From: Agathobaculum sp. Marseille-P7918
Lineage (GTDB): Bacteria > Bacillota > Clostridia > Oscillospirales > Butyricicoccaceae
DNA: 52,147 bases
Direction of reading: 5' to 3'
NCBI RefSeq assembly: GCF_900625105.1
Contig: NZ_UYYD01000013.1
Location: 1 to 52,147 of the forward strand
Under the pieces are notes generated by a model, which saw only the letters and a program-made list of their open reading frames with translations, did not search any database and was not told the origin of the DNA. Positions 1-52,147 of this stretch are shown piece after piece. Numbering within the stretch: position 1 is the first letter of the stretch; each line of letters opens with the position of its first letter. Made by a program: the position numbers and the translations under genes.

Positions 1-102
1 ATTTTTCTGCACTATATCATCTGGCCGGCCGCCATTTCGATTTTGAGATGCTCAGCGGCTTAGATTTGTGCGCTCGTTTTTTTGCTCATTCTCTCGAAAA
101 TT

Positions 103-669
103 TTACTTGACTTTTTTTAGCAGGTCTCCAAAAAGAATCTTCTCGCCACGCTCGCCGTACCAGTAATCGCACAGCTCCTGTATCCGCTCAGGAACATCCG
201 GGTCACGCCACAGCAGGGCCATGGCGGTGAACACATCCTTGCCGAAATCGGTGCGCAGGCCGTCCACCTCATCGGTCAGCTTCGACAGCTCGCCGCGAAC
301 CTCTTCGAGACCCGTCTTGCACTCGCCGAGCACGCCCGAGGAAAGCGAACCCCGATGCGACTTGGACTCCGCGTTCAGCGCTCGTGCAATCTGGTTCACG
401 TTGACGCCGATGCGCTTTGCCTCGGATGCCATACGCTCCGCGTCGGCGTTCCTCATCACAAGATATGTCGGCTCGGCGTCCCCGCTCTGTACCTTCTCCA
501 CGCAACTGCGGAGAAATGCGGAGCGGGTCATCTTTTTCTCGGAGCAAATCGCGTCCAGCGCGGCAAGCTCCTCGTCCGAAAACCGAACCTGAACCGTGCG
601 TTCCTTGTTCGGTTTCTTAGCCGCCTGACGGCGCACGCGGCTGCTCCTCATGTCTGAACTCACACCCAC
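103..669 (-). CDS. MobC-like relaxosome accessory protein
   Basis: 188-residue protein that probably binds the transfer origin and assists a relaxase at nicking. The N-terminal half is basic and has a ribbon-helix-helix-like stretch (VQVRFSDEELAALDAICSEK), and the segment GVNVNQIARALN matches the conserved core of the MobC family (plasmid mobilization relaxosome proteins). The C-terminal half is helical. I chose the GTG at 669 because a strong AGGAGG lies 8 nt upstream (678-683); the in-frame GTG at 678 overlaps that ribosome binding site. The hairpin-rich putative oriT lies immediately upstream. The relaxase usually follows mobC and would lie off the left edge. Confidence 0.8.
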   Translation of the reverse strand: MGVSSDMRSSRVRRQAAKKPNKERTVQVRFSDEELAALDAICSEKKMTRSAFLRSCVEKVQSGDAEPTYLVMRNADAERMASEAKRIGVNVNQIARALNAESKSHRGSLSSGVLGECKTGLEEVRGELSKLTDEVDGLRTDFGKDVFTAMALLWRDPDVPERIQELCDYWYGERGEKILFGDLLKKVK

Positions 670-678
670 GTAAAACAC

Positions 679-977
679 CTCCTTTTTTAATGCAACGTGC
701 GCGTTGATTTTTCGACAGCAAATTCGACGCTAAAAAAGGAGCGAGCATGGGACTTGTCCCTACAAAACTTCGGATTTTTCTACTGCGTCGAAAAATCCTT
801 CGTTTTGTCGTTACACGTCCCGCTCGCGAGGGGGCAGTTTTCACTGCCCCCTTCGAACCCCCAGATGCGCCCTGTTCCCAACCAGCTTTCACCGACGACT
901 CGGCGAAGCATCCCATTCGGAACGGGGCACCCCGGACACCCCTTGCGGGGTGCCGGATAGGAGGCACGACTGCCTCG
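679..977. other. Putative oriT region with several hairpins
   Basis: Non-coding stretch between a small gene and mobC. It contains an inverted repeat GGATTTTTC/GAAAAATCC at 772-780 and 790-798, GGGAC/GTCCC at 749-760, a 9-bp perfect stem GGGGGCAGT/ACTGCCCCC at 830-851, and CACCCC/GGGGTG at 937-952. Clustered inverted repeats just upstream of mobC are the usual layout of a mobilizable-element transfer origin. I cannot name the nic site from sequence alone. Confidence 0.45.
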
Positions 978-1283
978 CTACATGCCCTCGCCATAGCCCG
1001 TCACGGGCATAGGCTCGCGTCCGTCCGGGGCGGGCGTGCTACCCGAATCGGACGCGACGGGCGCGCCGTTTCGGGCAGGGGAGGCACCCCGCGAAGGCGA
1101 CTTCTCCGACAGATACTTGTGCAGGTAGCGCCCCGCCTTGCGCATGTCGGCGACGCTCATGTCGCCCAGCTCGGGGCAGCTCTCGTACATCACCTTGCCG
1201 ATGTGTTTGAAACACTCGTCACGGCGCTGCTGCATCTCCTCAATCGCCTTGTCGATGTCGGCAATCTTCTTCTTAGTGCTCAT
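978..1283 (-). CDS. Small hypothetical protein of the mobilizable element
   Basis: 101 residues, not recognised. The first ~60 residues are charged and predicted helical (KKKIADIDKAIEEMQQRRDE), consistent with a short coiled coil. The last ~40 are rich in Pro, Ser and Gly and look disordered. A good ribosome binding site (AAGGAGGAATAAATC) precedes the ATG. The gene starts 3 nt after the helicase stop, so it is probably the last gene of the HTH-helicase operon before the putative oriT. It ends in TAG. A role in replication or mobilization is inferred from position only. Confidence 0.65.
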   Translation of the reverse strand: MSTKKKIADIDKAIEEMQQRRDECFKHIGKVMYESCPELGDMSVADMRKAGRYLHKYLSEKSPSRGASPARNGAPVASDSGSTPAPDGREPMPVTGYGEGM

Positions 1284-1286
1284 GAT

Positions 1287-3149
1287 TTATTCCTCCTTGT
1301 TTATCGAATCGTCTATGTCATAACCGCCGTCGAAGAAGGCGGTCGAGATACGCACGTATCCGCGATAGCTGTCCTTCGGGTCCGGGGTGCAAATGCGGTC
1401 CGGGTCGGAGCCGCGATACGTCGGATTCATCCACTCCTTGACCTCGTATTCGAGAATCAGCGGCTCGGGGAAATCCATACGCCCGGTGCTTCGAACGCGT
1501 TCCTGCAACTGCCAGCCCTGTTCCTCGGCAAGGCCCTCGATTGATTCGTAGAAAGCGTTTCGGCCGAGCATGCGACCGGAGGGCTGATTGCGCTGGAACC
1601 AATGGCGGTACAGGTCGTACAGGAACTTGCAGGGAAGCAGATGCCAAGACGCCGCAGGGAAAATCTCGTCGGCGAACTGACGCAGGGGGTCGTTCGCCAC
1701 GCGGAAATCATCCAAAAGCGCCGAGCAAGCATCCGGCTCGTCCAGCTCGTAATAGTCGGTCTCGGCGAGCACGTGATAGAGCACGTACTCAAGAACGTCC
1801 TGACGGTTCAGGTAGTCGTCCTTGATGTACTTGCGCTCGCATCCCTGAAATCGCTTGTCGAACGGAATCACCAGCAGGCGGCGGTACATAGACTCGGACT
1901 TGTCGCGGAGCTTCGGCAACTCGTTGACGCACTGAATCATGAACCCGCGAAAGAGTACGTTGCGGGGTGCCTTGAACTTGCGATTCAGCTGGAAGGGGTC
2001 GCCCGTGATGACGCTCTTGAGCGCCGCTGCGTCGTCCACGAACGTCCCCGTGTCGTTCTCGTCGGTAATGACGGCAGACACGCGGGTCAGAGGCTCCAAC
2101 ATGAACGGCTCCGAGAAGTTCTTCAGGGGAATGGATGCCCAAGCACCCGACCCGCATAGGTTACGCAGCAGGACACACAACGTGCCCTTGCCGTTGTTGC
2201 CCAGCGTCGAATAGAACCATGCGCTCTTGTTCCAGCTCACGTTCGGGCGGATGACGGCTCCGATGATTTGCCATAGGAGCTTGACGATTTCCGGGTCGTC
2301 GGAAAGCTCGTTCATCCAAGATGCGACATCCCAATCGGTGCCGTCCTCGTCGTTGTGGATGACGGGATTCGGCGCATGGTTGACAAAATCAATATGGGAT
2401 TTCGCCAGAAAGACCAGCTCGGGGTCAAAATCCATCAGAATCTTGTTGCCGTAGTCATAGATGCCATTGTTCACGGCAACGAGGTCTTTGTCCGTGCACG
2501 CCCTCTTCTTCTCGCAGATGTCGCGAAGGGTGGCAACCGTTTCGGCGACGCCCTTCGTGGTGATTGCCATGTTGTAGCTGCGAATCAGGCGCGTCAGGGC
2601 CTCTTCGGTCGTGTCATAGCACCCCTTGTTCGGACCGCTCTCCTGATAGACGCCTATGTCGAAGTTGCCGTCGTCGTCAGCCCTGTTGCAGGGTATCCCG
2701 ATAGCGTGATGCAGCTCGCGCAGGACAATGGCAATCTGCAAGAAATGGAGACCCGACAGGCGCTTATAACGTTCGACGCCCTGCTTCTGGTCAGGATAGG
2801 CATCCTTCTGCTTCGCGCCGGGAGCCGCGTTCGGGTCACGCTTGCCCAAGTTGTACGCGTCGATGCAGTGGTTCGTCAGCGTCAGAAGCTCGAACTTGAG
2901 CGTATCGCGAGAGGGCGGATTCTCGGCGTCGATGTCCTGAAGGTAGGACAGGGCGGCATACGCGAGAAGATTGTCGTACGCGATGCTCTGCTCTTCGCAA
3001 AAGGCGACCATATCGGCACAATCCTCGGGCAGGCACAGCCATCCCTTTCCCTCTTGAATATCAGTCGCATCTGTGCTAAAATATTTATATATAGATTTGG
3101 CCGTCCCGGAAGCTGTGCAGGCGTCGGGGCGGTTTTCTTTTGCCTCCAT
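1287..3149 (-). CDS. P4-family plasmid/phage replication helicase (SF3, D5-like)
   Basis: 620 residues. The C-terminal half is a superfamily 3 helicase of the phage/plasmid primase P4 C-terminal family: Walker A GNNGKGT at about 317-323, a Walker B-like AVITDEND about 35 residues later, and the downstream block YRRLLVIPFDKRF typical of the family. The P4 signature VNNGIYDYG appears near 226-234. No TOPRIM or PrimPol domain is evident in the N-terminal half, so this looks like a helicase without a built-in primase. A strong ribosome binding site (AAGGAGGTGAGAAC) supports the start. It lies 12 nt after the HTH gene and about 0.6 kb from the iteron array, implying that the element replicates. 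P4 alpha protein is the known precedent for such a helicase recognising short origin iterons. Confidence 0.85.
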   Translation of the reverse strand: MEAKENRPDACTASGTAKSIYKYFSTDATDIQEGKGWLCLPEDCADMVAFCEEQSIAYDNLLAYAALSYLQDIDAENPPSRDTLKFELLTLTNHCIDAYNLGKRDPNAAPGAKQKDAYPDQKQGVERYKRLSGLHFLQIAIVLRELHHAIGIPCNRADDDGNFDIGVYQESGPNKGCYDTTEEALTRLIRSYNMAITTKGVAETVATLRDICEKKRACTDKDLVAVNNGIYDYGNKILMDFDPELVFLAKSHIDFVNHAPNPVIHNDEDGTDWDVASWMNELSDDPEIVKLLWQIIGAVIRPNVSWNKSAWFYSTLGNNGKGTLCVLLRNLCGSGAWASIPLKNFSEPFMLEPLTRVSAVITDENDTGTFVDDAAALKSVITGDPFQLNRKFKAPRNVLFRGFMIQCVNELPKLRDKSESMYRRLLVIPFDKRFQGCERKYIKDDYLNRQDVLEYVLYHVLAETDYYELDEPDACSALLDDFRVANDPLRQFADEIFPAASWHLLPCKFLYDLYRHWFQRNQPSGRMLGRNAFYESIEGLAEEQGWQLQERVRSTGRMDFPEPLILEYEVKEWMNPTYRGSDPDRICTPDPKDSYRGYVRISTAFFDGGYDIDDSINKEE

Positions 3150-3161
3150 GTTCTCACCTCC

Positions 3162-3383
3162 TTAATTCGTCAGCTCAACGTGCTTCACGTTCGCGTTCTT
3201 CCACGCCTCAACGTCGTCAATCTTGTAGCGAACTGCGTTTCCGACCTTGTAGTAACTCGGCCCCTTGCCCTGACAGCGCCAGACGCAGAGCGTCCCCGCG
3301 CTCAAACCGAGGAACGCCGCCACCTCGCGCGTCGTCATATAAGAGGGATTTACCTCTTTTACTTGCTTCTTTCCTTTAGCCAT
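3162..3383 (-). CDS. Small excisionase-type HTH DNA-binding protein
   Basis: 73 residues. The fold is that of the helix-turn-helix/excisionase family (MerR-like HTH_17): TTREVAAFLGLSAGTLCVWR forms the HTH, followed by the wing GPSYYKVGNAVRYKIDDVEAW. Such proteins act as excisionases, repressors or replication accessory factors in mobile elements. It is the first gene of the leftward operon, with GGAGGTGGCTGGTT before the ATG, and sits just behind a leader containing an intrinsic terminator. Its role (excision, or control of the helicase operon or origin) cannot be decided from sequence. Confidence 0.8.
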   Translation of the reverse strand: MAKGKKQVKEVNPSYMTTREVAAFLGLSAGTLCVWRCQGKGPSYYKVGNAVRYKIDDVEAWKNANVKHVELTN

Positions 3384-3427
3384 AACCAGCCACCTCCATG
3401 TTCAAAGTCCTTTTCGCGAAACAAAAA

Positions 3428-3496
3428 AAGCTCCCGTGGAAACCAAAGAAGGACAGAGGCGCAAAGCCTTGTCTATCTCGGTTTCCACGGGAGCTT
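3428..3496 (-). terminator. Terminator-like hairpin in the leader of the HTH-helicase operon
   Basis: A 17-bp perfect inverted repeat (arms 3428-3444 and 3480-3496) with a smaller nested hairpin in the 35-nt loop. On the minus strand it is followed by a run of T residues (3429 down to 3423). It lies between the promoter at 3618-3646 and the start codon at 3383, so it can act as a transcription attenuator or terminate a short leader RNA. Confidence 0.65.
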
Positions 3497-3617
3497 CGTG
3501 TTCGTTATTTCGCCCGTGACGCACGGCCTATTCGACCGAGCGCTCGGCTCCTATTCCCGGTAGCAACCCCGCATCAAGGACGGGACGGGTGCTGAGCCAT
3601 TCATCTATACGTGTTTT

Positions 3618-3646
3618 ATTATACGCCATTAAGGCAATTAAAGCAA
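3618..3646 (-). promoter_or_regulatory. Probable sigma-A promoter for the leftward replication operon
   Basis: On the minus strand, -35 TTGCTT (3641-3646), 17-bp spacer, -10 TATAAT (3618-3623). Transcription would start near 3611 and give a leader of about 230 nt before the HTH gene, including the terminator-like hairpin at 3428-3496. Confidence 0.6.
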
Positions 3647-3780
3647 TATCAATTTTCCCGTCGCCGCAGGTCAGAGCCTATTTCCGCTCATATATGGGCA
3701 GAAATCGGTTCAAATAATCTTCCGCCCGCGCCCCGAACGCATCGGCGGGGGAAGAGGAGGTACGCCAAGAATTGCAGGGT

Positions 3781-4182
3781 CTGTTCCAATTTGTTCCAAA
3801 AAAGTTGGAACAAGACTTTTCCGTGTTCATGGGCTTCTTCGAGCGATTCGCTAATTTTGTTCCAACTCCGTTTTTCAAATTAGAACAGGGTTTTTCCCGT
3901 GTTCATCGGCTTCTCGGGGCGTTTGTTCCAATTGTTCCAGTTTTCAACAAGTCCTCTATATATAAACACCTATATAGAGACCCATTTCCATATTCTTTTT
4001 TCCGCGCTTTAGGTTTGAAAATAATTGGAACAAATGGAACATTCACTAGGAACGCCCATCATTACGGGAAAAAGTACGTTCCAACTCCGATTTTGCGAAT
4101 TGGAACAACTGGAACAAATGGAACATTTTCAGGAAAAAACCCTCATAAATGAGCATAAAATCGAATTTCAAAACTGGAACAA
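3781..4182. repeat. Iteron array, putative replication origin
   Basis: About 13 near-exact copies of the 9-mer NTGGAACAN. GTTCCA-oriented copies start at 3781, 3791, 3857, 3923, 3932 and 4076. TGGAAC-oriented copies start at 3805, 4025, 4034, 4100, 4109, 4118 and 4174. A degenerate copy is at 3880. Several abut with exact 9-bp phasing (4100/4109/4118, 4025/4034, 3923/3932). The array is split by an AT-rich palindrome CTCTATATA-N8-TATATAGAG at 3954-3979; most left copies face one way and most right copies the other. A direct repeat (TTTTCC(C)GTGTTCAT...) occurs at about 3818 and 3893. No credible coding frame lies in 3647-4355. Confidence 0.7.
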
Positions 4183-4355
4183 ACCTTCTATACGTTAATA
4201 CGCTTTAATGAACGAGGCCCATGCCGCATCCCTTCTGTATATCCACCCACATCCAACTGCCGCCCGCAGGGCGGCCACCCTTGCATCGAGCGAACGCGAG
4301 ATGCACATGGGCGCTCGAATATCCTCCGACCGCTTCAGAGGCGTTTTAAGGCACG

Positions 4356-4393
4356 AAAAAAGCCCGAGGGGTACACGATACCCCAACGGGCTT
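4356..4393 (-). terminator. Terminator after rlmD
   Basis: Stem AAGCCCG-A-GGGGTA / TACCCC-AA-CGGGCTT with a 5-nt loop. On the minus strand it is followed by TTTTTT, about 30 nt after the rlmD stop codon. It lies on the element side of the insertion site. Confidence 0.75.
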
Positions 4394-4423
4394 AAAACGT
4401 CTCAGAATGAAAAATACAGCGTT

Positions 4424-6073
4424 CTATTTCTCCGTCTCGTCTTCTCCTATGAGTCCGAAATGACGGAACGCATCAAGAATCGCCTCGCGCTTTTCAGGCG
4501 GGCACTTCGGTTGCTTCTTGTCGCCTGACCTGTCGGCCTGCGTTTCCAGTCCGCACTCGGCCTTCATCTGCGCAACGTACAAGGAGCTGACCTTCATGCC
4601 GTGCGTTTTCTGGACGTAATCGCGGATGTTCGCATACGTCGGCTGGTCCTTCTCCTCGGACAGCCCCATGTCCTTCGGACTGATGGAAACCGGTATGAAA
4701 GACTTCGATGCAGATTTCCGAGATAGAAGAGCAACCGTCTCGACGTGTCCGGTGCGCGGGAACAGGTCAAACGCCTGCGCGCGCGCAAGCACATAGCCCG
4801 CGCCGGTCAGTTCGCGCACATCGCGCGCGAGCGTTGCCGGGTCGCACGACACATACACCACGCGCGGCGGCAGCATCTTCAAGATCGCGTCGCGCGCCTG
4901 CTCGTCCAGCCCCTTGCGCGGCGGATCGACCACCAGCACGTCCGGACGGACGCCGCGCGCGGCCAGTTGCCGCGCCGCCTGCCCCGCGTCCGCGCACAGG
5001 AACTCGACGTTGTCCATATGGTTGCGCACCGCGTTCTGCCGCGCGTTTTCCACCGCTTCGGGCACGATTTCCACACCGATCACGGTTTTTGCGTGCTCCG
5101 CCAGCGTCAGCGTGATGGTGCCCGCGCCGCAGTACAGGTCGATCACCGTTTCCTCGCCCGTCAAGTTTGCAAAGTCTGCCGCGCACGCATACAGCCGCTC
5201 GGCCTGCGCGTGGTTGACCTGATAAAACGCCTCGGGCGAGAGCAGAAACGAGTGCCCGCACAGCCGGTCCTCCAGCATCGGCTCGCCCCACAGCACGTCC
5301 GTGCGATCACCGAGGATGACGTTGTCGCCGCGCTGGTTGTGATTGAGCAGAATGCCGGTCAGCGACGGCTCAGCCGCGCGCAGCCGGCGCACCAATTCAT
5401 CCAGTGCGGGCATTTTGCGCGTCGCCGCGATCAGCGTCAGCTGGCTTTCGCCGCTTTTTTCGCCCACGCGGACGTAAATATGCCGCACGGCGCCGCGTTT
5501 GGCGGCATAATCATACGGCGGCACGTCGAATTCCTGCATCCATTGCCGCACGATGGCCGCGATGCGGTCGGCGGTCTCGGACTGGATCAGGCACCGCTCG
5601 ACCGGCACGATATCATGGCTGCGCGGCCGGTAAAACCCGGTCACAATGCTGCCGTCCGCGTCCCGTCCGACCGGATACTGCGCTTTGTTGCGGTAATGCT
5701 CGGTCGTCGGCGCGCCCGTGATGCCCTCAAGCACCGCACCGTCCTGCCCGCCGATGCGGGTGAGCGCGTCACGCACCTTTTTCTCCTTGGCGCGCAGCTC
5801 CTCCTCATAGGTGATGTGCTGATAGCAGCAGCCGCCGCACTTATCCGCGACTGGACAGGCCGGGCGGATGCGCGCGCCCGACGGCACGACGATCTTTTCC
5901 AGCCGCCCGTACGCGACGTTCTTGGTCAGCTTGACGATGCGCACGTCGCACTGGTCGCCCACCGCCGTGCGCGGCACGAACACCGCGCGGCCGTCCACCT
6001 TGCCGATGCCGGTGCCGTCCGCGGTGTAATCCACGATCTGACAGCGATACATTTTATTTTTGACAAGCTCCAT
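4424..6073 (-). CDS. rlmD: 23S rRNA (uracil-C5)-methyltransferase with element-derived C-terminal extension
   Basis: 549 residues; the family is usually about 450. SAM-dependent methyltransferase that makes m5U in 23S rRNA. An N-terminal TRAM-like domain is followed by an Fe-S-type cysteine cluster (CPVADKCGGCCYQH, about 73-86). Then come the SAM motif VIDLYCGAGTITL, the DPPRKG block and the catalytic-loop sequence VYVSCDPATLARD. The conserved end of RlmD is GHVETVALLS. About 100 residues follow (from SRKSASKSF) with lysine-rich, lower-GC composition that are not part of the rRNA methyltransferase fold. Similar tails occur where ICEs or IMEs integrate into this gene. The stop is TAG. Confidence 0.88.
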   Translation of the reverse strand: MELVKNKMYRCQIVDYTADGTGIGKVDGRAVFVPRTAVGDQCDVRIVKLTKNVAYGRLEKIVVPSGARIRPACPVADKCGGCCYQHITYEEELRAKEKKVRDALTRIGGQDGAVLEGITGAPTTEHYRNKAQYPVGRDADGSIVTGFYRPRSHDIVPVERCLIQSETADRIAAIVRQWMQEFDVPPYDYAAKRGAVRHIYVRVGEKSGESQLTLIAATRKMPALDELVRRLRAAEPSLTGILLNHNQRGDNVILGDRTDVLWGEPMLEDRLCGHSFLLSPEAFYQVNHAQAERLYACAADFANLTGEETVIDLYCGAGTITLTLAEHAKTVIGVEIVPEAVENARQNAVRNHMDNVEFLCADAGQAARQLAARGVRPDVLVVDPPRKGLDEQARDAILKMLPPRVVYVSCDPATLARDVRELTGAGYVLARAQAFDLFPRTGHVETVALLSRKSASKSFIPVSISPKDMGLSEEKDQPTYANIRDYVQKTHGMKVSSLYVAQMKAECGLETQADRSGDKKQPKCPPEKREAILDAFRHFGLIGEDETEK

Positions 6074-6149
6074 TTTGTGGCGCTCCTTTTTCCGATGTTA
6101 CCCGTATTATATCATGCCCACGGCACATACTGCAATCGGAAAGGAGCGA

Positions 6150-6380
6150 ATGCCCGTGAAACACGACAAGCGCAAGCAGGTATCGGCCGACGTGCCCTTC
6201 TCCTTTCTCAGTGCCATGGGACACGACACGCGCGCGATGGAACGCTTCTTCGAGCTGCCGCACGCGTCGCGCGAAACGCTGACCGACGCCGTCTGCATCG
6301 CGGACGACCCGGACACGCGCGCCGCGCAGGCGCTCAAGTCGCTGGCAAACGGCGGCGAGGGCTACTGCGACCGGTACTGA
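6150..6380 (+). CDS. Small hypothetical protein
   Basis: 76 residues, unrecognised. The start at 6150 is chosen because GGAAAGGAGC lies just upstream; an upstream in-frame ATG at 6060 would overlap the rlmD start region on the other strand. The protein is hydrophilic, with no membrane segment or cysteine motif, and ends GGEGYCDRY. It is divergent from rlmD and followed at once by a strong terminator, so it is a single-gene transcript. Confidence 0.6.
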   Translation: MPVKHDKRKQVSADVPFSFLSAMGHDTRAMERFFELPHASRETLTDAVCIADDPDTRAAQALKSLANGGEGYCDRY

Positions 6381-6424
6381 AAAAGCAGAAAAGCGTCCAA
6401 TCGGACGCTTTTCTGCTTTTTGTT
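6381..6424. terminator. Bidirectional terminator
   Basis: Near-perfect stem AAAAGCAGAAAAGCGTCC / GGACGCTTTTCTGCTTTT with an AATC loop. A-rich and T-rich flanks allow termination from both sides. It serves the small gene ending at 6380 and the anti-sigma-like gene ending at 6459. Confidence 0.85.
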
Positions 6425-6458
6425 CTGTTTTTCCTCTGTATCTACCTTTTTTCGCGGT

Positions 6459-7226
6459 TTAAGAGGCGATCATCTCCTGCGCCATATCGAACAGCTCATC
6501 GGCCGTCATGCCGAGATCAAAGCCGCTGAGCGTGTACGAAACGCCGTCCTGCTGCCAGCGCAGGAACTGATACGCCTGCACCGTGATCTCGTTTGCGCCA
6601 TAGCCGATCTGCAAATCGCCTGCGTCGATTGCCGCTTGCTCCTCGGCGATCGGCTGATAATCCGCGGGCACTGCCTTGTAATCATAGGTGCTATACTGCA
6701 CGGTCACGCCGTCGATTGTGCGGGTCTCGTCATAGTGATTTGCGTCCGCGGTCGTGCCATCGTCCTTTGCTGCACCGATGCTCAGATGGAGGGTCACGCC
6801 ATCCCGCTGATAGTCCGCGTCGATGTTCGTCCACTCACGCAGCGTGTTGCCATCCTCGTCCTTTTCGCCGCCGTACTCATGCACGCCGCGGTCAAACGCA
6901 AAGCCGTTCGCGAACGTCTCGGGCATCTTGGCGCCGTCGGTCAGCTCAGCCTGCGTCTCGGTATAGCTCATGCGCTCGTTCGACCGCGAGCTGCCGAACG
7001 TATAGGCCGCGATGCCGTTCGCCGCCACCGCGCCGGTGACGGCCACCGCCGCGACCAGCGCGACCGCTGCCAGCCGCTTGGCGAACGGGCGGCGCACCTT
7101 ACGCGGCATTGCGCCGCTCCTGACCGCAAAATCAATACGGGTTTTGAGTTTTTCCGGCGCCTCCAGCTCCTGCGCGCACTGGTGCAGCATCTCCTGCATT
7201 TCGCGATCCATCTTCATCTCATCCAT
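6459..7226 (-). CDS. Anti-sigma-factor-like membrane protein
   Basis: 255 residues. A cytoplasmic N-terminal segment of about 48 residues is followed by one transmembrane helix (LAAVALVAAVAVTGAVAA, roughly 51-70) and an extracytoplasmic domain of about 180 residues. Its start overlaps the end of the ECF sigma gene by 8 nt, the usual arrangement of a sigma factor and its membrane-bound anti-sigma. The external domain is not one I can name; it may sense an envelope signal. The regulatory role is inferred from topology and gene order. Confidence 0.7.
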   Translation of the reverse strand: MDEMKMDREMQEMLHQCAQELEAPEKLKTRIDFAVRSGAMPRKVRRPFAKRLAAVALVAAVAVTGAVAANGIAAYTFGSSRSNERMSYTETQAELTDGAKMPETFANGFAFDRGVHEYGGEKDEDGNTLREWTNIDADYQRDGVTLHLSIGAAKDDGTTADANHYDETRTIDGVTVQYSTYDYKAVPADYQPIAEEQAAIDAGDLQIGYGANEITVQAYQFLRWQQDGVSYTLSGFDLGMTADELFDMAQEMIAS

Positions 7227-7776
7227 GTGTCACAGCCTCCTCTGGCTTTCCCTCTTTTTCGGTCAGCGCCTGCCGCAGATGGCGGCGGGCGGAAAACAGG
7301 CGGGATTTGACCGTGCCCTCGGTCACGCCGAGCGTGCGCGCGATCTCTTTGACCGGCCGGTTGTCGAAATAATACAGCACCAGCACGGTGCGGCGCTTTT
7401 CGTCGAGCGCGTACATCGCCTGATACAGCCGCCGCTGCTCGTCGGTGCGCAGCACGGCGGACAGCGCGCTTTCGCCTTCCCCGGTCTCGAAAAATTCCGC
7501 GACCGGCGTCTCGCGCTTGGCCTTGCGGCAGTATTTCCACGCCGCGCGCGACAGCGTCCGCAGCAGCCACGGGCGGAATTTGGACCCGTCCCGCAGCGAC
7601 CCGATCGACCGCACGCAGGTCACAAACGCCTCCTGCGTCAAATCCTCCCCGTCCGCACGGTTGCCGGTGATCAGACAGGCGATGCGGTACGCATCATTTT
7701 GATATCGTTCATACAGTTCGTCGAACGCCTGCATGTCTCCCTGCTGCATTCGCCGGACGAGTTGTTCATCGGTCAT
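7219..7776 (-). CDS. ECF-family RNA polymerase sigma factor
   Basis: 185 residues, the size of a group 4 (ECF) sigma factor. Region 2 is visible as FDELYERYQNDAYRIACLITGNRADGEDLTQEAF, with the DLTQEAF block that contacts core polymerase. Region 4 carries the HTH (EIARTLGVTEGTVKSRLFSAR) that reads the -35 element. It is translationally coupled to the anti-sigma-like gene. A weak ECF-like promoter upstream (GGTTCA at 7836-7841 on the plus strand, i.e. TGAACC) suggests autoregulation, at low confidence. Confidence 0.9.
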   Translation of the reverse strand: MTDEQLVRRMQQGDMQAFDELYERYQNDAYRIACLITGNRADGEDLTQEAFVTCVRSIGSLRDGSKFRPWLLRTLSRAAWKYCRKAKRETPVAEFFETGEGESALSAVLRTDEQRRLYQAMYALDEKRRTVLVLYYFDNRPVKEIARTLGVTEGTVKSRLFSARRHLRQALTEKEGKPEEAVTHG

Positions 7777-7937
7777 TGCTCTACTCCTTTGCGTTTTCGG
7801 TGCACCTGTCTATCAGAGCCGCGCACCGTCCGATCGGTTCAAAAATTTTTTGCCTGTTTGGAAGCCTTCCGATGATAAGAGCCGGTACGGGGCGATTTGG
7901 TTCACGAAATATTGAACAAATCCGCGTTCTTTGGCGG

Positions 7938-7966
7938 TTGTGTTTTGCGCGCCCTTCCCCTATACT
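7938..7966 (+). promoter_or_regulatory. Probable sigma-A promoter of glgB
   Basis: -35 TTGTGT (7938-7943), 17-bp spacer, -10 TATACT (7961-7966), 38 nt before the glgB start codon. A second TATACT-like hexamer lies at 7972. The rest of 7777-7937 shows no gene. Confidence 0.55.
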
Positions 7967-8004
7967 GTTACTATACTCCAAACCGGACGAGGAGGGAATC
8001 CCTC

Positions 8005-9768
8005 ATGGACAAACAGGATTTCTTTGCGGGCAACGTATTCGACGCATGGCGCTGGTTCGGCGCACACATCAAAGACCAGTCGGTCACTTTTCGTGTTTTT
8101 GCGCCAAATGCCGCCAAAATCACGGTCACCGGGGCATTTAACGACTGGAAAGAGGATGAACTGACACAGGACGGCCGCAGCGGTTTCTGGGCGGTCACCG
8201 TGCCGGATGCGCAGCCCGGACAGTTCTACAAATACCGTATATACACCCGCAGCGGCGCGGTGGTCGAGCACTGCGACCCCTACGGCTTTGCCATGGAGCT
8301 GCGGCCGGGCTGCTGCTCGGTCATCACCGACCCGGACGAATACGCCTTCACCGACGCGGACTGGATGGCCGCGCGCACGGCCGCGCCCGACGCGCCGCTG
8401 AACATCTACGAGCTGCACCTCGGCTCATGGAAGCGCAATCCCGCGGACGAAAACGGCTGGTACCGCTATGACGAGATCGCCGACCTGCTCATCCCCTATC
8501 TGCTGGACAACGGCTTTACCCATGTCGAGTTCCTGCCGCTGTCCGAGCACCCGTTCGATGGCTCGTGGGGCTACCAGAACACCGGCTTTTTCGCGCCCAC
8601 CGCGCGCTACGGCACGCCCGCGCAGCTGAAACGGCTGATCAACCGGCTGCACCACGCGGGCATCGGCGCGATCATGGACTTTGTCCCCGTGCACTTCGCC
8701 GTGGACAGCTACGGCCTTGTACTGTTCGACGGCACGCCGCTTTACGAATATCCCCACCCCGATGTGGGCGAAAGTGAGTGGGGCAGCTGCAATTTCATCC
8801 ATTCGCGCCGCGAAGTGCGCTGCTTTTTGCAGTCCGCAGCCGATTACTGGCTCGACCAGTTCCACTTTGACGGCCTGCGCATGGACGCGGTCAGCCGCCT
8901 GATCTACTGGCAGGGCGACCCCGCGCGCGGCGTCAACGGCGACACGCTGGACTTCCTCAAGCGCATGAACGACGGGCTCAAAGCCCGCCACCCCTCTGCC
9001 CTGCTGATCGCGGAGGACTCGACCGCCTATCCCGGCGTGACACGGCCGGTCCGCGACGGCGGCCTCGGCTTTGACTACAAGTGGGATCTCGGCTGGATGC
9101 ACGACACGCTGACCTATATGCAGACCCCGCCGGACGAGCGCGCCGAGCGGCGCGGACAGCTGCTGTTTTCCATGCAATATTTCTCCAACGAGCACTATCT
9201 GCTGCCGCTGTCGCACGACGAGGTCGTGCACGGCAAGGCGGCCATCGTGCAGAAGATGTGGGGCGCCGACCTGACCGACAAATACGCGCAGGCGCGCGCG
9301 TTCTATCTGTACATGTTCGCGCATCCGGGCAAAAAGCTCAATTTTATGGGCAACGAGCTCGGCCTGCGTGTCGAATGGAGCGAAAGTGCGGAGCTCGACT
9401 GGACCTATGCCGACGGCATGTTCCACACCTTTTTCCGCGCGCTGTCGCAGACCTACCGCGACCACCCCGCGCTGCACGCGGACTACGAGTCAGGCTCTTT
9501 CCGCTGGCTGGACACGGACGAGGACGCGCCCTGTGTGTTCGCTTGGGAGCGCCGCGGCGAAACCGAGCGTCTGGCCGCGGTCTGCAACTTCGCGGACAAG
9601 CCCTGCGCCTTCCCCCTGCCCGCGTCGGACTGCACCGTGCTGCTGCACACCGACTGGGAACGCTTCGGCGGCGTAGAAAAAGAGAACACCCGTTCATTTA
9701 TCGAAAATCCGGACGAAATTTCGATCAAACTTGACAAATTCAGCGCAGTTTTGCTCAAAATTGAGTAA
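8005..9768 (+). CDS. glgB: 1,4-alpha-glucan branching enzyme
   Basis: 587 residues; introduces alpha-1,6 branches into glycogen. An N-terminal CBM48 domain (VFAPNAAKITVTGAFNDW) is followed by a GH13 barrel with all three catalytic positions: Asp in GLRMDAV (about D294), Glu in LIAEDST (about E337) and Asp in LSHDEVVHG (about D405). A C-terminal beta domain ends the protein. The start at 8005 is preceded by GAGGAGGG; the frame stays open upstream to 7897 without a ribosome binding site. At 587 residues it is shorter than the roughly 640 of many GlgB proteins, lacking an extended N-terminus. No other glg genes are adjacent, so it appears monocistronic. Confidence 0.92.
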   Translation: MDKQDFFAGNVFDAWRWFGAHIKDQSVTFRVFAPNAAKITVTGAFNDWKEDELTQDGRSGFWAVTVPDAQPGQFYKYRIYTRSGAVVEHCDPYGFAMELRPGCCSVITDPDEYAFTDADWMAARTAAPDAPLNIYELHLGSWKRNPADENGWYRYDEIADLLIPYLLDNGFTHVEFLPLSEHPFDGSWGYQNTGFFAPTARYGTPAQLKRLINRLHHAGIGAIMDFVPVHFAVDSYGLVLFDGTPLYEYPHPDVGESEWGSCNFIHSRREVRCFLQSAADYWLDQFHFDGLRMDAVSRLIYWQGDPARGVNGDTLDFLKRMNDGLKARHPSALLIAEDSTAYPGVTRPVRDGGLGFDYKWDLGWMHDTLTYMQTPPDERAERRGQLLFSMQYFSNEHYLLPLSHDEVVHGKAAIVQKMWGADLTDKYAQARAFYLYMFAHPGKKLNFMGNELGLRVEWSESAELDWTYADGMFHTFFRALSQTYRDHPALHADYESGSFRWLDTDEDAPCVFAWERRGETERLAAVCNFADKPCAFPLPASDCTVLLHTDWERFGGVEKENTRSFIENPDEISIKLDKFSAVLLKIE

Positions 9769-9812
9769 GCTGGTTTTTCGGCTTTCTGAGGCCGGAATCC
9801 CGCCGGACGCTG

Positions 9813-9852
9813 CAAAAAAGCCCCGGAACCCATGGGTTCCGGGGCTTTTTTT
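9813..9852. terminator. Bidirectional terminator
   Basis: Stem AAAAAAGCCCCGGAACC / GGTTCCGGGGCTTTTTTT with a short CATG centre, between the convergent glgB and the SLH/transglutaminase gene. Confidence 0.9.
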
Positions 9853-9877
9853 GTGTGGATTTTCTCCCGTGGGCGGA

Positions 9878-11650
9878 TCACTCGGCCACCGCAAAGGACA
9901 GGAAATTGTCCGCATAGTAGTCGCCGTTTTCTTCGTCCATCACCACGCAGATCAGGTCGCCGTTGCTCTCCACGCGCACCTTATCCGGGTTGACGCCGAC
10001 GCAGATCCACTTGAACGGGTCGATGCTCTCAGCGATCTTTGCCTTGGCTGCCTCCATGTCCGCGCCCTGCGGCATGCGCAGCAGCACAATGGAGTGCGCC
10101 TGCGAGGTGATCATCGCCTCGGACGCCAGACCCGCGTCGAACTGCACGTCCGTCGTGCCGAGATACCAGTCCAGACCGCGCTCGGTCTCGCTGCCCATGC
10201 CGTTGTACAGCACGGTCTGCGCAACCATGATATCCTTCTTATCGCCGTAAATCTTGTCCATCAGCGCGACCAGCGACGCATCCGCCTCGGGCGCCTCCGG
10301 CGTATCGGGCTGCTCAGGCTCTTCCGCCTTCTTGTAGCCCCATTCCGCTTCGCCGTACGGCTTCATAAACAGGTCGTAGTGCTCGCCGTAGCGCGCTGCA
10401 TACACGCTTTCGATCTGCGGGTCAAAGGTGTAGGCCACGCCGTCGATCGTGATCTCGGTCCAGGCGTGCACGGACTCGCTGCCCTTCGGAGACACGCCCG
10501 TGCCCACGACCGCCTTAGCGTCAAAGCCGACCTGACGGGCCAGATAGGTGAACACGCTCGACCATGAATAGCAGTTGCCGCGCTTATTGGTCAGCATGTT
10601 GATCGCCTGCTCGATCTGCCAGCCGTCCTTGGAGGTATCGACCGTGCCGATGCCCAGATAGCCGAAGGTCTTTTTGGCGTAATCATACACGGCGCGCAGC
10701 TTTTCCAGCTGCGTCATCTTGTCGTTGACCACACCGGCCACCGCACTGGTCAGCAGCTTGTCCAGCTGCTCCGAGCCGGTGGTGTACCGACCGTTGCGGT
10801 CGAGCTCCAGACCGTCCACGGTCGTGTTGCGGTCAAACTGGCGGTCAGCGTTGACGTGGAACAGCAAGCCGCCGATGTTGTGCCAGCCCTCGGCCAGCGT
10901 GGTGGTTTCCTTGTCATACGAGGTCCAGGACTCGATGCCGTCGGTCATCTCATATTTGTGATCGGTCGTCGCCTCGAGCATCGCCAGATACGCCCAGTGC
11001 GTGTCCGGCACGTCCGGCATCACGCGGATACCCTCGCCGGTGGCGGCCATCACTGCATCGCCCTGACGGCCCAGCACGCGGTTGAGGATGGTGACGGCTT
11101 CCGCACGGGTGATCGAGTCATTCGGGCGGAACAGGCCGGACGGGTCGCCCGTGACCCAGCCCTGCGCCAGCGCAGTGTGCACCGCGTCAAACGCCCAGTG
11201 GGTCTCCGGCACATCGATAAAGAGCATATCCGAATCCACTTCCTCATGCGGGAAACGCGACAGGATGGTCACGAACTCCGCGCGGGTGATGGACGCATTC
11301 GGCAGGAACGTGCCGTCGGCATAGCCGTTGACCAGACCGAAACCGGTCATCTGGCGCACCGCCTCGGCATACCAGGCGGAAACATCCACGTCGGTGAACA
11401 GCCGATCCTCGTTTTTGACCTGCTCGGTCAGCAGCGACGCGATCAGCTGGCACGCCTCAGCGCGGGTGATGGTGGCGTCCGGACGGAAGGTGCCGTCCTC
11501 ATAGCCGTTCATATATTGCATATGATCCGTGGTGTTGAGCTGCGGCACCGGCGCGCCATCCTTGAGAACCGGTGCGGCGCAGGCCGCGACCGGCAGCGCA
11601 GAAACAGCCATCAGCGCGGCCAGCGACGCCGCGGTAATATGTTTTTTCAT
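9878..11650 (-). CDS. Cell-surface protein: three SLH domains, transglutaminase-like and DUF4358-like domains
   Basis: 590 residues with a signal peptide (MKKHITAASLAALMAVSALPVAACA). Three SLH-type repeats follow (markers DGTFRPDATITRAEA, DGTFLPNASITRAEF, SGLFRPNDSITRAEA), which would anchor it to secondary cell-wall polymer. The middle has a transglutaminase-like papain fold with Cys in KRGNCYSWSSVF, His in SVHAWTEI and Asp in YTFDPQ. The C-terminal ~130 residues resemble DUF4358, usually found in small exported proteins. The start at 11650 follows AAAGGAGTAAT; the frame is open further upstream into the next gene but without signal-peptide character. Substrate unknown; peptidoglycan-associated peptide processing is possible. 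Confidence 0.8.
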   Translation of the reverse strand: MKKHITAASLAALMAVSALPVAACAAPVLKDGAPVPQLNTTDHMQYMNGYEDGTFRPDATITRAEACQLIASLLTEQVKNEDRLFTDVDVSAWYAEAVRQMTGFGLVNGYADGTFLPNASITRAEFVTILSRFPHEEVDSDMLFIDVPETHWAFDAVHTALAQGWVTGDPSGLFRPNDSITRAEAVTILNRVLGRQGDAVMAATGEGIRVMPDVPDTHWAYLAMLEATTDHKYEMTDGIESWTSYDKETTTLAEGWHNIGGLLFHVNADRQFDRNTTVDGLELDRNGRYTTGSEQLDKLLTSAVAGVVNDKMTQLEKLRAVYDYAKKTFGYLGIGTVDTSKDGWQIEQAINMLTNKRGNCYSWSSVFTYLARQVGFDAKAVVGTGVSPKGSESVHAWTEITIDGVAYTFDPQIESVYAARYGEHYDLFMKPYGEAEWGYKKAEEPEQPDTPEAPEADASLVALMDKIYGDKKDIMVAQTVLYNGMGSETERGLDWYLGTTDVQFDAGLASEAMITSQAHSIVLLRMPQGADMEAAKAKIAESIDPFKWICVGVNPDKVRVESNGDLICVVMDEENGDYYADNFLSFAVAE

Positions 11651-11657
11651 GTCGGGA

Positions 11658-12566
11658 TTACTCCTTTTTCGTATTCTGTTTGGTTGGACGGGCTGCATCC
11701 GCATTTGGTTCCCCATCCGGCACATTTTCCCCTTCCTTTTTTTGCTTGTCCTGCTCCTGCTGCGGATCGAGCACAATCGGGATGAGCGAGGCGGCAATTT
11801 TGCCCTTGCCGCGCGTTTTTACATAAAAATATCCAATGATGGAAAACGCGACCGCGCCGATGAAATTGACCTGCAAGTCCTTCATCGTGTCGATCAGGCC
11901 GATGTCCAGATAGCCGCCCGGGAACTCCATCCAGTCCTCGCCGTTGACGATCAGGCTTTGGATCGTCTCATGCACGACGGTGTTCAGGCCGTCCGGATTG
12001 AGCGAGACCGAATTGATGTTGTGCACGATAAAATCCTTCTGCATATCCGTGCCCAGCACCTGATCCGCGCCGAACTCGAAAAATTCCCACAAAACGCCGA
12101 CCGTCATGGAAAAACAAAACGCCACAATCGCCAAAAACAGCGGGGACAGCTTGAACGAAAACCGTTCGCTGCGGTTAAACAGATCGACCAGCGAAAAGCC
12201 GACCGCCGCCACCAGAAAACCGTTGATCGTGTGCAGCATGGTGTCCCAGCCGGGGATGATGGTGTAAAACGAGTTGATTTCCCCGAGGATTTCCGCTGCA
12301 AAAATAAAGCAGTAGATCACCGCTTCCATCAGCGGCGGAATATCGATGTCCAGACTGCGCTCGATCATCACCGGCACACAGAACAGCACCAGCGACAGCA
12401 CGCAGACGAACATATTCTCATACCGGTGCATGAACGCGGCACGGATAAACGTCAGCACAATAAAAAAGGAAAGGACGCCGCGAATCGTCAGTCGGCGGCG
12501 TACCCGATGATGCTTTTCCGTATTCCGTTCGGTGGCAGGTGCTTTCTCTTTGGTTCTTTTCGTCAT
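11658..12566 (-). CDS. Polytopic membrane protein of unknown function
   Basis: 302 residues. A basic cytoplasmic N-terminus is followed by about six hydrophobic segments, beginning with GVLSFFIVLTFIRAAF and VCVLSLVLFCVPVMI. Conserved-looking acidic and His residues lie within or near membrane segments (WEFFEF, HTINGFL, HETIQSL). The tail is charged, Gln/Lys-rich and cytoplasmic. It weakly resembles DUF2238/YjdF-type membrane proteins, an assignment I hold loosely. It ends 7 nt before the signal-peptide gene at 11650, so the two are probably cotranscribed. Confidence 0.6.
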   Translation of the reverse strand: MTKRTKEKAPATERNTEKHHRVRRRLTIRGVLSFFIVLTFIRAAFMHRYENMFVCVLSLVLFCVPVMIERSLDIDIPPLMEAVIYCFIFAAEILGEINSFYTIIPGWDTMLHTINGFLVAAVGFSLVDLFNRSERFSFKLSPLFLAIVAFCFSMTVGVLWEFFEFGADQVLGTDMQKDFIVHNINSVSLNPDGLNTVVHETIQSLIVNGEDWMEFPGGYLDIGLIDTMKDLQVNFIGAVAFSIIGYFYVKTRGKGKIAASLIPIVLDPQQEQDKQKKEGENVPDGEPNADAARPTKQNTKKE

Positions 12567-12687
12567 ATCCTTCCCTCCCGATTTTGCTTCTATCTTTCTA
12601 TGATGCAGTATACCATAATGCGCCGCAAAAGAAAAGGACGCCGCAGCGTCCTTTTCAATATTTTATCAAGCCTTCCGGCCGACGCGC

Positions 12688-13260
12688 TCAGGCCGCCGGC
12701 ACGCGGTAGGTGCCGACCACCGGAACCAGGCGTGCCGTGAGCGCGGCTGCTGCCAGCGCCTTGACCACATCCACGCCGATCGTCGGCACAAAGCAGGTGA
12801 CAAACAGCGTCCACATGCCGATCGGGTCGTTCATATAAAACGCCTTGACGCCCCAGAACCAGACCATACCGATGACATAAACCACGGCAATGCTTGCCAA
12901 GCCCGCCGCAGCGAACACGGCAAACGTCCGCTTGGGCGCGCGCTGGACGATCCAGCCGGCCACCAACGCGCCCAGCGCAAAGCCGATGATGCAGCCGAAG
13001 GTCGGCTGGAAGATATACTGCGGCCCGCCGCCGCCCGTGAAGATGGGCAGCCCCACCAGCCCCAGCACCATATACGCGGTGCAGGCCAGCGTGCCGTACC
13101 GCGGCCCCAGCAGCAAGCCGGCCATGGTGGTAAACAGCGTTTGCAGCGTGAACGGCCACAGCGGGATCGGGATGCGGATAAACGCGCCGACGGCAACCAG
13201 CGCGGTAAACAGCGCGCTGAGCGCCAGCATGCGGGTATTGGGTCTCTTGTTCTGCTCCAT
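12688..13260 (-). CDS. bioY: Biotin transporter substrate-binding subunit BioY
   Basis: 190 residues with six predicted membrane segments; S component of an ECF-type biotin importer. The family core is visible: RIPIPLWPFTLQTLF, LLLGPRYGTLACTAYMVLGLVGLPIF, the Gly-rich GGGGPQYIFQPTFG, and GWIVQR. No energising EcfA/EcfT genes lie nearby, so it probably uses a shared module encoded elsewhere. The start follows AAAAGGAGCATTCCC. Promoter and probable BirA operator lie just upstream (13291-13344), so expression should fall when biotin is plentiful. Confidence 0.93.
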   Translation of the reverse strand: MEQNKRPNTRMLALSALFTALVAVGAFIRIPIPLWPFTLQTLFTTMAGLLLGPRYGTLACTAYMVLGLVGLPIFTGGGGPQYIFQPTFGCIIGFALGALVAGWIVQRAPKRTFAVFAAAGLASIAVVYVIGMVWFWGVKAFYMNDPIGMWTLFVTCFVPTIGVDVVKALAAAALTARLVPVVGTYRVPAA

Positions 13261-13290
13261 GGGAATGCTCCTTTTATTGTTTTCGGTATG

Positions 13291-13344
13291 AGTATAGCAG
13301 ATGCATCCCGCATTGTCAACCCGAATTTATTCTATGGTTTACAT
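13291..13344 (-). promoter_or_regulatory. bioY promoter with overlapping BirA-type operator
   Basis: Minus-strand promoter: -35 TTGACA (13314-13319), 17-bp spacer, -10 TATACT (13291-13296). Overlapping the -35 is the inverted repeat TTGTCAACC (13313-13321) - N14 - GGTTTACAT (13336-13344). This closely matches the published BirA consensus TTGTAAACC-N14/15-GGTTTACAA. Binding there would block RNA polymerase. Confidence 0.75.
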
Positions 13345-13354
13345 TCACTTGTCC

Positions 13355-13383
13355 TTGACAAAGCTCTCCCGCGTCGGTATAAT
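13355..13383 (+). promoter_or_regulatory. Promoter of tRNA-Gly
   Basis: -35 TTGACA (13355-13360), 17-bp spacer, -10 TATAAT (13378-13383): both consensus hexamers, 13 nt before the mature tRNA. Confidence 0.85.
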
Positions 13384-13396
13384 AAAACTGTTACCC

Positions 13397-13470
13397 GCGG
13401 GTGTAGTTCATCGGTAGAACGGCAGCTTCCCAAGCTGCATAGGTGGGTTCGACTCCCATCATCCGCTCCA
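13397..13470 (+). tRNA. tRNA-Gly (CCC)
   Basis: 74 nt including encoded CCA. The acceptor stem GCGGGTG pairs with CATCCGC. The D arm is GTTCATCGGTAGAAC. The anticodon stem GCAGC/GCTGC has loop TTCCCAA, giving anticodon CCC (reads GGG). The T arm is GTGGGTTCGACTCCCAT. A 14-bp terminator follows. Confidence 0.95.
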
Positions 13471-13472
13471 AA

Positions 13473-13505
13473 ACAAAAGCTCCGAATGTTCGGAGCTTTT
13501 GTTAT
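13473..13505 (+). terminator. tRNA-Gly terminator
   Basis: 14-bp perfect stem ACAAAAGCTCCGAA / TTCGGAGCTTTTGT with a 2-nt centre and flanking T residues, directly after the tRNA CCA end. Confidence 0.85.
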
Positions 13506-13620
13506 TTTCTTACATAATTTTTTGCATCCATATTGCAATGTTTGTTCAATTATACTATAATATAAATACCACATTTTGTATTTCTATGCAAAATATCCTA
13601 TTCCGAAAGGAGACCACCCC

Positions 13621-15153
13621 ATGAAAAAGCGCATCTTATCCCTCTGCCTTGCATTCGTGCTCTGCATCGGATGCATGCTTTCCTCGGCGCTGGCCGACGA
13701 CCCTTACGGACCGCGCAATTCCGGATTTTACATCGGCATGACCCTGTACTCCTTCGATCAGCCCTCCTCGGGCGACGGCTGGAGCTACGACGGCAACTAC
13801 ACCATGACGCTGAACGGCATCCAGAGCACCTTCGGCAAAAACGAATACGGCGTAACGTCGGATCAGCTCCAGATCTGTAACCCTTCGAAGGATTTCACCC
13901 TCGTGGTCAAGGGAGACGATAACAAGATCGGCTACCTGAACATCATCTATAGCGGCGGCAGCTCGCTGCGCGATTCCCAACGCAAAGCCGTGACCATCAA
14001 AGGCGGTGGCACGCTTCAGTGCAGCAGTGTCTTGCTGGACAAGGTCACGATTCAGGACACGACCGTGGACGCAGGTTCCTCGTTCCACTGCTGGGGCCTG
14101 ACCATGGCCAGCGGCATGCTCAAGACGTCCAGCTTCTCGCTCGGCATGACGGAACACTCGCTCAAGGGCCTGTGGAACGTCACCGGCGGCTGCATCGAGG
14201 TCAATGACGTCGATAAGACCCACACCTATTCGGGCGTGCTGCGCGTGGACGGCATGGAAGAGGATCTCGTCCGCTCGGTCATGAACCAGTTCAAGGACAA
14301 GTCCGGTCAGGCGCTCGAGATCGAGATGAACGAAAACATCGTCTACGGCGGCTACTATGCATTTGCCAAGCAGAGCGGCTCGGGCGAGTATGCCCTGTAC
14401 GCGGTTTACGGTGCGCCTCCGCACACCCACACCTGGGGCGACTGGGTGATCACCAAGCAGCCCACCTGCGGCAGTGCCGGCCTGCGCACCCGCACCTGCT
14501 CGACCTGCGGCGTGCAGAACCAGGAAACCATCCCGGCAACCGGCGAGCACACCCCGGACGGCAACACCGATCCCTCCAAGTCGACCTACTGCAAAATCTG
14601 CGGCATTCTGCTCAAGGCGGGCGATGGCGTAATCGCCTTTGAAGACGTGCGGTCGACCGACTACTACTTTGACGCCGTCCAGTGGGCGGTGGAAAACGAA
14701 ATCACCAACGGCCTTTCGGACACCACCTTCGGCCCGGATGCATCCTGCACCCGCGCCCAGATCGTCACCTTCCTGTGGCGCTCTGCCGGCTCGCCCGCAC
14801 CCAAGGGCAGCAGCAACCCCTTTGCCGATGTGAAGTCGAGCGACTATTACTATGACGCCGTGCTGTGGGCGGTAGAAAACGGCATCACGTCCGGCACTTC
14901 GGACACCCGCTTCGGTTCGGACGAAGCCTGCACCCGCGCGCAGAGCATGACCTTCCTGTACCGTGCCGCCGGCGCGCCTGCGGTAGCCGGTGACAGCGCG
15001 TTTACCGATGTGGCCAGCAGCGCATACTATGCCGACGCCGTCCAGTGGGCGCTTGCGGAAGGCGTTACCTCCGGCACCAGTGCTTCGACCTTCAGCCCGG
15101 ACAGCGACTGCACCCGCAGCCAGATCGTGACCTTCCTGTATCGGGCGCAATAA
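13621..15153 (+). CDS. SLH-domain surface protein
   Basis: 510 residues with a signal peptide (MKKRILSLCLAFVLCIGC, cleavage after SSALA). Residues 25-260 form an unrecognised, probably beta-rich extracellular domain (repeated GGGTLQCSS-like strands). A Cys-rich linker follows with HTWGDWVITKQPTCGSAG and RTCSTCG, a motif type common in gut Clostridia adhesin-like proteins. Three SLH domains close the protein (FEDVRSTDYYFDAVQWAVEN and two similar). The start follows AAAGGAGACCACCCC. It should be attached non-covalently to the cell wall. Ligand unknown. Confidence 0.85.
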   Translation: MKKRILSLCLAFVLCIGCMLSSALADDPYGPRNSGFYIGMTLYSFDQPSSGDGWSYDGNYTMTLNGIQSTFGKNEYGVTSDQLQICNPSKDFTLVVKGDDNKIGYLNIIYSGGSSLRDSQRKAVTIKGGGTLQCSSVLLDKVTIQDTTVDAGSSFHCWGLTMASGMLKTSSFSLGMTEHSLKGLWNVTGGCIEVNDVDKTHTYSGVLRVDGMEEDLVRSVMNQFKDKSGQALEIEMNENIVYGGYYAFAKQSGSGEYALYAVYGAPPHTHTWGDWVITKQPTCGSAGLRTRTCSTCGVQNQETIPATGEHTPDGNTDPSKSTYCKICGILLKAGDGVIAFEDVRSTDYYFDAVQWAVENEITNGLSDTTFGPDASCTRAQIVTFLWRSAGSPAPKGSSNPFADVKSSDYYYDAVLWAVENGITSGTSDTRFGSDEACTRAQSMTFLYRAAGAPAVAGDSAFTDVASSAYYADAVQWALAEGVTSGTSASTFSPDSDCTRSQIVTFLYRAQ

Positions 15154-15167
15154 GCGCAAATCCAACC

Positions 15168-15196
15168 AAAAAAGCCCGCCGATGGCGGGCTTTTTG
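15168..15196. terminator. Terminator
   Basis: Stem AAAAAAGCCCGCC / GGCGGGCTTTTT with a GAT loop between the convergent SLH gene and tatD. Confidence 0.88.
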
Positions 15197-15207
15197 TTAT
15201 GCTTTTT

Positions 15208-15978
15208 TCAGTCGATGCCGAACAGGCGCTTGCCGTTTTCCGTCGTGATGCGCTCGACCTCCCCGACGTCCATCCCCTTGATCTCGGCGATCTTCTCGGC
15301 CATGCGGTAAACGTACAGCGAGGAGTTGCGCCGGCCGCGGAACGGCTCGGGCGCCATATAGGGCGAGTCGGTCTCGACCATCAGCCGGTCGATCGGCGCT
15401 TCGCGGATGACTTCGATCGCGCGCCGCGCGTTCTTGAAGGTGATGACCCCGGTAAACGAGAGGTAATAGCCGAGCCCCAGCAGCTCGCGCGCCATCTCGA
15501 CGCTGCCCGCGAAGCAGTGGAACACACCGCCCACGCCGGCATACCGCCGCGCGATCTCCAGACTGTCCGCATGGGCGTCGCGGTCGTGCACGATGACCGG
15601 CTTGCCGATCTCGCGCGCCAGCTCCATCTGTCTGGCGAACACGACCTGCTGCCGCGCACGGGCGCGCTCGTCCTTCTCCCAATAGTAGTCCAGTCCGACC
15701 TCCCCGATCGCGCGCACGCGCGGCTCGGTCTCGGCCATCTCTTTAATGACCGCAAGGTCATTATTCCAGTTTTCGTTAATATTTTCCGGGTGAATGCCGA
15801 CAGCCGCGTATACAAACGGGTATTTTTGTGCGTAGCTGACTGCCTTGCGCGAGGTCTCGACATCGCAGCCCGGATTGAGAATCAGGCCGACATTGTGCGC
15901 CGGCATGGACGAAAGCAGCTCATCCCGGTCGGCGTCAAAGCGTTCCTCATCATAATGTGCATGGGTATCAAACAGCAT
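15208..15978 (-). CDS. tatD: TatD-family metal-dependent hydrolase
   Basis: 256 residues, full length. Metal ligands of the TatD fold are visible: DTHAHYD near the N-terminus, the Glu in GEVGLDYYW, His in VIVHDRDAH, the FHCFAGS block and a late ETDSPY. Members are 3'-5' exonucleases/DNases, some linked to D-amino-acyl-tRNA quality control or tRNA processing. It lies 12 nt after a HAD hydrolase gene reading the same way, probably one operon. Confidence 0.92.
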   Translation of the reverse strand: MLFDTHAHYDEERFDADRDELLSSMPAHNVGLILNPGCDVETSRKAVSYAQKYPFVYAAVGIHPENINENWNNDLAVIKEMAETEPRVRAIGEVGLDYYWEKDERARARQQVVFARQMELAREIGKPVIVHDRDAHADSLEIARRYAGVGGVFHCFAGSVEMARELLGLGYYLSFTGVITFKNARRAIEVIREAPIDRLMVETDSPYMAPEPFRGRRNSSLYVYRMAEKIAEIKGMDVGEVERITTENGKRLFGID

Positions 15979-15990
15979 TTTTTCCTCACC

Positions 15991-16755
15991 TCAGACCCAG
16001 CCGAAATGCCGGCAGGCGTTCCACAGACCGTCCTGATCGACCGGATCGGTCACATAATCCGCCATGCGCTTGAGCGCGTCGCGCGCGTTGCCCATGGCGA
16101 TCGAAAACCAGCCCTGCCCGAACATGCACACGTCGTTCGTGCCGTCCCCGAAGATGACCACGTCCTCATCCGGGATGCCCAGACGCTGGGTCATGCGGCG
16201 GATGCCGTTCTGCTTCTCGGTCGGCTCGACCAGCAGCAGATCGTGGTTGTAGCGCACGGTCGGCAGGCCGCCGAAGTCGATTTCTCCCTCCTGCTCGGCC
16301 GTGCAGGCAATGTTGACCTTGTACAGCACATCCTGCGCGCGGTAGTCGAACGCGGGATCGCATTTGGTCGGAAAATATTCGGGCGGCGCAAACGGCAGGT
16401 AGCGCTCGTCGCTCGTCAGGCAGATGCGTTCGTTGACCGGCGTCACCGCCCACGGGATGCCCGCGGCTTGCAAGCGATCGATCAGCGCGATGCAGTCCGG
16501 CACCGGCAGGCTTTTCATCTCCACGATCTTGCCGTCCAAGGTCAGGCTGTAGCCGCCGTCCGCGACAAAATTCGTAAAACCGTGTTGCCCCGCAAAGTTT
16601 GCCGCCGATGCTTGCAAGCGACCGGTGGCGAGCGCCGTAAAATGGCCGTTTTGGCGCAGCTGTTCCAGACAGCGCACCGCGCTTTCGGGCATGACCATGG
16701 TCTGCCCGATGCTCAGCGTGCCGTCGATGTCAAAAAAGAAGTATTTTCTTTGCAT
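15991..16755 (-). CDS. HAD-superfamily (Cof-type, IIB) phosphatase
   Basis: 254 residues. The nucleophile motif FFFDIDGTL is near the N-terminus, a type IIB cap lies in the middle, and the C-terminal metal-binding motif is VIFGDGTNDVCMF. Cof-type enzymes dephosphorylate sugar phosphates, flavin or other small molecules; the substrate cannot be predicted. It shares direction and short spacing with tatD and rel. Confidence 0.88.
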   Translation of the reverse strand: MQRKYFFFDIDGTLSIGQTMVMPESAVRCLEQLRQNGHFTALATGRLQASAANFAGQHGFTNFVADGGYSLTLDGKIVEMKSLPVPDCIALIDRLQAAGIPWAVTPVNERICLTSDERYLPFAPPEYFPTKCDPAFDYRAQDVLYKVNIACTAEQEGEIDFGGLPTVRYNHDLLLVEPTEKQNGIRRMTQRLGIPDEDVVIFGDGTNDVCMFGQGWFSIAMGNARDALKRMADYVTDPVDQDGLWNACRHFGWV

Positions 16756-16778
16756 GGTTGTTCCTTGTTTGTGTATTT

Positions 16779-18950
16779 TCAGTTGGTGTCCACCGTGCGC
16801 GTCACGTCCACCACGCCCTTAATCGAGCGCAGGCGGCTGATGAGGTTATCCAGCTGATGCACGCCCGCGACGTCCACCATCGCGTTGATGACGCCGAAGC
16901 CGTCGTTGAGGTCACGCGCCGAGATCTCGTGCACGTTGATCTTGCAGGCGGCGAGCACGGCGGTCACGTCGCTCAGCACACCGATGCGGCTGCGGGTCGA
17001 AATCTGCAGGCCGGTCGAGAAGCGGTTCGAGCGGTCGGACGCGGCCAGATCCTCGTCCCACCACGCGCGTACCCAGCGGTCCGGGTCCTCGTGCATGTGG
17101 ACATTGACGCAGTCGCGCCGGTGGATGGACACACCATAGCCGCGCGTGACGAAGCCGACGATCTCGTCGCCCGGGATCGGCGTGCAGCAGCGCGCGAATT
17201 TGACCAGACAGTTGTCGATGCCCTCGACGACCACGCCGGTGGTCGACCGGGTGACGCGTTTGGGCTGCGGCTGGGCCGCGCGCTCGGCCTGCTCGCGCTG
17301 GCGGCGCAGCTTGCCGACGTCGTCCTTGACCTTGTTGATGACCTTGGTCAGCGTGATGCCGCCGTAGCCGATGGCGGCGTACAGCTCATCGAGCGTATTG
17401 AACGAGAACTTGTTGAGTGTATTTTTGCGCACTTCCTCGTTCTCGTAAAAGCCGTTGTACAGCAGGTTGGCGCGCAGTTCGCGGTCCAGATCCTCGCGGC
17501 CGTTGACGATGTTCTCTTCGCGGCACTCCTTTTTGAACCACTGCTTGATCTTGTTGCGCGCCTCGGTGGTCTTGACGATCTTGACCCAGTCACGGCTCGG
17601 GCCGTGCGCCTCCTTGGAGGTCAGGATCTCGACGATATCGCCGTTTTTCAGCTGGCTGTCGATCGGCGCGATGCGGCCGTTGATCTTGCAGCCGGTCATG
17701 CGGTTGCCGACCGCCGAGTGGATGGCGTAAGCAAGGTCGATCGGGGTCGCGCCCGCGGGCATGTTGACCACGTCGCCCTTGGGCGTAAAGACAAACACCT
17801 CGTCGGCAAACAGATCGACCTTGATGTTTTTGATAAAGTCCTCGGCCTCGGTGTCCTGCTGCGCTTCGAGCAGCTGGCGAATCCACGCGAAGGCTTCCTC
17901 GTTGCCCTTTTTGGTCAGGCCCTGCTTGTATTTCCAGTGCGCCGCGACGCCGTATTCCGCCATCTTGTGCATTTCGGTCGTGCGGATCTGCACCTCGAAC
18001 GGCACGCCCGCGCGGCCGATAACCGTCGTGTGCAGCGACTGGTAACCGTTGGGCTTGGGGGTCGAGATATAGTCCTTGAAGCGGCCCGGGATGGGCTTGT
18101 AGAGGTCGTGCACATAGCCGAGCACGTTGTAGCAGTCGGCCACGGTGTCCACGATCACGCGCACGGCGCAGATGTCGTAGATCTCGTCGATGGTCTTGTG
18201 CTGCGCGTACATCTTGCGGTAAATCGAGTAAATGTGCTTGACGCGCGCCGAAATCGTGTTTTTGATATGCGCCTCGGCGAGCTTTGCGCTGATGCGCTCC
18301 TGAATGCCCTTGAGGAACTCCTCGTGCTGCTCGCTCTGCTTTTTCAGGCCCTCGACGATCTCGTTGTAGCCGATCGGGTCGAGGATTTTGAGCGACAGGT
18401 CCTCGAGTTCCCACTTGATGCGGCTCATGCCCAGGCGGTGCGCGATCGGCGCGTAAATCTCCATGGTCTCCAGCGCCTTGTCGCGCTGCTTGCGCTCGGG
18501 CAGGAACTGGAAGGTGCGCGCGTTGTGCAGGCGGTCGGCCAGCTTGATCAGGATGACGCGGATGTCCTTGGCCATCGCCAAGAACATTTTGCGCAGGTCC
18601 TCGAACTGCTCCTGCTCCTTGGAGTAGCGCAGCATGCCCAGACGCGTGACGCCGTCGACCAGTTCCGCGACCGGCGTGCCGAATTTATTCTCGATCTCCT
18701 TGTAGCCGAAGTTGGTGTCCTCGATACAGTCATGCAGCAGCGCCGCGCAGATCGAGTCGGTGTCCAGACCCATTTCGACCACGATCTCCGCGACCGAAAC
18801 CGGATGGATGATATACGGCTCGCCGTTTTTGCGTTTTTGGCCCTCATGCGCGGCGGCCGCGCACTCATAAGCTGCACGGATTTTACGGATGTTGGCCTGC
18901 GGATTCTGCTTCTGCACGCGCTCGATCAAAAAATCCAGTTTATTCTGCAT
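16779..18950 (-). CDS. rel: Bifunctional (p)ppGpp synthetase/hydrolase
   Basis: 723 residues, a full-length long RSH enzyme. The HD hydrolase domain has an intact HDxxED (LLHDCIEDT). The synthetase domain has GRFKDYISTPKPNGYQSLHT, where RFKD is the RxKD form seen in bifunctional rather than synthetase-only enzymes. TGS, helical/zinc-finger (FARCCTPIPGDE) and C-terminal ACT domains follow. Start 18950 is preferred because the protein then opens MQNKLDFL like other Rel proteins, with GGGGAACGAAGT upstream; in-frame ATGs exist at 18965 and 18998. It follows recJ by 19 nt. Confidence 0.95.
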   Translation of the reverse strand: MQNKLDFLIERVQKQNPQANIRKIRAAYECAAAAHEGQKRKNGEPYIIHPVSVAEIVVEMGLDTDSICAALLHDCIEDTNFGYKEIENKFGTPVAELVDGVTRLGMLRYSKEQEQFEDLRKMFLAMAKDIRVILIKLADRLHNARTFQFLPERKQRDKALETMEIYAPIAHRLGMSRIKWELEDLSLKILDPIGYNEIVEGLKKQSEQHEEFLKGIQERISAKLAEAHIKNTISARVKHIYSIYRKMYAQHKTIDEIYDICAVRVIVDTVADCYNVLGYVHDLYKPIPGRFKDYISTPKPNGYQSLHTTVIGRAGVPFEVQIRTTEMHKMAEYGVAAHWKYKQGLTKKGNEEAFAWIRQLLEAQQDTEAEDFIKNIKVDLFADEVFVFTPKGDVVNMPAGATPIDLAYAIHSAVGNRMTGCKINGRIAPIDSQLKNGDIVEILTSKEAHGPSRDWVKIVKTTEARNKIKQWFKKECREENIVNGREDLDRELRANLLYNGFYENEEVRKNTLNKFSFNTLDELYAAIGYGGITLTKVINKVKDDVGKLRRQREQAERAAQPQPKRVTRSTTGVVVEGIDNCLVKFARCCTPIPGDEIVGFVTRGYGVSIHRRDCVNVHMHEDPDRWVRAWWDEDLAASDRSNRFSTGLQISTRSRIGVLSDVTAVLAACKINVHEISARDLNDGFGVINAMVDVAGVHQLDNLISRLRSIKGVVDVTRTVDTN

Positions 18951-18969
18951 ACTTCGTTCCCCCATTCCG

Positions 18970-21045
18970 TTATCCCGCCATGCTTTGCAGCGTGGCAAGG
19001 ACGACCGAACCAGATATATCCGCCTTACCCTCGTAAGGCTTGAGCAGGATGTTGAGCATCCCTTCCTTGAAATGATAGCTGATCAGCCCGGACTCGGAAA
19101 ACACGTCCAGGCAGACGAACAGCTTGCCGATGTTGATGTCGCGGCGGCTCTCCCACGCCACGCGGCGCGAAAGCGCGCCGTCCGGCACGGACAGGCGTCC
19201 GTCCTCCGCGCGGCACACGATATGCCGCCACACCGCCACCAGATCCTTGCGGTCGGGCAGCAGCATGCGCGCCTGGACCGCGGTCAGCGGCCCATCGGCC
19301 ATATAAGGATTGTACACATTGAGCAGTTTCTGATCCGCCAGATGCTCGCAATCGCTCAGCTGCGCGTCGCTCAGCGTCAGCTGCACCGTGCGGCGGCCGC
19401 GGAACTCGTTGATCTCCAGATGGAACGCGGCATCGACGTAGTTGCCCTCGACAAAGCCGAGGCCGCCCGCGCCCGTGCCGAACCAGATGGCGGAAAAGCG
19501 CACGCCGTCCTTGATGAGCGTCATGCGCACATGGCGGTCGCTGGAAATGGGCGTGATATCCTCCACGACCATGTCCTTCATGCAGAACACCGGCTCGGCA
19601 TTGCGCATGCCGTACGGCTCCAAAACCGAAAGCGCCTCGATGTTCTCTTCGGTCAGCCATTCCGGGCGCACCATGCAGTCGATGTGCAGCTGCGGGATGA
19701 GCTCGGCCATGGAAACATGGCTTTCGGCATAGTCGCGCAGACGCGCGCGCAGCGCATCCACCTTGTCAGCGTCCACGGTCAGGCCGGCGGCCAGCGCGTG
19801 CCCGCCGTAGCGCTCGAGCAGGTCCTCGCACGAGGTCAGCGCGTCGAACAGGTTAAACCCGCCCACCGAGCGGCCCGAGCCCTTGCCCGTGCCGTCCTCG
19901 TCGAGCGAGATGAGCACCACCGGGCAGCCGTACCGGTCGCACAGGCGGGAACAGACGATGCCGATCACGCCGTGGTGCCAGCCTTTTTCCGCCAGCACGA
20001 TGATTTTATCCTCCAGCGGATTGTATTCCTTGCGCAAGCGCGCGAGCGCCTGCTCCAAAATCTTGTTTTCTTCGTTCTGCCGCAGCTTGTTCTGCTCGCA
20101 CAGCTGCGCGGCCAGCTTTTGCGCGCGCACGGGGTCGTGCGTCAGGAACAGCTCGGCGGCCAGTTCCGCGCGGCCCATGCGCCCCGCCGCGTTGATGCGC
20201 GGCGCCAGCACGAAGCTGATGGTGGACGAAGTCAGGCGTTTGTGCTTCATGCCCGCCTCGCGCAGCAGCATTTCCAGGCCGACGTTGCCGGTCGCGGCCA
20301 TTTTTTTGAGCCCAGCGGCCACGATGATGCGGTTTTCACCCGTGATGGGCATGACGTCCGCCACCGTGCCCAGCGCCACCAGATCGGCGTAGCGGTCAAG
20401 CACGGTCCGGGCATTGCCCTCGAGCGCGCAGATCAGCTTGAACGCGACGCCCACGCCCGCGAGGCTGTCGAACGGATAGGTGCAATCCGGCCGCTTGTAA
20501 TCGACCACGGCGTCCGCCGCGGGCAGCGTCTCGTGGCACTCGTGGTGGTCGGTGATGACCACCTGCATACCCAGCTCGCGCGCGACCGCGATCTCCTCGT
20601 CCCCGGTGATGCCCGAGTCCACCGTGATGAGCAGACGGGTGCCCTTTTCATAGAGCTGTTCCATCGCCGCGCGGGACAGGCCGTACCCCTCCCGCAGGCG
20701 GTTGGGGATATAATATTCACACTCGGCGCCAAGGCTGCGCAGATAATCCACCAGCGTGCAGGTGGCGGTCACGCCATCCACATCATAATCGCCGTAGACC
20801 ACGATATGCTCACCGCGTGCGATCGCGCCGCGGATGACCGCGACGGCTTTGTCCATGTCGGCCAGCAGGAACGGGTCGTGCAGGCCGGATAAGTCGCAGC
20901 TCAGGTAATCGGCTGCGGCCTCGGGCGTGTCGATGCCGCGCGCCACCAGGACGGCTGCGGTCAGCGGGGCATACCCGCCCTCCTCCGACAAGGCGCGCAC
21001 GCGCGCCTCGTCGGGGTCGGCGATCACCCATCGCTTTGTTTTCAT
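18970..21045 (-). CDS. recJ: Single-stranded-DNA-specific exonuclease RecJ
   Basis: 691 residues. DHH-family 5'-3' exonuclease in recombination and mismatch/base-excision repair. Metal-binding motifs are visible: VVYGDYDVDGVTAT, ITVDSGITG, VVITDHHECHE and the later ERYGGHALAAGLT. The recJ-rel order is common in Bacillota. The start at 21045 follows a GAGGGAGTCAT stretch. Probable first gene of the recJ-rel transcript. Confidence 0.95.
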   Translation of the reverse strand: MKTKRWVIADPDEARVRALSEEGGYAPLTAAVLVARGIDTPEAAADYLSCDLSGLHDPFLLADMDKAVAVIRGAIARGEHIVVYGDYDVDGVTATCTLVDYLRSLGAECEYYIPNRLREGYGLSRAAMEQLYEKGTRLLITVDSGITGDEEIAVARELGMQVVITDHHECHETLPAADAVVDYKRPDCTYPFDSLAGVGVAFKLICALEGNARTVLDRYADLVALGTVADVMPITGENRIIVAAGLKKMAATGNVGLEMLLREAGMKHKRLTSSTISFVLAPRINAAGRMGRAELAAELFLTHDPVRAQKLAAQLCEQNKLRQNEENKILEQALARLRKEYNPLEDKIIVLAEKGWHHGVIGIVCSRLCDRYGCPVVLISLDEDGTGKGSGRSVGGFNLFDALTSCEDLLERYGGHALAAGLTVDADKVDALRARLRDYAESHVSMAELIPQLHIDCMVRPEWLTEENIEALSVLEPYGMRNAEPVFCMKDMVVEDITPISSDRHVRMTLIKDGVRFSAIWFGTGAGGLGFVEGNYVDAAFHLEINEFRGRRTVQLTLSDAQLSDCEHLADQKLLNVYNPYMADGPLTAVQARMLLPDRKDLVAVWRHIVCRAEDGRLSVPDGALSRRVAWESRRDINIGKLFVCLDVFSESGLISYHFKEGMLNILLKPYEGKADISGSVVLATLQSMAG

Positions 21046-21124
21046 ATGACTCCCTCATTTATTTTATATTACCATTATTATACCAAAACACGCCACAAAG
21101 CTCAACATTTTTATGCAAATTGTC

Positions 21125-21161
21125 AAAAGCGGGCATTCCGCATGGAAATGCCCGCTTTTTT
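21125..21161 (-). terminator. Terminator after uvrA
   Basis: Hairpin AAAAGCGGGCATT / AATGCCCGCTTTTTT between the uvrA stop (21178) and the recJ start. It can terminate minus-strand transcription from uvrA. Confidence 0.8.
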
Positions 21162-21177
21162 CGTTCGGAAAAGCGCG

Positions 21178-24024
<2,847 letters not shown>

Positions 24025-24093
24025 GATGTGTTCTGCTTCATCCTCACTTGTGTTTTGATACGCTCTGTGCTCTCTTTGCTTAGCATGCCGCGT

Positions 24094-24915
24094 TCAGATC
24101 GCAACGATACTGCCCGCGGACAAAAACGCGATGCGCTCGCCCAGCGTCCCGCGCAGCACGTCATAGGCGTGCGGGCCGGTGCAGTGGCAGGTGTAATAGC
24201 GGCTGTCCGTCTGCGCAAGGCGCGACGCGACCGCGCGGATCTTTTCGTCCGGCTCGCTCTTGCCAGAAGACGGGCTGAACAGGTGCATGCCGCCCACGAC
24301 CACATCCGGGTCGCGGCCGAGCAGCTTCTTCGCCCGCGCGCAGATATTCAGGACGCCCCGATGCGCACAGCCGGTAAACAGCACCGCTTTTTCCCCTTCG
24401 CGCACGAGCAGGCTTTGCTCATGGGTAAAGCGGTCGGGGACGTACTGCCCGTTTTCCCGCTCGTACAGCGTGCGGTTGCCAGAGGGGACGCAGTCCGCGC
24501 CCGTGATATCGGAAAACAGCGTCAATTTAGCGTCAATCTGCGTCACACCCGACACGCGCCGCAGGCGCGGGTTGGTTTGCAGCGCCGTGTCCAGACCGAT
24601 ATCCCGAATGCCCTCCGGCTTGTGCGAAAAGTGCGGCTCAAACGCCTGCGTATGCACATAGACCGGCGCATGGTTATTGACGCCCAGAAACGCCGCGAGT
24701 CCGCCGCCGTGGTCATAGTGGCCGTGCGAAACAAACGCCGTGTCCACTTTGGACAGGTCAATTCCCAGCGCTTCCGCGTTTTTCAAAAACAAATCGGTCT
24801 GCCCCATGTCAAACAGCAGCCTGCGGTTTTCGGTCTCGATATAAAAGCTCAGCCCGTGCTCGCAGACAAAGTCCGGCGCGCACGCGGTATCCTCCATGAG
24901 CGTGAAAATCCTCAT
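24094..24915 (-). CDS. MBL-fold metallohydrolase
   Basis: 273 residues. The metallo-beta-lactamase motif is [13 protein letters not shown], with later His ligands in the FTGCAHRG and HCTGPHAYD segments. It resembles the archaeal/bacterial subgroup annotated as 7,8-dihydropterin-6-methyl-4-(beta-D-ribofuranosyl)aminobenzene 5'-phosphate synthase, but that activity is not established for bacterial members. Its start overlaps the uvrB stop by 4 nt (ATGA), so it is translationally coupled between uvrB and uvrA. A link to DNA repair is suggested only by this placement. Confidence 0.85.
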
Positions 24916-26870
24916 TTTCCTTCCTCCAGCGCCCGGATCTGGTCACGCAGCTGCGCCGCGATCTCGAATTCCAGCATCTTGGCCGCTTCCTTCATCTGCT
25001 TGGTCAGGCGGGCGATCTCCTGCTGCTTTTCGCCCTTGGTGCGCAGCTTCTTTTTGCTGCTCGTCGGCACGTTGGACGTGATTTCGATGACGTCCTGCAC
25101 CTTTTTGTGCACCGATTTGGGCACGATGCCGTGCGCCTTGTTGAACGCTTCCTGCAAGGCGCGGCGGCGCTCGGTCTCGTCCATCGCGCGGCGCATCGAG
25201 GGCGTGATGCTGTCCGCGTACAGCACGACCATGCCGTGCTCATTGCGCGCGGCGCGGCCGATGGTCTGGATGAGTGAGGTCTCGGAACGCAAAAAGCCCT
25301 CCTTATCCGCGTCGAGGATCGCGACGAGCGACACCTCGGGGATATCCAGGCCCTCACGCAGCAGATTGATGCCGACCAGCACGTCGAACACGCCCAAGCG
25401 CAAGTCGCGCACCAGCTCCTGCCGCTCGATGGTTTTGACGTCGTGATGCATATAGCGCACCTTGATGCCCGCGGTTTCGAGGTAGCCGGTCAGGTCCTCG
25501 GCCATCTTTTTGGTCAGCGTGGTCACCAGCACGCGCTCGCCCTTGGCCGTGCGCGCGTTGATCTCGCCGATCAGGTCATCGATCTGCCCTTCGACCGGGC
25601 GCACGACCACTTCCGGGTCGAGCAGACCGGTCGGGCGGATGACCTGCTCGACCACCTGTCCCGAGCGCGACAGCTCGTACTCGCCGGGCGTCGCGGAAAC
25701 GTACACAATTTGATTGAGGCGCTCGTTGAACTCGTCGAAGTTCAGCGGGCGGTTATCATACGCCGAAGGCAGGCGGAAGCCGTTTTCGACCAGACTTTCC
25801 TTGCGGGCGCGGTCGCCGTGGTACATGGCGCGCACCTGCGGGAGCGTGACGTGGCTCTCGTCCACGATCAGCAGAAAATCCTTGGGGAAATAGTCAATCA
25901 GGGTAAAGGGCGCCGACCCCGGCGCGCGGCGGGACAGCACGCGCGAATAGTTCTCGATGCCGCTGCAAAAGCCGATCTCCTGCAGCATTTCGATGTCGTA
26001 CCGCGTGCGCTGCGCGATGCGCTGCGCCTCGATCAGCTTGCCGTTGGCCTCGAAATACTTGACGCGCTCTTCCAGCTCGTCCTCCAAATCTTGGATGGCG
26101 GCCTGCAATTTGTCCTTGGGCGTGACATAGTGGCTCGCCGGGAAGATCGCGGTGTGCCCCAGCTCGCCCAGCACCACGCCGGTCAGCGGATTGATGCGGC
26201 TGATGCGATCGACCTCGTCGCCGAAAAACTCGATGCGCACCACGTCCTCATCCGAGTAAACCGGCCAGACCTCGACCGTGTCGCCGCGCACGCGGAAGCG
26301 GTTGCGCTCGAAGGCAATGTCGTTGCGCTCATACTGGATATCAATAAGCCGGTGGATGAGCGTTTCGCGGCTGATCTCCATGCCGGGACGCAGCGAAATG
26401 ACCATCTTCTTATAGTCGATCGGGTCGCCGAGCGAGTAAATGCACGACACCGACGAGACGATGATGACGTCCCGCCGCTCGGAAAGCGCCGAGGTCGCGG
26501 AGTGGCGCAGGCGGTCGATCTCGTCGTTGATCGCGGAGTCTTTTTCGATATAGGTATCGGTCGAGGCGATGTAGGCCTCGGGCTGATAATAGTCATAGTA
26601 AGAGACAAAATACTCGACCGCGTTATCCGGGAAGAACTCCCGCAGCTCGGTACACAGCTGCGCGGCGAGCGTTTTGTTGTGCGCGAGCACCAGCGTCGGC
26701 CGCTGGGTCTGCTCGATGATGTTGGCCATGGTGAAGGTCTTGCCCGAGCCGGTCACGCCCATCAGGGTCTGCTCGGTCAGGCCGTTTTGGATGCCCTCCA
26801 CCAGCTTTGCGACCGCTTCCGGCTGGTCGCCCGCCATTTTATATGGGCTTACAATGTGAAAATCCGGCAT
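24912..26870 (-). CDS. uvrB: Excinuclease ABC subunit B
   Basis: 652 residues, full length. Helicase-like subunit that verifies damage and loads UvrC. Walker A is [12 protein letters not shown], the beta-hairpin region is [20 protein letters not shown], later helicase motifs include [20 protein letters not shown] and QTIGRAARN, and the C-terminal UVR motif that binds UvrC ends the protein. It lies 3 nt after radC and overlaps the MBL gene. Confidence 0.97.
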
Positions 26871-26873
26871 GTT

Positions 26874-27578
26874 TTACCTCCTCTGTCCCAGCTGGCCGGC
26901 GCGCAGCTTGCGGATGGATGTATATTTTCCGCGCGCCACGACGCAGTGGTCCACCAGTTCCAGCCCCAGCCCGGCGAGCGTCTGCTCCAGCCGGCGTGTG
27001 GCCAGCAGATCGGATTCGGACGGTGTGACCGTCCCGTTCGGGTGGTTGTGCGCCAGCGCCACGCCCGATGCGTCGCACAGCAGCGCGGTCCGGGCGATCT
27101 TGTAGGCGTCCACCGTCACCTGCGTATGGCCGCCGCGGGCGATCTCCTCGCACTTGATCACGCGGCCCGCCCCGTCCAGATAAGCGGCCAGCAACACCTC
27201 GTCCTGCTCGCCCGCAAACTGCGGCACGAAATAGGCGCCGATGCGTTCGATGGTGTTGAGCCTGTCGCTGTGCCGCTCGCTTTTGGCGACGTCCTGCTGA
27301 TACCGCGCGCACATCGCATACGCCAGCCGGAGCAGCGTGGCCGCGCGCGGCCCGATGCCCTCCACCTCGCAGAGCTGCTCAGCCGGCGCTTCCAGCACCG
27401 CGTGCAGCGAACCGAAGCGCGCGAGCAGCCGGTGCGCGGTCGGGTTGGTATCCACGCGCGGGATGGCGAAAAACAGCAAAAGCTCGAGCGCCTCATGGTC
27501 GCTGAACACGTCCAGCCCGAACCGGCGGAACTTTTCCAGCACGCGCTCGCGATGGTTCTGATGCAGCTTTTCCGCCAT
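26874..27578 (-). CDS. radC: RadC-family JAB/MPN metalloprotein
   Basis: 234 residues from the ATG at 27578, which follows GAGGAGGGCGAAGGC. A helix-hairpin-helix region (LCEVEGIGPRAATLLRLAYAM) precedes the JAB1/MPN domain with metal ligands in HNHPNGTVTPSESD. RadC was named for repair, but that role is doubtful and the biochemical function is uncertain. Here it heads a run with uvrB, the MBL gene and uvrA. Confidence 0.9.
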   Translation of the reverse strand: MAEKLHQNHRERVLEKFRRFGLDVFSDHEALELLLFFAIPRVDTNPTAHRLLARFGSLHAVLEAPAEQLCEVEGIGPRAATLLRLAYAMCARYQQDVAKSERHSDRLNTIERIGAYFVPQFAGEQDEVLLAAYLDGAGRVIKCEEIARGGHTQVTVDAYKIARTALLCDASGVALAHNHPNGTVTPSESDLLATRRLEQTLAGLGLELVDHCVVARGKYTSIRKLRAGQLGQRR

Positions 27579-27601
27579 GCCTTCGCCCTCCTCTTTGGTG
27601 T

Positions 27602-28201
27602 TTACAGATGGATGCGCTGTTCGGCCTGCCGCAGCGCACGCGCCACCAGCGGGCTGTCCTGAATCTCGGGGAACGGGACGGTCGGCTGCGGCTCGCCCTC
27701 GTGCGGGCGCAGGATCTTGCCCATCCACAATACGTCCCGCCACTGGCCGAACTTGTACATACTCTCCTGATAGGCGCCCGAGATGATAAAGCCCATCGCC
27801 TTGTGGAACTTCATCGAGCGCTCGTTGGGCGAAGTGATGCCGACATAGATGTTATAGTATCCCTGCATGGCAAGCAGTTCAAACAGCGCGGCATAGATCG
27901 CGCCCGCGATGCCGTGGCGGTGCCACTCCTGCGCGACGTAGATCGACGTCTCGACCGACCACTGATAGGCCGCGCGCGTGCGGTGCGGGGACGCATAGCC
28001 GTAGCCGACGACTTCACCGTCGATCGTGCACACGAGCCACGGCAGGCGCTCGCCATAGGTGCGCATGCGCCCGAGGAATTCCTCGAGCGTGGGCGGCTCG
28101 TATTCGCTCGACACGGTGGTCTGGATCACATACGGCGCATACAGCGCCAGCATATCGGCCGCGTCGCTTTCCTTTGCGACGCGCAAAACAACTTCCGACA
28201 T
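27602..28201 (-). CDS. GNAT acetyltransferase, phosphinothricin/methionine-sulfoximine type
   Basis: 199 residues. The first 165 match the PAT/MddA-like GNAT group: LYAPYVIQTTVSSEYEPPTL, then the acetyl-CoA loop WHRHGIAGAIYAALFELL, and NERSMKFHKAMGFIISGAYQ. Members N-acetylate phosphinothricin, methionine sulfoximine or related amino acids. A C-terminal ~30 residue extension is unusual. It precedes radC by 23 nt and is likely the first gene of this transcript. Confidence 0.85.
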   Translation of the reverse strand: MSEVVLRVAKESDAADMLALYAPYVIQTTVSSEYEPPTLEEFLGRMRTYGERLPWLVCTIDGEVVGYGYASPHRTRAAYQWSVETSIYVAQEWHRHGIAGAIYAALFELLAMQGYYNIYVGITSPNERSMKFHKAMGFIISGAYQESMYKFGQWRDVLWMGKILRPHEGEPQPTVPFPEIQDSPLVARALRQAEQRIHL

Positions 28202-28391
28202 AGTTTTTCTCTCCCGTTGCGATATTTTCCGTCATTCTATTATACCGCGCGGGCTTGGCTTGTTCAACCGGTTTTTGCCGCTTTTGCCGCCAAAAATCGT
28301 ACATGCGTTCGCCTGTTCTTTTGTGCGCTTTTCCGGCAAAATCGAACAACGGAAACCGCTGTAAAACGCGCATCCTTGTCCGCTCAGCCGA

Positions 28392-28420
28392 TTGCTTTTT
28401 CCCGTTGTTTGGGGTATACT
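28392..28420 (+). promoter_or_regulatory. Promoter of the DUF4364-lrgAB operon
   Basis: -35 TTGCTT (28392-28397), 17-bp spacer, -10 TATACT (28415-28420), 38 nt before the start codon at 28459. The rest of the 28202-28391 gap shows no gene. Confidence 0.65.
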
Positions 28421-28458
28421 ACTGTAAGCGATTTTTCAATAAGGGAGGCTTGCGCATT

Positions 28459-29013
28459 ATGGTTCGTCATGGTTTCATTCACTCGAAAGAAGATATCAAA
28501 TTTCTCGTTCTGTTCGCGATGGATTTGCTGCCCTTTCCGGTCAGCTTCAGCACGGTCGTGGATCTGACGACCTGGTGCGATGAGGGCTTCGGTTATTTTG
28601 AACTGAGCGAAGCCTTTTATGAGATGGTGCCCACCGGCCACATCGAGGAGGTCCCCGGCGATCCCGAGCCCACTTACCGCATTACGGACAAGGGCCGTGA
28701 AGCCACGCATGTGTTTGAAAAGCAGCTGCCCTATCCGGTGCGCGAAGCCGCACAGCGCTCCGCGCTGCGCGTGGTGCGCCAGATCCGGCGGGACGCGGCC
28801 ATCCACACGTCGGTGACCGAGCGCAGCGAAAACGACCTGACCGTCCGCATGGAGATGGAGCAGGTGTTCGCCGTGGAGATGGCAGTGGTCAGCCGCGGAC
28901 AGGCCGCGATGCTCGAGCGCACCTTCAAAAACAACGCGGAGGCGATCTACCAGACCTTATTGAGTGCCATGACCGCAGATTACGAAACCGAGAAAGAAGA
29001 CGAAACCCCTTGA
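28459..29013 (+). CDS. DUF4364-family protein, probable winged-helix regulator
   Basis: 184 residues from the ATG at 28459, which follows AAGGGAGGC. The N-terminal ~90 residues have the layout of a winged helix (KEDIKFLVLFAMDLLPFPVSF, then ITDKGREATHVFEKQLP), typical of the Clostridia DUF4364 family. The C-terminal part is mixed alpha/beta. Its stop overlaps the TTG start of lrgA (TTGA), suggesting it is cotranscribed with, and may control, the two membrane proteins. Function not established. Confidence 0.75.
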   Translation: MVRHGFIHSKEDIKFLVLFAMDLLPFPVSFSTVVDLTTWCDEGFGYFELSEAFYEMVPTGHIEEVPGDPEPTYRITDKGREATHVFEKQLPYPVREAAQRSALRVVRQIRRDAAIHTSVTERSENDLTVRMEMEQVFAVEMAVVSRGQAAMLERTFKNNAEAIYQTLLSAMTADYETEKEDETP

Positions 29014-29387
29014 ACTACATTAAGCAACTGGGCGTACTGCTCGCCTGCTGCGTCGCAGGCGACGCGCTTTCCACTCTGCTGCGCGGTGCGCTGCCCGGCA
29101 ATGTGCTCGGGCTGACGCTGCTGCTCCTGCTGTTGATCTTTGGCCCCATTCAGGAGCACCATGTGGCGCATACGGCGGATTTTCTGCTGCAAAACATGGC
29201 CTTTTTCTTCCTGCCCGCCTGTCTGGGCGTGCTCGAAATCTTCGCGCAGATCAAAAGCGAGATTCTGGCCATCCTCGCGGTGTGCGTGCTGACCACGCTC
29301 TGCACTGCGGCGGCCACCGCGCTGACCGTCCACATCGTATTCCGCCTGCAGAACCGCGAAAGTGAGGAGGCGTTCGACCATGACTGA
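29010..29387 (+). CDS. lrgA: LrgA/CidA-family holin-like membrane protein
   Basis: 125 residues with four predicted membrane helices: LGVLLACCVAGDALSTLL, VLGLTLLLLLLIFGPI, FFLPACLGVLEIF and ILAVCVLTTLCTAAATAL. It has the family motif GNVLGLTLLLLLL (compare PGxxxGMxLLFxLL). The start is TTG at 29010, overlapping the preceding stop. Partner of LrgB; the pair affects murein hydrolase activity or, in some species, pyruvate uptake. The C-terminus overlaps lrgB by 8 nt. Confidence 0.88.
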   Translation: MNYIKQLGVLLACCVAGDALSTLLRGALPGNVLGLTLLLLLLIFGPIQEHHVAHTADFLLQNMAFFFLPACLGVLEIFAQIKSEILAILAVCVLTTLCTAAATALTVHIVFRLQNRESEEAFDHD

Positions 29388-30072
29388 TTTGCTTTCCTCG
29401 TCGTCCTTCTGGATGGCGCTGTCCATCGGCTGCTACGCGCTGGGCGTCAAAATCCAGCGCAAAACCGGCTCGGCGCTGTGCAACCCGCTGCTGATCTCCG
29501 CCCTGCTGGTCGGTATCGTCCTGGTCGTGACCGGCACCAGCTACCAGACCTATGAAAGCGCCGGGCAGCTGATCTCGTTTTTCCTGACCCCGGCGACCGT
29601 CGCACTGGCCGTGCCGATCTACCGCAAGCTGGATGTGCTCAAGAAAAATCTGGTGCCCATCCTCGCCGGCGCGCTGGTCGGTTCGCTGACCTCCATCCTG
29701 AGCGTGCTGCTGTTCTGCCATCTGTTCGGCCTGTCCGGCACCACCACCCGCTCGCTCATCCCGAAATCGGTCACCACGCCGATCGGCGTGGCCCTGTCCG
29801 AGATGCTGGGCGGCCTCGCGCCCGTGACCGCGATCGCCGTGGTGTTCACCGGCATCGTCGGCGCGATCCTGCTGCCGACCTTCCTCAAGTGCATCGGCGT
29901 GCGCAACCCGGTGCAGATGGGCCTGTCCATCGGCACAGCGGCCCATGCGGTCGGCACCTCGCGTGCGATCGAACTGGGCGAGACCGAAGGCGCGATGAGC
30001 GGCCTTGCCATCGGCGTGGCCGGCCTGCTGACCGCGCTGCTCGTATCGGTCGGCTCGATCCTGTTCGGATAA
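29380..30072 (+). CDS. lrgB: LrgB-family membrane protein
   Basis: 230 residues with six to seven hydrophobic segments. Hallmarks of LrgB/CidB: LIPKSVTTPIGVALSEMLGG and GTAAHAVGTSRAIELGETEGAMSGLAIGVAG (shown in part: AAHAVGTSRA). Start at 29380 with GTGAGGAGG upstream, overlapping lrgA. It forms a complex with LrgA in the membrane. Confidence 0.93.
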   Translation: MTDLLSSSSFWMALSIGCYALGVKIQRKTGSALCNPLLISALLVGIVLVVTGTSYQTYESAGQLISFFLTPATVALAVPIYRKLDVLKKNLVPILAGALVGSLTSILSVLLFCHLFGLSGTTTRSLIPKSVTTPIGVALSEMLGGLAPVTAIAVVFTGIVGAILLPTFLKCIGVRNPVQMGLSIGTAAHAVGTSRAIELGETEGAMSGLAIGVAGLLTALLVSVGSILFG

Positions 30073-30081
30073 CCCGAAATC

Positions 30082-30114
30082 AAAAGCGGTCTGCATAACG
30101 CAGGCCGCTTTTTT
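30082..30114 (+). terminator. Terminator after lrgB
   Basis: Hairpin AAAAGCGG-T-CTG / CAG-G-CCGCTTTTTT with a CATAACG loop, 10 nt after the lrgB stop. Confidence 0.85.
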
Positions 30115-30122
30115 GCACCAAA

Positions 30123-30151
30123 AAAAGAAGGAACCGGAGTTCCGGTTCCTT
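30123..30151 (-). terminator. Terminator of the rubrerythrin fragment
   Basis: Stem AAGGAACCGGA / TCCGGTTCCTT, followed on the minus strand by CTTTTTTT. It lies just after the 3' end of the displaced rubrerythrin fragment and was presumably the gene's original terminator. Confidence 0.75.
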
Positions 30152-30169
30152 CCTGATGGGCTTTTTGAA

Positions 30170-30345
30170 TTAGCCGAAGTAACGATGCAGCAGGCCCTCG
30201 AAAGCCTTGCCATGACGGGCTTCGTCGCGAGCCATCTCGTGGACGGTGTCGTGGATGGCGTCCAGGTTCAGCTCCTTGGCCTTCTTGGCCAGGTCGGTCT
30301 TGCCCTGGGTAGCGCCGTTCTCGGCGTCCACACGCATCTCCAGGT
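30170..30345 (-). pseudogene. Displaced 3' fragment of reverse rubrerythrin
   Basis: Encodes the last ~57 codons of a reverse rubrerythrin ([14 protein letters not shown] to GLLHRYFG, stop TAA), without a start or any 5' part. By hand comparison it is about 85% identical in DNA to the 3' end of the complete gene at 43240-43782, and a 33-bp block is perfectly identical (30188-30220 and 43258-43290). Homology stops abruptly near 30345. It holds one set of the di-iron ligands ([11 protein letters not shown]) but cannot function alone. It marks the left junction of the element at about 30.2-43.3 kb. Confidence 0.85.
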
Positions 30346-30508
30346 AGCCAAACGGCTGCGCCGTTCGGCGCCGGACAGCGTGCAACAGCACGAATTGGGC
30401 TTCCTTCGGTGTTTTTGGTCATTTCCCCTCTTGCCACAATTGGATATTTTTCATTTGTGACGATTCCGTTTATTGCCACAAAAAATCCACAACACAGGAG
30501 GATTTGGC

Positions 30509-31720
30509 ATGGCAAAGCAGAATGACGCAGGGATCTACAAATTGAAAAATGGGAATTGGGGCTATCGCTATGTTGTGATGGTCAATGGCGTCCGCAAGGA
30601 GGCCAGGAAAACCAAAGATGAATTTGGTACGCCCTTCAAAACAAAACGGGAAGCAATAAAGGCGCGGCAAGCTGCCATTGACCGGGAACAGAATTCCCGC
30701 AAGCCCAAACCTACGGTGCGGAAAACCATTCAGGAGGTCTATCAGGAATACTGTGCCACGGGCCGTAGTGATCGGGCCTACAACACCATCCGCAAACAGG
30801 ACAGCTTGTGGAAGAACCACCTTTCCGCTCGGTTCGGCAACCGCTTCGTGGATGAAGTCAGCGCGGCGGAGGTGGTAGACTATCTGACGGAGCTTTATTG
30901 CGGGCGGGGCCTCTCCTACCGCTATGTGGAGAGCTTTCTAAAACAGTTCTACTTGCTCTTCGGTCAGGCGTATTCCCGAAACTACCTAGATGTGGATTCC
31001 TACAGCAAGCTCTGTATCAACAAAGATACCAAAATTCACATGCCTAAACTGAAAACGGACGATGATCTGGATATTGTGGCGTTCAGCAAGGAAGAACTTG
31101 CCGTATTGGATGATTACTTCCATGGAACCAATGCGGAAACGGCGTACTTGCTGGGACGGTATTGCGGCCTTCGTATCAACGAGTGTTACGGCCTCAAATG
31201 GTCAAATGTCGATGTGGTCAACGGGACGATCTTGATTGACCGTCAAATGCAATACCAGAACGGCCTTATCAAACTGGTGTCGCTGAAAACCCGCAACGCC
31301 AAACGCACCATTTACATGTGCGACAAATTGAAAGTGTATTTTCAAAAGCTAGCCGAGCGACGGGAACAGGATATGCTCCAATACGCCACCCTGCGGGAAC
31401 AGAACCAGCGTATCATAGAGGACTTAGGGGGCAAGAAGATTCCTTCCACGGAGCTTGTGAACTGTCTACCAGATGGAAAAATCCAGACGGTGAACTCCAT
31501 GAAATACCCCTCGCGGGAACTCAAAAGCAAGTATCACATCATGTTCAAATACCACTACCTGCGCCACACCTACGGAACCATGATGGCAGAAATGAATACC
31601 CCCACCCACCTTCTCTGCAATCAGATGGGACACGGGAATATCCAGGTCACGCAGCGGTATTATATTGCTCTTTCCAGAACAGGCATTGATATTTTACGGG
31701 ATAATCTAAATCAGCTATAA
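30509..31720 (+). CDS. int: Tyrosine-type integrase
   Basis: 403 residues from the ATG at 30509 (CACAGGAGGATTTGGC upstream). An N-terminal arm-binding-type domain and a core-binding SAM-like domain precede the catalytic domain. Catalytic residues are visible: Arg222 in GLRINE, Lys in KTRNAKR, H349-x-x-R352 in YHYLRHTYG, His375 in MGHGN and the nucleophile Tyr384 in QRYY. It lies about 160 bp inside the left junction and so is the likely integrase of the element, acting at the rubrerythrin 3' end. Confidence 0.93.
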   Translation: MAKQNDAGIYKLKNGNWGYRYVVMVNGVRKEARKTKDEFGTPFKTKREAIKARQAAIDREQNSRKPKPTVRKTIQEVYQEYCATGRSDRAYNTIRKQDSLWKNHLSARFGNRFVDEVSAAEVVDYLTELYCGRGLSYRYVESFLKQFYLLFGQAYSRNYLDVDSYSKLCINKDTKIHMPKLKTDDDLDIVAFSKEELAVLDDYFHGTNAETAYLLGRYCGLRINECYGLKWSNVDVVNGTILIDRQMQYQNGLIKLVSLKTRNAKRTIYMCDKLKVYFQKLAERREQDMLQYATLREQNQRIIEDLGGKKIPSTELVNCLPDGKIQTVNSMKYPSRELKSKYHIMFKYHYLRHTYGTMMAEMNTPTHLLCNQMGHGNIQVTQRYYIALSRTGIDILRDNLNQL

Positions 31721-31774
31721 TTAAGAACTTTTAAAAAGATAGCAAAAGAAAGAGTAAGTTTCAAATGTTTATTC

Positions 31775-33157
31775 TTAATTATCAACATCCTTTTTTAAAT
31801 CTTGAGAATATTCAAAAGTAGTTAAAAGAAGTTTCCTAATTGACGACGGAGTATTAAAACTGGTAAACATTCTAGAAAAAATTCCTTGTCCTACTTCTAT
31901 GGATACATCATCTTTTTCTATCAAAATTCCTTGTCCATTAACATCAAATATTTTATTTGAACCCTTCATCTTTGAATTAGCTCTAGCAGTTTCCTTTTTA
32001 CTCATCCATCTAATCGTACATCCTTCTTTTTCAAATGTATCTAACCATTGTTTTAAATCTAGTGTCATTTTAATGATTTTCTTTCCTAAAACTAGATCTA
32101 CTATAAAACTATCCGAAAAAGGATGCAGAAATACAGGATAAGAAAGCGGATCAAAAAATGATGCTCGCATATCATAAATTGGCATTTCTATTTTTAATCC
32201 CTTGGCCCACATATCAAATACCTGGCTTGGAAATTTCTCGACATCATAAACTCCTATTAAAAGGCACCCTTCAATAACAGATATAGAATATCCTTTCTTA
32301 TGACAACTTTCTGACAACTGTTTTAATACATCTACAAAAGTGTCTAATTCTATTTCATCTTGAATTACTCTAATCTTTTGCCCCGTTAGTAAATCCGTTC
32401 CATATCCCGTTGAAACTATTTCCTGTACCTTACTAGACTTATCGATCTGCTTAACTGCCCGTTCAAAATGTTTTATAAAATGCTTATCTTTATCTTTTAG
32501 TCTTAGTTCTAAATACCTGGGACATTTAACATCTATTGCCTCATCTATTATTTCAAAAATCTCCTCATTAACAGGGCCTTCTTTTAGTTCGGCAATTTTG
32601 ATACCTTCATCTTTGCTGATGGTTACTACATCCCCTATTTGAATAAAAGATGTCAAATCACTAATTAAAACAAAAGCGTCAGGGTGATCTTGTGTATAAT
32701 ATTTTGCAAAGACTATCTCGGAGTCTAAGTTAGAGTCTGTAATATCAATCCGCTCTTGCCCACAATAAAATCGTCGCAATGTAGATAAATCGTACTGAAA
32801 AATTTGCCAAGCAATAGCATCCATTAATTTTCGTAAAACATGCTCCTGAAATATTGCATGATTTAGGGCTTGATTAACTTCTCCTGACAATGCTTTATTG
32901 TGTTGTCGTCTAGCATCTGCCAAAGATGTTTTTAACCTTTTTTGCTCTAACAATATCTTTCTGAGAAGATAGATTACACGATCCTGTGCTGCAAAAAAGC
33001 CTTTATGAACTTGAGTTATAAACTCCTCAACTTGTTCTTGCTCCTTCGCCAGATCATCAAGGCTGTTGAAACCAAAGTTTATATGTCGAATGCCATATTC
33101 TCGAATATAGTATATAAGGTTTTTCAACTCACGAGAAAATTTCGTATCATTCATCAA
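31775..33157 (-). CDS. Unknown protein with possible PD-(D/E)XK nuclease core, coupled to a WYL regulator
   Basis: 460 residues, clearly AT-rich compared with its neighbours; not recognised. Residues 1-120 are helical with a charged coiled-coil-like stretch (33-90). The segment 171-194, IQIGDVVTIS then IKIAELKEG, has Asp176 followed 14 residues later by E190-x-K192 between hydrophobic strands. That is the spacing of a PD-(D/E)XK nuclease core; I treat this as suggestive only. The rest is mixed alpha/beta with no membrane segment. It begins 19 nt after the WYL regulator stop, so the two form one transcript. WYL proteins frequently control phage-defence genes, which makes a defence role plausible but unproven. 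Confidence 0.55.
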   Translation of the reverse strand: MMNDTKFSRELKNLIYYIREYGIRHINFGFNSLDDLAKEQEQVEEFITQVHKGFFAAQDRVIYLLRKILLEQKRLKTSLADARRQHNKALSGEVNQALNHAIFQEHVLRKLMDAIAWQIFQYDLSTLRRFYCGQERIDITDSNLDSEIVFAKYYTQDHPDAFVLISDLTSFIQIGDVVTISKDEGIKIAELKEGPVNEEIFEIIDEAIDVKCPRYLELRLKDKDKHFIKHFERAVKQIDKSSKVQEIVSTGYGTDLLTGQKIRVIQDEIELDTFVDVLKQLSESCHKKGYSISVIEGCLLIGVYDVEKFPSQVFDMWAKGLKIEMPIYDMRASFFDPLSYPVFLHPFSDSFIVDLVLGKKIIKMTLDLKQWLDTFEKEGCTIRWMSKKETARANSKMKGSNKIFDVNGQGILIEKDDVSIEVGQGIFSRMFTSFNTPSSIRKLLLTTFEYSQDLKKDVDN

Positions 33158-33176
33158 TACTTCCCTCTCTCAGTCA

Positions 33177-34214
33177 TTATTCAAAATACAGCCCGCTAAT
33201 TTCATCAATAAAAGCTTTCATATCTTGTATCGTATCAACAGGATTTAAAATTTTTGCTCTCTTTCCGAACCCACATACCCACGCAAAAAATTGATTGCTG
33301 ATTTCTACATCGGCGGTCACAACAAAATGCTTTTCATCGTCCCGCCTATAAAATACATCGGGACTTGTTCCAAACCGCTCGACTGCCGTATCAAGCAAGG
33401 AATTGATAAACCGGATACTGACGCGCTTCCGCTCCCCGCCAAACATGGAGAACACGCGGCGGGTATAACTTTCGATGTCGATTTTGGAAAACTCTTCTGC
33501 TCCCTCTCGCGGTTCATTAAGAAGTTTTACTTCCTTCATTCGATCAACACGATATGTAGCGATTTGTGGTGCCTTTCTATTACCAGCAGGCCCATAACCC
33601 AGCAGATAATAATTCCCTTCGTTTATCAGCAACTTGTAGGGGCTTACTTTGTAAATGGCCCCTTTGCGGCGCTCCACCTGTATTATTCCGTTTTGAAGTG
33701 TATATTTCAAATATTTGAAGCTGATTTTCTGCGGAATGTGGGGCTTGCCGTCTTGCCTGGTAGCCATAGCCTGATTGATCTTTGTAATGATCGCCATGGT
33801 TCCCTTTTGGGTTGTTTTCACCCGGTCGCACAAAAACACTTCCCGTTGAAGCTGCTCCGCCTGATAGGTGCTGCAAAACTCGCCCAGCGTGTCCACCAAA
33901 TCTTTCGCTTGCCGGGCGGATATGAACTTTGCCGCATGGACACACTCGGCCAGCAACCGCAGATCATCAAACTCAAATTGACGGGACAGCAGCCGGTATT
34001 TCCCGCCCTGCCCGCCTTCTATATCCATCCCAAACACATCCCGCAGGGCGGCAATATCCCGGTAGATGGCGCGGCGCTCCGCTTCAATCCCGCACTCATT
34101 TTTCAGATAGTCCACTACATCCCCGGCGGTAACAGGGTGGTTCTCGTCGGAGTTCTCCAAAAAGTATTTGGCAACATAGAGCGTTTTCACTTTTTGGTTT
34201 TCTGACTTTGCCAT
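33177..34214 (-). CDS. WYL-domain transcriptional regulator
   Basis: 345 residues from the ATG at 34214 (GCGAGGCGGCAC upstream). The N-terminal HTH region runs KTLYVAKYFLENSDENHPVTAGDVVDYL with ERRAIYRDIAALRDVFGMDIE. The WYL domain is visible around residues 150-240 (SPYKLLINEGNYYLLGY, TYRVDRMKEVKLL), followed by a WCX-type C-terminal extension. These regulators bind nucleic-acid or nucleotide ligands and often repress defence or DNA-damage genes. It is the first gene of a pair with the unknown 460-residue protein. Confidence 0.88.
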   Translation of the reverse strand: MAKSENQKVKTLYVAKYFLENSDENHPVTAGDVVDYLKNECGIEAERRAIYRDIAALRDVFGMDIEGGQGGKYRLLSRQFEFDDLRLLAECVHAAKFISARQAKDLVDTLGEFCSTYQAEQLQREVFLCDRVKTTQKGTMAIITKINQAMATRQDGKPHIPQKISFKYLKYTLQNGIIQVERRKGAIYKVSPYKLLINEGNYYLLGYGPAGNRKAPQIATYRVDRMKEVKLLNEPREGAEEFSKIDIESYTRRVFSMFGGERKRVSIRFINSLLDTAVERFGTSPDVFYRRDDEKHFVVTADVEISNQFFAWVCGFGKRAKILNPVDTIQDMKAFIDEISGLYFE

Positions 34215-34287
34215 GTGTGCCGCCTCGCTTTCCCGGTCTTGTGTCCAGTGTATCATAAAATCAGGAAAAAGGCAGCAGCAAAGAGTA

Positions 34288-34316
34288 TTGGGGCCGCTCG
34301 TGTCGAGCGGCCCCAA
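34288..34316. terminator. Strong hairpin between the small recombinase and the WYL gene
   Basis: 13-bp perfect stem TTGGGGCCGCTCG / CGAGCGGCCCCAA with a TGT loop, 4 nt after the recombinase stop. No long T-run follows on either strand, so it may be a weak terminator or a processing or recombination structure. Confidence 0.5.
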
Positions 34317-34320
34317 GCTG

Positions 34321-34884
34321 TCAAACAAGCTGTGCGTGGTTCTGTATTGCTGTTTCGATCCGTTGCGGCTCAATTCCAATATACCGCTGTGTGACGGCGG
34401 CGGAACTGTGCTGTAATAGCCGTTGTACCAGGGCAATATCATAGCCATTCGCCTTGTATATCTCCGTGGCGTACCACTTGCGAAAGCTGTGCGTGCTGAT
34501 CCCCTCAAAGCCCAAGTAATTGCACACGATATGGAGCTGCTTCTGTATAGCCCTCTCGGTGATAGGGAATATCCGGGCATTTCGGTCTATGCCGTTGCGC
34601 AGGCAGTAGTTTTCTATGTATTGCTGGATAACCAGCGGAACGGTGAACACCCGGCCCTTGCCGGTTTTCTGCTCGGTGATCTCCAGGCGGTATCTGTCCC
34701 CGTCCCGGACAATATCGCAGGGCCGCAGCTTCAATATATCGCTGATCCGCAAGCCTAAATTTCCTTCCAGCACCAGGGCGGTGGCTATTCGCTCATTAGG
34801 GCGGCAGCCGCTGAACCCCTCGCGCATGGTCTGTATAATCTCCTTGTATTGCTCGGTGGTGAGCGCCTTGGTTTTCTTGTTCAT
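34321..34884 (-). CDS. Small tyrosine recombinase (catalytic domain only)
   Basis: 187 residues from the ATG at 34884 (GATGGAGGCCACC upstream). It has little more than a catalytic domain: Arg in NLGLRISDIL, His-x-x-Arg in THSFRKWYA, His in LLQHSSAAVTQRYIG and the Tyr in the same block. No arm-binding or SAM-like N-terminal domain is present beyond ~30 residues. Such proteins act as resolvase-like Xer enzymes or accessory recombinases on plasmids and ICEs. A lox-like inverted repeat lies just upstream (34980-35005). Confidence 0.88.
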   Translation of the reverse strand: MNKKTKALTTEQYKEIIQTMREGFSGCRPNERIATALVLEGNLGLRISDILKLRPCDIVRDGDRYRLEITEQKTGKGRVFTVPLVIQQYIENYCLRNGIDRNARIFPITERAIQKQLHIVCNYLGFEGISTHSFRKWYATEIYKANGYDIALVQRLLQHSSAAVTQRYIGIEPQRIETAIQNHAQLV

Positions 34885-34901
34885 GGTGGCCTCCATCGTC
34901 A

Positions 34902-35005
34902 AAAGTTCGTTTTTTCAAGCGGGAAAGTTCGTGTATTTCGGGCGGCGGTGGAAAGGTCCTGTGATTGCTTGGTTTTGGTGTTCGTATTTCTGGACTTATA
35001 CGAAC
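34902..35005. repeat. Lox-like inverted repeat with accessory repeats
   Basis: GTTCGTAT (34980-34987), 10-bp spacer, ATACGAAC (34998-35005). Two further copies of AAAGTTCGT are at 34902 and 34924, and ATTTC with flanking G residues recurs after two of them. Short inverted arms around a small spacer next to a tyrosine recombinase gene are the layout of a Cre/Xer target site. The arms resemble loxP in TTCGTAT/ATACGAA only, which may be coincidence. Confidence 0.4.
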
Positions 35006-35044
35006 TTCGGGAAGTGGGCGGGAATTACTCCCCGCCCTTCCCTG

Positions 35045-35692
35045 TCAACCGGCCAGCACCATCCGCTCATTACAGTCCAAGCAAGCGATATTTACCGCTT
35101 TGGTAGCCCGAACGGAATTCCCGCAGCAGGGGCAGATATACTTTCTCGTGCTGGACGGACGCGGCGGCGGGGTGGTTCCTGTGCCGCTGTGCGTCCCGGT
35201 GCCGGTGACCTGGAAACTGGCAAATTCATTGCGGTTTATGAGAATGTCGGTCAAGCCGTTCTCCAATACGAAGTCCAGCAGCTCGTCAGATGGGCTTGTG
35301 TGGCTCCATCCGTATTTGTCGCTATGCTCCACTATCAGGCCATGGGCTTCGGCGGCGGCTTTGAAGCGCCGGTTGTGGTAGGTGTTGCCCCGGCTGCAAT
35401 CCTGCACGCCGTTCTCGAAGTTGTAGTAGTGAACCATTTCGTGAAGCAGGGTCGCCGCCACTTCCTCAATGGGGCGAGCCAGTGTCCCGGCCCCGATATT
35501 GATTTCATGGGTGCCGCCCAGCTTGGAAACCCAGGTATCTTCCCGGAGGGAGAAGTGCCCGTAGGCGCGGGGCGTGGACTGGATGGTGATGGTGGGTCTT
35601 GAAAGTGTACCTTCAAAGAATTCAGCGTTTAGCAGATCGAACACTTTGTTGAGATACCCGGCCACGCGGTTATAGCTTGTCAGTTCCTTCAT
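35045..35692 (-). CDS. SprT-like zinc metalloprotease domain protein
   Basis: 215 residues. The zincin motif HEMVH is at residues 84-88 (TLLHEMVHYYN), with the supporting block GNTYHNRRFKAAAEAHGL. The C-terminus has a zinc ribbon (ICPCCGNSVRATKAV then CLDCN). SprT-like domains occur in DNA-protein crosslink proteases (SPRTN); copies are common on Clostridia ICEs and plasmids, where a role at replication or transfer forks is possible but untested. A Thr/Gly/Pro linker joins the two domains. Confidence 0.88.
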   Translation of the reverse strand: MKELTSYNRVAGYLNKVFDLLNAEFFEGTLSRPTITIQSTPRAYGHFSLREDTWVSKLGGTHEINIGAGTLARPIEEVAATLLHEMVHYYNFENGVQDCSRGNTYHNRRFKAAAEAHGLIVEHSDKYGWSHTSPSDELLDFVLENGLTDILINRNEFASFQVTGTGTHSGTGTTPPPRPSSTRKYICPCCGNSVRATKAVNIACLDCNERMVLAG

Positions 35693-35721
35693 GTCTTTAT
35701 CTCTCCTGTTCTTGATTTTGG

Positions 35722-35755
35722 GGAGAGGGCAAGCTATAATGTTCTTGCCCTCTCC
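35722..35755. other. Hairpin between the SprT gene and the next upstream gene
   Basis: 12-bp perfect stem GGAGAGGGCAAG / CTTGCCCTCTCC with a 10-nt loop. No clear T-run follows on either strand. A second, weaker repeat CCTTTGCCTG / CAGGCAAGGG is at 35776-35813. The function is uncertain: mRNA processing or a weak terminator. Confidence 0.45.
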
Positions 35756-35821
35756 GTTCTGGTTTGGGTGGAAGTCCTTTGCCTGTGAGCTTTGGTCGGC
35801 GTTCAGGCAAGGGGCTTTTCT

Positions 35822-36100
35822 TCATGCGCTGATGGTGAAGCGGCGGCTCTGGCTCTGCTTGGTGAAGGCTTTGTAGAGGTCGCCGTACACCTTTTTGAAA
35901 GCGGTGGTGTCGAAGCGGTTGGAGAGAACGGAAGTCCAGCGGACGATGTACTTTCCAGCGGCCAGCTCTTCGGTGTCGCGCTCCATCATTTCGGCCTTGA
36001 TGCTGTCCCGAATGGCTTCGGCCTCCGCCTTGGCCTCTTCAATAACAGCCTCCCACTCGTTCAGCGCCTCGATCTTGGCTACCAGTTCATTCTTGCTCAT
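35822..36100 (-). CDS. Small conserved-looking hypothetical protein
   Basis: 92 residues, unrecognised. The N-terminal ~45 residues form an acidic helix (LVAKIEALNEWEAVIEEAKAEAEAI), followed by a short beta/alpha portion (GKYIVRWTSVLSNRFDTTAFKKVYG). The length and helical start recall Gp157-like phage proteins, a weak similarity. A good ribosome binding site (AAAGGAGAGCTGAAC) precedes the ATG. It is divergent from the HTH gene at 36309 across a region with three palindromic operators, so it is probably repressed by that HTH protein. Confidence 0.65.
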   Translation of the reverse strand: MSKNELVAKIEALNEWEAVIEEAKAEAEAIRDSIKAEMMERDTEELAAGKYIVRWTSVLSNRFDTTAFKKVYGDLYKAFTKQSQSRRFTISA

Positions 36101-36149
36101 GTTCAGCTCTCCTTTTCTTTTATTGGGTGTTCCCCTTTGTTGATTCTAT

Positions 36150-36241
36150 ATTACACCTTTTTTAAGTGTAATTCAATCCGCAGAGTACACAAATATTACA
36201 CCTAAATTATGTGTAATATTAACACTTGAAAAGAGTGTAAT
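36150..36241. promoter_or_regulatory. Three palindromic operators of one consensus
   Basis: Consensus TTACAC-N9-GTGTAA. Copy 1: ATTACAC/GTGTAAT at 36150-36172. Copy 2: AATATTACAC/GTGTAATATT, 10-bp perfect arms, 36192-36220. Copy 3: TTAACAC/GTGTAAT at 36219-36241. All three have a 9-bp spacer; copies 2 and 3 are centred 24 bp apart. They lie in the divergent region between the genes at 36100 and 36309. A -10-like TAAAAT lies at 36249. Confidence 0.75.
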
Positions 36242-36308
36242 TCTGTGCTAAAATGAGGACAATGGAAGAGGAGCGCAATTTTTTATGCGTCCAGAGAGGA
36301 GAAAAGCC

Positions 36309-36515
36309 ATGCCCATCAAATACAAGGTTGATGTAATTGCAGCCCTGAAAGAAGCAGGGTACAACACTACCAAGATTCGGAAAGACAAGATCATGGGCGA
36401 AGCCATGTTGCAAAAAATTCGCAGCGGCCAGATGGTTTCTTGGGCCACACTTGAAACTATTTGTGAACTGCTGAACTGCCAGCCCGGCGACCTGATCGAG
36501 TACGTCAAGGAATAG
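36309..36515 (+). CDS. Small Cro/C1-type HTH regulator
   Basis: 68 residues, almost entirely one HTH_XRE-type domain of the YozG-like group: VDVIAALKEAGYNTTKIRKD, then MLQKIRSGQMVSWATLETI, ending CELLNCQPGDLIEYVKE. The start at 36309 follows AGAGGAGAAAAGCC. It probably binds the TTACAC-N9-GTGTAA palindromes in its own upstream region and so autoregulates. The stop is TAG and overlaps the ribosome binding site of the next small gene. Confidence 0.85.
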   Translation: MPIKYKVDVIAALKEAGYNTTKIRKDKIMGEAMLQKIRSGQMVSWATLETICELLNCQPGDLIEYVKE

Positions 36516-36526
36516 GAGATGCTGCC

Positions 36527-36658
36527 ATGTTTGGAGACACAGACCTGCCCCTTGCCCTCATTATGGAAGAGATTTTAGGTTGGGAGAAGAAACCCGGTCA
36601 AAAGGATGAAGAAGAGGGAGAAAACCAGCAGAAAGACACAACTTTCAAAAAGTTTTGA
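36527..36658 (+). CDS. 43-residue small protein
   Basis: Begins MFGDTDLPLALIMEEILGWE and has a Lys/Glu/Gln-rich tail ending TFKKF, stop TGA. TAGGAGATGCTGCC gives a ribosome binding site, and the gene lies 11 nt after the HTH gene, so the two are cotranscribed. A strong terminator follows. Function unknown; it could be an antitoxin-like or regulatory peptide. Confidence 0.5.
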   Translation: MFGDTDLPLALIMEEILGWEKKPGQKDEEEGENQQKDTTFKKF

Positions 36659-36670
36659 TGCAAAAAGAGA

Positions 36671-36710
36671 AGTCGGAGAGAAGTTTCAATAACTTCCTCC
36701 GACTTTTTGC
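36671..36710. terminator. Bidirectional terminator
   Basis: Stem AGTCGGAG-A-GAAGTT / AACTTC-CTCCGACT with a TCAAT loop. AAAAAG and TTTTTG flanks allow use from both directions, serving the 43-residue gene and the convergent gene ending at 36713. Confidence 0.85.
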
Positions 36711-36712
36711 AT

Positions 36713-37045
36713 TTATTTAAAATAATACTTGACCGTCTTATCCAGCTTCTCGTGGAACGCCTGGGAAAGCTCCTGCTCGGCCTTGGCAGTGATCTTCTTG
36801 GTGCTGCTGTCAATCACGCTTTTTGCCACAGCATCCACCAGATCGCGCCGCTGCATGAGAAAATCATAGAAGCGCTGGCGGCGGCTCTGCTCGTCTTGCC
36901 AATCCGCCTTCGCCCGCTTGTAATTTTCAAAAGCATTTGGGGCGGACCTGCTTTGTGCCGCAAGTGCGGCCTCTATCTGGGTGAGATGGTTCGCGCTGTC
37001 CTGGCGCTCAAAGTCCTGCAAAATCTAAAGTAGTTCGTGAAACAT
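36713..37045 (-). CDS. Hypothetical protein with in-frame TAG at codon 7
   Basis: 110 codons from the ATG at 37045, which has an excellent ribosome binding site (GAAGGAGGAAACGTTC), to TAA. Codon 7 is TAG (37025-37027): the frame reads MFHELL-TAG-ILQDFERQDSANH. The only alternative start is TTG at 37021, with no ribosome binding site. TAG is one transition from CAG, and Gln fits the sequence. The product is a soluble helical, Gln/Lys-rich protein of unknown function (AKAEQELSQAFHEKLDK near the C-terminus). It lies 130 bp downstream of the PrimPol gene that shows the same peculiarity. Confidence 0.6.
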
Positions 37046-37103
37046 GAACGTTTCCTCCTTCTAATAAATTTTGAATATACACTTTCAAGTGTGGAAGCGG
37101 CAA

Positions 37104-37164
37104 TTCGCGTGTACCTAAAATCCTATTTTAATTTAATTATTATGGGAAACTTGGTACACGCGAA
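37104..37164. repeat. 12-bp inverted repeat flanking an AT-rich core
   Basis: TTCGCGTGTACC (37104-37115) and GGTACACGCGAA (37153-37164), perfect arms around 37 bp of almost pure A/T. A related ACACACGCG occurs at 37206. It lies immediately after the PrimPol gene. The arrangement suits a replication origin or a regulatory site; it is too widely spaced for an intrinsic terminator. Confidence 0.5.
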
Positions 37165-37175
37165 CAGCGGCAGAT

Positions 37176-39392
37176 TTAACTTGAAATTCTTCGATAATGG
37201 TTCCTACACACGCGCTCAATCAACCCGTTTTTGATGAGACGTGAAATTTTGTCTTTGTTTATCCCTTGTGCGGCTAATTCGGCGGCAGTCCATTCATCTC
37301 CTGTGACCGCTGCAAAGTTCCGCTCCGCCGCTGCGCGGCTTCTCGCTTTTCCTAACTTGGCGGCATTTTCTTTATTTGAAGCGGCGGTGATGTTGTATTG
37401 ATAATCTTCAAAGGCCAAATCCTACATACTCACATCAAATGACCTTGTCTCGGCCCATGCAAAGTCTGGGTTACTTTTATCCAGCTCCACCTTGTAAATA
37501 TGTTCTCCGAGCGGAATACCGTCAACATCGTTGTAATCTAGCAAAGCTTTGATGTAATTCCCAATTCTTAAATCGCACTCGTCCAACGCTGGTTTTGTCA
37601 GCCCCATTCTTACACCATTACGCCACCAAAGGCGCGGCTTTAGGATAGCTTGTAAACGGTCGTACTTCTCCTTGTATGAAAGTTTTTTACTCCCGATAGC
37701 AAGACGAATTTCCATATTTACACGGGCCTATTGCTGGATGGCTTCAAAGCGCAAAGTAATATCATCGTTTACAATCTCATAGTGCCGCACTCCTTTTTCC
37801 ACCTCTACCGTGTAAAAGGCGTTTTCGGTTCGCGGCAACTCCTTTTTCAAATTCGGTGCCCATCCATAATAGACCAACAGCGCGGCGGCTTCTTCCTCTG
37901 TATTGGACACATCTAAACACGCCTGCCAATTTTGACTGAGTTCAACATTTGTTGTGTAATGTAAGGCAAACTGGATGAACTTTACAATCTCATTTCCATT
38001 AGTAAGCGGCGGCGGCATTTTATACTTGCGTCTGAAATAAAAGATTGCCCGGTATCTCTCACTGTATGGAAGCACTTGCAGCTTATCATTAAGTGGCTTC
38101 ACTTGCTTTTTATAGGACTTGAACGCACTTCCAGATAGTAGTGCGATTACATCATAAGCAGTTACCGATTTATTTCCGCTGTCGGGCAATAAGAAGCGGT
38201 CTGAATTCTTTTGAAGCTGGATAACCAGATCGCCAAACTGAAATTGCTCGTCCGGGAGAGGTGCAGCGGTGGTGCTATCTTCCAGCATACTGAACCAATT
38301 ATCTCCGAGCGGAAGCGGGACTCGCGACTCTGCGTTTTGGTTTGGCTCTTCCTCCAGATCGTCAAGTTCGTTTTGAGTCCCCTGCATAATGTCGGCCCAA
38401 TTGCTATCCCAAAGTTTACTATCCGGCCCAATCTCACAAATATAGTCCCATGTGTTCACACAACTTTGAGGCTGGAATGTTTCCCCAGGCTTACTCCAAT
38501 ACAGGAACACTTTTCCACCTAAATCAGCGCCGAACACATGAAAAATATCAATACCAACGGAAAGCCATTTTTTCTGTTTCCAGTTAGGTGATTTTTTCTC
38601 TTTCAAATCGGCAAAGACCCTTCGCTGCTCTGCGCTCATTTGCTGCAATAGCGCTTCTTCGGAACGCTCTTCCAGCATGGGATAACTCCTGTTGCCTTTA
38701 CTGCTTGCGTGTTTGCCTTTGCCTCTGCTCATGGGACGCGACAAGTCAAAGTTTTCCTTGATAAGCTGATAAAGTTCTTGCGTCTTATCGGTCAGCCCAA
38801 CGGTATTGTCCCATGGCTCCCATTCATAAATGAAATGGCGTGCGTCACAGAACATATCCACCTTGTTCTTGCCGTCTGTTGTGACATTGCTCATTTTGCA
38901 GACAAAGCTCGGGGTTCCGCCTGCCGTCAGCAGATTGATGCCGTCAAAAAGCGGCGTGGCGGCGGTTTTGTCTACTCCATAAAACATGTGATAGCCGCCG
39001 CCCTGTGACCGTGTTACCTTATCGGCCAGTTGATAAGCCGCTTGAAAGAAACTGCTGCCAGTGTCGATCTCTCCGTCGATCTTGTCAAAGTCGATCACAA
39101 AAATATAGAGGTCACCATACTTGGCGCAATCCAGATACAGGCTGACACGCAGACTATCGTCACCGCTGGTACGCTTATCTCTTTGCCAATATTCATTGAG
39201 CGTTTGAACTGCCTATTCATAGGAAAGCTCATAGTATCGGTAGAGTTCACCATCTTTTCCGCCAAAGAGCTTTTTCGGCCGTCCTTGTCCGTCAATATAC
39301 ATGGGGACTTTCATCGTCTTGCTTTGTTCGCCGCTGCCACTCTTGGACTTGCCGCCCAAAACAAAGCAATTGTTGTAGGTTGAAGCGTTCAT
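37176..39392 (-). CDS. PrimPol-type replication protein interrupted by three in-frame TAG codons
   Basis: A single frame of 739 codons from the ATG at 39392 (AAGAAAGGACTAACCCAC upstream) to TAA at 37176-37178. It is broken only by TAG at codon 60 (39213-39215), 555 (37728-37730) and 657 (37422-37424). The N-terminal PrimPol domain has catalytic Asp101/Asp103 in VIDFDK and the loop SQGGGYHMF near 129-137. A PriCT-like block follows (KWLSVGIDIFHVFGADLGG, then YWSKPGETF). The C-terminus looks like a winged helix (WTAAELAAQGINKDKISRLI). If TAG is read as stop, it splits into pieces of 59, 494, 101 and 81 codons. No other stop or frameshift is present. It is probably the replication initiator or primase of the element. 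Confidence 0.7.
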
Positions 39393-40152
39393 GTGGGTTA
39401 GTCCTTTCTTATAGAATAAAACAAACAGCAAGGAAACTGGTGATCCCCTAGACGGGATGGAAGCAACCCACAAACTTCCAATACACCTACTGCCTTGCTG
39501 CTTGTTTCATCCTACAAAAGAGCGATTTTTAGCTTTTTACCTCTTTCCTACTTTCTATTTATATTATAACACAAAAAATTTTTTAGGGCAAAAAAACGGA
39601 ATAACGCTCCCATTTTCCTGATTCTGCAACAAAGTAATTACCTTTCTTTGAAAATTCGTCACTTTACCTTTTGAAGTTGCCAGCACTTCTCAAAAGTTCT
39701 TTCAGAGTTGTCAGTTTTGTTCAGAAGTTGAGCATTTGCGGGTGAAGATTGCTTCTTGAAAGTGCAGTTTCAACTTGGAGCGGAACCCTGATTGCGAGCG
39801 GGTGAAGGAATTACCCTCGCAAGAAGGCGACCGGGAAGGGGTGGGATACCCCCATGTAGAGTGAATAAATGTTCCGGCCACACCAGGGCGGGGGATGGTT
39901 TCGGGATAGCGCATTTGTAATTCGCGGCGGCGGCTTTTCTTGGCATTTTTCCCGACCGCTGAAAAAAGACGGGGAACACGGACGATTGCGGCAGACACGG
40001 GAGTTGGCAGCGTACAAATAAAATTTTCACGAAACACTATGCAGCCAGGATATTGTATTGACCACATAGGGCCGTTAAGATTATTGTGTGAGATTAGATG
40101 TGCTTTGATATAGAAAATGGGAGGCAGAATTTCTTCCACTTCCCATCCACGT
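39393..40152. other. 760-bp stretch without a convincing gene
   Basis: A minus-strand frame at 39711-40139 is open but has no ribosome binding site or family character. The segment 39800-39960 is GC-rich with short hairpins, e.g. GGGGTGGGATACCCC at about 39838-39852. On the minus strand, AAATGCGC-TATCCC (around 39906-39920) resembles the nic core of MOBQ-type oriT (RSF1010 AAATGCGCCCTCCC). It may hold an oriT or a regulatory RNA. Confidence 0.35.
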
Positions 40153-40347
40153 TTATTCTTCCACTTTTACAATGTCGATTGCTGCATCCAATAAAAGATT
40201 GATTAACTCATTCCTGGAGCGATTTGTTTCTGCTGACAATGCATCCAGACGATCAATCATTTCCTCTTTCATACGAACTGATACAACTTTATATCCATCA
40301 TCGCCCCGTCGAGCGGCCTTTTTTGTAATTTTGATTTCCTTTTCCAT
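40153..40347 (-). CDS. Ribbon-helix-helix (CopG-like) regulator
   Basis: 64 residues. Basic N-terminus, then the RHH core YKVVSVRMKEEMIDRLDALSAE and TNRSRNELINLLLDAAIDIV. Such proteins are transcriptional repressors, antitoxins or relaxosome components; no toxin gene is adjacent. It is divergent from the lipoprotein gene, with two 16-bp palindromes between them (40401-40440) that are candidate binding sites. Confidence 0.8.
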   Translation of the reverse strand: MEKEIKITKKAARRGDDGYKVVSVRMKEEMIDRLDALSAETNRSRNELINLLLDAAIDIVKVEE

Positions 40348-40378
40348 GCTGTCACCCCGCTTATAGTTTTAGTGTACC

Positions 40379-40440
40379 TTGACAGCATTAGTTTTTATAT
40401 ACTATAATATTATAGTTAATATATACTATATTTTTATAGT
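40379..40440 (+). promoter_or_regulatory. Lipoprotein-gene promoter overlapped by two palindromes
   Basis: -35 TTGACA (40379-40384), 18-bp spacer, -10 TATAAT (40403-40408). The perfect palindrome ACTATAATATTATAGT (40401-40416) covers the -10, and ACTATATTTTTATAGT (40425-40440) lies 24 bp further on. They look like tandem operators, possibly for the divergent RHH protein. Confidence 0.7.
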
Positions 40441-40457
40441 TAAAAAGGAGTGGTAAA

Positions 40458-41537
40458 ATGAAAAAACAACTGTCTCTTGTACTTGCAGCAACCTTGATGC
40501 TATCTTTGGCAGCGTGCGGCAGTGGAGAAACACCGAACGGCGGGGCATCCGAAACTGAAGTTAATGCCACACAAGAGGCGCAAAGCGGCTCTATTCAAAG
40601 TAAAGGGCTATTTCTCATAGAACGGGCAGAAGGAGATGAATTGGACGATCTAACCGCCCAGGAAACCTATTTGATTCATGTCTACGATATTGTGCCAGAT
40701 GAATCTAAAAATGTAGATATGGGTGTTTTCGAGTCCAACTATTCTATAACAATGAACGGGGTCAATACTTACGAACCGTTGTATGCGCCAGCCAGCTATT
40801 CCCTTGACAGCCCCACTACTCCCAATCGCGCTCAATACTTTATGCTGGCCAGCGGCTATGCAGCTCCTCCAGAACTTGGAACCGTTCTTGCCGGGGGCGA
40901 CCCGATCCGGGCCATGTCTATTTATAAGATCAACACGAACGACATAAAAGATAACATGACTGCAACATTTACGGTGGATAGCTGCGACGTATTCGATTGT
41001 GAAATAAATTTTGATCGGGATGACATTATCAGTATTGCCCGATTTGACGATGTTTTCCAGATTGAAGATAATCCGACAGACTATCAGATTGCCGCCGCTT
41101 ATTTCCAGCGTGTAAAAACCATCTGCAACAACTCCATGACAGGCACTTTGTTTAACAAATTGGGCAGTAATGGTCTGACCTCTTATCAGGACGGTATTAC
41201 GGTCATAAAAGGCTGGTACGATTATGCTGTATTCAGCGCTACACAGCTAGAGGGCTTTACTGAAGAGCTGGCAGACGCGGAAACCGCCATTGCACCCGAT
41301 GATATTCCCCGCTTTGACCGTGAAGCTGTAAAACGCGTCCATCCCGATTTGCCGGTAGACGAGTTTGAGGACGCGCTGGCATCTTGGCTGACCAATGGAC
41401 AAACCGCTTTGGACGCACTAAGCGGCGGACAGGATAGCGGAGAAGCCGGTGACTTGGCCGACACTGCCATTGCAAACATGCAAACATACGGCCCACAAAT
41501 CATAGCATACTACACCGCAAAACTCAGCAATCAATAA
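40458..41537 (+). CDS. Surface lipoprotein of unknown function
   Basis: 359 residues. Lipoprotein signal peptide with lipobox LAAC (cysteine at 20), then a Gly/Ser/Glu-rich linker and a soluble extracellular domain of about 300 residues, not recognised. No membrane helix follows the signal. AAAAAGGAGTGGTAAA precedes the ATG. It is cargo of the element, so an interaction with the surroundings or surface exclusion is possible; nothing in the sequence decides. A perfect 14-bp terminator follows. Confidence 0.8.
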   Translation: MKKQLSLVLAATLMLSLAACGSGETPNGGASETEVNATQEAQSGSIQSKGLFLIERAEGDELDDLTAQETYLIHVYDIVPDESKNVDMGVFESNYSITMNGVNTYEPLYAPASYSLDSPTTPNRAQYFMLASGYAAPPELGTVLAGGDPIRAMSIYKINTNDIKDNMTATFTVDSCDVFDCEINFDRDDIISIARFDDVFQIEDNPTDYQIAAAYFQRVKTICNNSMTGTLFNKLGSNGLTSYQDGITVIKGWYDYAVFSATQLEGFTEELADAETAIAPDDIPRFDREAVKRVHPDLPVDEFEDALASWLTNGQTALDALSGGQDSGEAGDLADTAIANMQTYGPQIIAYYTAKLSNQ

Positions 41538-41542
41538 AGCAA

Positions 41543-41583
41543 AGAGAGGACGGTACACCAGCAGTACCGTCCTCTCTCATTTT
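41543..41583 (+). terminator. Terminator after the lipoprotein gene
   Basis: 14-bp perfect stem AGAGAGGACGGTAC / GTACCGTCCTCTCT with a 7-nt loop, then CATTTTG. Confidence 0.85.
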
Positions 41584-41597
41584 GTATTTCATTGTTT

Positions 41598-42038
41598 TCA
41601 AGCGCCCTTCTGCTCCTTCTTCTCTTCCTGCTTCTTCTGAAAGGCAGCAAGATCAATCACCTTGGGCGCATTGTTGCCAAAATCGGGCAGCTCCTTGTAC
41701 TTGGGGAACTGGGCCTCAAACCAATCCCGCACAAATTTGTACGGGCTGGGCTGCTCCAGGGAACAGGTCTTGACTACCTCAAACTGGGCCAGCAGCTCGT
41801 CGGCGTTCTGGAACACGCTCATGTACTTCTCCATATTGGCGTAGGTCAGGTTTTTGGTGGGGCGGGCCTTCTTGGGAGCGCGGCGGGTCTTGCGGATAAT
41901 GGTCAGGCCGGGAAAGTCGGCGCGGATTTGCTGCAACAGCTTGTACTCCTGAGAAGTGGGGTTGCTGGCGGCATCCTCAAAAGCCTTGGTCATGGTCAGG
42001 GTGTTGTTCACAAAGTCGATCTTGTAAGTATTCTTCAT
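41598..42038 (-). CDS. Unknown protein, paralogue of the gene at 42328-42762
   Basis: 146 residues. It shares with the protein at 42328-42762 an N-terminal ..T-x-T-KAFE block, the motif KNLTYANMEKYM, a PY(K/R)-x-V-x-x-W(F) block and (Q/K)FPKY. The family is not recognised; the protein is soluble and basic in the centre (TRRAPKKARP). A Lys/Glu/Gln-rich tail ends it. A good ribosome binding site (AAGGAGGAAAATACC) precedes the ATG. Third gene of a leftward three-gene operon. Confidence 0.7.
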   Translation of the reverse strand: MKNTYKIDFVNNTLTMTKAFEDAASNPTSQEYKLLQQIRADFPGLTIIRKTRRAPKKARPTKNLTYANMEKYMSVFQNADELLAQFEVVKTCSLEQPSPYKFVRDWFEAQFPKYKELPDFGNNAPKVIDLAAFQKKQEEKKEQKGA

Positions 42039-42077
42039 GGTATTTTCCTCCTTGATAGTTCTGAGTTGTTGGTTGTC

Positions 42078-42287
42078 TTAAAAGTCCAAGTAGAGGTCAG
42101 GGGTATCGTCTTCGAAAAGGGGATGGCCGGGGTGGGCCCCTCGCAGACTGTTGTACTGGTCGGTGAACTCCGCTTTCAGCGCTTCATCGGTCAAGCCAGT
42201 CAAACGCTCTCTTTCTTTGTGGTACTCTCCATCGGTGGTGCAGAAGAGCAGCAAATAGCCAATCATGCGAGTACGGGTAAATTTCAT
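42078..42287 (-). CDS. Small hypothetical protein between two paralogues
   Basis: 69 residues starting MKFTRTRMIGYLLLFCTTDG, with AAGGGAGTTTGATACT upstream. Acidic C-terminus (PLFEDDTPDLYLDF). Soluble and unrecognised. Its stop lies 39 nt before the 146-residue gene. A constant partner role is suggested only by its place in the operon. Confidence 0.6.
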   Translation of the reverse strand: MKFTRTRMIGYLLLFCTTDGEYHKERERLTGLTDEALKAEFTDQYNSLRGAHPGHPLFEDDTPDLYLDF

Positions 42288-42327
42288 AGTATCAAACTCC
42301 CTTCGTTTTGAAATGTGTACTTCAACA

Positions 42328-42762
42328 TTAGAAATTGGAAACGACCTTAAGGTTGTCGGCGTCCTCGGCGGTAGGTTCTGCCGCCTCACCGTTGTCAGCA
42401 AAGAATGCCTTGTATTCGTCATACTTGGGGAACTTGGCAAGGAACCAGGCCAGCACCGCACGATAGGGATTCTGCTGGATGGCGGCGGTCTCCTTCTGAT
42501 CGTTGAACTCCTTGATAAGCGCCTTGCCGTTGGGCTGCATGTTCAGGAAGCGCTCCATGTTGGCGTAGGTCAGATTCTTGTAGGTGCGCTTGCTGGTGTT
42601 CTTCTTAATGGTCTTGGTCACCATCTGGGCGCTGGGGAAATCCTGGCGGTAAGCTCTCCACTCTCTGTATTCGGGAGTACCGAAGATACGGGCCTGCTTC
42701 TCGAAAGCCTTGGTGACCTGGGCGTGGGTATCGTCGATGTAGATGATAGCGTTCTTTTTCAT
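42328..42762 (-). CDS. Unknown protein, paralogue of the gene at 41598-42038
   Basis: 144 residues. First gene of the leftward operon, with AAGGAGAATATCACC before the ATG. It has the same motif string as its paralogue: VTKAFEKQA, KNLTYANMERFL, NPYRAVLAWFLAKFPKY. The central part is Lys/Thr-rich (KTIKKNTSKRTYKNL), which could contact nucleic acid. Function unknown. The two copies differ enough to be an old duplication. Confidence 0.7.
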   Translation of the reverse strand: MKKNAIIYIDDTHAQVTKAFEKQARIFGTPEYREWRAYRQDFPSAQMVTKTIKKNTSKRTYKNLTYANMERFLNMQPNGKALIKEFNDQKETAAIQQNPYRAVLAWFLAKFPKYDEYKAFFADNGEAAEPTAEDADNLKVVSNF

Positions 42763-43239
42763 GGTGATATTCTCCTTTATTTCATTTATTTTTGTTTTGA
42801 GAGATTTTGTTTTTCTCTTGTTCTCTGTCCCTCTTTGTGCTTTAAGTATAGCATGGGCAAAGAGAAAACCTGTACTTTAATAGTGACATGTGATATAATC
42901 AAACTATGAAAAAAGCAGCCCCGAAGGGCTGCTGAAATGGAAAGAAAACCGCCAATTTTGATCCCGTTTGGCTTCTATCCGATGAAAAGTCGCTGCTTTT
43001 TCTTCTGATGGGGCCAAAAGTTCATAAAAGTTGATGGTTTTTCTCAAAAACTTGTTGTTAAGCGGTGAAAACCGCTTGATATAGGGCAAAAAACGGAATA
43101 TCCACATGTGGAAGGTTTTCCATCGTGGGAAAGAGAGAAATGCCACAAAAACATCCACAATGAGCCGCCGTAAGTGCAAAAAGAGAGGGAACCGGTTTCC
43201 CGATTCCCTCTCGAAAAGTGCTTGTTTATCCGGTTTGGA
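42763..43239. other. 477-bp non-coding right end of the element, with two terminators
   Basis: No convincing gene; the open minus frame at 42904-43179 lacks a ribosome binding site and crosses a terminator. Two minus-strand terminators follow the rubrerythrin gene: GAGAGGGAA/TTCCCTCTC at 43183-43212 with TTTTTGC after it, and AGCAGCCC/GGGCTGCT with a TTCG-type loop at 42914-42933 followed by TTTTTT. The remainder is AT-rich. Confidence 0.6.
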
Positions 43240-43782
43240 TTAGCCGAAGTAGCGCTTCAGCAGGCCCTCGAAAGCCTTGCCATGACGGGCCTCGTCGCGC
43301 GCCATCTCATGTACGGTGTCGTGGATCGCATCCAGGTTCAGAGCCTTGGCACGCTTTGCCAGGTCGAACTTGCCAGCGGTAGCGCCGTTCTCAGCGTCAA
43401 CACGCATCTCGAGGTTCTTCTTGGTGGAGTCGGTTACGACTTCGCCCAGCAGCTCTGCGAACTTCGCAGCGTGCTCAGCCTCTTCGTAAGCAGCCTTCTC
43501 CCAGTACAGGCCGATCTCCGGATAGCCCTCGCGGTGTGCAACGCGCGCCATCGCCAGGTACATGCCAACCTCGGAGCACTCGCCCTCGAAGTTAGCGCGC
43601 AGATCCTTCATGATGTCTTCCGGAGCGCCCTGCGCTACGCCGACAACATGCTCAGCCGCCCAGGTCTTCTCGCCGGACTGCTCCTTGAACTTCTCAGCCG
43701 GAGCATGGCAGATCGGGCACTCAGCCGGAGCCGCTTCGCCTTCATAAACATAACCACATACGGAACAAACGAACTTCTTCAT
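43240..43782 (-). CDS. Reverse rubrerythrin (NADH peroxidase component)
   Basis: 180 residues. The N-terminal rubredoxin domain has two Cys pairs (FVCSVCGYV and AECPICHAP), followed by the ferritin-like di-iron domain ([32 protein letters not shown]). Rubredoxin-first order defines reverse rubrerythrin of clostridia, which reduces H2O2 and O2. The start follows AGGAGGAAAAAATC. The last ~57 codons are duplicated at 30170-30345, so the C-terminus may have been supplied by the integrated element. It lies 34 nt after an Rrf2 regulator gene. Confidence 0.92.
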
Positions 43783-43816
43783 GATTTTTTCCTCCTGGTA
43801 TCCTTTTTATAGTTTT

Positions 43817-44227
43817 TTATTTTTGGGACGGAAGAAAACGATCCATCGTAATGGAACAAAGCTGTTCCCGCAGAGACCGGTTGATCTCGGAGAACACGCG
43901 ATGGAAATCGCATTCCTTCCGGTTGCCGACACGGGTGCACTGAAATTCATTGGCCAGGCAATGGTTGATCGCGATAGGCCCGTCAATGCATTCAATGATC
44001 TCACCGAGGGAGATTTCAGAAGGCGACCGGTTGAGCTCGTACCCGCCTGCCACGCCTTTGTAAGACTTGGTGATGCCGGACTGGGTCAGCTTGCGCAAAA
44101 TCTTGAGTGCGAACCGCAGCGTTACGCCCGCCGATTCCGCCACATCCTTTGCACACTGCTTGCCCCCTGCCAGCGCCAGGCAATAGGTCACGCGGATTGC
44201 ATAATCCGCTTCATGTGTGATTCTCAA
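43817..44227 (-). CDS. Rrf2-family transcriptional regulator
   Basis: 136 residues from a TTG at 44227 preceded by GAAAGGAACGAC, giving the usual Rrf2 opening LRITHEADYAIRVTYCLA. The winged helix includes VTLRFALKILRKLTQSGI and GVAGGYEL. Three cysteines lie in NHCLANEFQCT and KECDF, the spacing of an Fe-S or thiol sensor of the IscR/NsrR type. It precedes the reverse rubrerythrin gene in the same direction, so it probably regulates the oxidative-stress response and itself. Confidence 0.9.
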   Translation of the reverse strand: MRITHEADYAIRVTYCLALAGGKQCAKDVAESAGVTLRFALKILRKLTQSGITKSYKGVAGGYELNRSPSEISLGEIIECIDGPIAINHCLANEFQCTRVGNRKECDFHRVFSEINRSLREQLCSITMDRFLPSQK

Positions 44228-44248
44228 GTCGTTCCTTCCTTTCTCTAA

Positions 44249-44290
44249 TTGGAACATCATCAGTATAGTATTGTTCCAAGGAATTGTCAA
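44249..44290 (-). promoter_or_regulatory. Rrf2-rubrerythrin promoter with inverted-repeat operator
   Basis: Minus strand: -35 TTGACA (44285-44290), 17-bp spacer, -10 TATACT (44262-44267). The inverted repeat TTGGAACA (44249-44256) - N15 - TGTTCCAA (44272-44279) brackets the -10, so a dimeric repressor such as the Rrf2 protein would block initiation. The upstream AT-rich region (44291-44490) shows no gene. Confidence 0.75.
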
Positions 44291-44492
44291 TAGTATTTCG
44301 TGAAATTTAATATATTTTTTTATTTGATATCAGTTATCAATAGTATCAATATTTTCCACTTTTTCCAGTAACAGACTTAACTCTACCTGACAGGGTCAGT
44401 ATACCACATTTTCGAGTAAATGTCTATGAATTTTACTGGCATCCTGCTATGCCTTCTATATATAACGGATGCAAAAAAAATCGCAGTCACGC

Positions 44493-44520
44493 AAACCAAA
44501 ACGCCCGCCCGTTCGTCTAA
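44493..44520 (+). promoter_or_regulatory. Putative ECF-type promoter
   Basis: AAACC (44493-44497), 16-bp spacer, CGTCTAA (44514-44520), matching the general ECF pattern AAC...CGTCTA. It lies 63 nt before the ECF sigma gene start, suggesting autoregulation. Confidence 0.5.
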
Positions 44521-44583
44521 TCTATGAAAGCAAAACCCGCCGGGACGGCCGTCCGCAGCTGCTTTCGGAAAGGACCACCCGCC

Positions 44584-45066
44584 ATGATGGACAAAACCGA
44601 ATTTACCGCCGCCGTGCTGGCCGCCGAGCCGACACTGTACCGCGTGGCAAAATCCATGCTGGGCAGCGAGCACGACTGCGCGGACGCCGCGCAGCAGGCG
44701 ATCCTGCGCGCGTGGGAGCAGCTGGACACGCTGCGCCGCCCGCAGTACTTCAAAACATGGCTGACCCGCATTCTCATCAACGAATGCACCGCCATCCTGC
44801 GGCTGCGGCAGCGCACCGCGCCCTACGAGCCGGAACAAGCCGAAGCCATCCCCGCCCCCACCGCCGCCGACCACAGCGACCTGTATGCCGCGCTGCTGGC
44901 GCTGGACGAAAAACTGCGTCTGCCCGTGGTGCTGTATTATCTGGAAGGCTTCAAAACGCGCGAGATCGCCGGCATGCTCGGCATCCCGGAAGGGACGGTC
45001 AAAAGCCGCCTGCGCGCCGCGCGCGAACAACTCCGCAAAGACTTGGAAGGAGCGTGCTTTGCATGA
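44584..45066 (+). CDS. ECF-family RNA polymerase sigma factor
   Basis: 160 residues from ATG 44584 (GAAAGGACCACCCGCC upstream; a second ATG follows at once). Region 2 contains DCADAAQQAILRAWEQL. Region 4 is REIAGMLGIPEGTVKSRLRAAR. It is shorter than the sigma factor at 7219 and clearly a different subtype. The stop overlaps the start of the anti-sigma-like gene (ATGA), a coupled pair. Confidence 0.88.
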   Translation: MMDKTEFTAAVLAAEPTLYRVAKSMLGSEHDCADAAQQAILRAWEQLDTLRRPQYFKTWLTRILINECTAILRLRQRTAPYEPEQAEAIPAPTAADHSDLYAALLALDEKLRLPVVLYYLEGFKTREIAGMLGIPEGTVKSRLRAAREQLRKDLEGACFA

Positions 45067-46097
45067 TGCACCATACCGATTTTCCCCCCATGACCGCCGC
45101 CTTTGACCGCCGCGTGCGCGAAACGCTCGACGCCCTGCCCGCGCAGCCGCCGCAAAAGCGGCGCGTCCCCCTGCGGCGCATCGTGTCGGTCGGCCTGGTC
45201 GCCGCGCTGTGCATCGGCGGCACGGCTTTTGCCGCCAGCGACCTGCCCGCGGCCATCGGCCGGACGTTCACCCTGCTGCTGCACGGCGAGGACGCGCAGC
45301 TATTGCAGGACTACACCGTCACCCCCGCGCCGGGTACGCTCGTGGACGAAAACGACCACTACCGCCTGTCGGTCGAGTCCGTGCTGTTTGACGAGAGCGC
45401 GGGCGCGGGACTCATCAGCCTGCACCTGCAAAATAAAACCGGCGACGGCGTGATGCCGTTTGAAACCAGCAAGCCGATCGCCGAATACCAGGCAGAAGGA
45501 ATCGCATGGGGACAGTTTGCCGAATGTGTTTCTGTGCAAGAGGGTCAATATGATTTTCAGGTCGTATACGGCAATCTTGGCTTTTGCGGCGGCCGATTCT
45601 ATCTGGACACCACCCGCTCGACCGAAAACGACTATTATATCGAAGGGGCGTTTATCCCCGGCATCGCACAGGACTACGCTGGCGGTGCGCTGCGGCTGGA
45701 AGCCGCCGAGCTTGGCCGCTCAATCCAAATGCCGGACGGATTATCCTATCGCAGCGCACCCGCGCTCGCGGTCGAGCTGCCGGAATTTGAGCAGATGCCC
45801 TATTATCAGACCGCAGACGGCCGCGTGACGCTCTCGCAGATCGGGCTGCATATCGTCGACCCTGAGATGTACTCTGTGGTCGACGAGCTGGACACGGTCA
45901 CACTCCACATGAAGGACGGCAGCGAGCAGGTCATCATCGACCGCGAAAGCGGCATCGACCAGACGCTCTATGCGCTCGGCAACAGCCAGGGCGACGTCGG
46001 CTACGACACCGCGACCTACGTCCTCGCCCGCTCGTTCGAGCTTGCGGATGTGCAGGCCATCGTGCTCAACGGCACGGAATACCCGCTGTCCGAATAA
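45063..46097 (+). CDS. Anti-sigma-factor-like membrane protein (DUF4179-like)
   Basis: 344 residues. A short cytoplasmic part (about 45 residues, FDRRVRETLDALPAQ) precedes one membrane helix (IVSVGLVAALCIGGTAFAA) and a large extracytoplasmic beta-rich domain. The layout resembles DUF4179 proteins that accompany ECF sigma factors in Clostridia. It is translationally coupled to the sigma gene. Signal unknown. Confidence 0.75.
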   Translation: MMHHTDFPPMTAAFDRRVRETLDALPAQPPQKRRVPLRRIVSVGLVAALCIGGTAFAASDLPAAIGRTFTLLLHGEDAQLLQDYTVTPAPGTLVDENDHYRLSVESVLFDESAGAGLISLHLQNKTGDGVMPFETSKPIAEYQAEGIAWGQFAECVSVQEGQYDFQVVYGNLGFCGGRFYLDTTRSTENDYYIEGAFIPGIAQDYAGGALRLEAAELGRSIQMPDGLSYRSAPALAVELPEFEQMPYYQTADGRVTLSQIGLHIVDPEMYSVVDELDTVTLHMKDGSEQVIIDRESGIDQTLYALGNSQGDVGYDTATYVLARSFELADVQAIVLNGTEYPLSE

Positions 46098-46106
46098 GCC
46101 AAACCC

Positions 46107-46135
46107 AAAACAGGCCGCGTTGGCGGCCTGTTTTT
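46107..46135. terminator. Terminator
   Basis: Stem AAAACAGGCCGC / GCGGCCTGTTTTT with a GTTG loop between convergent genes. Confidence 0.9.
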
Positions 46136-46153
46136 CGTTGCGCGCCGTATCGC

Positions 46154-47149
46154 TTACGCGGTGAACAGCTGCGCCCAGTACGCGGTGCCGTTTACCACCG
46201 TGTAGCCCACGCCGATGGTCGTGAAGCTCTCGTTTAAGATATTCGCGCGGTGGCCGGACGAGTTCATCCACGCATTCACCACCTGCTGCGGCGTGGACTG
46301 GCCGTAGGCGATGTTCTCACCCGAACGGGTATAGGACACACCCGCCTCGGTCAGCGCGGTCGAGAAGGACGAGCCGTTCGGACGCGTATGCGAGAAGGAC
46401 TGCACGGTCTCGGCCGCGCGCACCTGCGCCGCCTGCTGTACAAGGCTGTCCACCTTCAGCGCGGACAAGCCGTACTTGGCGCGCTCCGCATTGACCAGCG
46501 CTACCACCTGCGAGGCATAGTCGCCCTGCGAGGTTCCGTTATCCTGCTCGGGCGTCTCCTCCGGGGTTTGCTCGGGCTGTTCCGGGGTCACTTCCGGCTG
46601 TTCCGGGGTCACTTCCGGCTGCTCCGGGGTCACTTCCGGCTGCTCCGGGGTCACTTCCGGCTGCTCCGGGGCCTGATCGGGCTGCTCTGCGTCCGGCGTC
46701 TGCTCCGGCTGCTCGATATCCGGCGTTTGCTCCGGCTGCTCGATGTCCGGCATCTGCTCCGGCTGCTCGATGTCCGGTGCTTCCTCCGGCTGCTCTGCGT
46801 CCGGCGTCTGCTCCGGCTGTTCGATATCCGGCATTTCCTCCGGCTGCTCGATGTCCGGCATTTCCTCCGGCTGCTCGATGTCCGGTGTCTGCTCCGGCTG
46901 CTCGAGGTCCGGCGTCTGCTCCGGCTGCTCCACGTCTGGTGTCTGCTCCGGCTTATTTCCCGGGAATTGGCCGCAGATCAGCGCGAAATACTTTTCCAGC
47001 AACTGTTGCCGGAAACCGGATTCATATACATAAGTATAGACGCCTGCCGGGCGGTTCACCGCCTCCAGCGGCAGGTCTGCCGCCCCCGCCGCCGCGGTGG
47101 TCGTCATCACCGCCGCCAGCGCCAGCGGTACGATTTTCTTCAGCTGCAT
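46154..47149 (-). CDS. Secreted CAP-domain protein with Pro/Glu/Gln repeat spacer
   Basis: 331 residues. Signal peptide (MQLKKIVPLALAAVMTTTAA), a short domain, then a repetitive spacer of about residues 66-205. The spacer consists of ~18 degenerate copies of EQPE(Q/E/V)(T/M/A)P(D/E). A C-terminal CAP/SCP domain follows, with VVALVNAERAKYGLSAL, SHTRPNGSSFSTAL, GENIAYGQSTPQQVVNAWMNS and SGHRANIL. It is typical of YkwD-like proteins of spore formers. The spacer probably spans the cell wall. The DNA repeats invite length variation by slippage. Confidence 0.9.
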   Translation of the reverse strand: MQLKKIVPLALAAVMTTTAAAGAADLPLEAVNRPAGVYTYVYESGFRQQLLEKYFALICGQFPGNKPEQTPDVEQPEQTPDLEQPEQTPDIEQPEEMPDIEQPEEMPDIEQPEQTPDAEQPEEAPDIEQPEQMPDIEQPEQTPDIEQPEQTPDAEQPDQAPEQPEVTPEQPEVTPEQPEVTPEQPEVTPEQPEQTPEETPEQDNGTSQGDYASQVVALVNAERAKYGLSALKVDSLVQQAAQVRAAETVQSFSHTRPNGSSFSTALTEAGVSYTRSGENIAYGQSTPQQVVNAWMNSSGHRANILNESFTTIGVGYTVVNGTAYWAQLFTA

Positions 47150-47273
47150 GATATGCTACCTCCTTGGTGTTTGGTTGCTGTTTCTGGTGCCCCTTGCACC
47201 ATGTGCCAGAGTATAGCGTGTTTTGTAACCGTTTTGCAATGGAAATTGCTGCGCGCATCCCCTATATGCAGCA

Positions 47274-47311
47274 AAAACCGACCGAAAAAGGGATTTTTCG
47301 GTCGGTTTTCC
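47274..47311. terminator. Terminator
   Basis: Stem AAAACCGACCGAAAAA / TTTTTCGGTCGGTTTT with a short centre, after the GH18 remnant (minus strand) and before the CAP gene's promoter region. Confidence 0.85.
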
Positions 47312-47316
47312 GTCTT

Positions 47317-47793
47317 TTATGCCCGTTTCTCGATGTCGTACAGCTGGCTGAGCACCAGCCAGAGCTGCGGAAAGTAACGCATGATGTTCCACACGCTCAC
47401 GCCGCGCAGCCGGTATTCCCCGGCCAGCGCCAGCTTGGCACGGATGGAGCGCGCGTCCTCAAACCAGACCTCGTGCTCGGCACGCTCGCGCCAGTAGTTG
47501 TAGTGCGGCGACTGCGCCTCGGCGTTAAAGCGGATGGGCGCGCCCACCTGCACCGCCTGCTCGACCGCCTGCACGTTGCCCAGGCTGCGCGCGCGGCTCT
47601 GGCCCTTGATGTAAGGCAGCGTCCAGTCATACCCGTAGTTGGGGATGCCCAGAAAGATCTTTTCCGGCGGGATCTGCGAAACTGCAAAGCGCACCACCTG
47701 CTCAACCTTGTTGATCGGCGCGACCGCCATCGGCTCGGAAAGGGCATAGCCCCATTCATAAGGGTGGGGAGGATACATAGCCGAAATTCGCAT
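47317..47793 (-). pseudogene. 3' half of a GH18 spore-germination-type glycosidase
   Basis: About 150 codons homologous to the C-terminal half of YaaH/SleL-like GH18 hydrolases: PYEWGYALSEPMAVAPINKV, FLGIPNYGYDW, VWFEDARSIRAKL and GVSVWNIMRYFPQLWLVL. The LysM region and the catalytic DxxDxE strand are missing. The frame upstream of about 47780 changes to AT-rich DNA with no homology, and no 5' half is found at the other side of the island. The ATG at 47793 is therefore fortuitous. The gene was cut by insertion or deletion when the defence island arrived. Confidence 0.82.
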
Positions 47794-47997
47794 TAAAATG
47801 AGGTCGCTGGATTTCTTCTACAATGCAAAAAATACATTCTTGATAGGAAATTTATTGCAAATTAAACAAATTCAGGCTATACTATTCTGCATAAATACCA
47901 TTGTTATCTGTGCCCAATAGACTACCTCAACGAAACCGAAGTTTAATGACAACAATTTTGAAGAACATCCTAAAGCAACTGGTCAGGAGGGATTTTA

Positions 47998-49419
47998 TTG
48001 AAAAAGCCAGAAAGGCTGATTGGCTTTGTAGAATACAAAGGAACTAATTATCCATTTGAATTTGATGAAGATACTTTTTCTCTCCGCTTATTCCCACCAA
48101 CCGAAGAAATATGGAACCAAGATTCTACCATTTCCAATATTTTCAGCGGTCTTAATACTGATCTACGAAAGCATGAGTGGATTGGCACCCAGCGCCTACA
48201 AGGGGTTACCTCTGAACGGAATAACATAATTTTCGAAGTTTTAGAGCACAAAGGAAATCAAAACGGTTTCTATACTTTTTCAGTTAATTGGTACTTTTAT
48301 TATTCCGCTAAGTTGGATCCGAACCGAATAGACGGGTTTAAGATTGCAGGTGAAGAAGTAAATTATTTTTTCCCGCCCCAGAAAGCATTAGAACCAGAAA
48401 TCGAGTTTAACGAAGACAAACAAACTCTACGGAAAATGTCTGTGACTGCAAAAGATCAGATTACAGAATCATGTGGTAAATATCGTGTAGCAAAAAATAC
48501 GGATGCCAATATGACGGTTGAATCATATGCAGCCATGCATTTTTTCACCCACATCAACCCTATTGACGCTACAAGTATATTTGTTACAACTTTTTCTAAA
48601 TCTGTAAATCTCAATTCTTTAATTACTGCGTATCGAAATCTTCTTCTTTTCTTCATGTACATTTCTTACCGAACTAACATGGCTATTCGTTCAGCAGACG
48701 TTTTCTCCCTAAATGACCAGCAGGAAAGAGATTATCAAGGATTGCTTGTTTTCAAGCCTCGCAGTGAAGTTGAAACCCACAAATCTGCTCCGGATAAGAT
48801 TATCAAGTTTTCTCTTTTGAAAAGCAAAACCGGAGCACTTATTACCAGTATGAAAAACGGGGAAATTGGCTTTCAACACTTATGCGATTCCATTGAAGAT
48901 GCACACCATTATCCCACAAGTAGAATCATAATGATTCTGGGAGAATTTGAACGGGAGTTTCGCAACATCTATGGAAAAGATTGTGACCGCTCAGCGGACT
49001 ATATTTTAGTCAAAAATGATATTTTAGCTCTCATTGAAAACTACCGAAACTCCACAAGTGGGAAACGTCGAAAGTATGCTGGACAATTATGGAAATATGT
49101 TGATAACAGAGACAGCAGTTTTGAAACAAACCTCAAAAAAGCACTAAAGGATTGCGAAGAAATCTTGAAGCCTTTCACCAAAAAACGCTATGCAGGTGAA
49201 TACGAGGAAATCATTTCGAATTTGAGCTCTCGAATGGGCGAAGTTCGGAATGGCATCGCGCATAGCCGTTTGGATCTCCATTTTGACGCAGTACATCTCT
49301 GTGATATTAAAATCGTCGAAGAGCTTCTTTACGCCATGAGATTGAAAAAGTTGCGACTTAAGACTCCGGAAATCCAAAAAGCAATCAACAATTTATTTAT
49401 AGAGCATATATCTCTATAA
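47998..49419 (+). CDS. ApeA-like HEPN-domain anti-phage protein
   Basis: 473 residues from a TTG at 47998 (GTCAGGAGGGATTTTA upstream). The N-terminal ~190 residues are beta-rich and resemble an ApeA-type N-terminal domain. The C-terminal ~150 are helical and carry a HEPN RNase motif RNGIAH (R417, N418, H422), i.e. R-N-x3-H. HEPN proteins with this layout (ApeA) abort phage infection, probably by RNA cleavage. It stands alone, as ApeA does. The family assignment comes from motif and architecture rather than alignment. Confidence 0.65.
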   Translation: MKKPERLIGFVEYKGTNYPFEFDEDTFSLRLFPPTEEIWNQDSTISNIFSGLNTDLRKHEWIGTQRLQGVTSERNNIIFEVLEHKGNQNGFYTFSVNWYFYYSAKLDPNRIDGFKIAGEEVNYFFPPQKALEPEIEFNEDKQTLRKMSVTAKDQITESCGKYRVAKNTDANMTVESYAAMHFFTHINPIDATSIFVTTFSKSVNLNSLITAYRNLLLFFMYISYRTNMAIRSADVFSLNDQQERDYQGLLVFKPRSEVETHKSAPDKIIKFSLLKSKTGALITSMKNGEIGFQHLCDSIEDAHHYPTSRIIMILGEFEREFRNIYGKDCDRSADYILVKNDILALIENYRNSTSGKRRKYAGQLWKYVDNRDSSFETNLKKALKDCEEILKPFTKKRYAGEYEEIISNLSSRMGEVRNGIAHSRLDLHFDAVHLCDIKIVEELLYAMRLKKLRLKTPEIQKAINNLFIEHISL

Positions 49420-49467
49420 CTACTCCTGTCAAGGCATTGTTCATAATTGATCTTCTGTGTGTATGAC

Positions 49468-49495
49468 AAAGCCCCGGCTTATTAGCCGGGGCTTT
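49468..49495 (+). terminator. Terminator after the HEPN gene
   Basis: 12-bp perfect stem AAAGCCCCGGCT / AGCCGGGGCTTT with a 4-nt loop. Confidence 0.88.
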
Positions 49496-49543
49496 CCCGT
49501 GTCCATATTGAACACCGTTACTTTCAAATTGCTATAGAACACT

Positions 49544-49566
49544 TTCGAATCCCATCATCAGCTCCA
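49544..49566 (+). repeat. tRNA 3'-end remnant (att-like)
   Basis: TTCGAATCCCATCATCAGCTCCA: T loop, 3' T stem, acceptor strand and CCA of a tRNA whose acceptor 5' strand would be GCTGATG. It matches the end of the tRNA-Gly at 13448-13470 in 21 of 23 positions, though another tRNA is the better donor. No T-stem partner lies upstream, so it is not a gene. Such fragments are left by integrases that recombine at tRNA 3' ends. The rest of 49420-49673 shows no gene. Confidence 0.65.
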
Positions 49567-49673
49567 ATGCATTGAAGCAATGAACAAGCAGCGCTATAAC
49601 ACAGATCAAAATATTAACCAAGAATCCTTTACAGAATGCATCATAAGACAGCGCACAACATGTACGATGCATC

Positions 49674-50357
49674 CTACTCGTCCGGAAGGAGTTCTTCTAA
49701 GTATGGCTTCAATTCCAATATCAACTCATACACTTTTGTGCATGGATTTCTTTGAGACGGCAGCAAAGATTCATCATACTGTTTATCCAATTTACGTGCA
49801 TTTTTTACTGCCTTTTGCAATCCACCATTTGCACTCAACATGGGAAATAGTTTAATCGCCTCATCTGTCTTATGTGCATGATCTAACCCGGTAATAGCGT
49901 TTACACGTGAAGACCACTCATGTGCCAGTGCCCCCGCGTCATAATAATTATGATGCAAACAAAGCCACAACTCAAAGCACACATTACTCCAAGCAATACG
50001 ATATCCCTTTGCTTCAGCCCTGCATATTGCGTCATCAAAGTCCACGAAATTATCTCGATCAAACACTAACCAAACATGCTGGTATACTTTATTTCCTCGT
50101 GAGACATACTTTTCCGCTTCTTCAAGAAGCCTCCCTGTACTGCAGCCGGCTCCCTCACAACAAATAGCCGGTCGAATTTCGATCTGTCCTTGCTTAAATT
50201 TTTGTTCAATATACTGTTTTATCCCATTAAAATATCCCGGCTCAGTTTTTGTCCCTTCAGTAAGAATCAAAAACGAATCTGGCGCAGATGATCGAAAGTT
50301 ATGCGCTCTTTCTCTCGGTATCCCACTTTTACGTTTTTCAAAAAACGTTCTGCTCAT
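49674..50357 (-). CDS. rloB: RloB-family TOPRIM-like protein
   Basis: 227 residues. The RloB domain has the TOPRIM-like motif FLILTEGTKTEPGYF (E34 and E39) and WLVFDRDNFVDFDDA (D100, D102). The downstream block KGYRIAWSNVCFELWLCLHH is typical of the family. Its start overlaps the rloA stop by 4 nt. RloB is probably a nuclease controlled by the RloA ATPase; similar ATPase/TOPRIM pairs (e.g. PARIS AriA/AriB) defend against phage. Confidence 0.88.
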   Translation of the reverse strand: MSRTFFEKRKSGIPRERAHNFRSSAPDSFLILTEGTKTEPGYFNGIKQYIEQKFKQGQIEIRPAICCEGAGCSTGRLLEEAEKYVSRGNKVYQHVWLVFDRDNFVDFDDAICRAEAKGYRIAWSNVCFELWLCLHHNYYDAGALAHEWSSRVNAITGLDHAHKTDEAIKLFPMLSANGGLQKAVKNARKLDKQYDESLLPSQRNPCTKVYELILELKPYLEELLPDE

Positions 50358-51571
50358 TCTACGTTCTCCCCCAGAATCGGGATAGCACCATAATTTCCTG
50401 CTAAATAGTTTTTCCTCAAAGAGGCATCATTTCTGACTTTGAAATCAGCTAACGAAAACAGTTTAGACTCATTCCCTATTTTCTCAACAAACCAAACCTG
50501 ATCTCGACGCATATATTTCTTATCCAACAAATTCACATCATGCGTTGCAAAAATTAATTGTTCATTTGCTCCATTTTCATAAAACCGATTTACGAAATAT
50601 TTTGTGAGCAATGGATGCAAATGCGCATTCATTTCATCGAAAACATAAGTGCACTCATAACTCATTTCATTCCCAACAATTAAATATAATGCCAATGCTT
50701 TTATTGTTCCTGCAGATTCTTTTTCCAACGGCATTAAATAGCGATTGCCACTATCATCCACATGAATTGTATATACCTGTAAATCACGGTTATCTTGCTG
50801 ATACATCTCAAAATCAACAATGTTAACATCAATTTGGTTTAGATAACTTATTAGTCGTTTCTTAGCTCGCTCTTTTTGCAATTCGTCTTCTAAACGAATG
50901 CTAACCCATTCCTGACTCATATTTGCCCGACTAACATCCCAAACAAACAGAGAAGTGCACGCCAACCGAGCATGTGTCCAAACGGTATCAGGCAATTTTA
51001 TCTGGTAGAAAAATGTTAAAAGCAATACTTGGTCTTTCAAACCTGGAACATATTTCTTGCATTCATGATCAACTTTTTCGCCAAACTCGATACCACTGGT
51101 CACATCTCTTTCAAACACAACCTCTTGTTTGCCTTCTTTTTTATTAATATATAACCATTCATATTGAATTGAAAATTCATCATAGGTAAAACCATACTGA
51201 TACTCTACACCAAAAAGTGATACACATGCTTCAAATTCAGTTGGTTCATGTGAACTATTCTGATCAAATTGAAACGGGGTATAATATTTTCTCAGTGCAC
51301 GGTCTTCCTTTAGATCGATTATGGGATTCACATGTTCGGAAGTGTTTGACATTGAATATAATATCATGTTACGAAAACATTCTATCGCCTTTATAAAATT
51401 ACTTTTTCCACTTGCATTTGCACCATAAATTGCAGCCGTTTTCACAACATTCTGATTTCCCGCCTGCATCACGTGATCCGGAAGTTCCTTATATGCATTT
51501 ACTGCCCGCATATCGAAAAAGGCTTCTTCGTGAAACGGGCCGTAATTCTTAAATCGAAACCAAAGTAACAT
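50354..51571 (-). CDS. rloA: RloA-family AAA ATPase (AAA15/ABC-like)
   Basis: 405 residues. N-terminal FKNYGPFHEEAFFDM is typical of SMC/OLD-like ATPases. Walker A is GANASGKSN (50-58), the signature-like block EKESAGTIKALAL, Walker B CTYVFDEMNAHLHP and the switch histidine ATHDVNLL. A coiled or insert region lies between. It forms an operon with rloB through an ATGA overlap. The ATPase probably senses phage infection or DNA ends and licenses RloB. Confidence 0.9.
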   Translation of the reverse strand: MLLWFRFKNYGPFHEEAFFDMRAVNAYKELPDHVMQAGNQNVVKTAAIYGANASGKSNFIKAIECFRNMILYSMSNTSEHVNPIIDLKEDRALRKYYTPFQFDQNSSHEPTEFEACVSLFGVEYQYGFTYDEFSIQYEWLYINKKEGKQEVVFERDVTSGIEFGEKVDHECKKYVPGLKDQVLLLTFFYQIKLPDTVWTHARLACTSLFVWDVSRANMSQEWVSIRLEDELQKERAKKRLISYLNQIDVNIVDFEMYQQDNRDLQVYTIHVDDSGNRYLMPLEKESAGTIKALALYLIVGNEMSYECTYVFDEMNAHLHPLLTKYFVNRFYENGANEQLIFATHDVNLLDKKYMRRDQVWFVEKIGNESKLFSLADFKVRNDASLRKNYLAGNYGAIPILGENVE

Positions 51572-51748
51572 TCCACATACCTCCTACCGCTTATTATAAC
51601 CAACCCTCGCAGAGATTCCAATACTTTTACGAAAAATCCGTATTTTTCTTATCTGTATCTTCTCTTGCTTTTCTGTTTTTTGTCTTTTTATACTATTCAT
51701 TCAAATCATCATTTACACTTACCACTATCGAACACTTCTTTTAAATAA

Positions 51749-51783
51749 AGAGAAGCCTATGCATTTTCTGCACAAGCTTCTCT
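51749..51783 (-). terminator. Hairpin after the amidase-like gene
   Basis: Stem AGAGAAGC(CTATGC) / (GCACAA)GCTTCTCT, 12 of 14 pairs, followed on the minus strand by a T-rich stretch, 30 nt after the stop at 51813. It separates the host gene from the island. 51572-51748 contains no gene. Confidence 0.7.
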
Positions 51784-51812
51784 TACCCCACATATAATAG
51801 CAAAAATTACGA

Positions 51813-52147
51813 TTATTTCACAATCCGATCCAGCAGCGCGAACACCTCGCCGCGGGTGATGGGATCGTCAAACCTTGTCTCGTCGATGCGCACGCCCTTG
51901 GCGATCAGGCTGTCGTAATACGGCTGCGCCCAGTGCTCCTTGGCGAGCTGCTCCGGCTCAGCCGAGGCGTCCTGCTTCCCGTCTTCCTCCGGCTCGTCGT
52001 AGGGCAGGCCGAGCGTATCGAGGATACCCTTGGCGTACGCGACGCCGAACGCCTGCTGCTCGGCCAGCGTGTCGGCCTGCGCAGCATCCGCCTTGGTATC
52101 GACAAACACGCCCTCGCAGATCACGGCGGGCGCAACCGTCTCGCGGA
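51813..52147 (-). CDS. C-terminal part of an N-acetylmuramoyl-L-alanine amidase-like protein (5' end off the window)
   Basis: About 111 codons visible. The opening (V)APAVICEGVFVDTKADAAQ resembles the last strand and helix of amidase_3 (zinc amidase) domains, including the conserved catalytic Glu in CEGVFVD. An acidic linker (EPEEDGKQDAS) and an SLH-type segment (WAQPYYDSLIAKGV, DDPITRGEVFALLDRI) follow, ending in TAA. It probably hydrolyses peptidoglycan and is held at the wall. Partial, so the start and full domain order are unknown. Confidence 0.6.
   Translation of the reverse strand, partial: RETVAPAVICEGVFVDTKADAAQADTLAEQQAFGVAYAKGILDTLGLPYDEPEEDGKQDASAEPEQLAKEHWAQPYYDSLIAKGVRIDETRFDDPITRGEVFALLDRIVK

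What the first reader, a model, noticed from the sequence alone, without database searches (positions are those of the whole stretch)
37176..39392. A 739-codon replication gene interrupted only by three in-frame TAG codons and ending in TAA
Seen: three minus-strand frames separated by single TAG codons (39213, 37728, 37422) are all in the same phase. The spacing to the next possible start is 0-4 codons, no ribosome binding site lies between the pieces, and the whole frame has no TAA, TGA or frameshift until its TAA end. Domain logic also runs through: the first TAG cuts a PrimPol domain 40 residues before its catalytic Asp pair. Random decay would give mixed stops and indels. Reading TAG as an amino acid, most simply Gln (each TAG is one transition from CAG), restores a 738-residue protein. 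Some gut phages are known to reassign TAG to Gln with a suppressor tRNA. Against full reassignment, the HTH gene at 36309-36515 of the same element appears to end in TAG, and no suppressor tRNA is visible in the window.
Basis: partly seen in the sequence, partly recalled or inferred. Interest (0 to 1): 0.92.

Follow-up and report, generated by a model that had tools for sequence, protein, structure and literature searches.

The report
Stop codon UAG read as glutamine
In a family of small mobile DNA elements from gut bacteria, the genes for copying the element carry UAG stop codons that appear to be read as the amino acid glutamine, although the host bacteria also stop at UAG and no tRNA able to read it was found.

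Summary
In detail: 37176-39392 (-) is one 739-codon frame with three in-frame TAGs and a TAA end. The next gene downstream (36713-37045, -) has a fourth TAG at codon 7. The window is a whole contig holding a ~13 kb integrated element at a rubrerythrin gene. In nine elements with a largely complete replication operon, 8 of 9 carry in-frame TAG there (20 TAGs, 12 sites), against 0 TAG in 7734 codons of eight other gene families. A contig-edge fragment in the host's genus adds a 13th site. Orthologues have Gln at 8 of 10 alignable TAG sites; in the small gene two clades exchange TAG and Gln at codons 7 and 10. Sequence after TAGs shared by diverged elements is mostly under purifying selection. 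Best reading: UAG decoded as Gln, confined to the replication operon. The same elements often end regulator genes with TAG, and hosts use TAG as a minor stop. No CUA tRNA, PylS or TAG-containing terminase was found in the genomes scanned, so the decoder is unknown: a helper's suppressor tRNA, or regulated misreading by tRNA-Gln. New variant of a known kind.

The parts
37176..39392 (-). replicative primase (PrimPol / PriCT-2 type) gene, 739 codons with three in-frame TAG, ends TAA
   Evidence: PriCT_2 under cut-off in the window piece (17.4 of 22 bits), over it in L052 and L053 (24.2 and 26.3 bits)
39213..39215 (-). in-frame TAG, codon 60
   Evidence: nine relatives have E,E,E,R,E,R,N,Q,Q
37728..37730 (-). 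in-frame TAG, codon 555
   Evidence: no homologous column
37422..37424 (-). in-frame TAG, codon 657
   Evidence: no homologous column
36713..37045 (-). small conserved gene downstream in the operon (g2), TAG at codon 7, ends TAA
37025..37027 (-). in-frame TAG, codon 7 of g2; also TAG in L139, Gln (CAA) in L051 and L136
39390..39540 (-). 5' leader with a long hairpin between promoter-like site and start codon; aligned insert in L051, L136 and L139, absent from L052, L053, L137 and L140
   Evidence: folded for the window and L051; aligned
39555..39580 (-). promoter-like region with TATAAT in all 8 elements aligned
36309..36515 (+). HTH_26 regulator (VanU-like, below cut-off); its terminator is TAG
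36527..36658 (+). small conserved gene (MFGDTDLPLAL...); ends TGA here, TAG in L052, L053, L137 and L175
35822..36100 (-). 92-aa conserved gene (phrog_6244 / RecE C-terminal-like)
35045..35692 (-). SprT-like gene, no internal TAG in 7 copies
34321..34902 (-). second tyrosine recombinase
33177..34211 (-). WYL-domain regulator
30473..31720 (+). tyrosine integrase of the element
41598..42038 (-). 146-aa conserved element gene of unknown function
42328..42762 (-). 144-aa paralogue of the previous gene
43240..43782 (-). rubrerythrin gene, the integration site
   Evidence: gene name from recall
30164..30345 (-). duplicated rubrerythrin 3' end marking the other boundary of the element

Best explanation
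The element is a ~13 kb integrative element whose replication operon (primase plus a small partner gene) uses UAG as a sense codon for glutamine. Shown by comparison: the frames are conserved through the TAGs, no nonsense TAA or TGA was seen in them, Gln is the commonest orthologous residue, and TAG was not found inside eight other gene families of the elements. Inferred: full-length replication proteins appear only when the cell can read UAG as Gln, so replication is gated by a translational switch while integration and repression work in the standard code. No decoder was found in the elements or in the host genomes scanned. Most likely it comes in trans, as a suppressor tRNA-Gln(CUA) from a UAG-recoding phage or another mobile element (about 0.45). 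Alternatives are regulated misreading by the host's Gln tRNAs (about 0.3) or an unrecognised tRNA (about 0.2).
For: There are 20 in-frame TAG and no nonsense TAA/TGA in 18 replication ORFs of 9 elements (6783 codons). There is 0 TAG in 7734 codons of eight other gene families (Fisher 2.4e-7; copies are related, so the P is nominal). Gln stands in at least one orthologue at 8 of 9 alignable TAG columns, P 1.5e-7 against all columns and 1.0e-5 against polar columns; with the fragment site 8 of 10, P 7e-7 and 5e-5, the last two with an assumed null for the added site. There is a reciprocal TAG/Gln exchange at g2 codons 7 and 10, with CAA opposite TAG at codon 7. dN/dS past shared TAGs: 0.13 (WIN/L139, g2), 0.07 (L051/L136, g2), 0.25-0.38 (gene b of L052, L137, L140; dS 0.43-0.69). 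In L051 and L136 the next in-frame start after the g2 TAG at codon 10 is codon 64.
Against: No decoder was found. The 54 tRNA matches of the window's genome lack CTA, as do 49 and 54 ARAGORN tRNAs from the genomes of L051 and L052 (57 and 57 Rfam matches at E up to 10, weak ones included). A CTA tRNA-shaped pattern gave 19 matches in 6 genomes; 10 lie in loci with recognised tRNAs, none CTA, and 9 in loci with no tRNA. TAG is a real minor stop in hosts (6 of 130, 7 of 64 and 9 of 58 predicted genes) and ends HTH genes in 5 of 8 elements. L053 has no TAG. Gene b of L140, which carries a TAG, is cut by a breakpoint. One TAG site has K, P, S or N in relatives and the fragment site Glu in L051 (and no Gln by eye). 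Three sites have no homologous column. After the last TAG of L051/L136 dN/dS is 0.87 (dS only 0.035). A mutation CAG to TAG would also leave Gln in relatives, so the Gln match alone does not prove decoding.
Confidence: 0.82

Rival explanations
1. Nonsense decay: the replication operon is dispensable while the element sits in the chromosome, so TAG mutations (mostly CAG to TAG) accumulate and the gene is dying.
For: No decoder found. C-to-T at CAG explains both TAG and Gln in relatives. One comparison shows no constraint (L051/L136 after codon 570). L138, L141 and L176 are truncated or chimeric copies and L140 is cut in gene b.
Against: 0 TAA although CAA (119) is nearly as common as CAG (136) in these frames. 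No nonsense TGA or frameshift seen in the primase frames. TAGs shared at dS 0.4-0.7 with dN/dS 0.13-0.38 beyond them. TAG to Gln exchange in both directions between clades.
Confidence: 0.08
2. Leaky gate: UAG is a low-efficiency readthrough signal decoded by ordinary host tRNA-Gln, setting a low replication protein level, with no dedicated suppressor. This overlaps the best explanation, differing in the decoder and efficiency.
For: Hosts carry normal tRNA-Gln(CTG) and (TTG). 3 of 12 TAG sites lie in the first 10 codons, nominal P 0.003, as a gate would. That bacterial tRNA-Gln can misread UAG is recalled, not from a call.
Against: Window, L051, L136 and L139 primases need two or three readthroughs each, so yield would fall multiplicatively. 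The base after TAG varies (G, A, C, T), showing no common readthrough context.
Confidence: 0.25
3. Split proteins: each piece is made separately by reinitiation after the TAG.
For: TTG lies two codons after the TAG in g2 of the window and L139, and TTG follows the codon-4 TAG of L051. In one subfamily the primase really is two genes.
Against: In L051 and L136 g2 the next in-frame start is codon 64 while the skipped stretch is conserved. Relatives read straight through the same columns with Gln. The true split lies elsewhere, at TAA or TGA.
Confidence: 0.04
4. Pyrrolysine or another non-standard amino acid at UAG.
For: UAG codons inside genes of anaerobic gut bacteria.
Against: PylS family above cut-off in 0 of 7 genomes, while the control search is over the cut-off in 1 of 14 control genomes. 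Orthologues carry Gln.
Confidence: 0.01

Closest known systems
Genetic code 15 gut phages (crAss-like, phAss-1; UAG = Gln)
   Same: UAG read as Gln in a standard-code host, with TAG confined to some genes
   Different: Here a ~13 kb integrative element without a recognised capsid gene, with TAG found only in the replication operon, no Sup-CTA tRNA found and TAG still used as terminator. PMC11210395 (passages seen) reports Sup-CTA tRNA in 375 of 715 code-15 phages, so tRNA-less ones exist.
Phage satellites and integrative mobilisable elements with PrimPol-type primases (recalled)
   Same: integrase, HTH regulator, primase, small size
   Different: No capsid, terminase or relaxase family hit among the window element proteins scanned; in-frame TAG in replication genes of such elements was not listed in the searches
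Programmed stop-codon readthrough
   Same: UAG passed in a standard-code cell
   Different: Several UAGs per gene at changing positions exchanged with Gln, not one conserved site with a conserved context

Membership tests
Genetic code 15 (UAG = Gln) recoded phage | UAG aligns with Gln in homologues | tested here: met
   8 of 10 alignable sites
Genetic code 15 (UAG = Gln) recoded phage | suppressor tRNA with CUA anticodon in the element | tested here: not met
   ARAGORN on the window and element loci; Rfam on window, L051, L136, L137, L139
Genetic code 15 (UAG = Gln) recoded phage | TAG spread over many genes and avoided as terminator | tested here: not met
   0 of 7734 codons in eight other gene families; HTH ends TAG in 5 of 8, MFGDT-type gene in 4 of 8
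Genetic code 15 (UAG = Gln) recoded phage | phage structural genes | tested here: not met
   no capsid or terminase family hit among the window element proteins scanned
Pyrrolysine-decoding organism | PylS synthetase | tested here: not met
   0 of 7 genomes over cut-off
Replicative primase (PrimPol with PriCT-2) | PriCT_2 domain | tested here: met
   24.2 and 26.3 bits against cut-off 22 in L052 and L053; window piece 17.4, below; L051 piece no hit
Replicative primase (PrimPol with PriCT-2) | PrimPol catalytic domain by profile or fold | tested here: inconclusive
   no PrimPol profile hit in Pfam or NCBIfam and no PDB profile hit; fold model too poor (pLDDT 44); the VIDFD and QGGGYHM motifs are called PrimPol-like from recall
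Integrative mobile element | site-specific integrase and duplicated attachment site | tested here: met
   An306 copy flanked by 79-bp repeats reaching two other contigs
Pseudogene | mixed stops, indels and relaxed selection | tested here: not met
   exceptions: L051/L136 after codon 570 is uninformative to relaxed, and L140 gene b is cut by a breakpoint
Phage satellite | mobilised or packaged by a helper phage | not testable with these tools
   primase and 146-aa-gene queries found no relative in viral contigs; SprT gave two distant loci, 41% and 34% identity, not followed

The most novel reading that the evidence does not exclude
An amber-gated mobile element: its replication genes are kept silent in the standard-code host by UAG codons and are switched on only when a UAG-recoding phage or other element brings a suppressor tRNA-Gln into the cell. 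The element would thus sense and exploit another entity's genetic code. The TAG ends of its HTH regulator in some members could make the same switch lengthen, and perhaps disable, the repressor.
Probability: 0.3. Interest if true: 0.93.

Novelty: new variant of a known kind. Interest (0 to 1): 0.82.

Why it matters
UAG-to-Gln recoding is known from phages. Here it appears as a recurrent, apparently selected property of one operon in small integrated elements whose hosts and own regulators still stop at UAG, with no decoder found in the genomes scanned. That makes the question of what a stop codon inside a replication gene is for directly testable in gut bacteria, some of them isolates, and it means standard gene calling splits these replication genes.

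Tried and rejected
Suppressor tRNA hidden in the primase leader: the window hairpin holds a CUA-like loop, but L051 does not keep it and four elements lack the insert; rejected. Relaxed ARAGORN settings gave hundreds of chance tRNAs in the window; not used.

Free circular form of the An306 element: the 79-bp identical contig ends looked like a circle, but the same 79 bases also end contig C23 and begin contig C52, so the element is integrated between repeats; claim dropped.

Terminator contrast: a test of TAG terminators in regulators (9 of 16) against replication ORFs (0 of 21) was computed and is dropped, because the replication ORFs were extended through TAG by construction and cannot end in it.

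Six-frame X-marking scan: most TAG matches were antisense or wrong-frame noise; only true genes were used later.

Structure: AlphaFold on piece 2 gave pLDDT 44; not searched further. Resident recoded helper: 9 terminase matches (2 under cut-off) in 5 of 6 genomes, none with TAG inside; helpers that are absent or of other terminase types are not excluded. Relatives in phages and plasmids: none.

Rows dropped: L138, L141 and L176 (truncated or chimeric) are left out of the TAG counts. L138's frame meets a TAG where it runs into unrelated sequence. The G017 contig-edge fragment (one TAG, Glu in L051) is counted only as a 13th site. The L052/L053/L175-type small gene (403 codons in HSPs with L137, 0 TAG) is not in the 6783 codons. 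The MFGDT-type gene (301 codons in HSPs, 1 TAG, in L053, which I read as its terminator) is not in the 7734. The 2 TAA/TGA counted under 'prim2' are from the L137 match that spans the end of gene a. The small gene of L137 runs on open past the family's usual end. The tRNAs of L053's genome (35 Rfam matches) were not read for anticodons.

Full report
Observation. The minus-strand frame 37176-39392 is 739 codons long, starts with ATG, ends with TAA and is broken only by TAG at codons 60, 555 and 657. The next gene on the same strand, 36713-37045, follows an AAGGAGG-like site and has TAG at codon 7. The window is the whole contig C24 of an unnamed 2.83 Mb genome in 36 contigs.

Setting. The frame lies in an integrated element of about 13 kb. 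One boundary is a rubrerythrin gene (43240-43782; name from recall), the other a duplicate of that gene's 3' end (30164-30345). The element has a tyrosine integrase, a second tyrosine recombinase, a WYL regulator, an SprT-like gene, an HTH regulator, and two related genes of unknown function. No capsid, terminase or relaxase family hit appeared among the proteins scanned. The primase assignment rests on PriCT_2, over its cut-off in relatives L052 and L053, under it in the window piece and without a hit in the L051 piece; the PrimPol motifs are recognised from recall. No PDB profile match was found and the fold model was unusable.

Relatives. The 494-aa TAG-free piece gave no match in phages, plasmids or viral contigs (profile). 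It gave three named loci in the genome collection: L051 (Flavonifractor sp. An306), L052 (Colidextribacter sp. OB.20) and L053 (an Oscillibacter MAG). The piece matched 2 of 99 relatives' genomes, the window's own and G017 of the same genus. A four-row profile matched 1 of 394 genomes of the window's order, the window itself, 6 of 400 of An306's family, An306 included, and 4 of 64 of the genus of G792, two of them already known. This makes nine elements whose replication operon is largely complete (window, L051, L052, L053, L136, L137, L139, L140, L175) and three truncated or chimeric copies (L138, L141, L176). In L140, gene b is cut by a breakpoint and a TGA follows at once.

TAG in the relatives. 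Eight of the nine operons carry in-frame TAG; L053 has none. The total is 20 TAG at 12 sites in 18 ORFs (6783 codons), with no nonsense TAA or TGA. Eight other gene families of the same elements hold 0 TAG in 7734 aligned codons (Fisher 2.4e-7; copies are related, so this is nominal). TAG sites differ between elements, and several are shared: codon 4 of the primase in L051, L136 and L139; codon 570 in L051 and L136; g2 codon 7 in the window and L139; g2 codon 10 in L051 and L136; the AFP/AFG-TAG-DY site in L052, L137, L140 and L175. The window's own three primase TAGs are not shared.

What UAG stands for. At nine alignable sites, at least one orthologue has Gln in eight: 1.5e-7 against all columns, 1.0e-5 against columns where the focal residue is polar. 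Adding the fragment site (Glu in L051), it is eight of ten, 7e-7 and 5e-5. The clearest case is the small gene: window and L139 read LL-TAG-ILQDFERQ where L051 and L136 read LLQIL-TAG-DFERQ. At L136 codon 451 seven aligned relatives have Gln and the diverged window has Glu. Against this, one L139 site has Lys in its closest relatives and P, S or N in others, and three sites have no homologous column, including window codons 555 and 657.

Is it translated past the TAG? Between elements that share a TAG, the sequence after it has dN/dS 0.13 (window/L139 g2, dS 0.43), 0.07 (L051/L136 g2, dS 0.19) and 0.25-0.38 (gene b of L052, L137 and L140). The exception is the L051/L136 stretch after codon 570 (0.87 on dS 0.035). 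In L051 and L136 the next in-frame start after the g2 TAG is codon 64, so reinitiation does not explain the conserved stretch before it. The Gln match alone could come from CAG-to-TAG nonsense mutation, but CAA is nearly as frequent as CAG in these frames (119 and 136) and no nonsense TAA occurs.

What reads it? Unknown. The 54 tRNA matches of the window's genome include no CTA anticodon, nor do 49 ARAGORN tRNAs read for An306 and 54 for OB.20. A CTA tRNA-shaped pattern gave 19 matches in six genomes, two of them held as one contig; ARAGORN on the 19 loci names no CTA tRNA. Rfam and ARAGORN found no such tRNA in the element loci given to them. PylS is absent above cut-off in 7 of 7 genomes. 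Terminases of resident prophages show no internal TAG in 9 of 9 matches. Hosts use TAG as a minor stop: 6 of 130, 7 of 64 and 9 of 58 genes predicted by my codon scoring in sampled stretches. The elements themselves end the HTH gene with TAG in 5 of 8 cases and the MFGDT-type gene in 4 of 8.

Mechanism. I conclude that UAG is a Gln codon in this operon and a stop elsewhere in the element. That fits a conditional switch: integration and repression in the standard code, replication only when UAG is decoded. Three of 12 TAG sites fall in the first ten codons (nominal P 0.003), where a gate is cheapest. A suppressor tRNA brought by another element is my leading guess; regulated misreading by host Gln tRNA is the main alternative, weakened by the need to pass two or three UAGs in one primase. 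No helper was identified.

Literature. Full-text searches for recoding with suppressor tRNA and mobile elements, satellites or integrative elements listed phage code-15 papers (for example PMC9523058, PMC10607447, PMC7886860; listings and abstract starts seen) and none whose listing describes TAG-recoded replication genes in an integrative element. Of PMC10879173 and PMC11210395 I saw passages. The claim of novelty rests on those searches only.

Noticed in passing
window 49674-51571 (-): Two adjacent genes match the AbiL abortive-infection pair (AbiLi E 9.6e-82, AbiLii E 1e-26).
   Followed up: partly
window 39390-39540 (-): Long hairpin in the primase 5' leader (folded for window and L051); an aligned insert in L051, L136 and L139, absent from four other elements.
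   Followed up: partly
L139 995-3672: A related element lies beside a guaA-like (GMP synthase) gene with an integrase-like gene different from the window's (both names from recall), so the replication module may be shared between elements with different integration sites.
   Followed up: partly
L175 5417-5881: HTH gene and MFPDTDL-type gene lie in one frame separated by a single TAG.
   Followed up: no
window 40458-41537 (+), L139 5564-6559, L136 4434-5453: Lipoprotein-like genes (by eye) in the gap upstream of the primase; no match to the window one in L051.
   Followed up: no
window 46154-47149 (-): Secreted-type protein with a long EQPEQTPDIEQPEE repeat before a CAP-like domain (domain name from recall).
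   Followed up: no
window 37179-37421 (-): C-terminal end of the primase frame resembles the AbiEi antitoxin winged-helix domain (E 7e-5, just under cut-off), also in L051.
   Followed up: no
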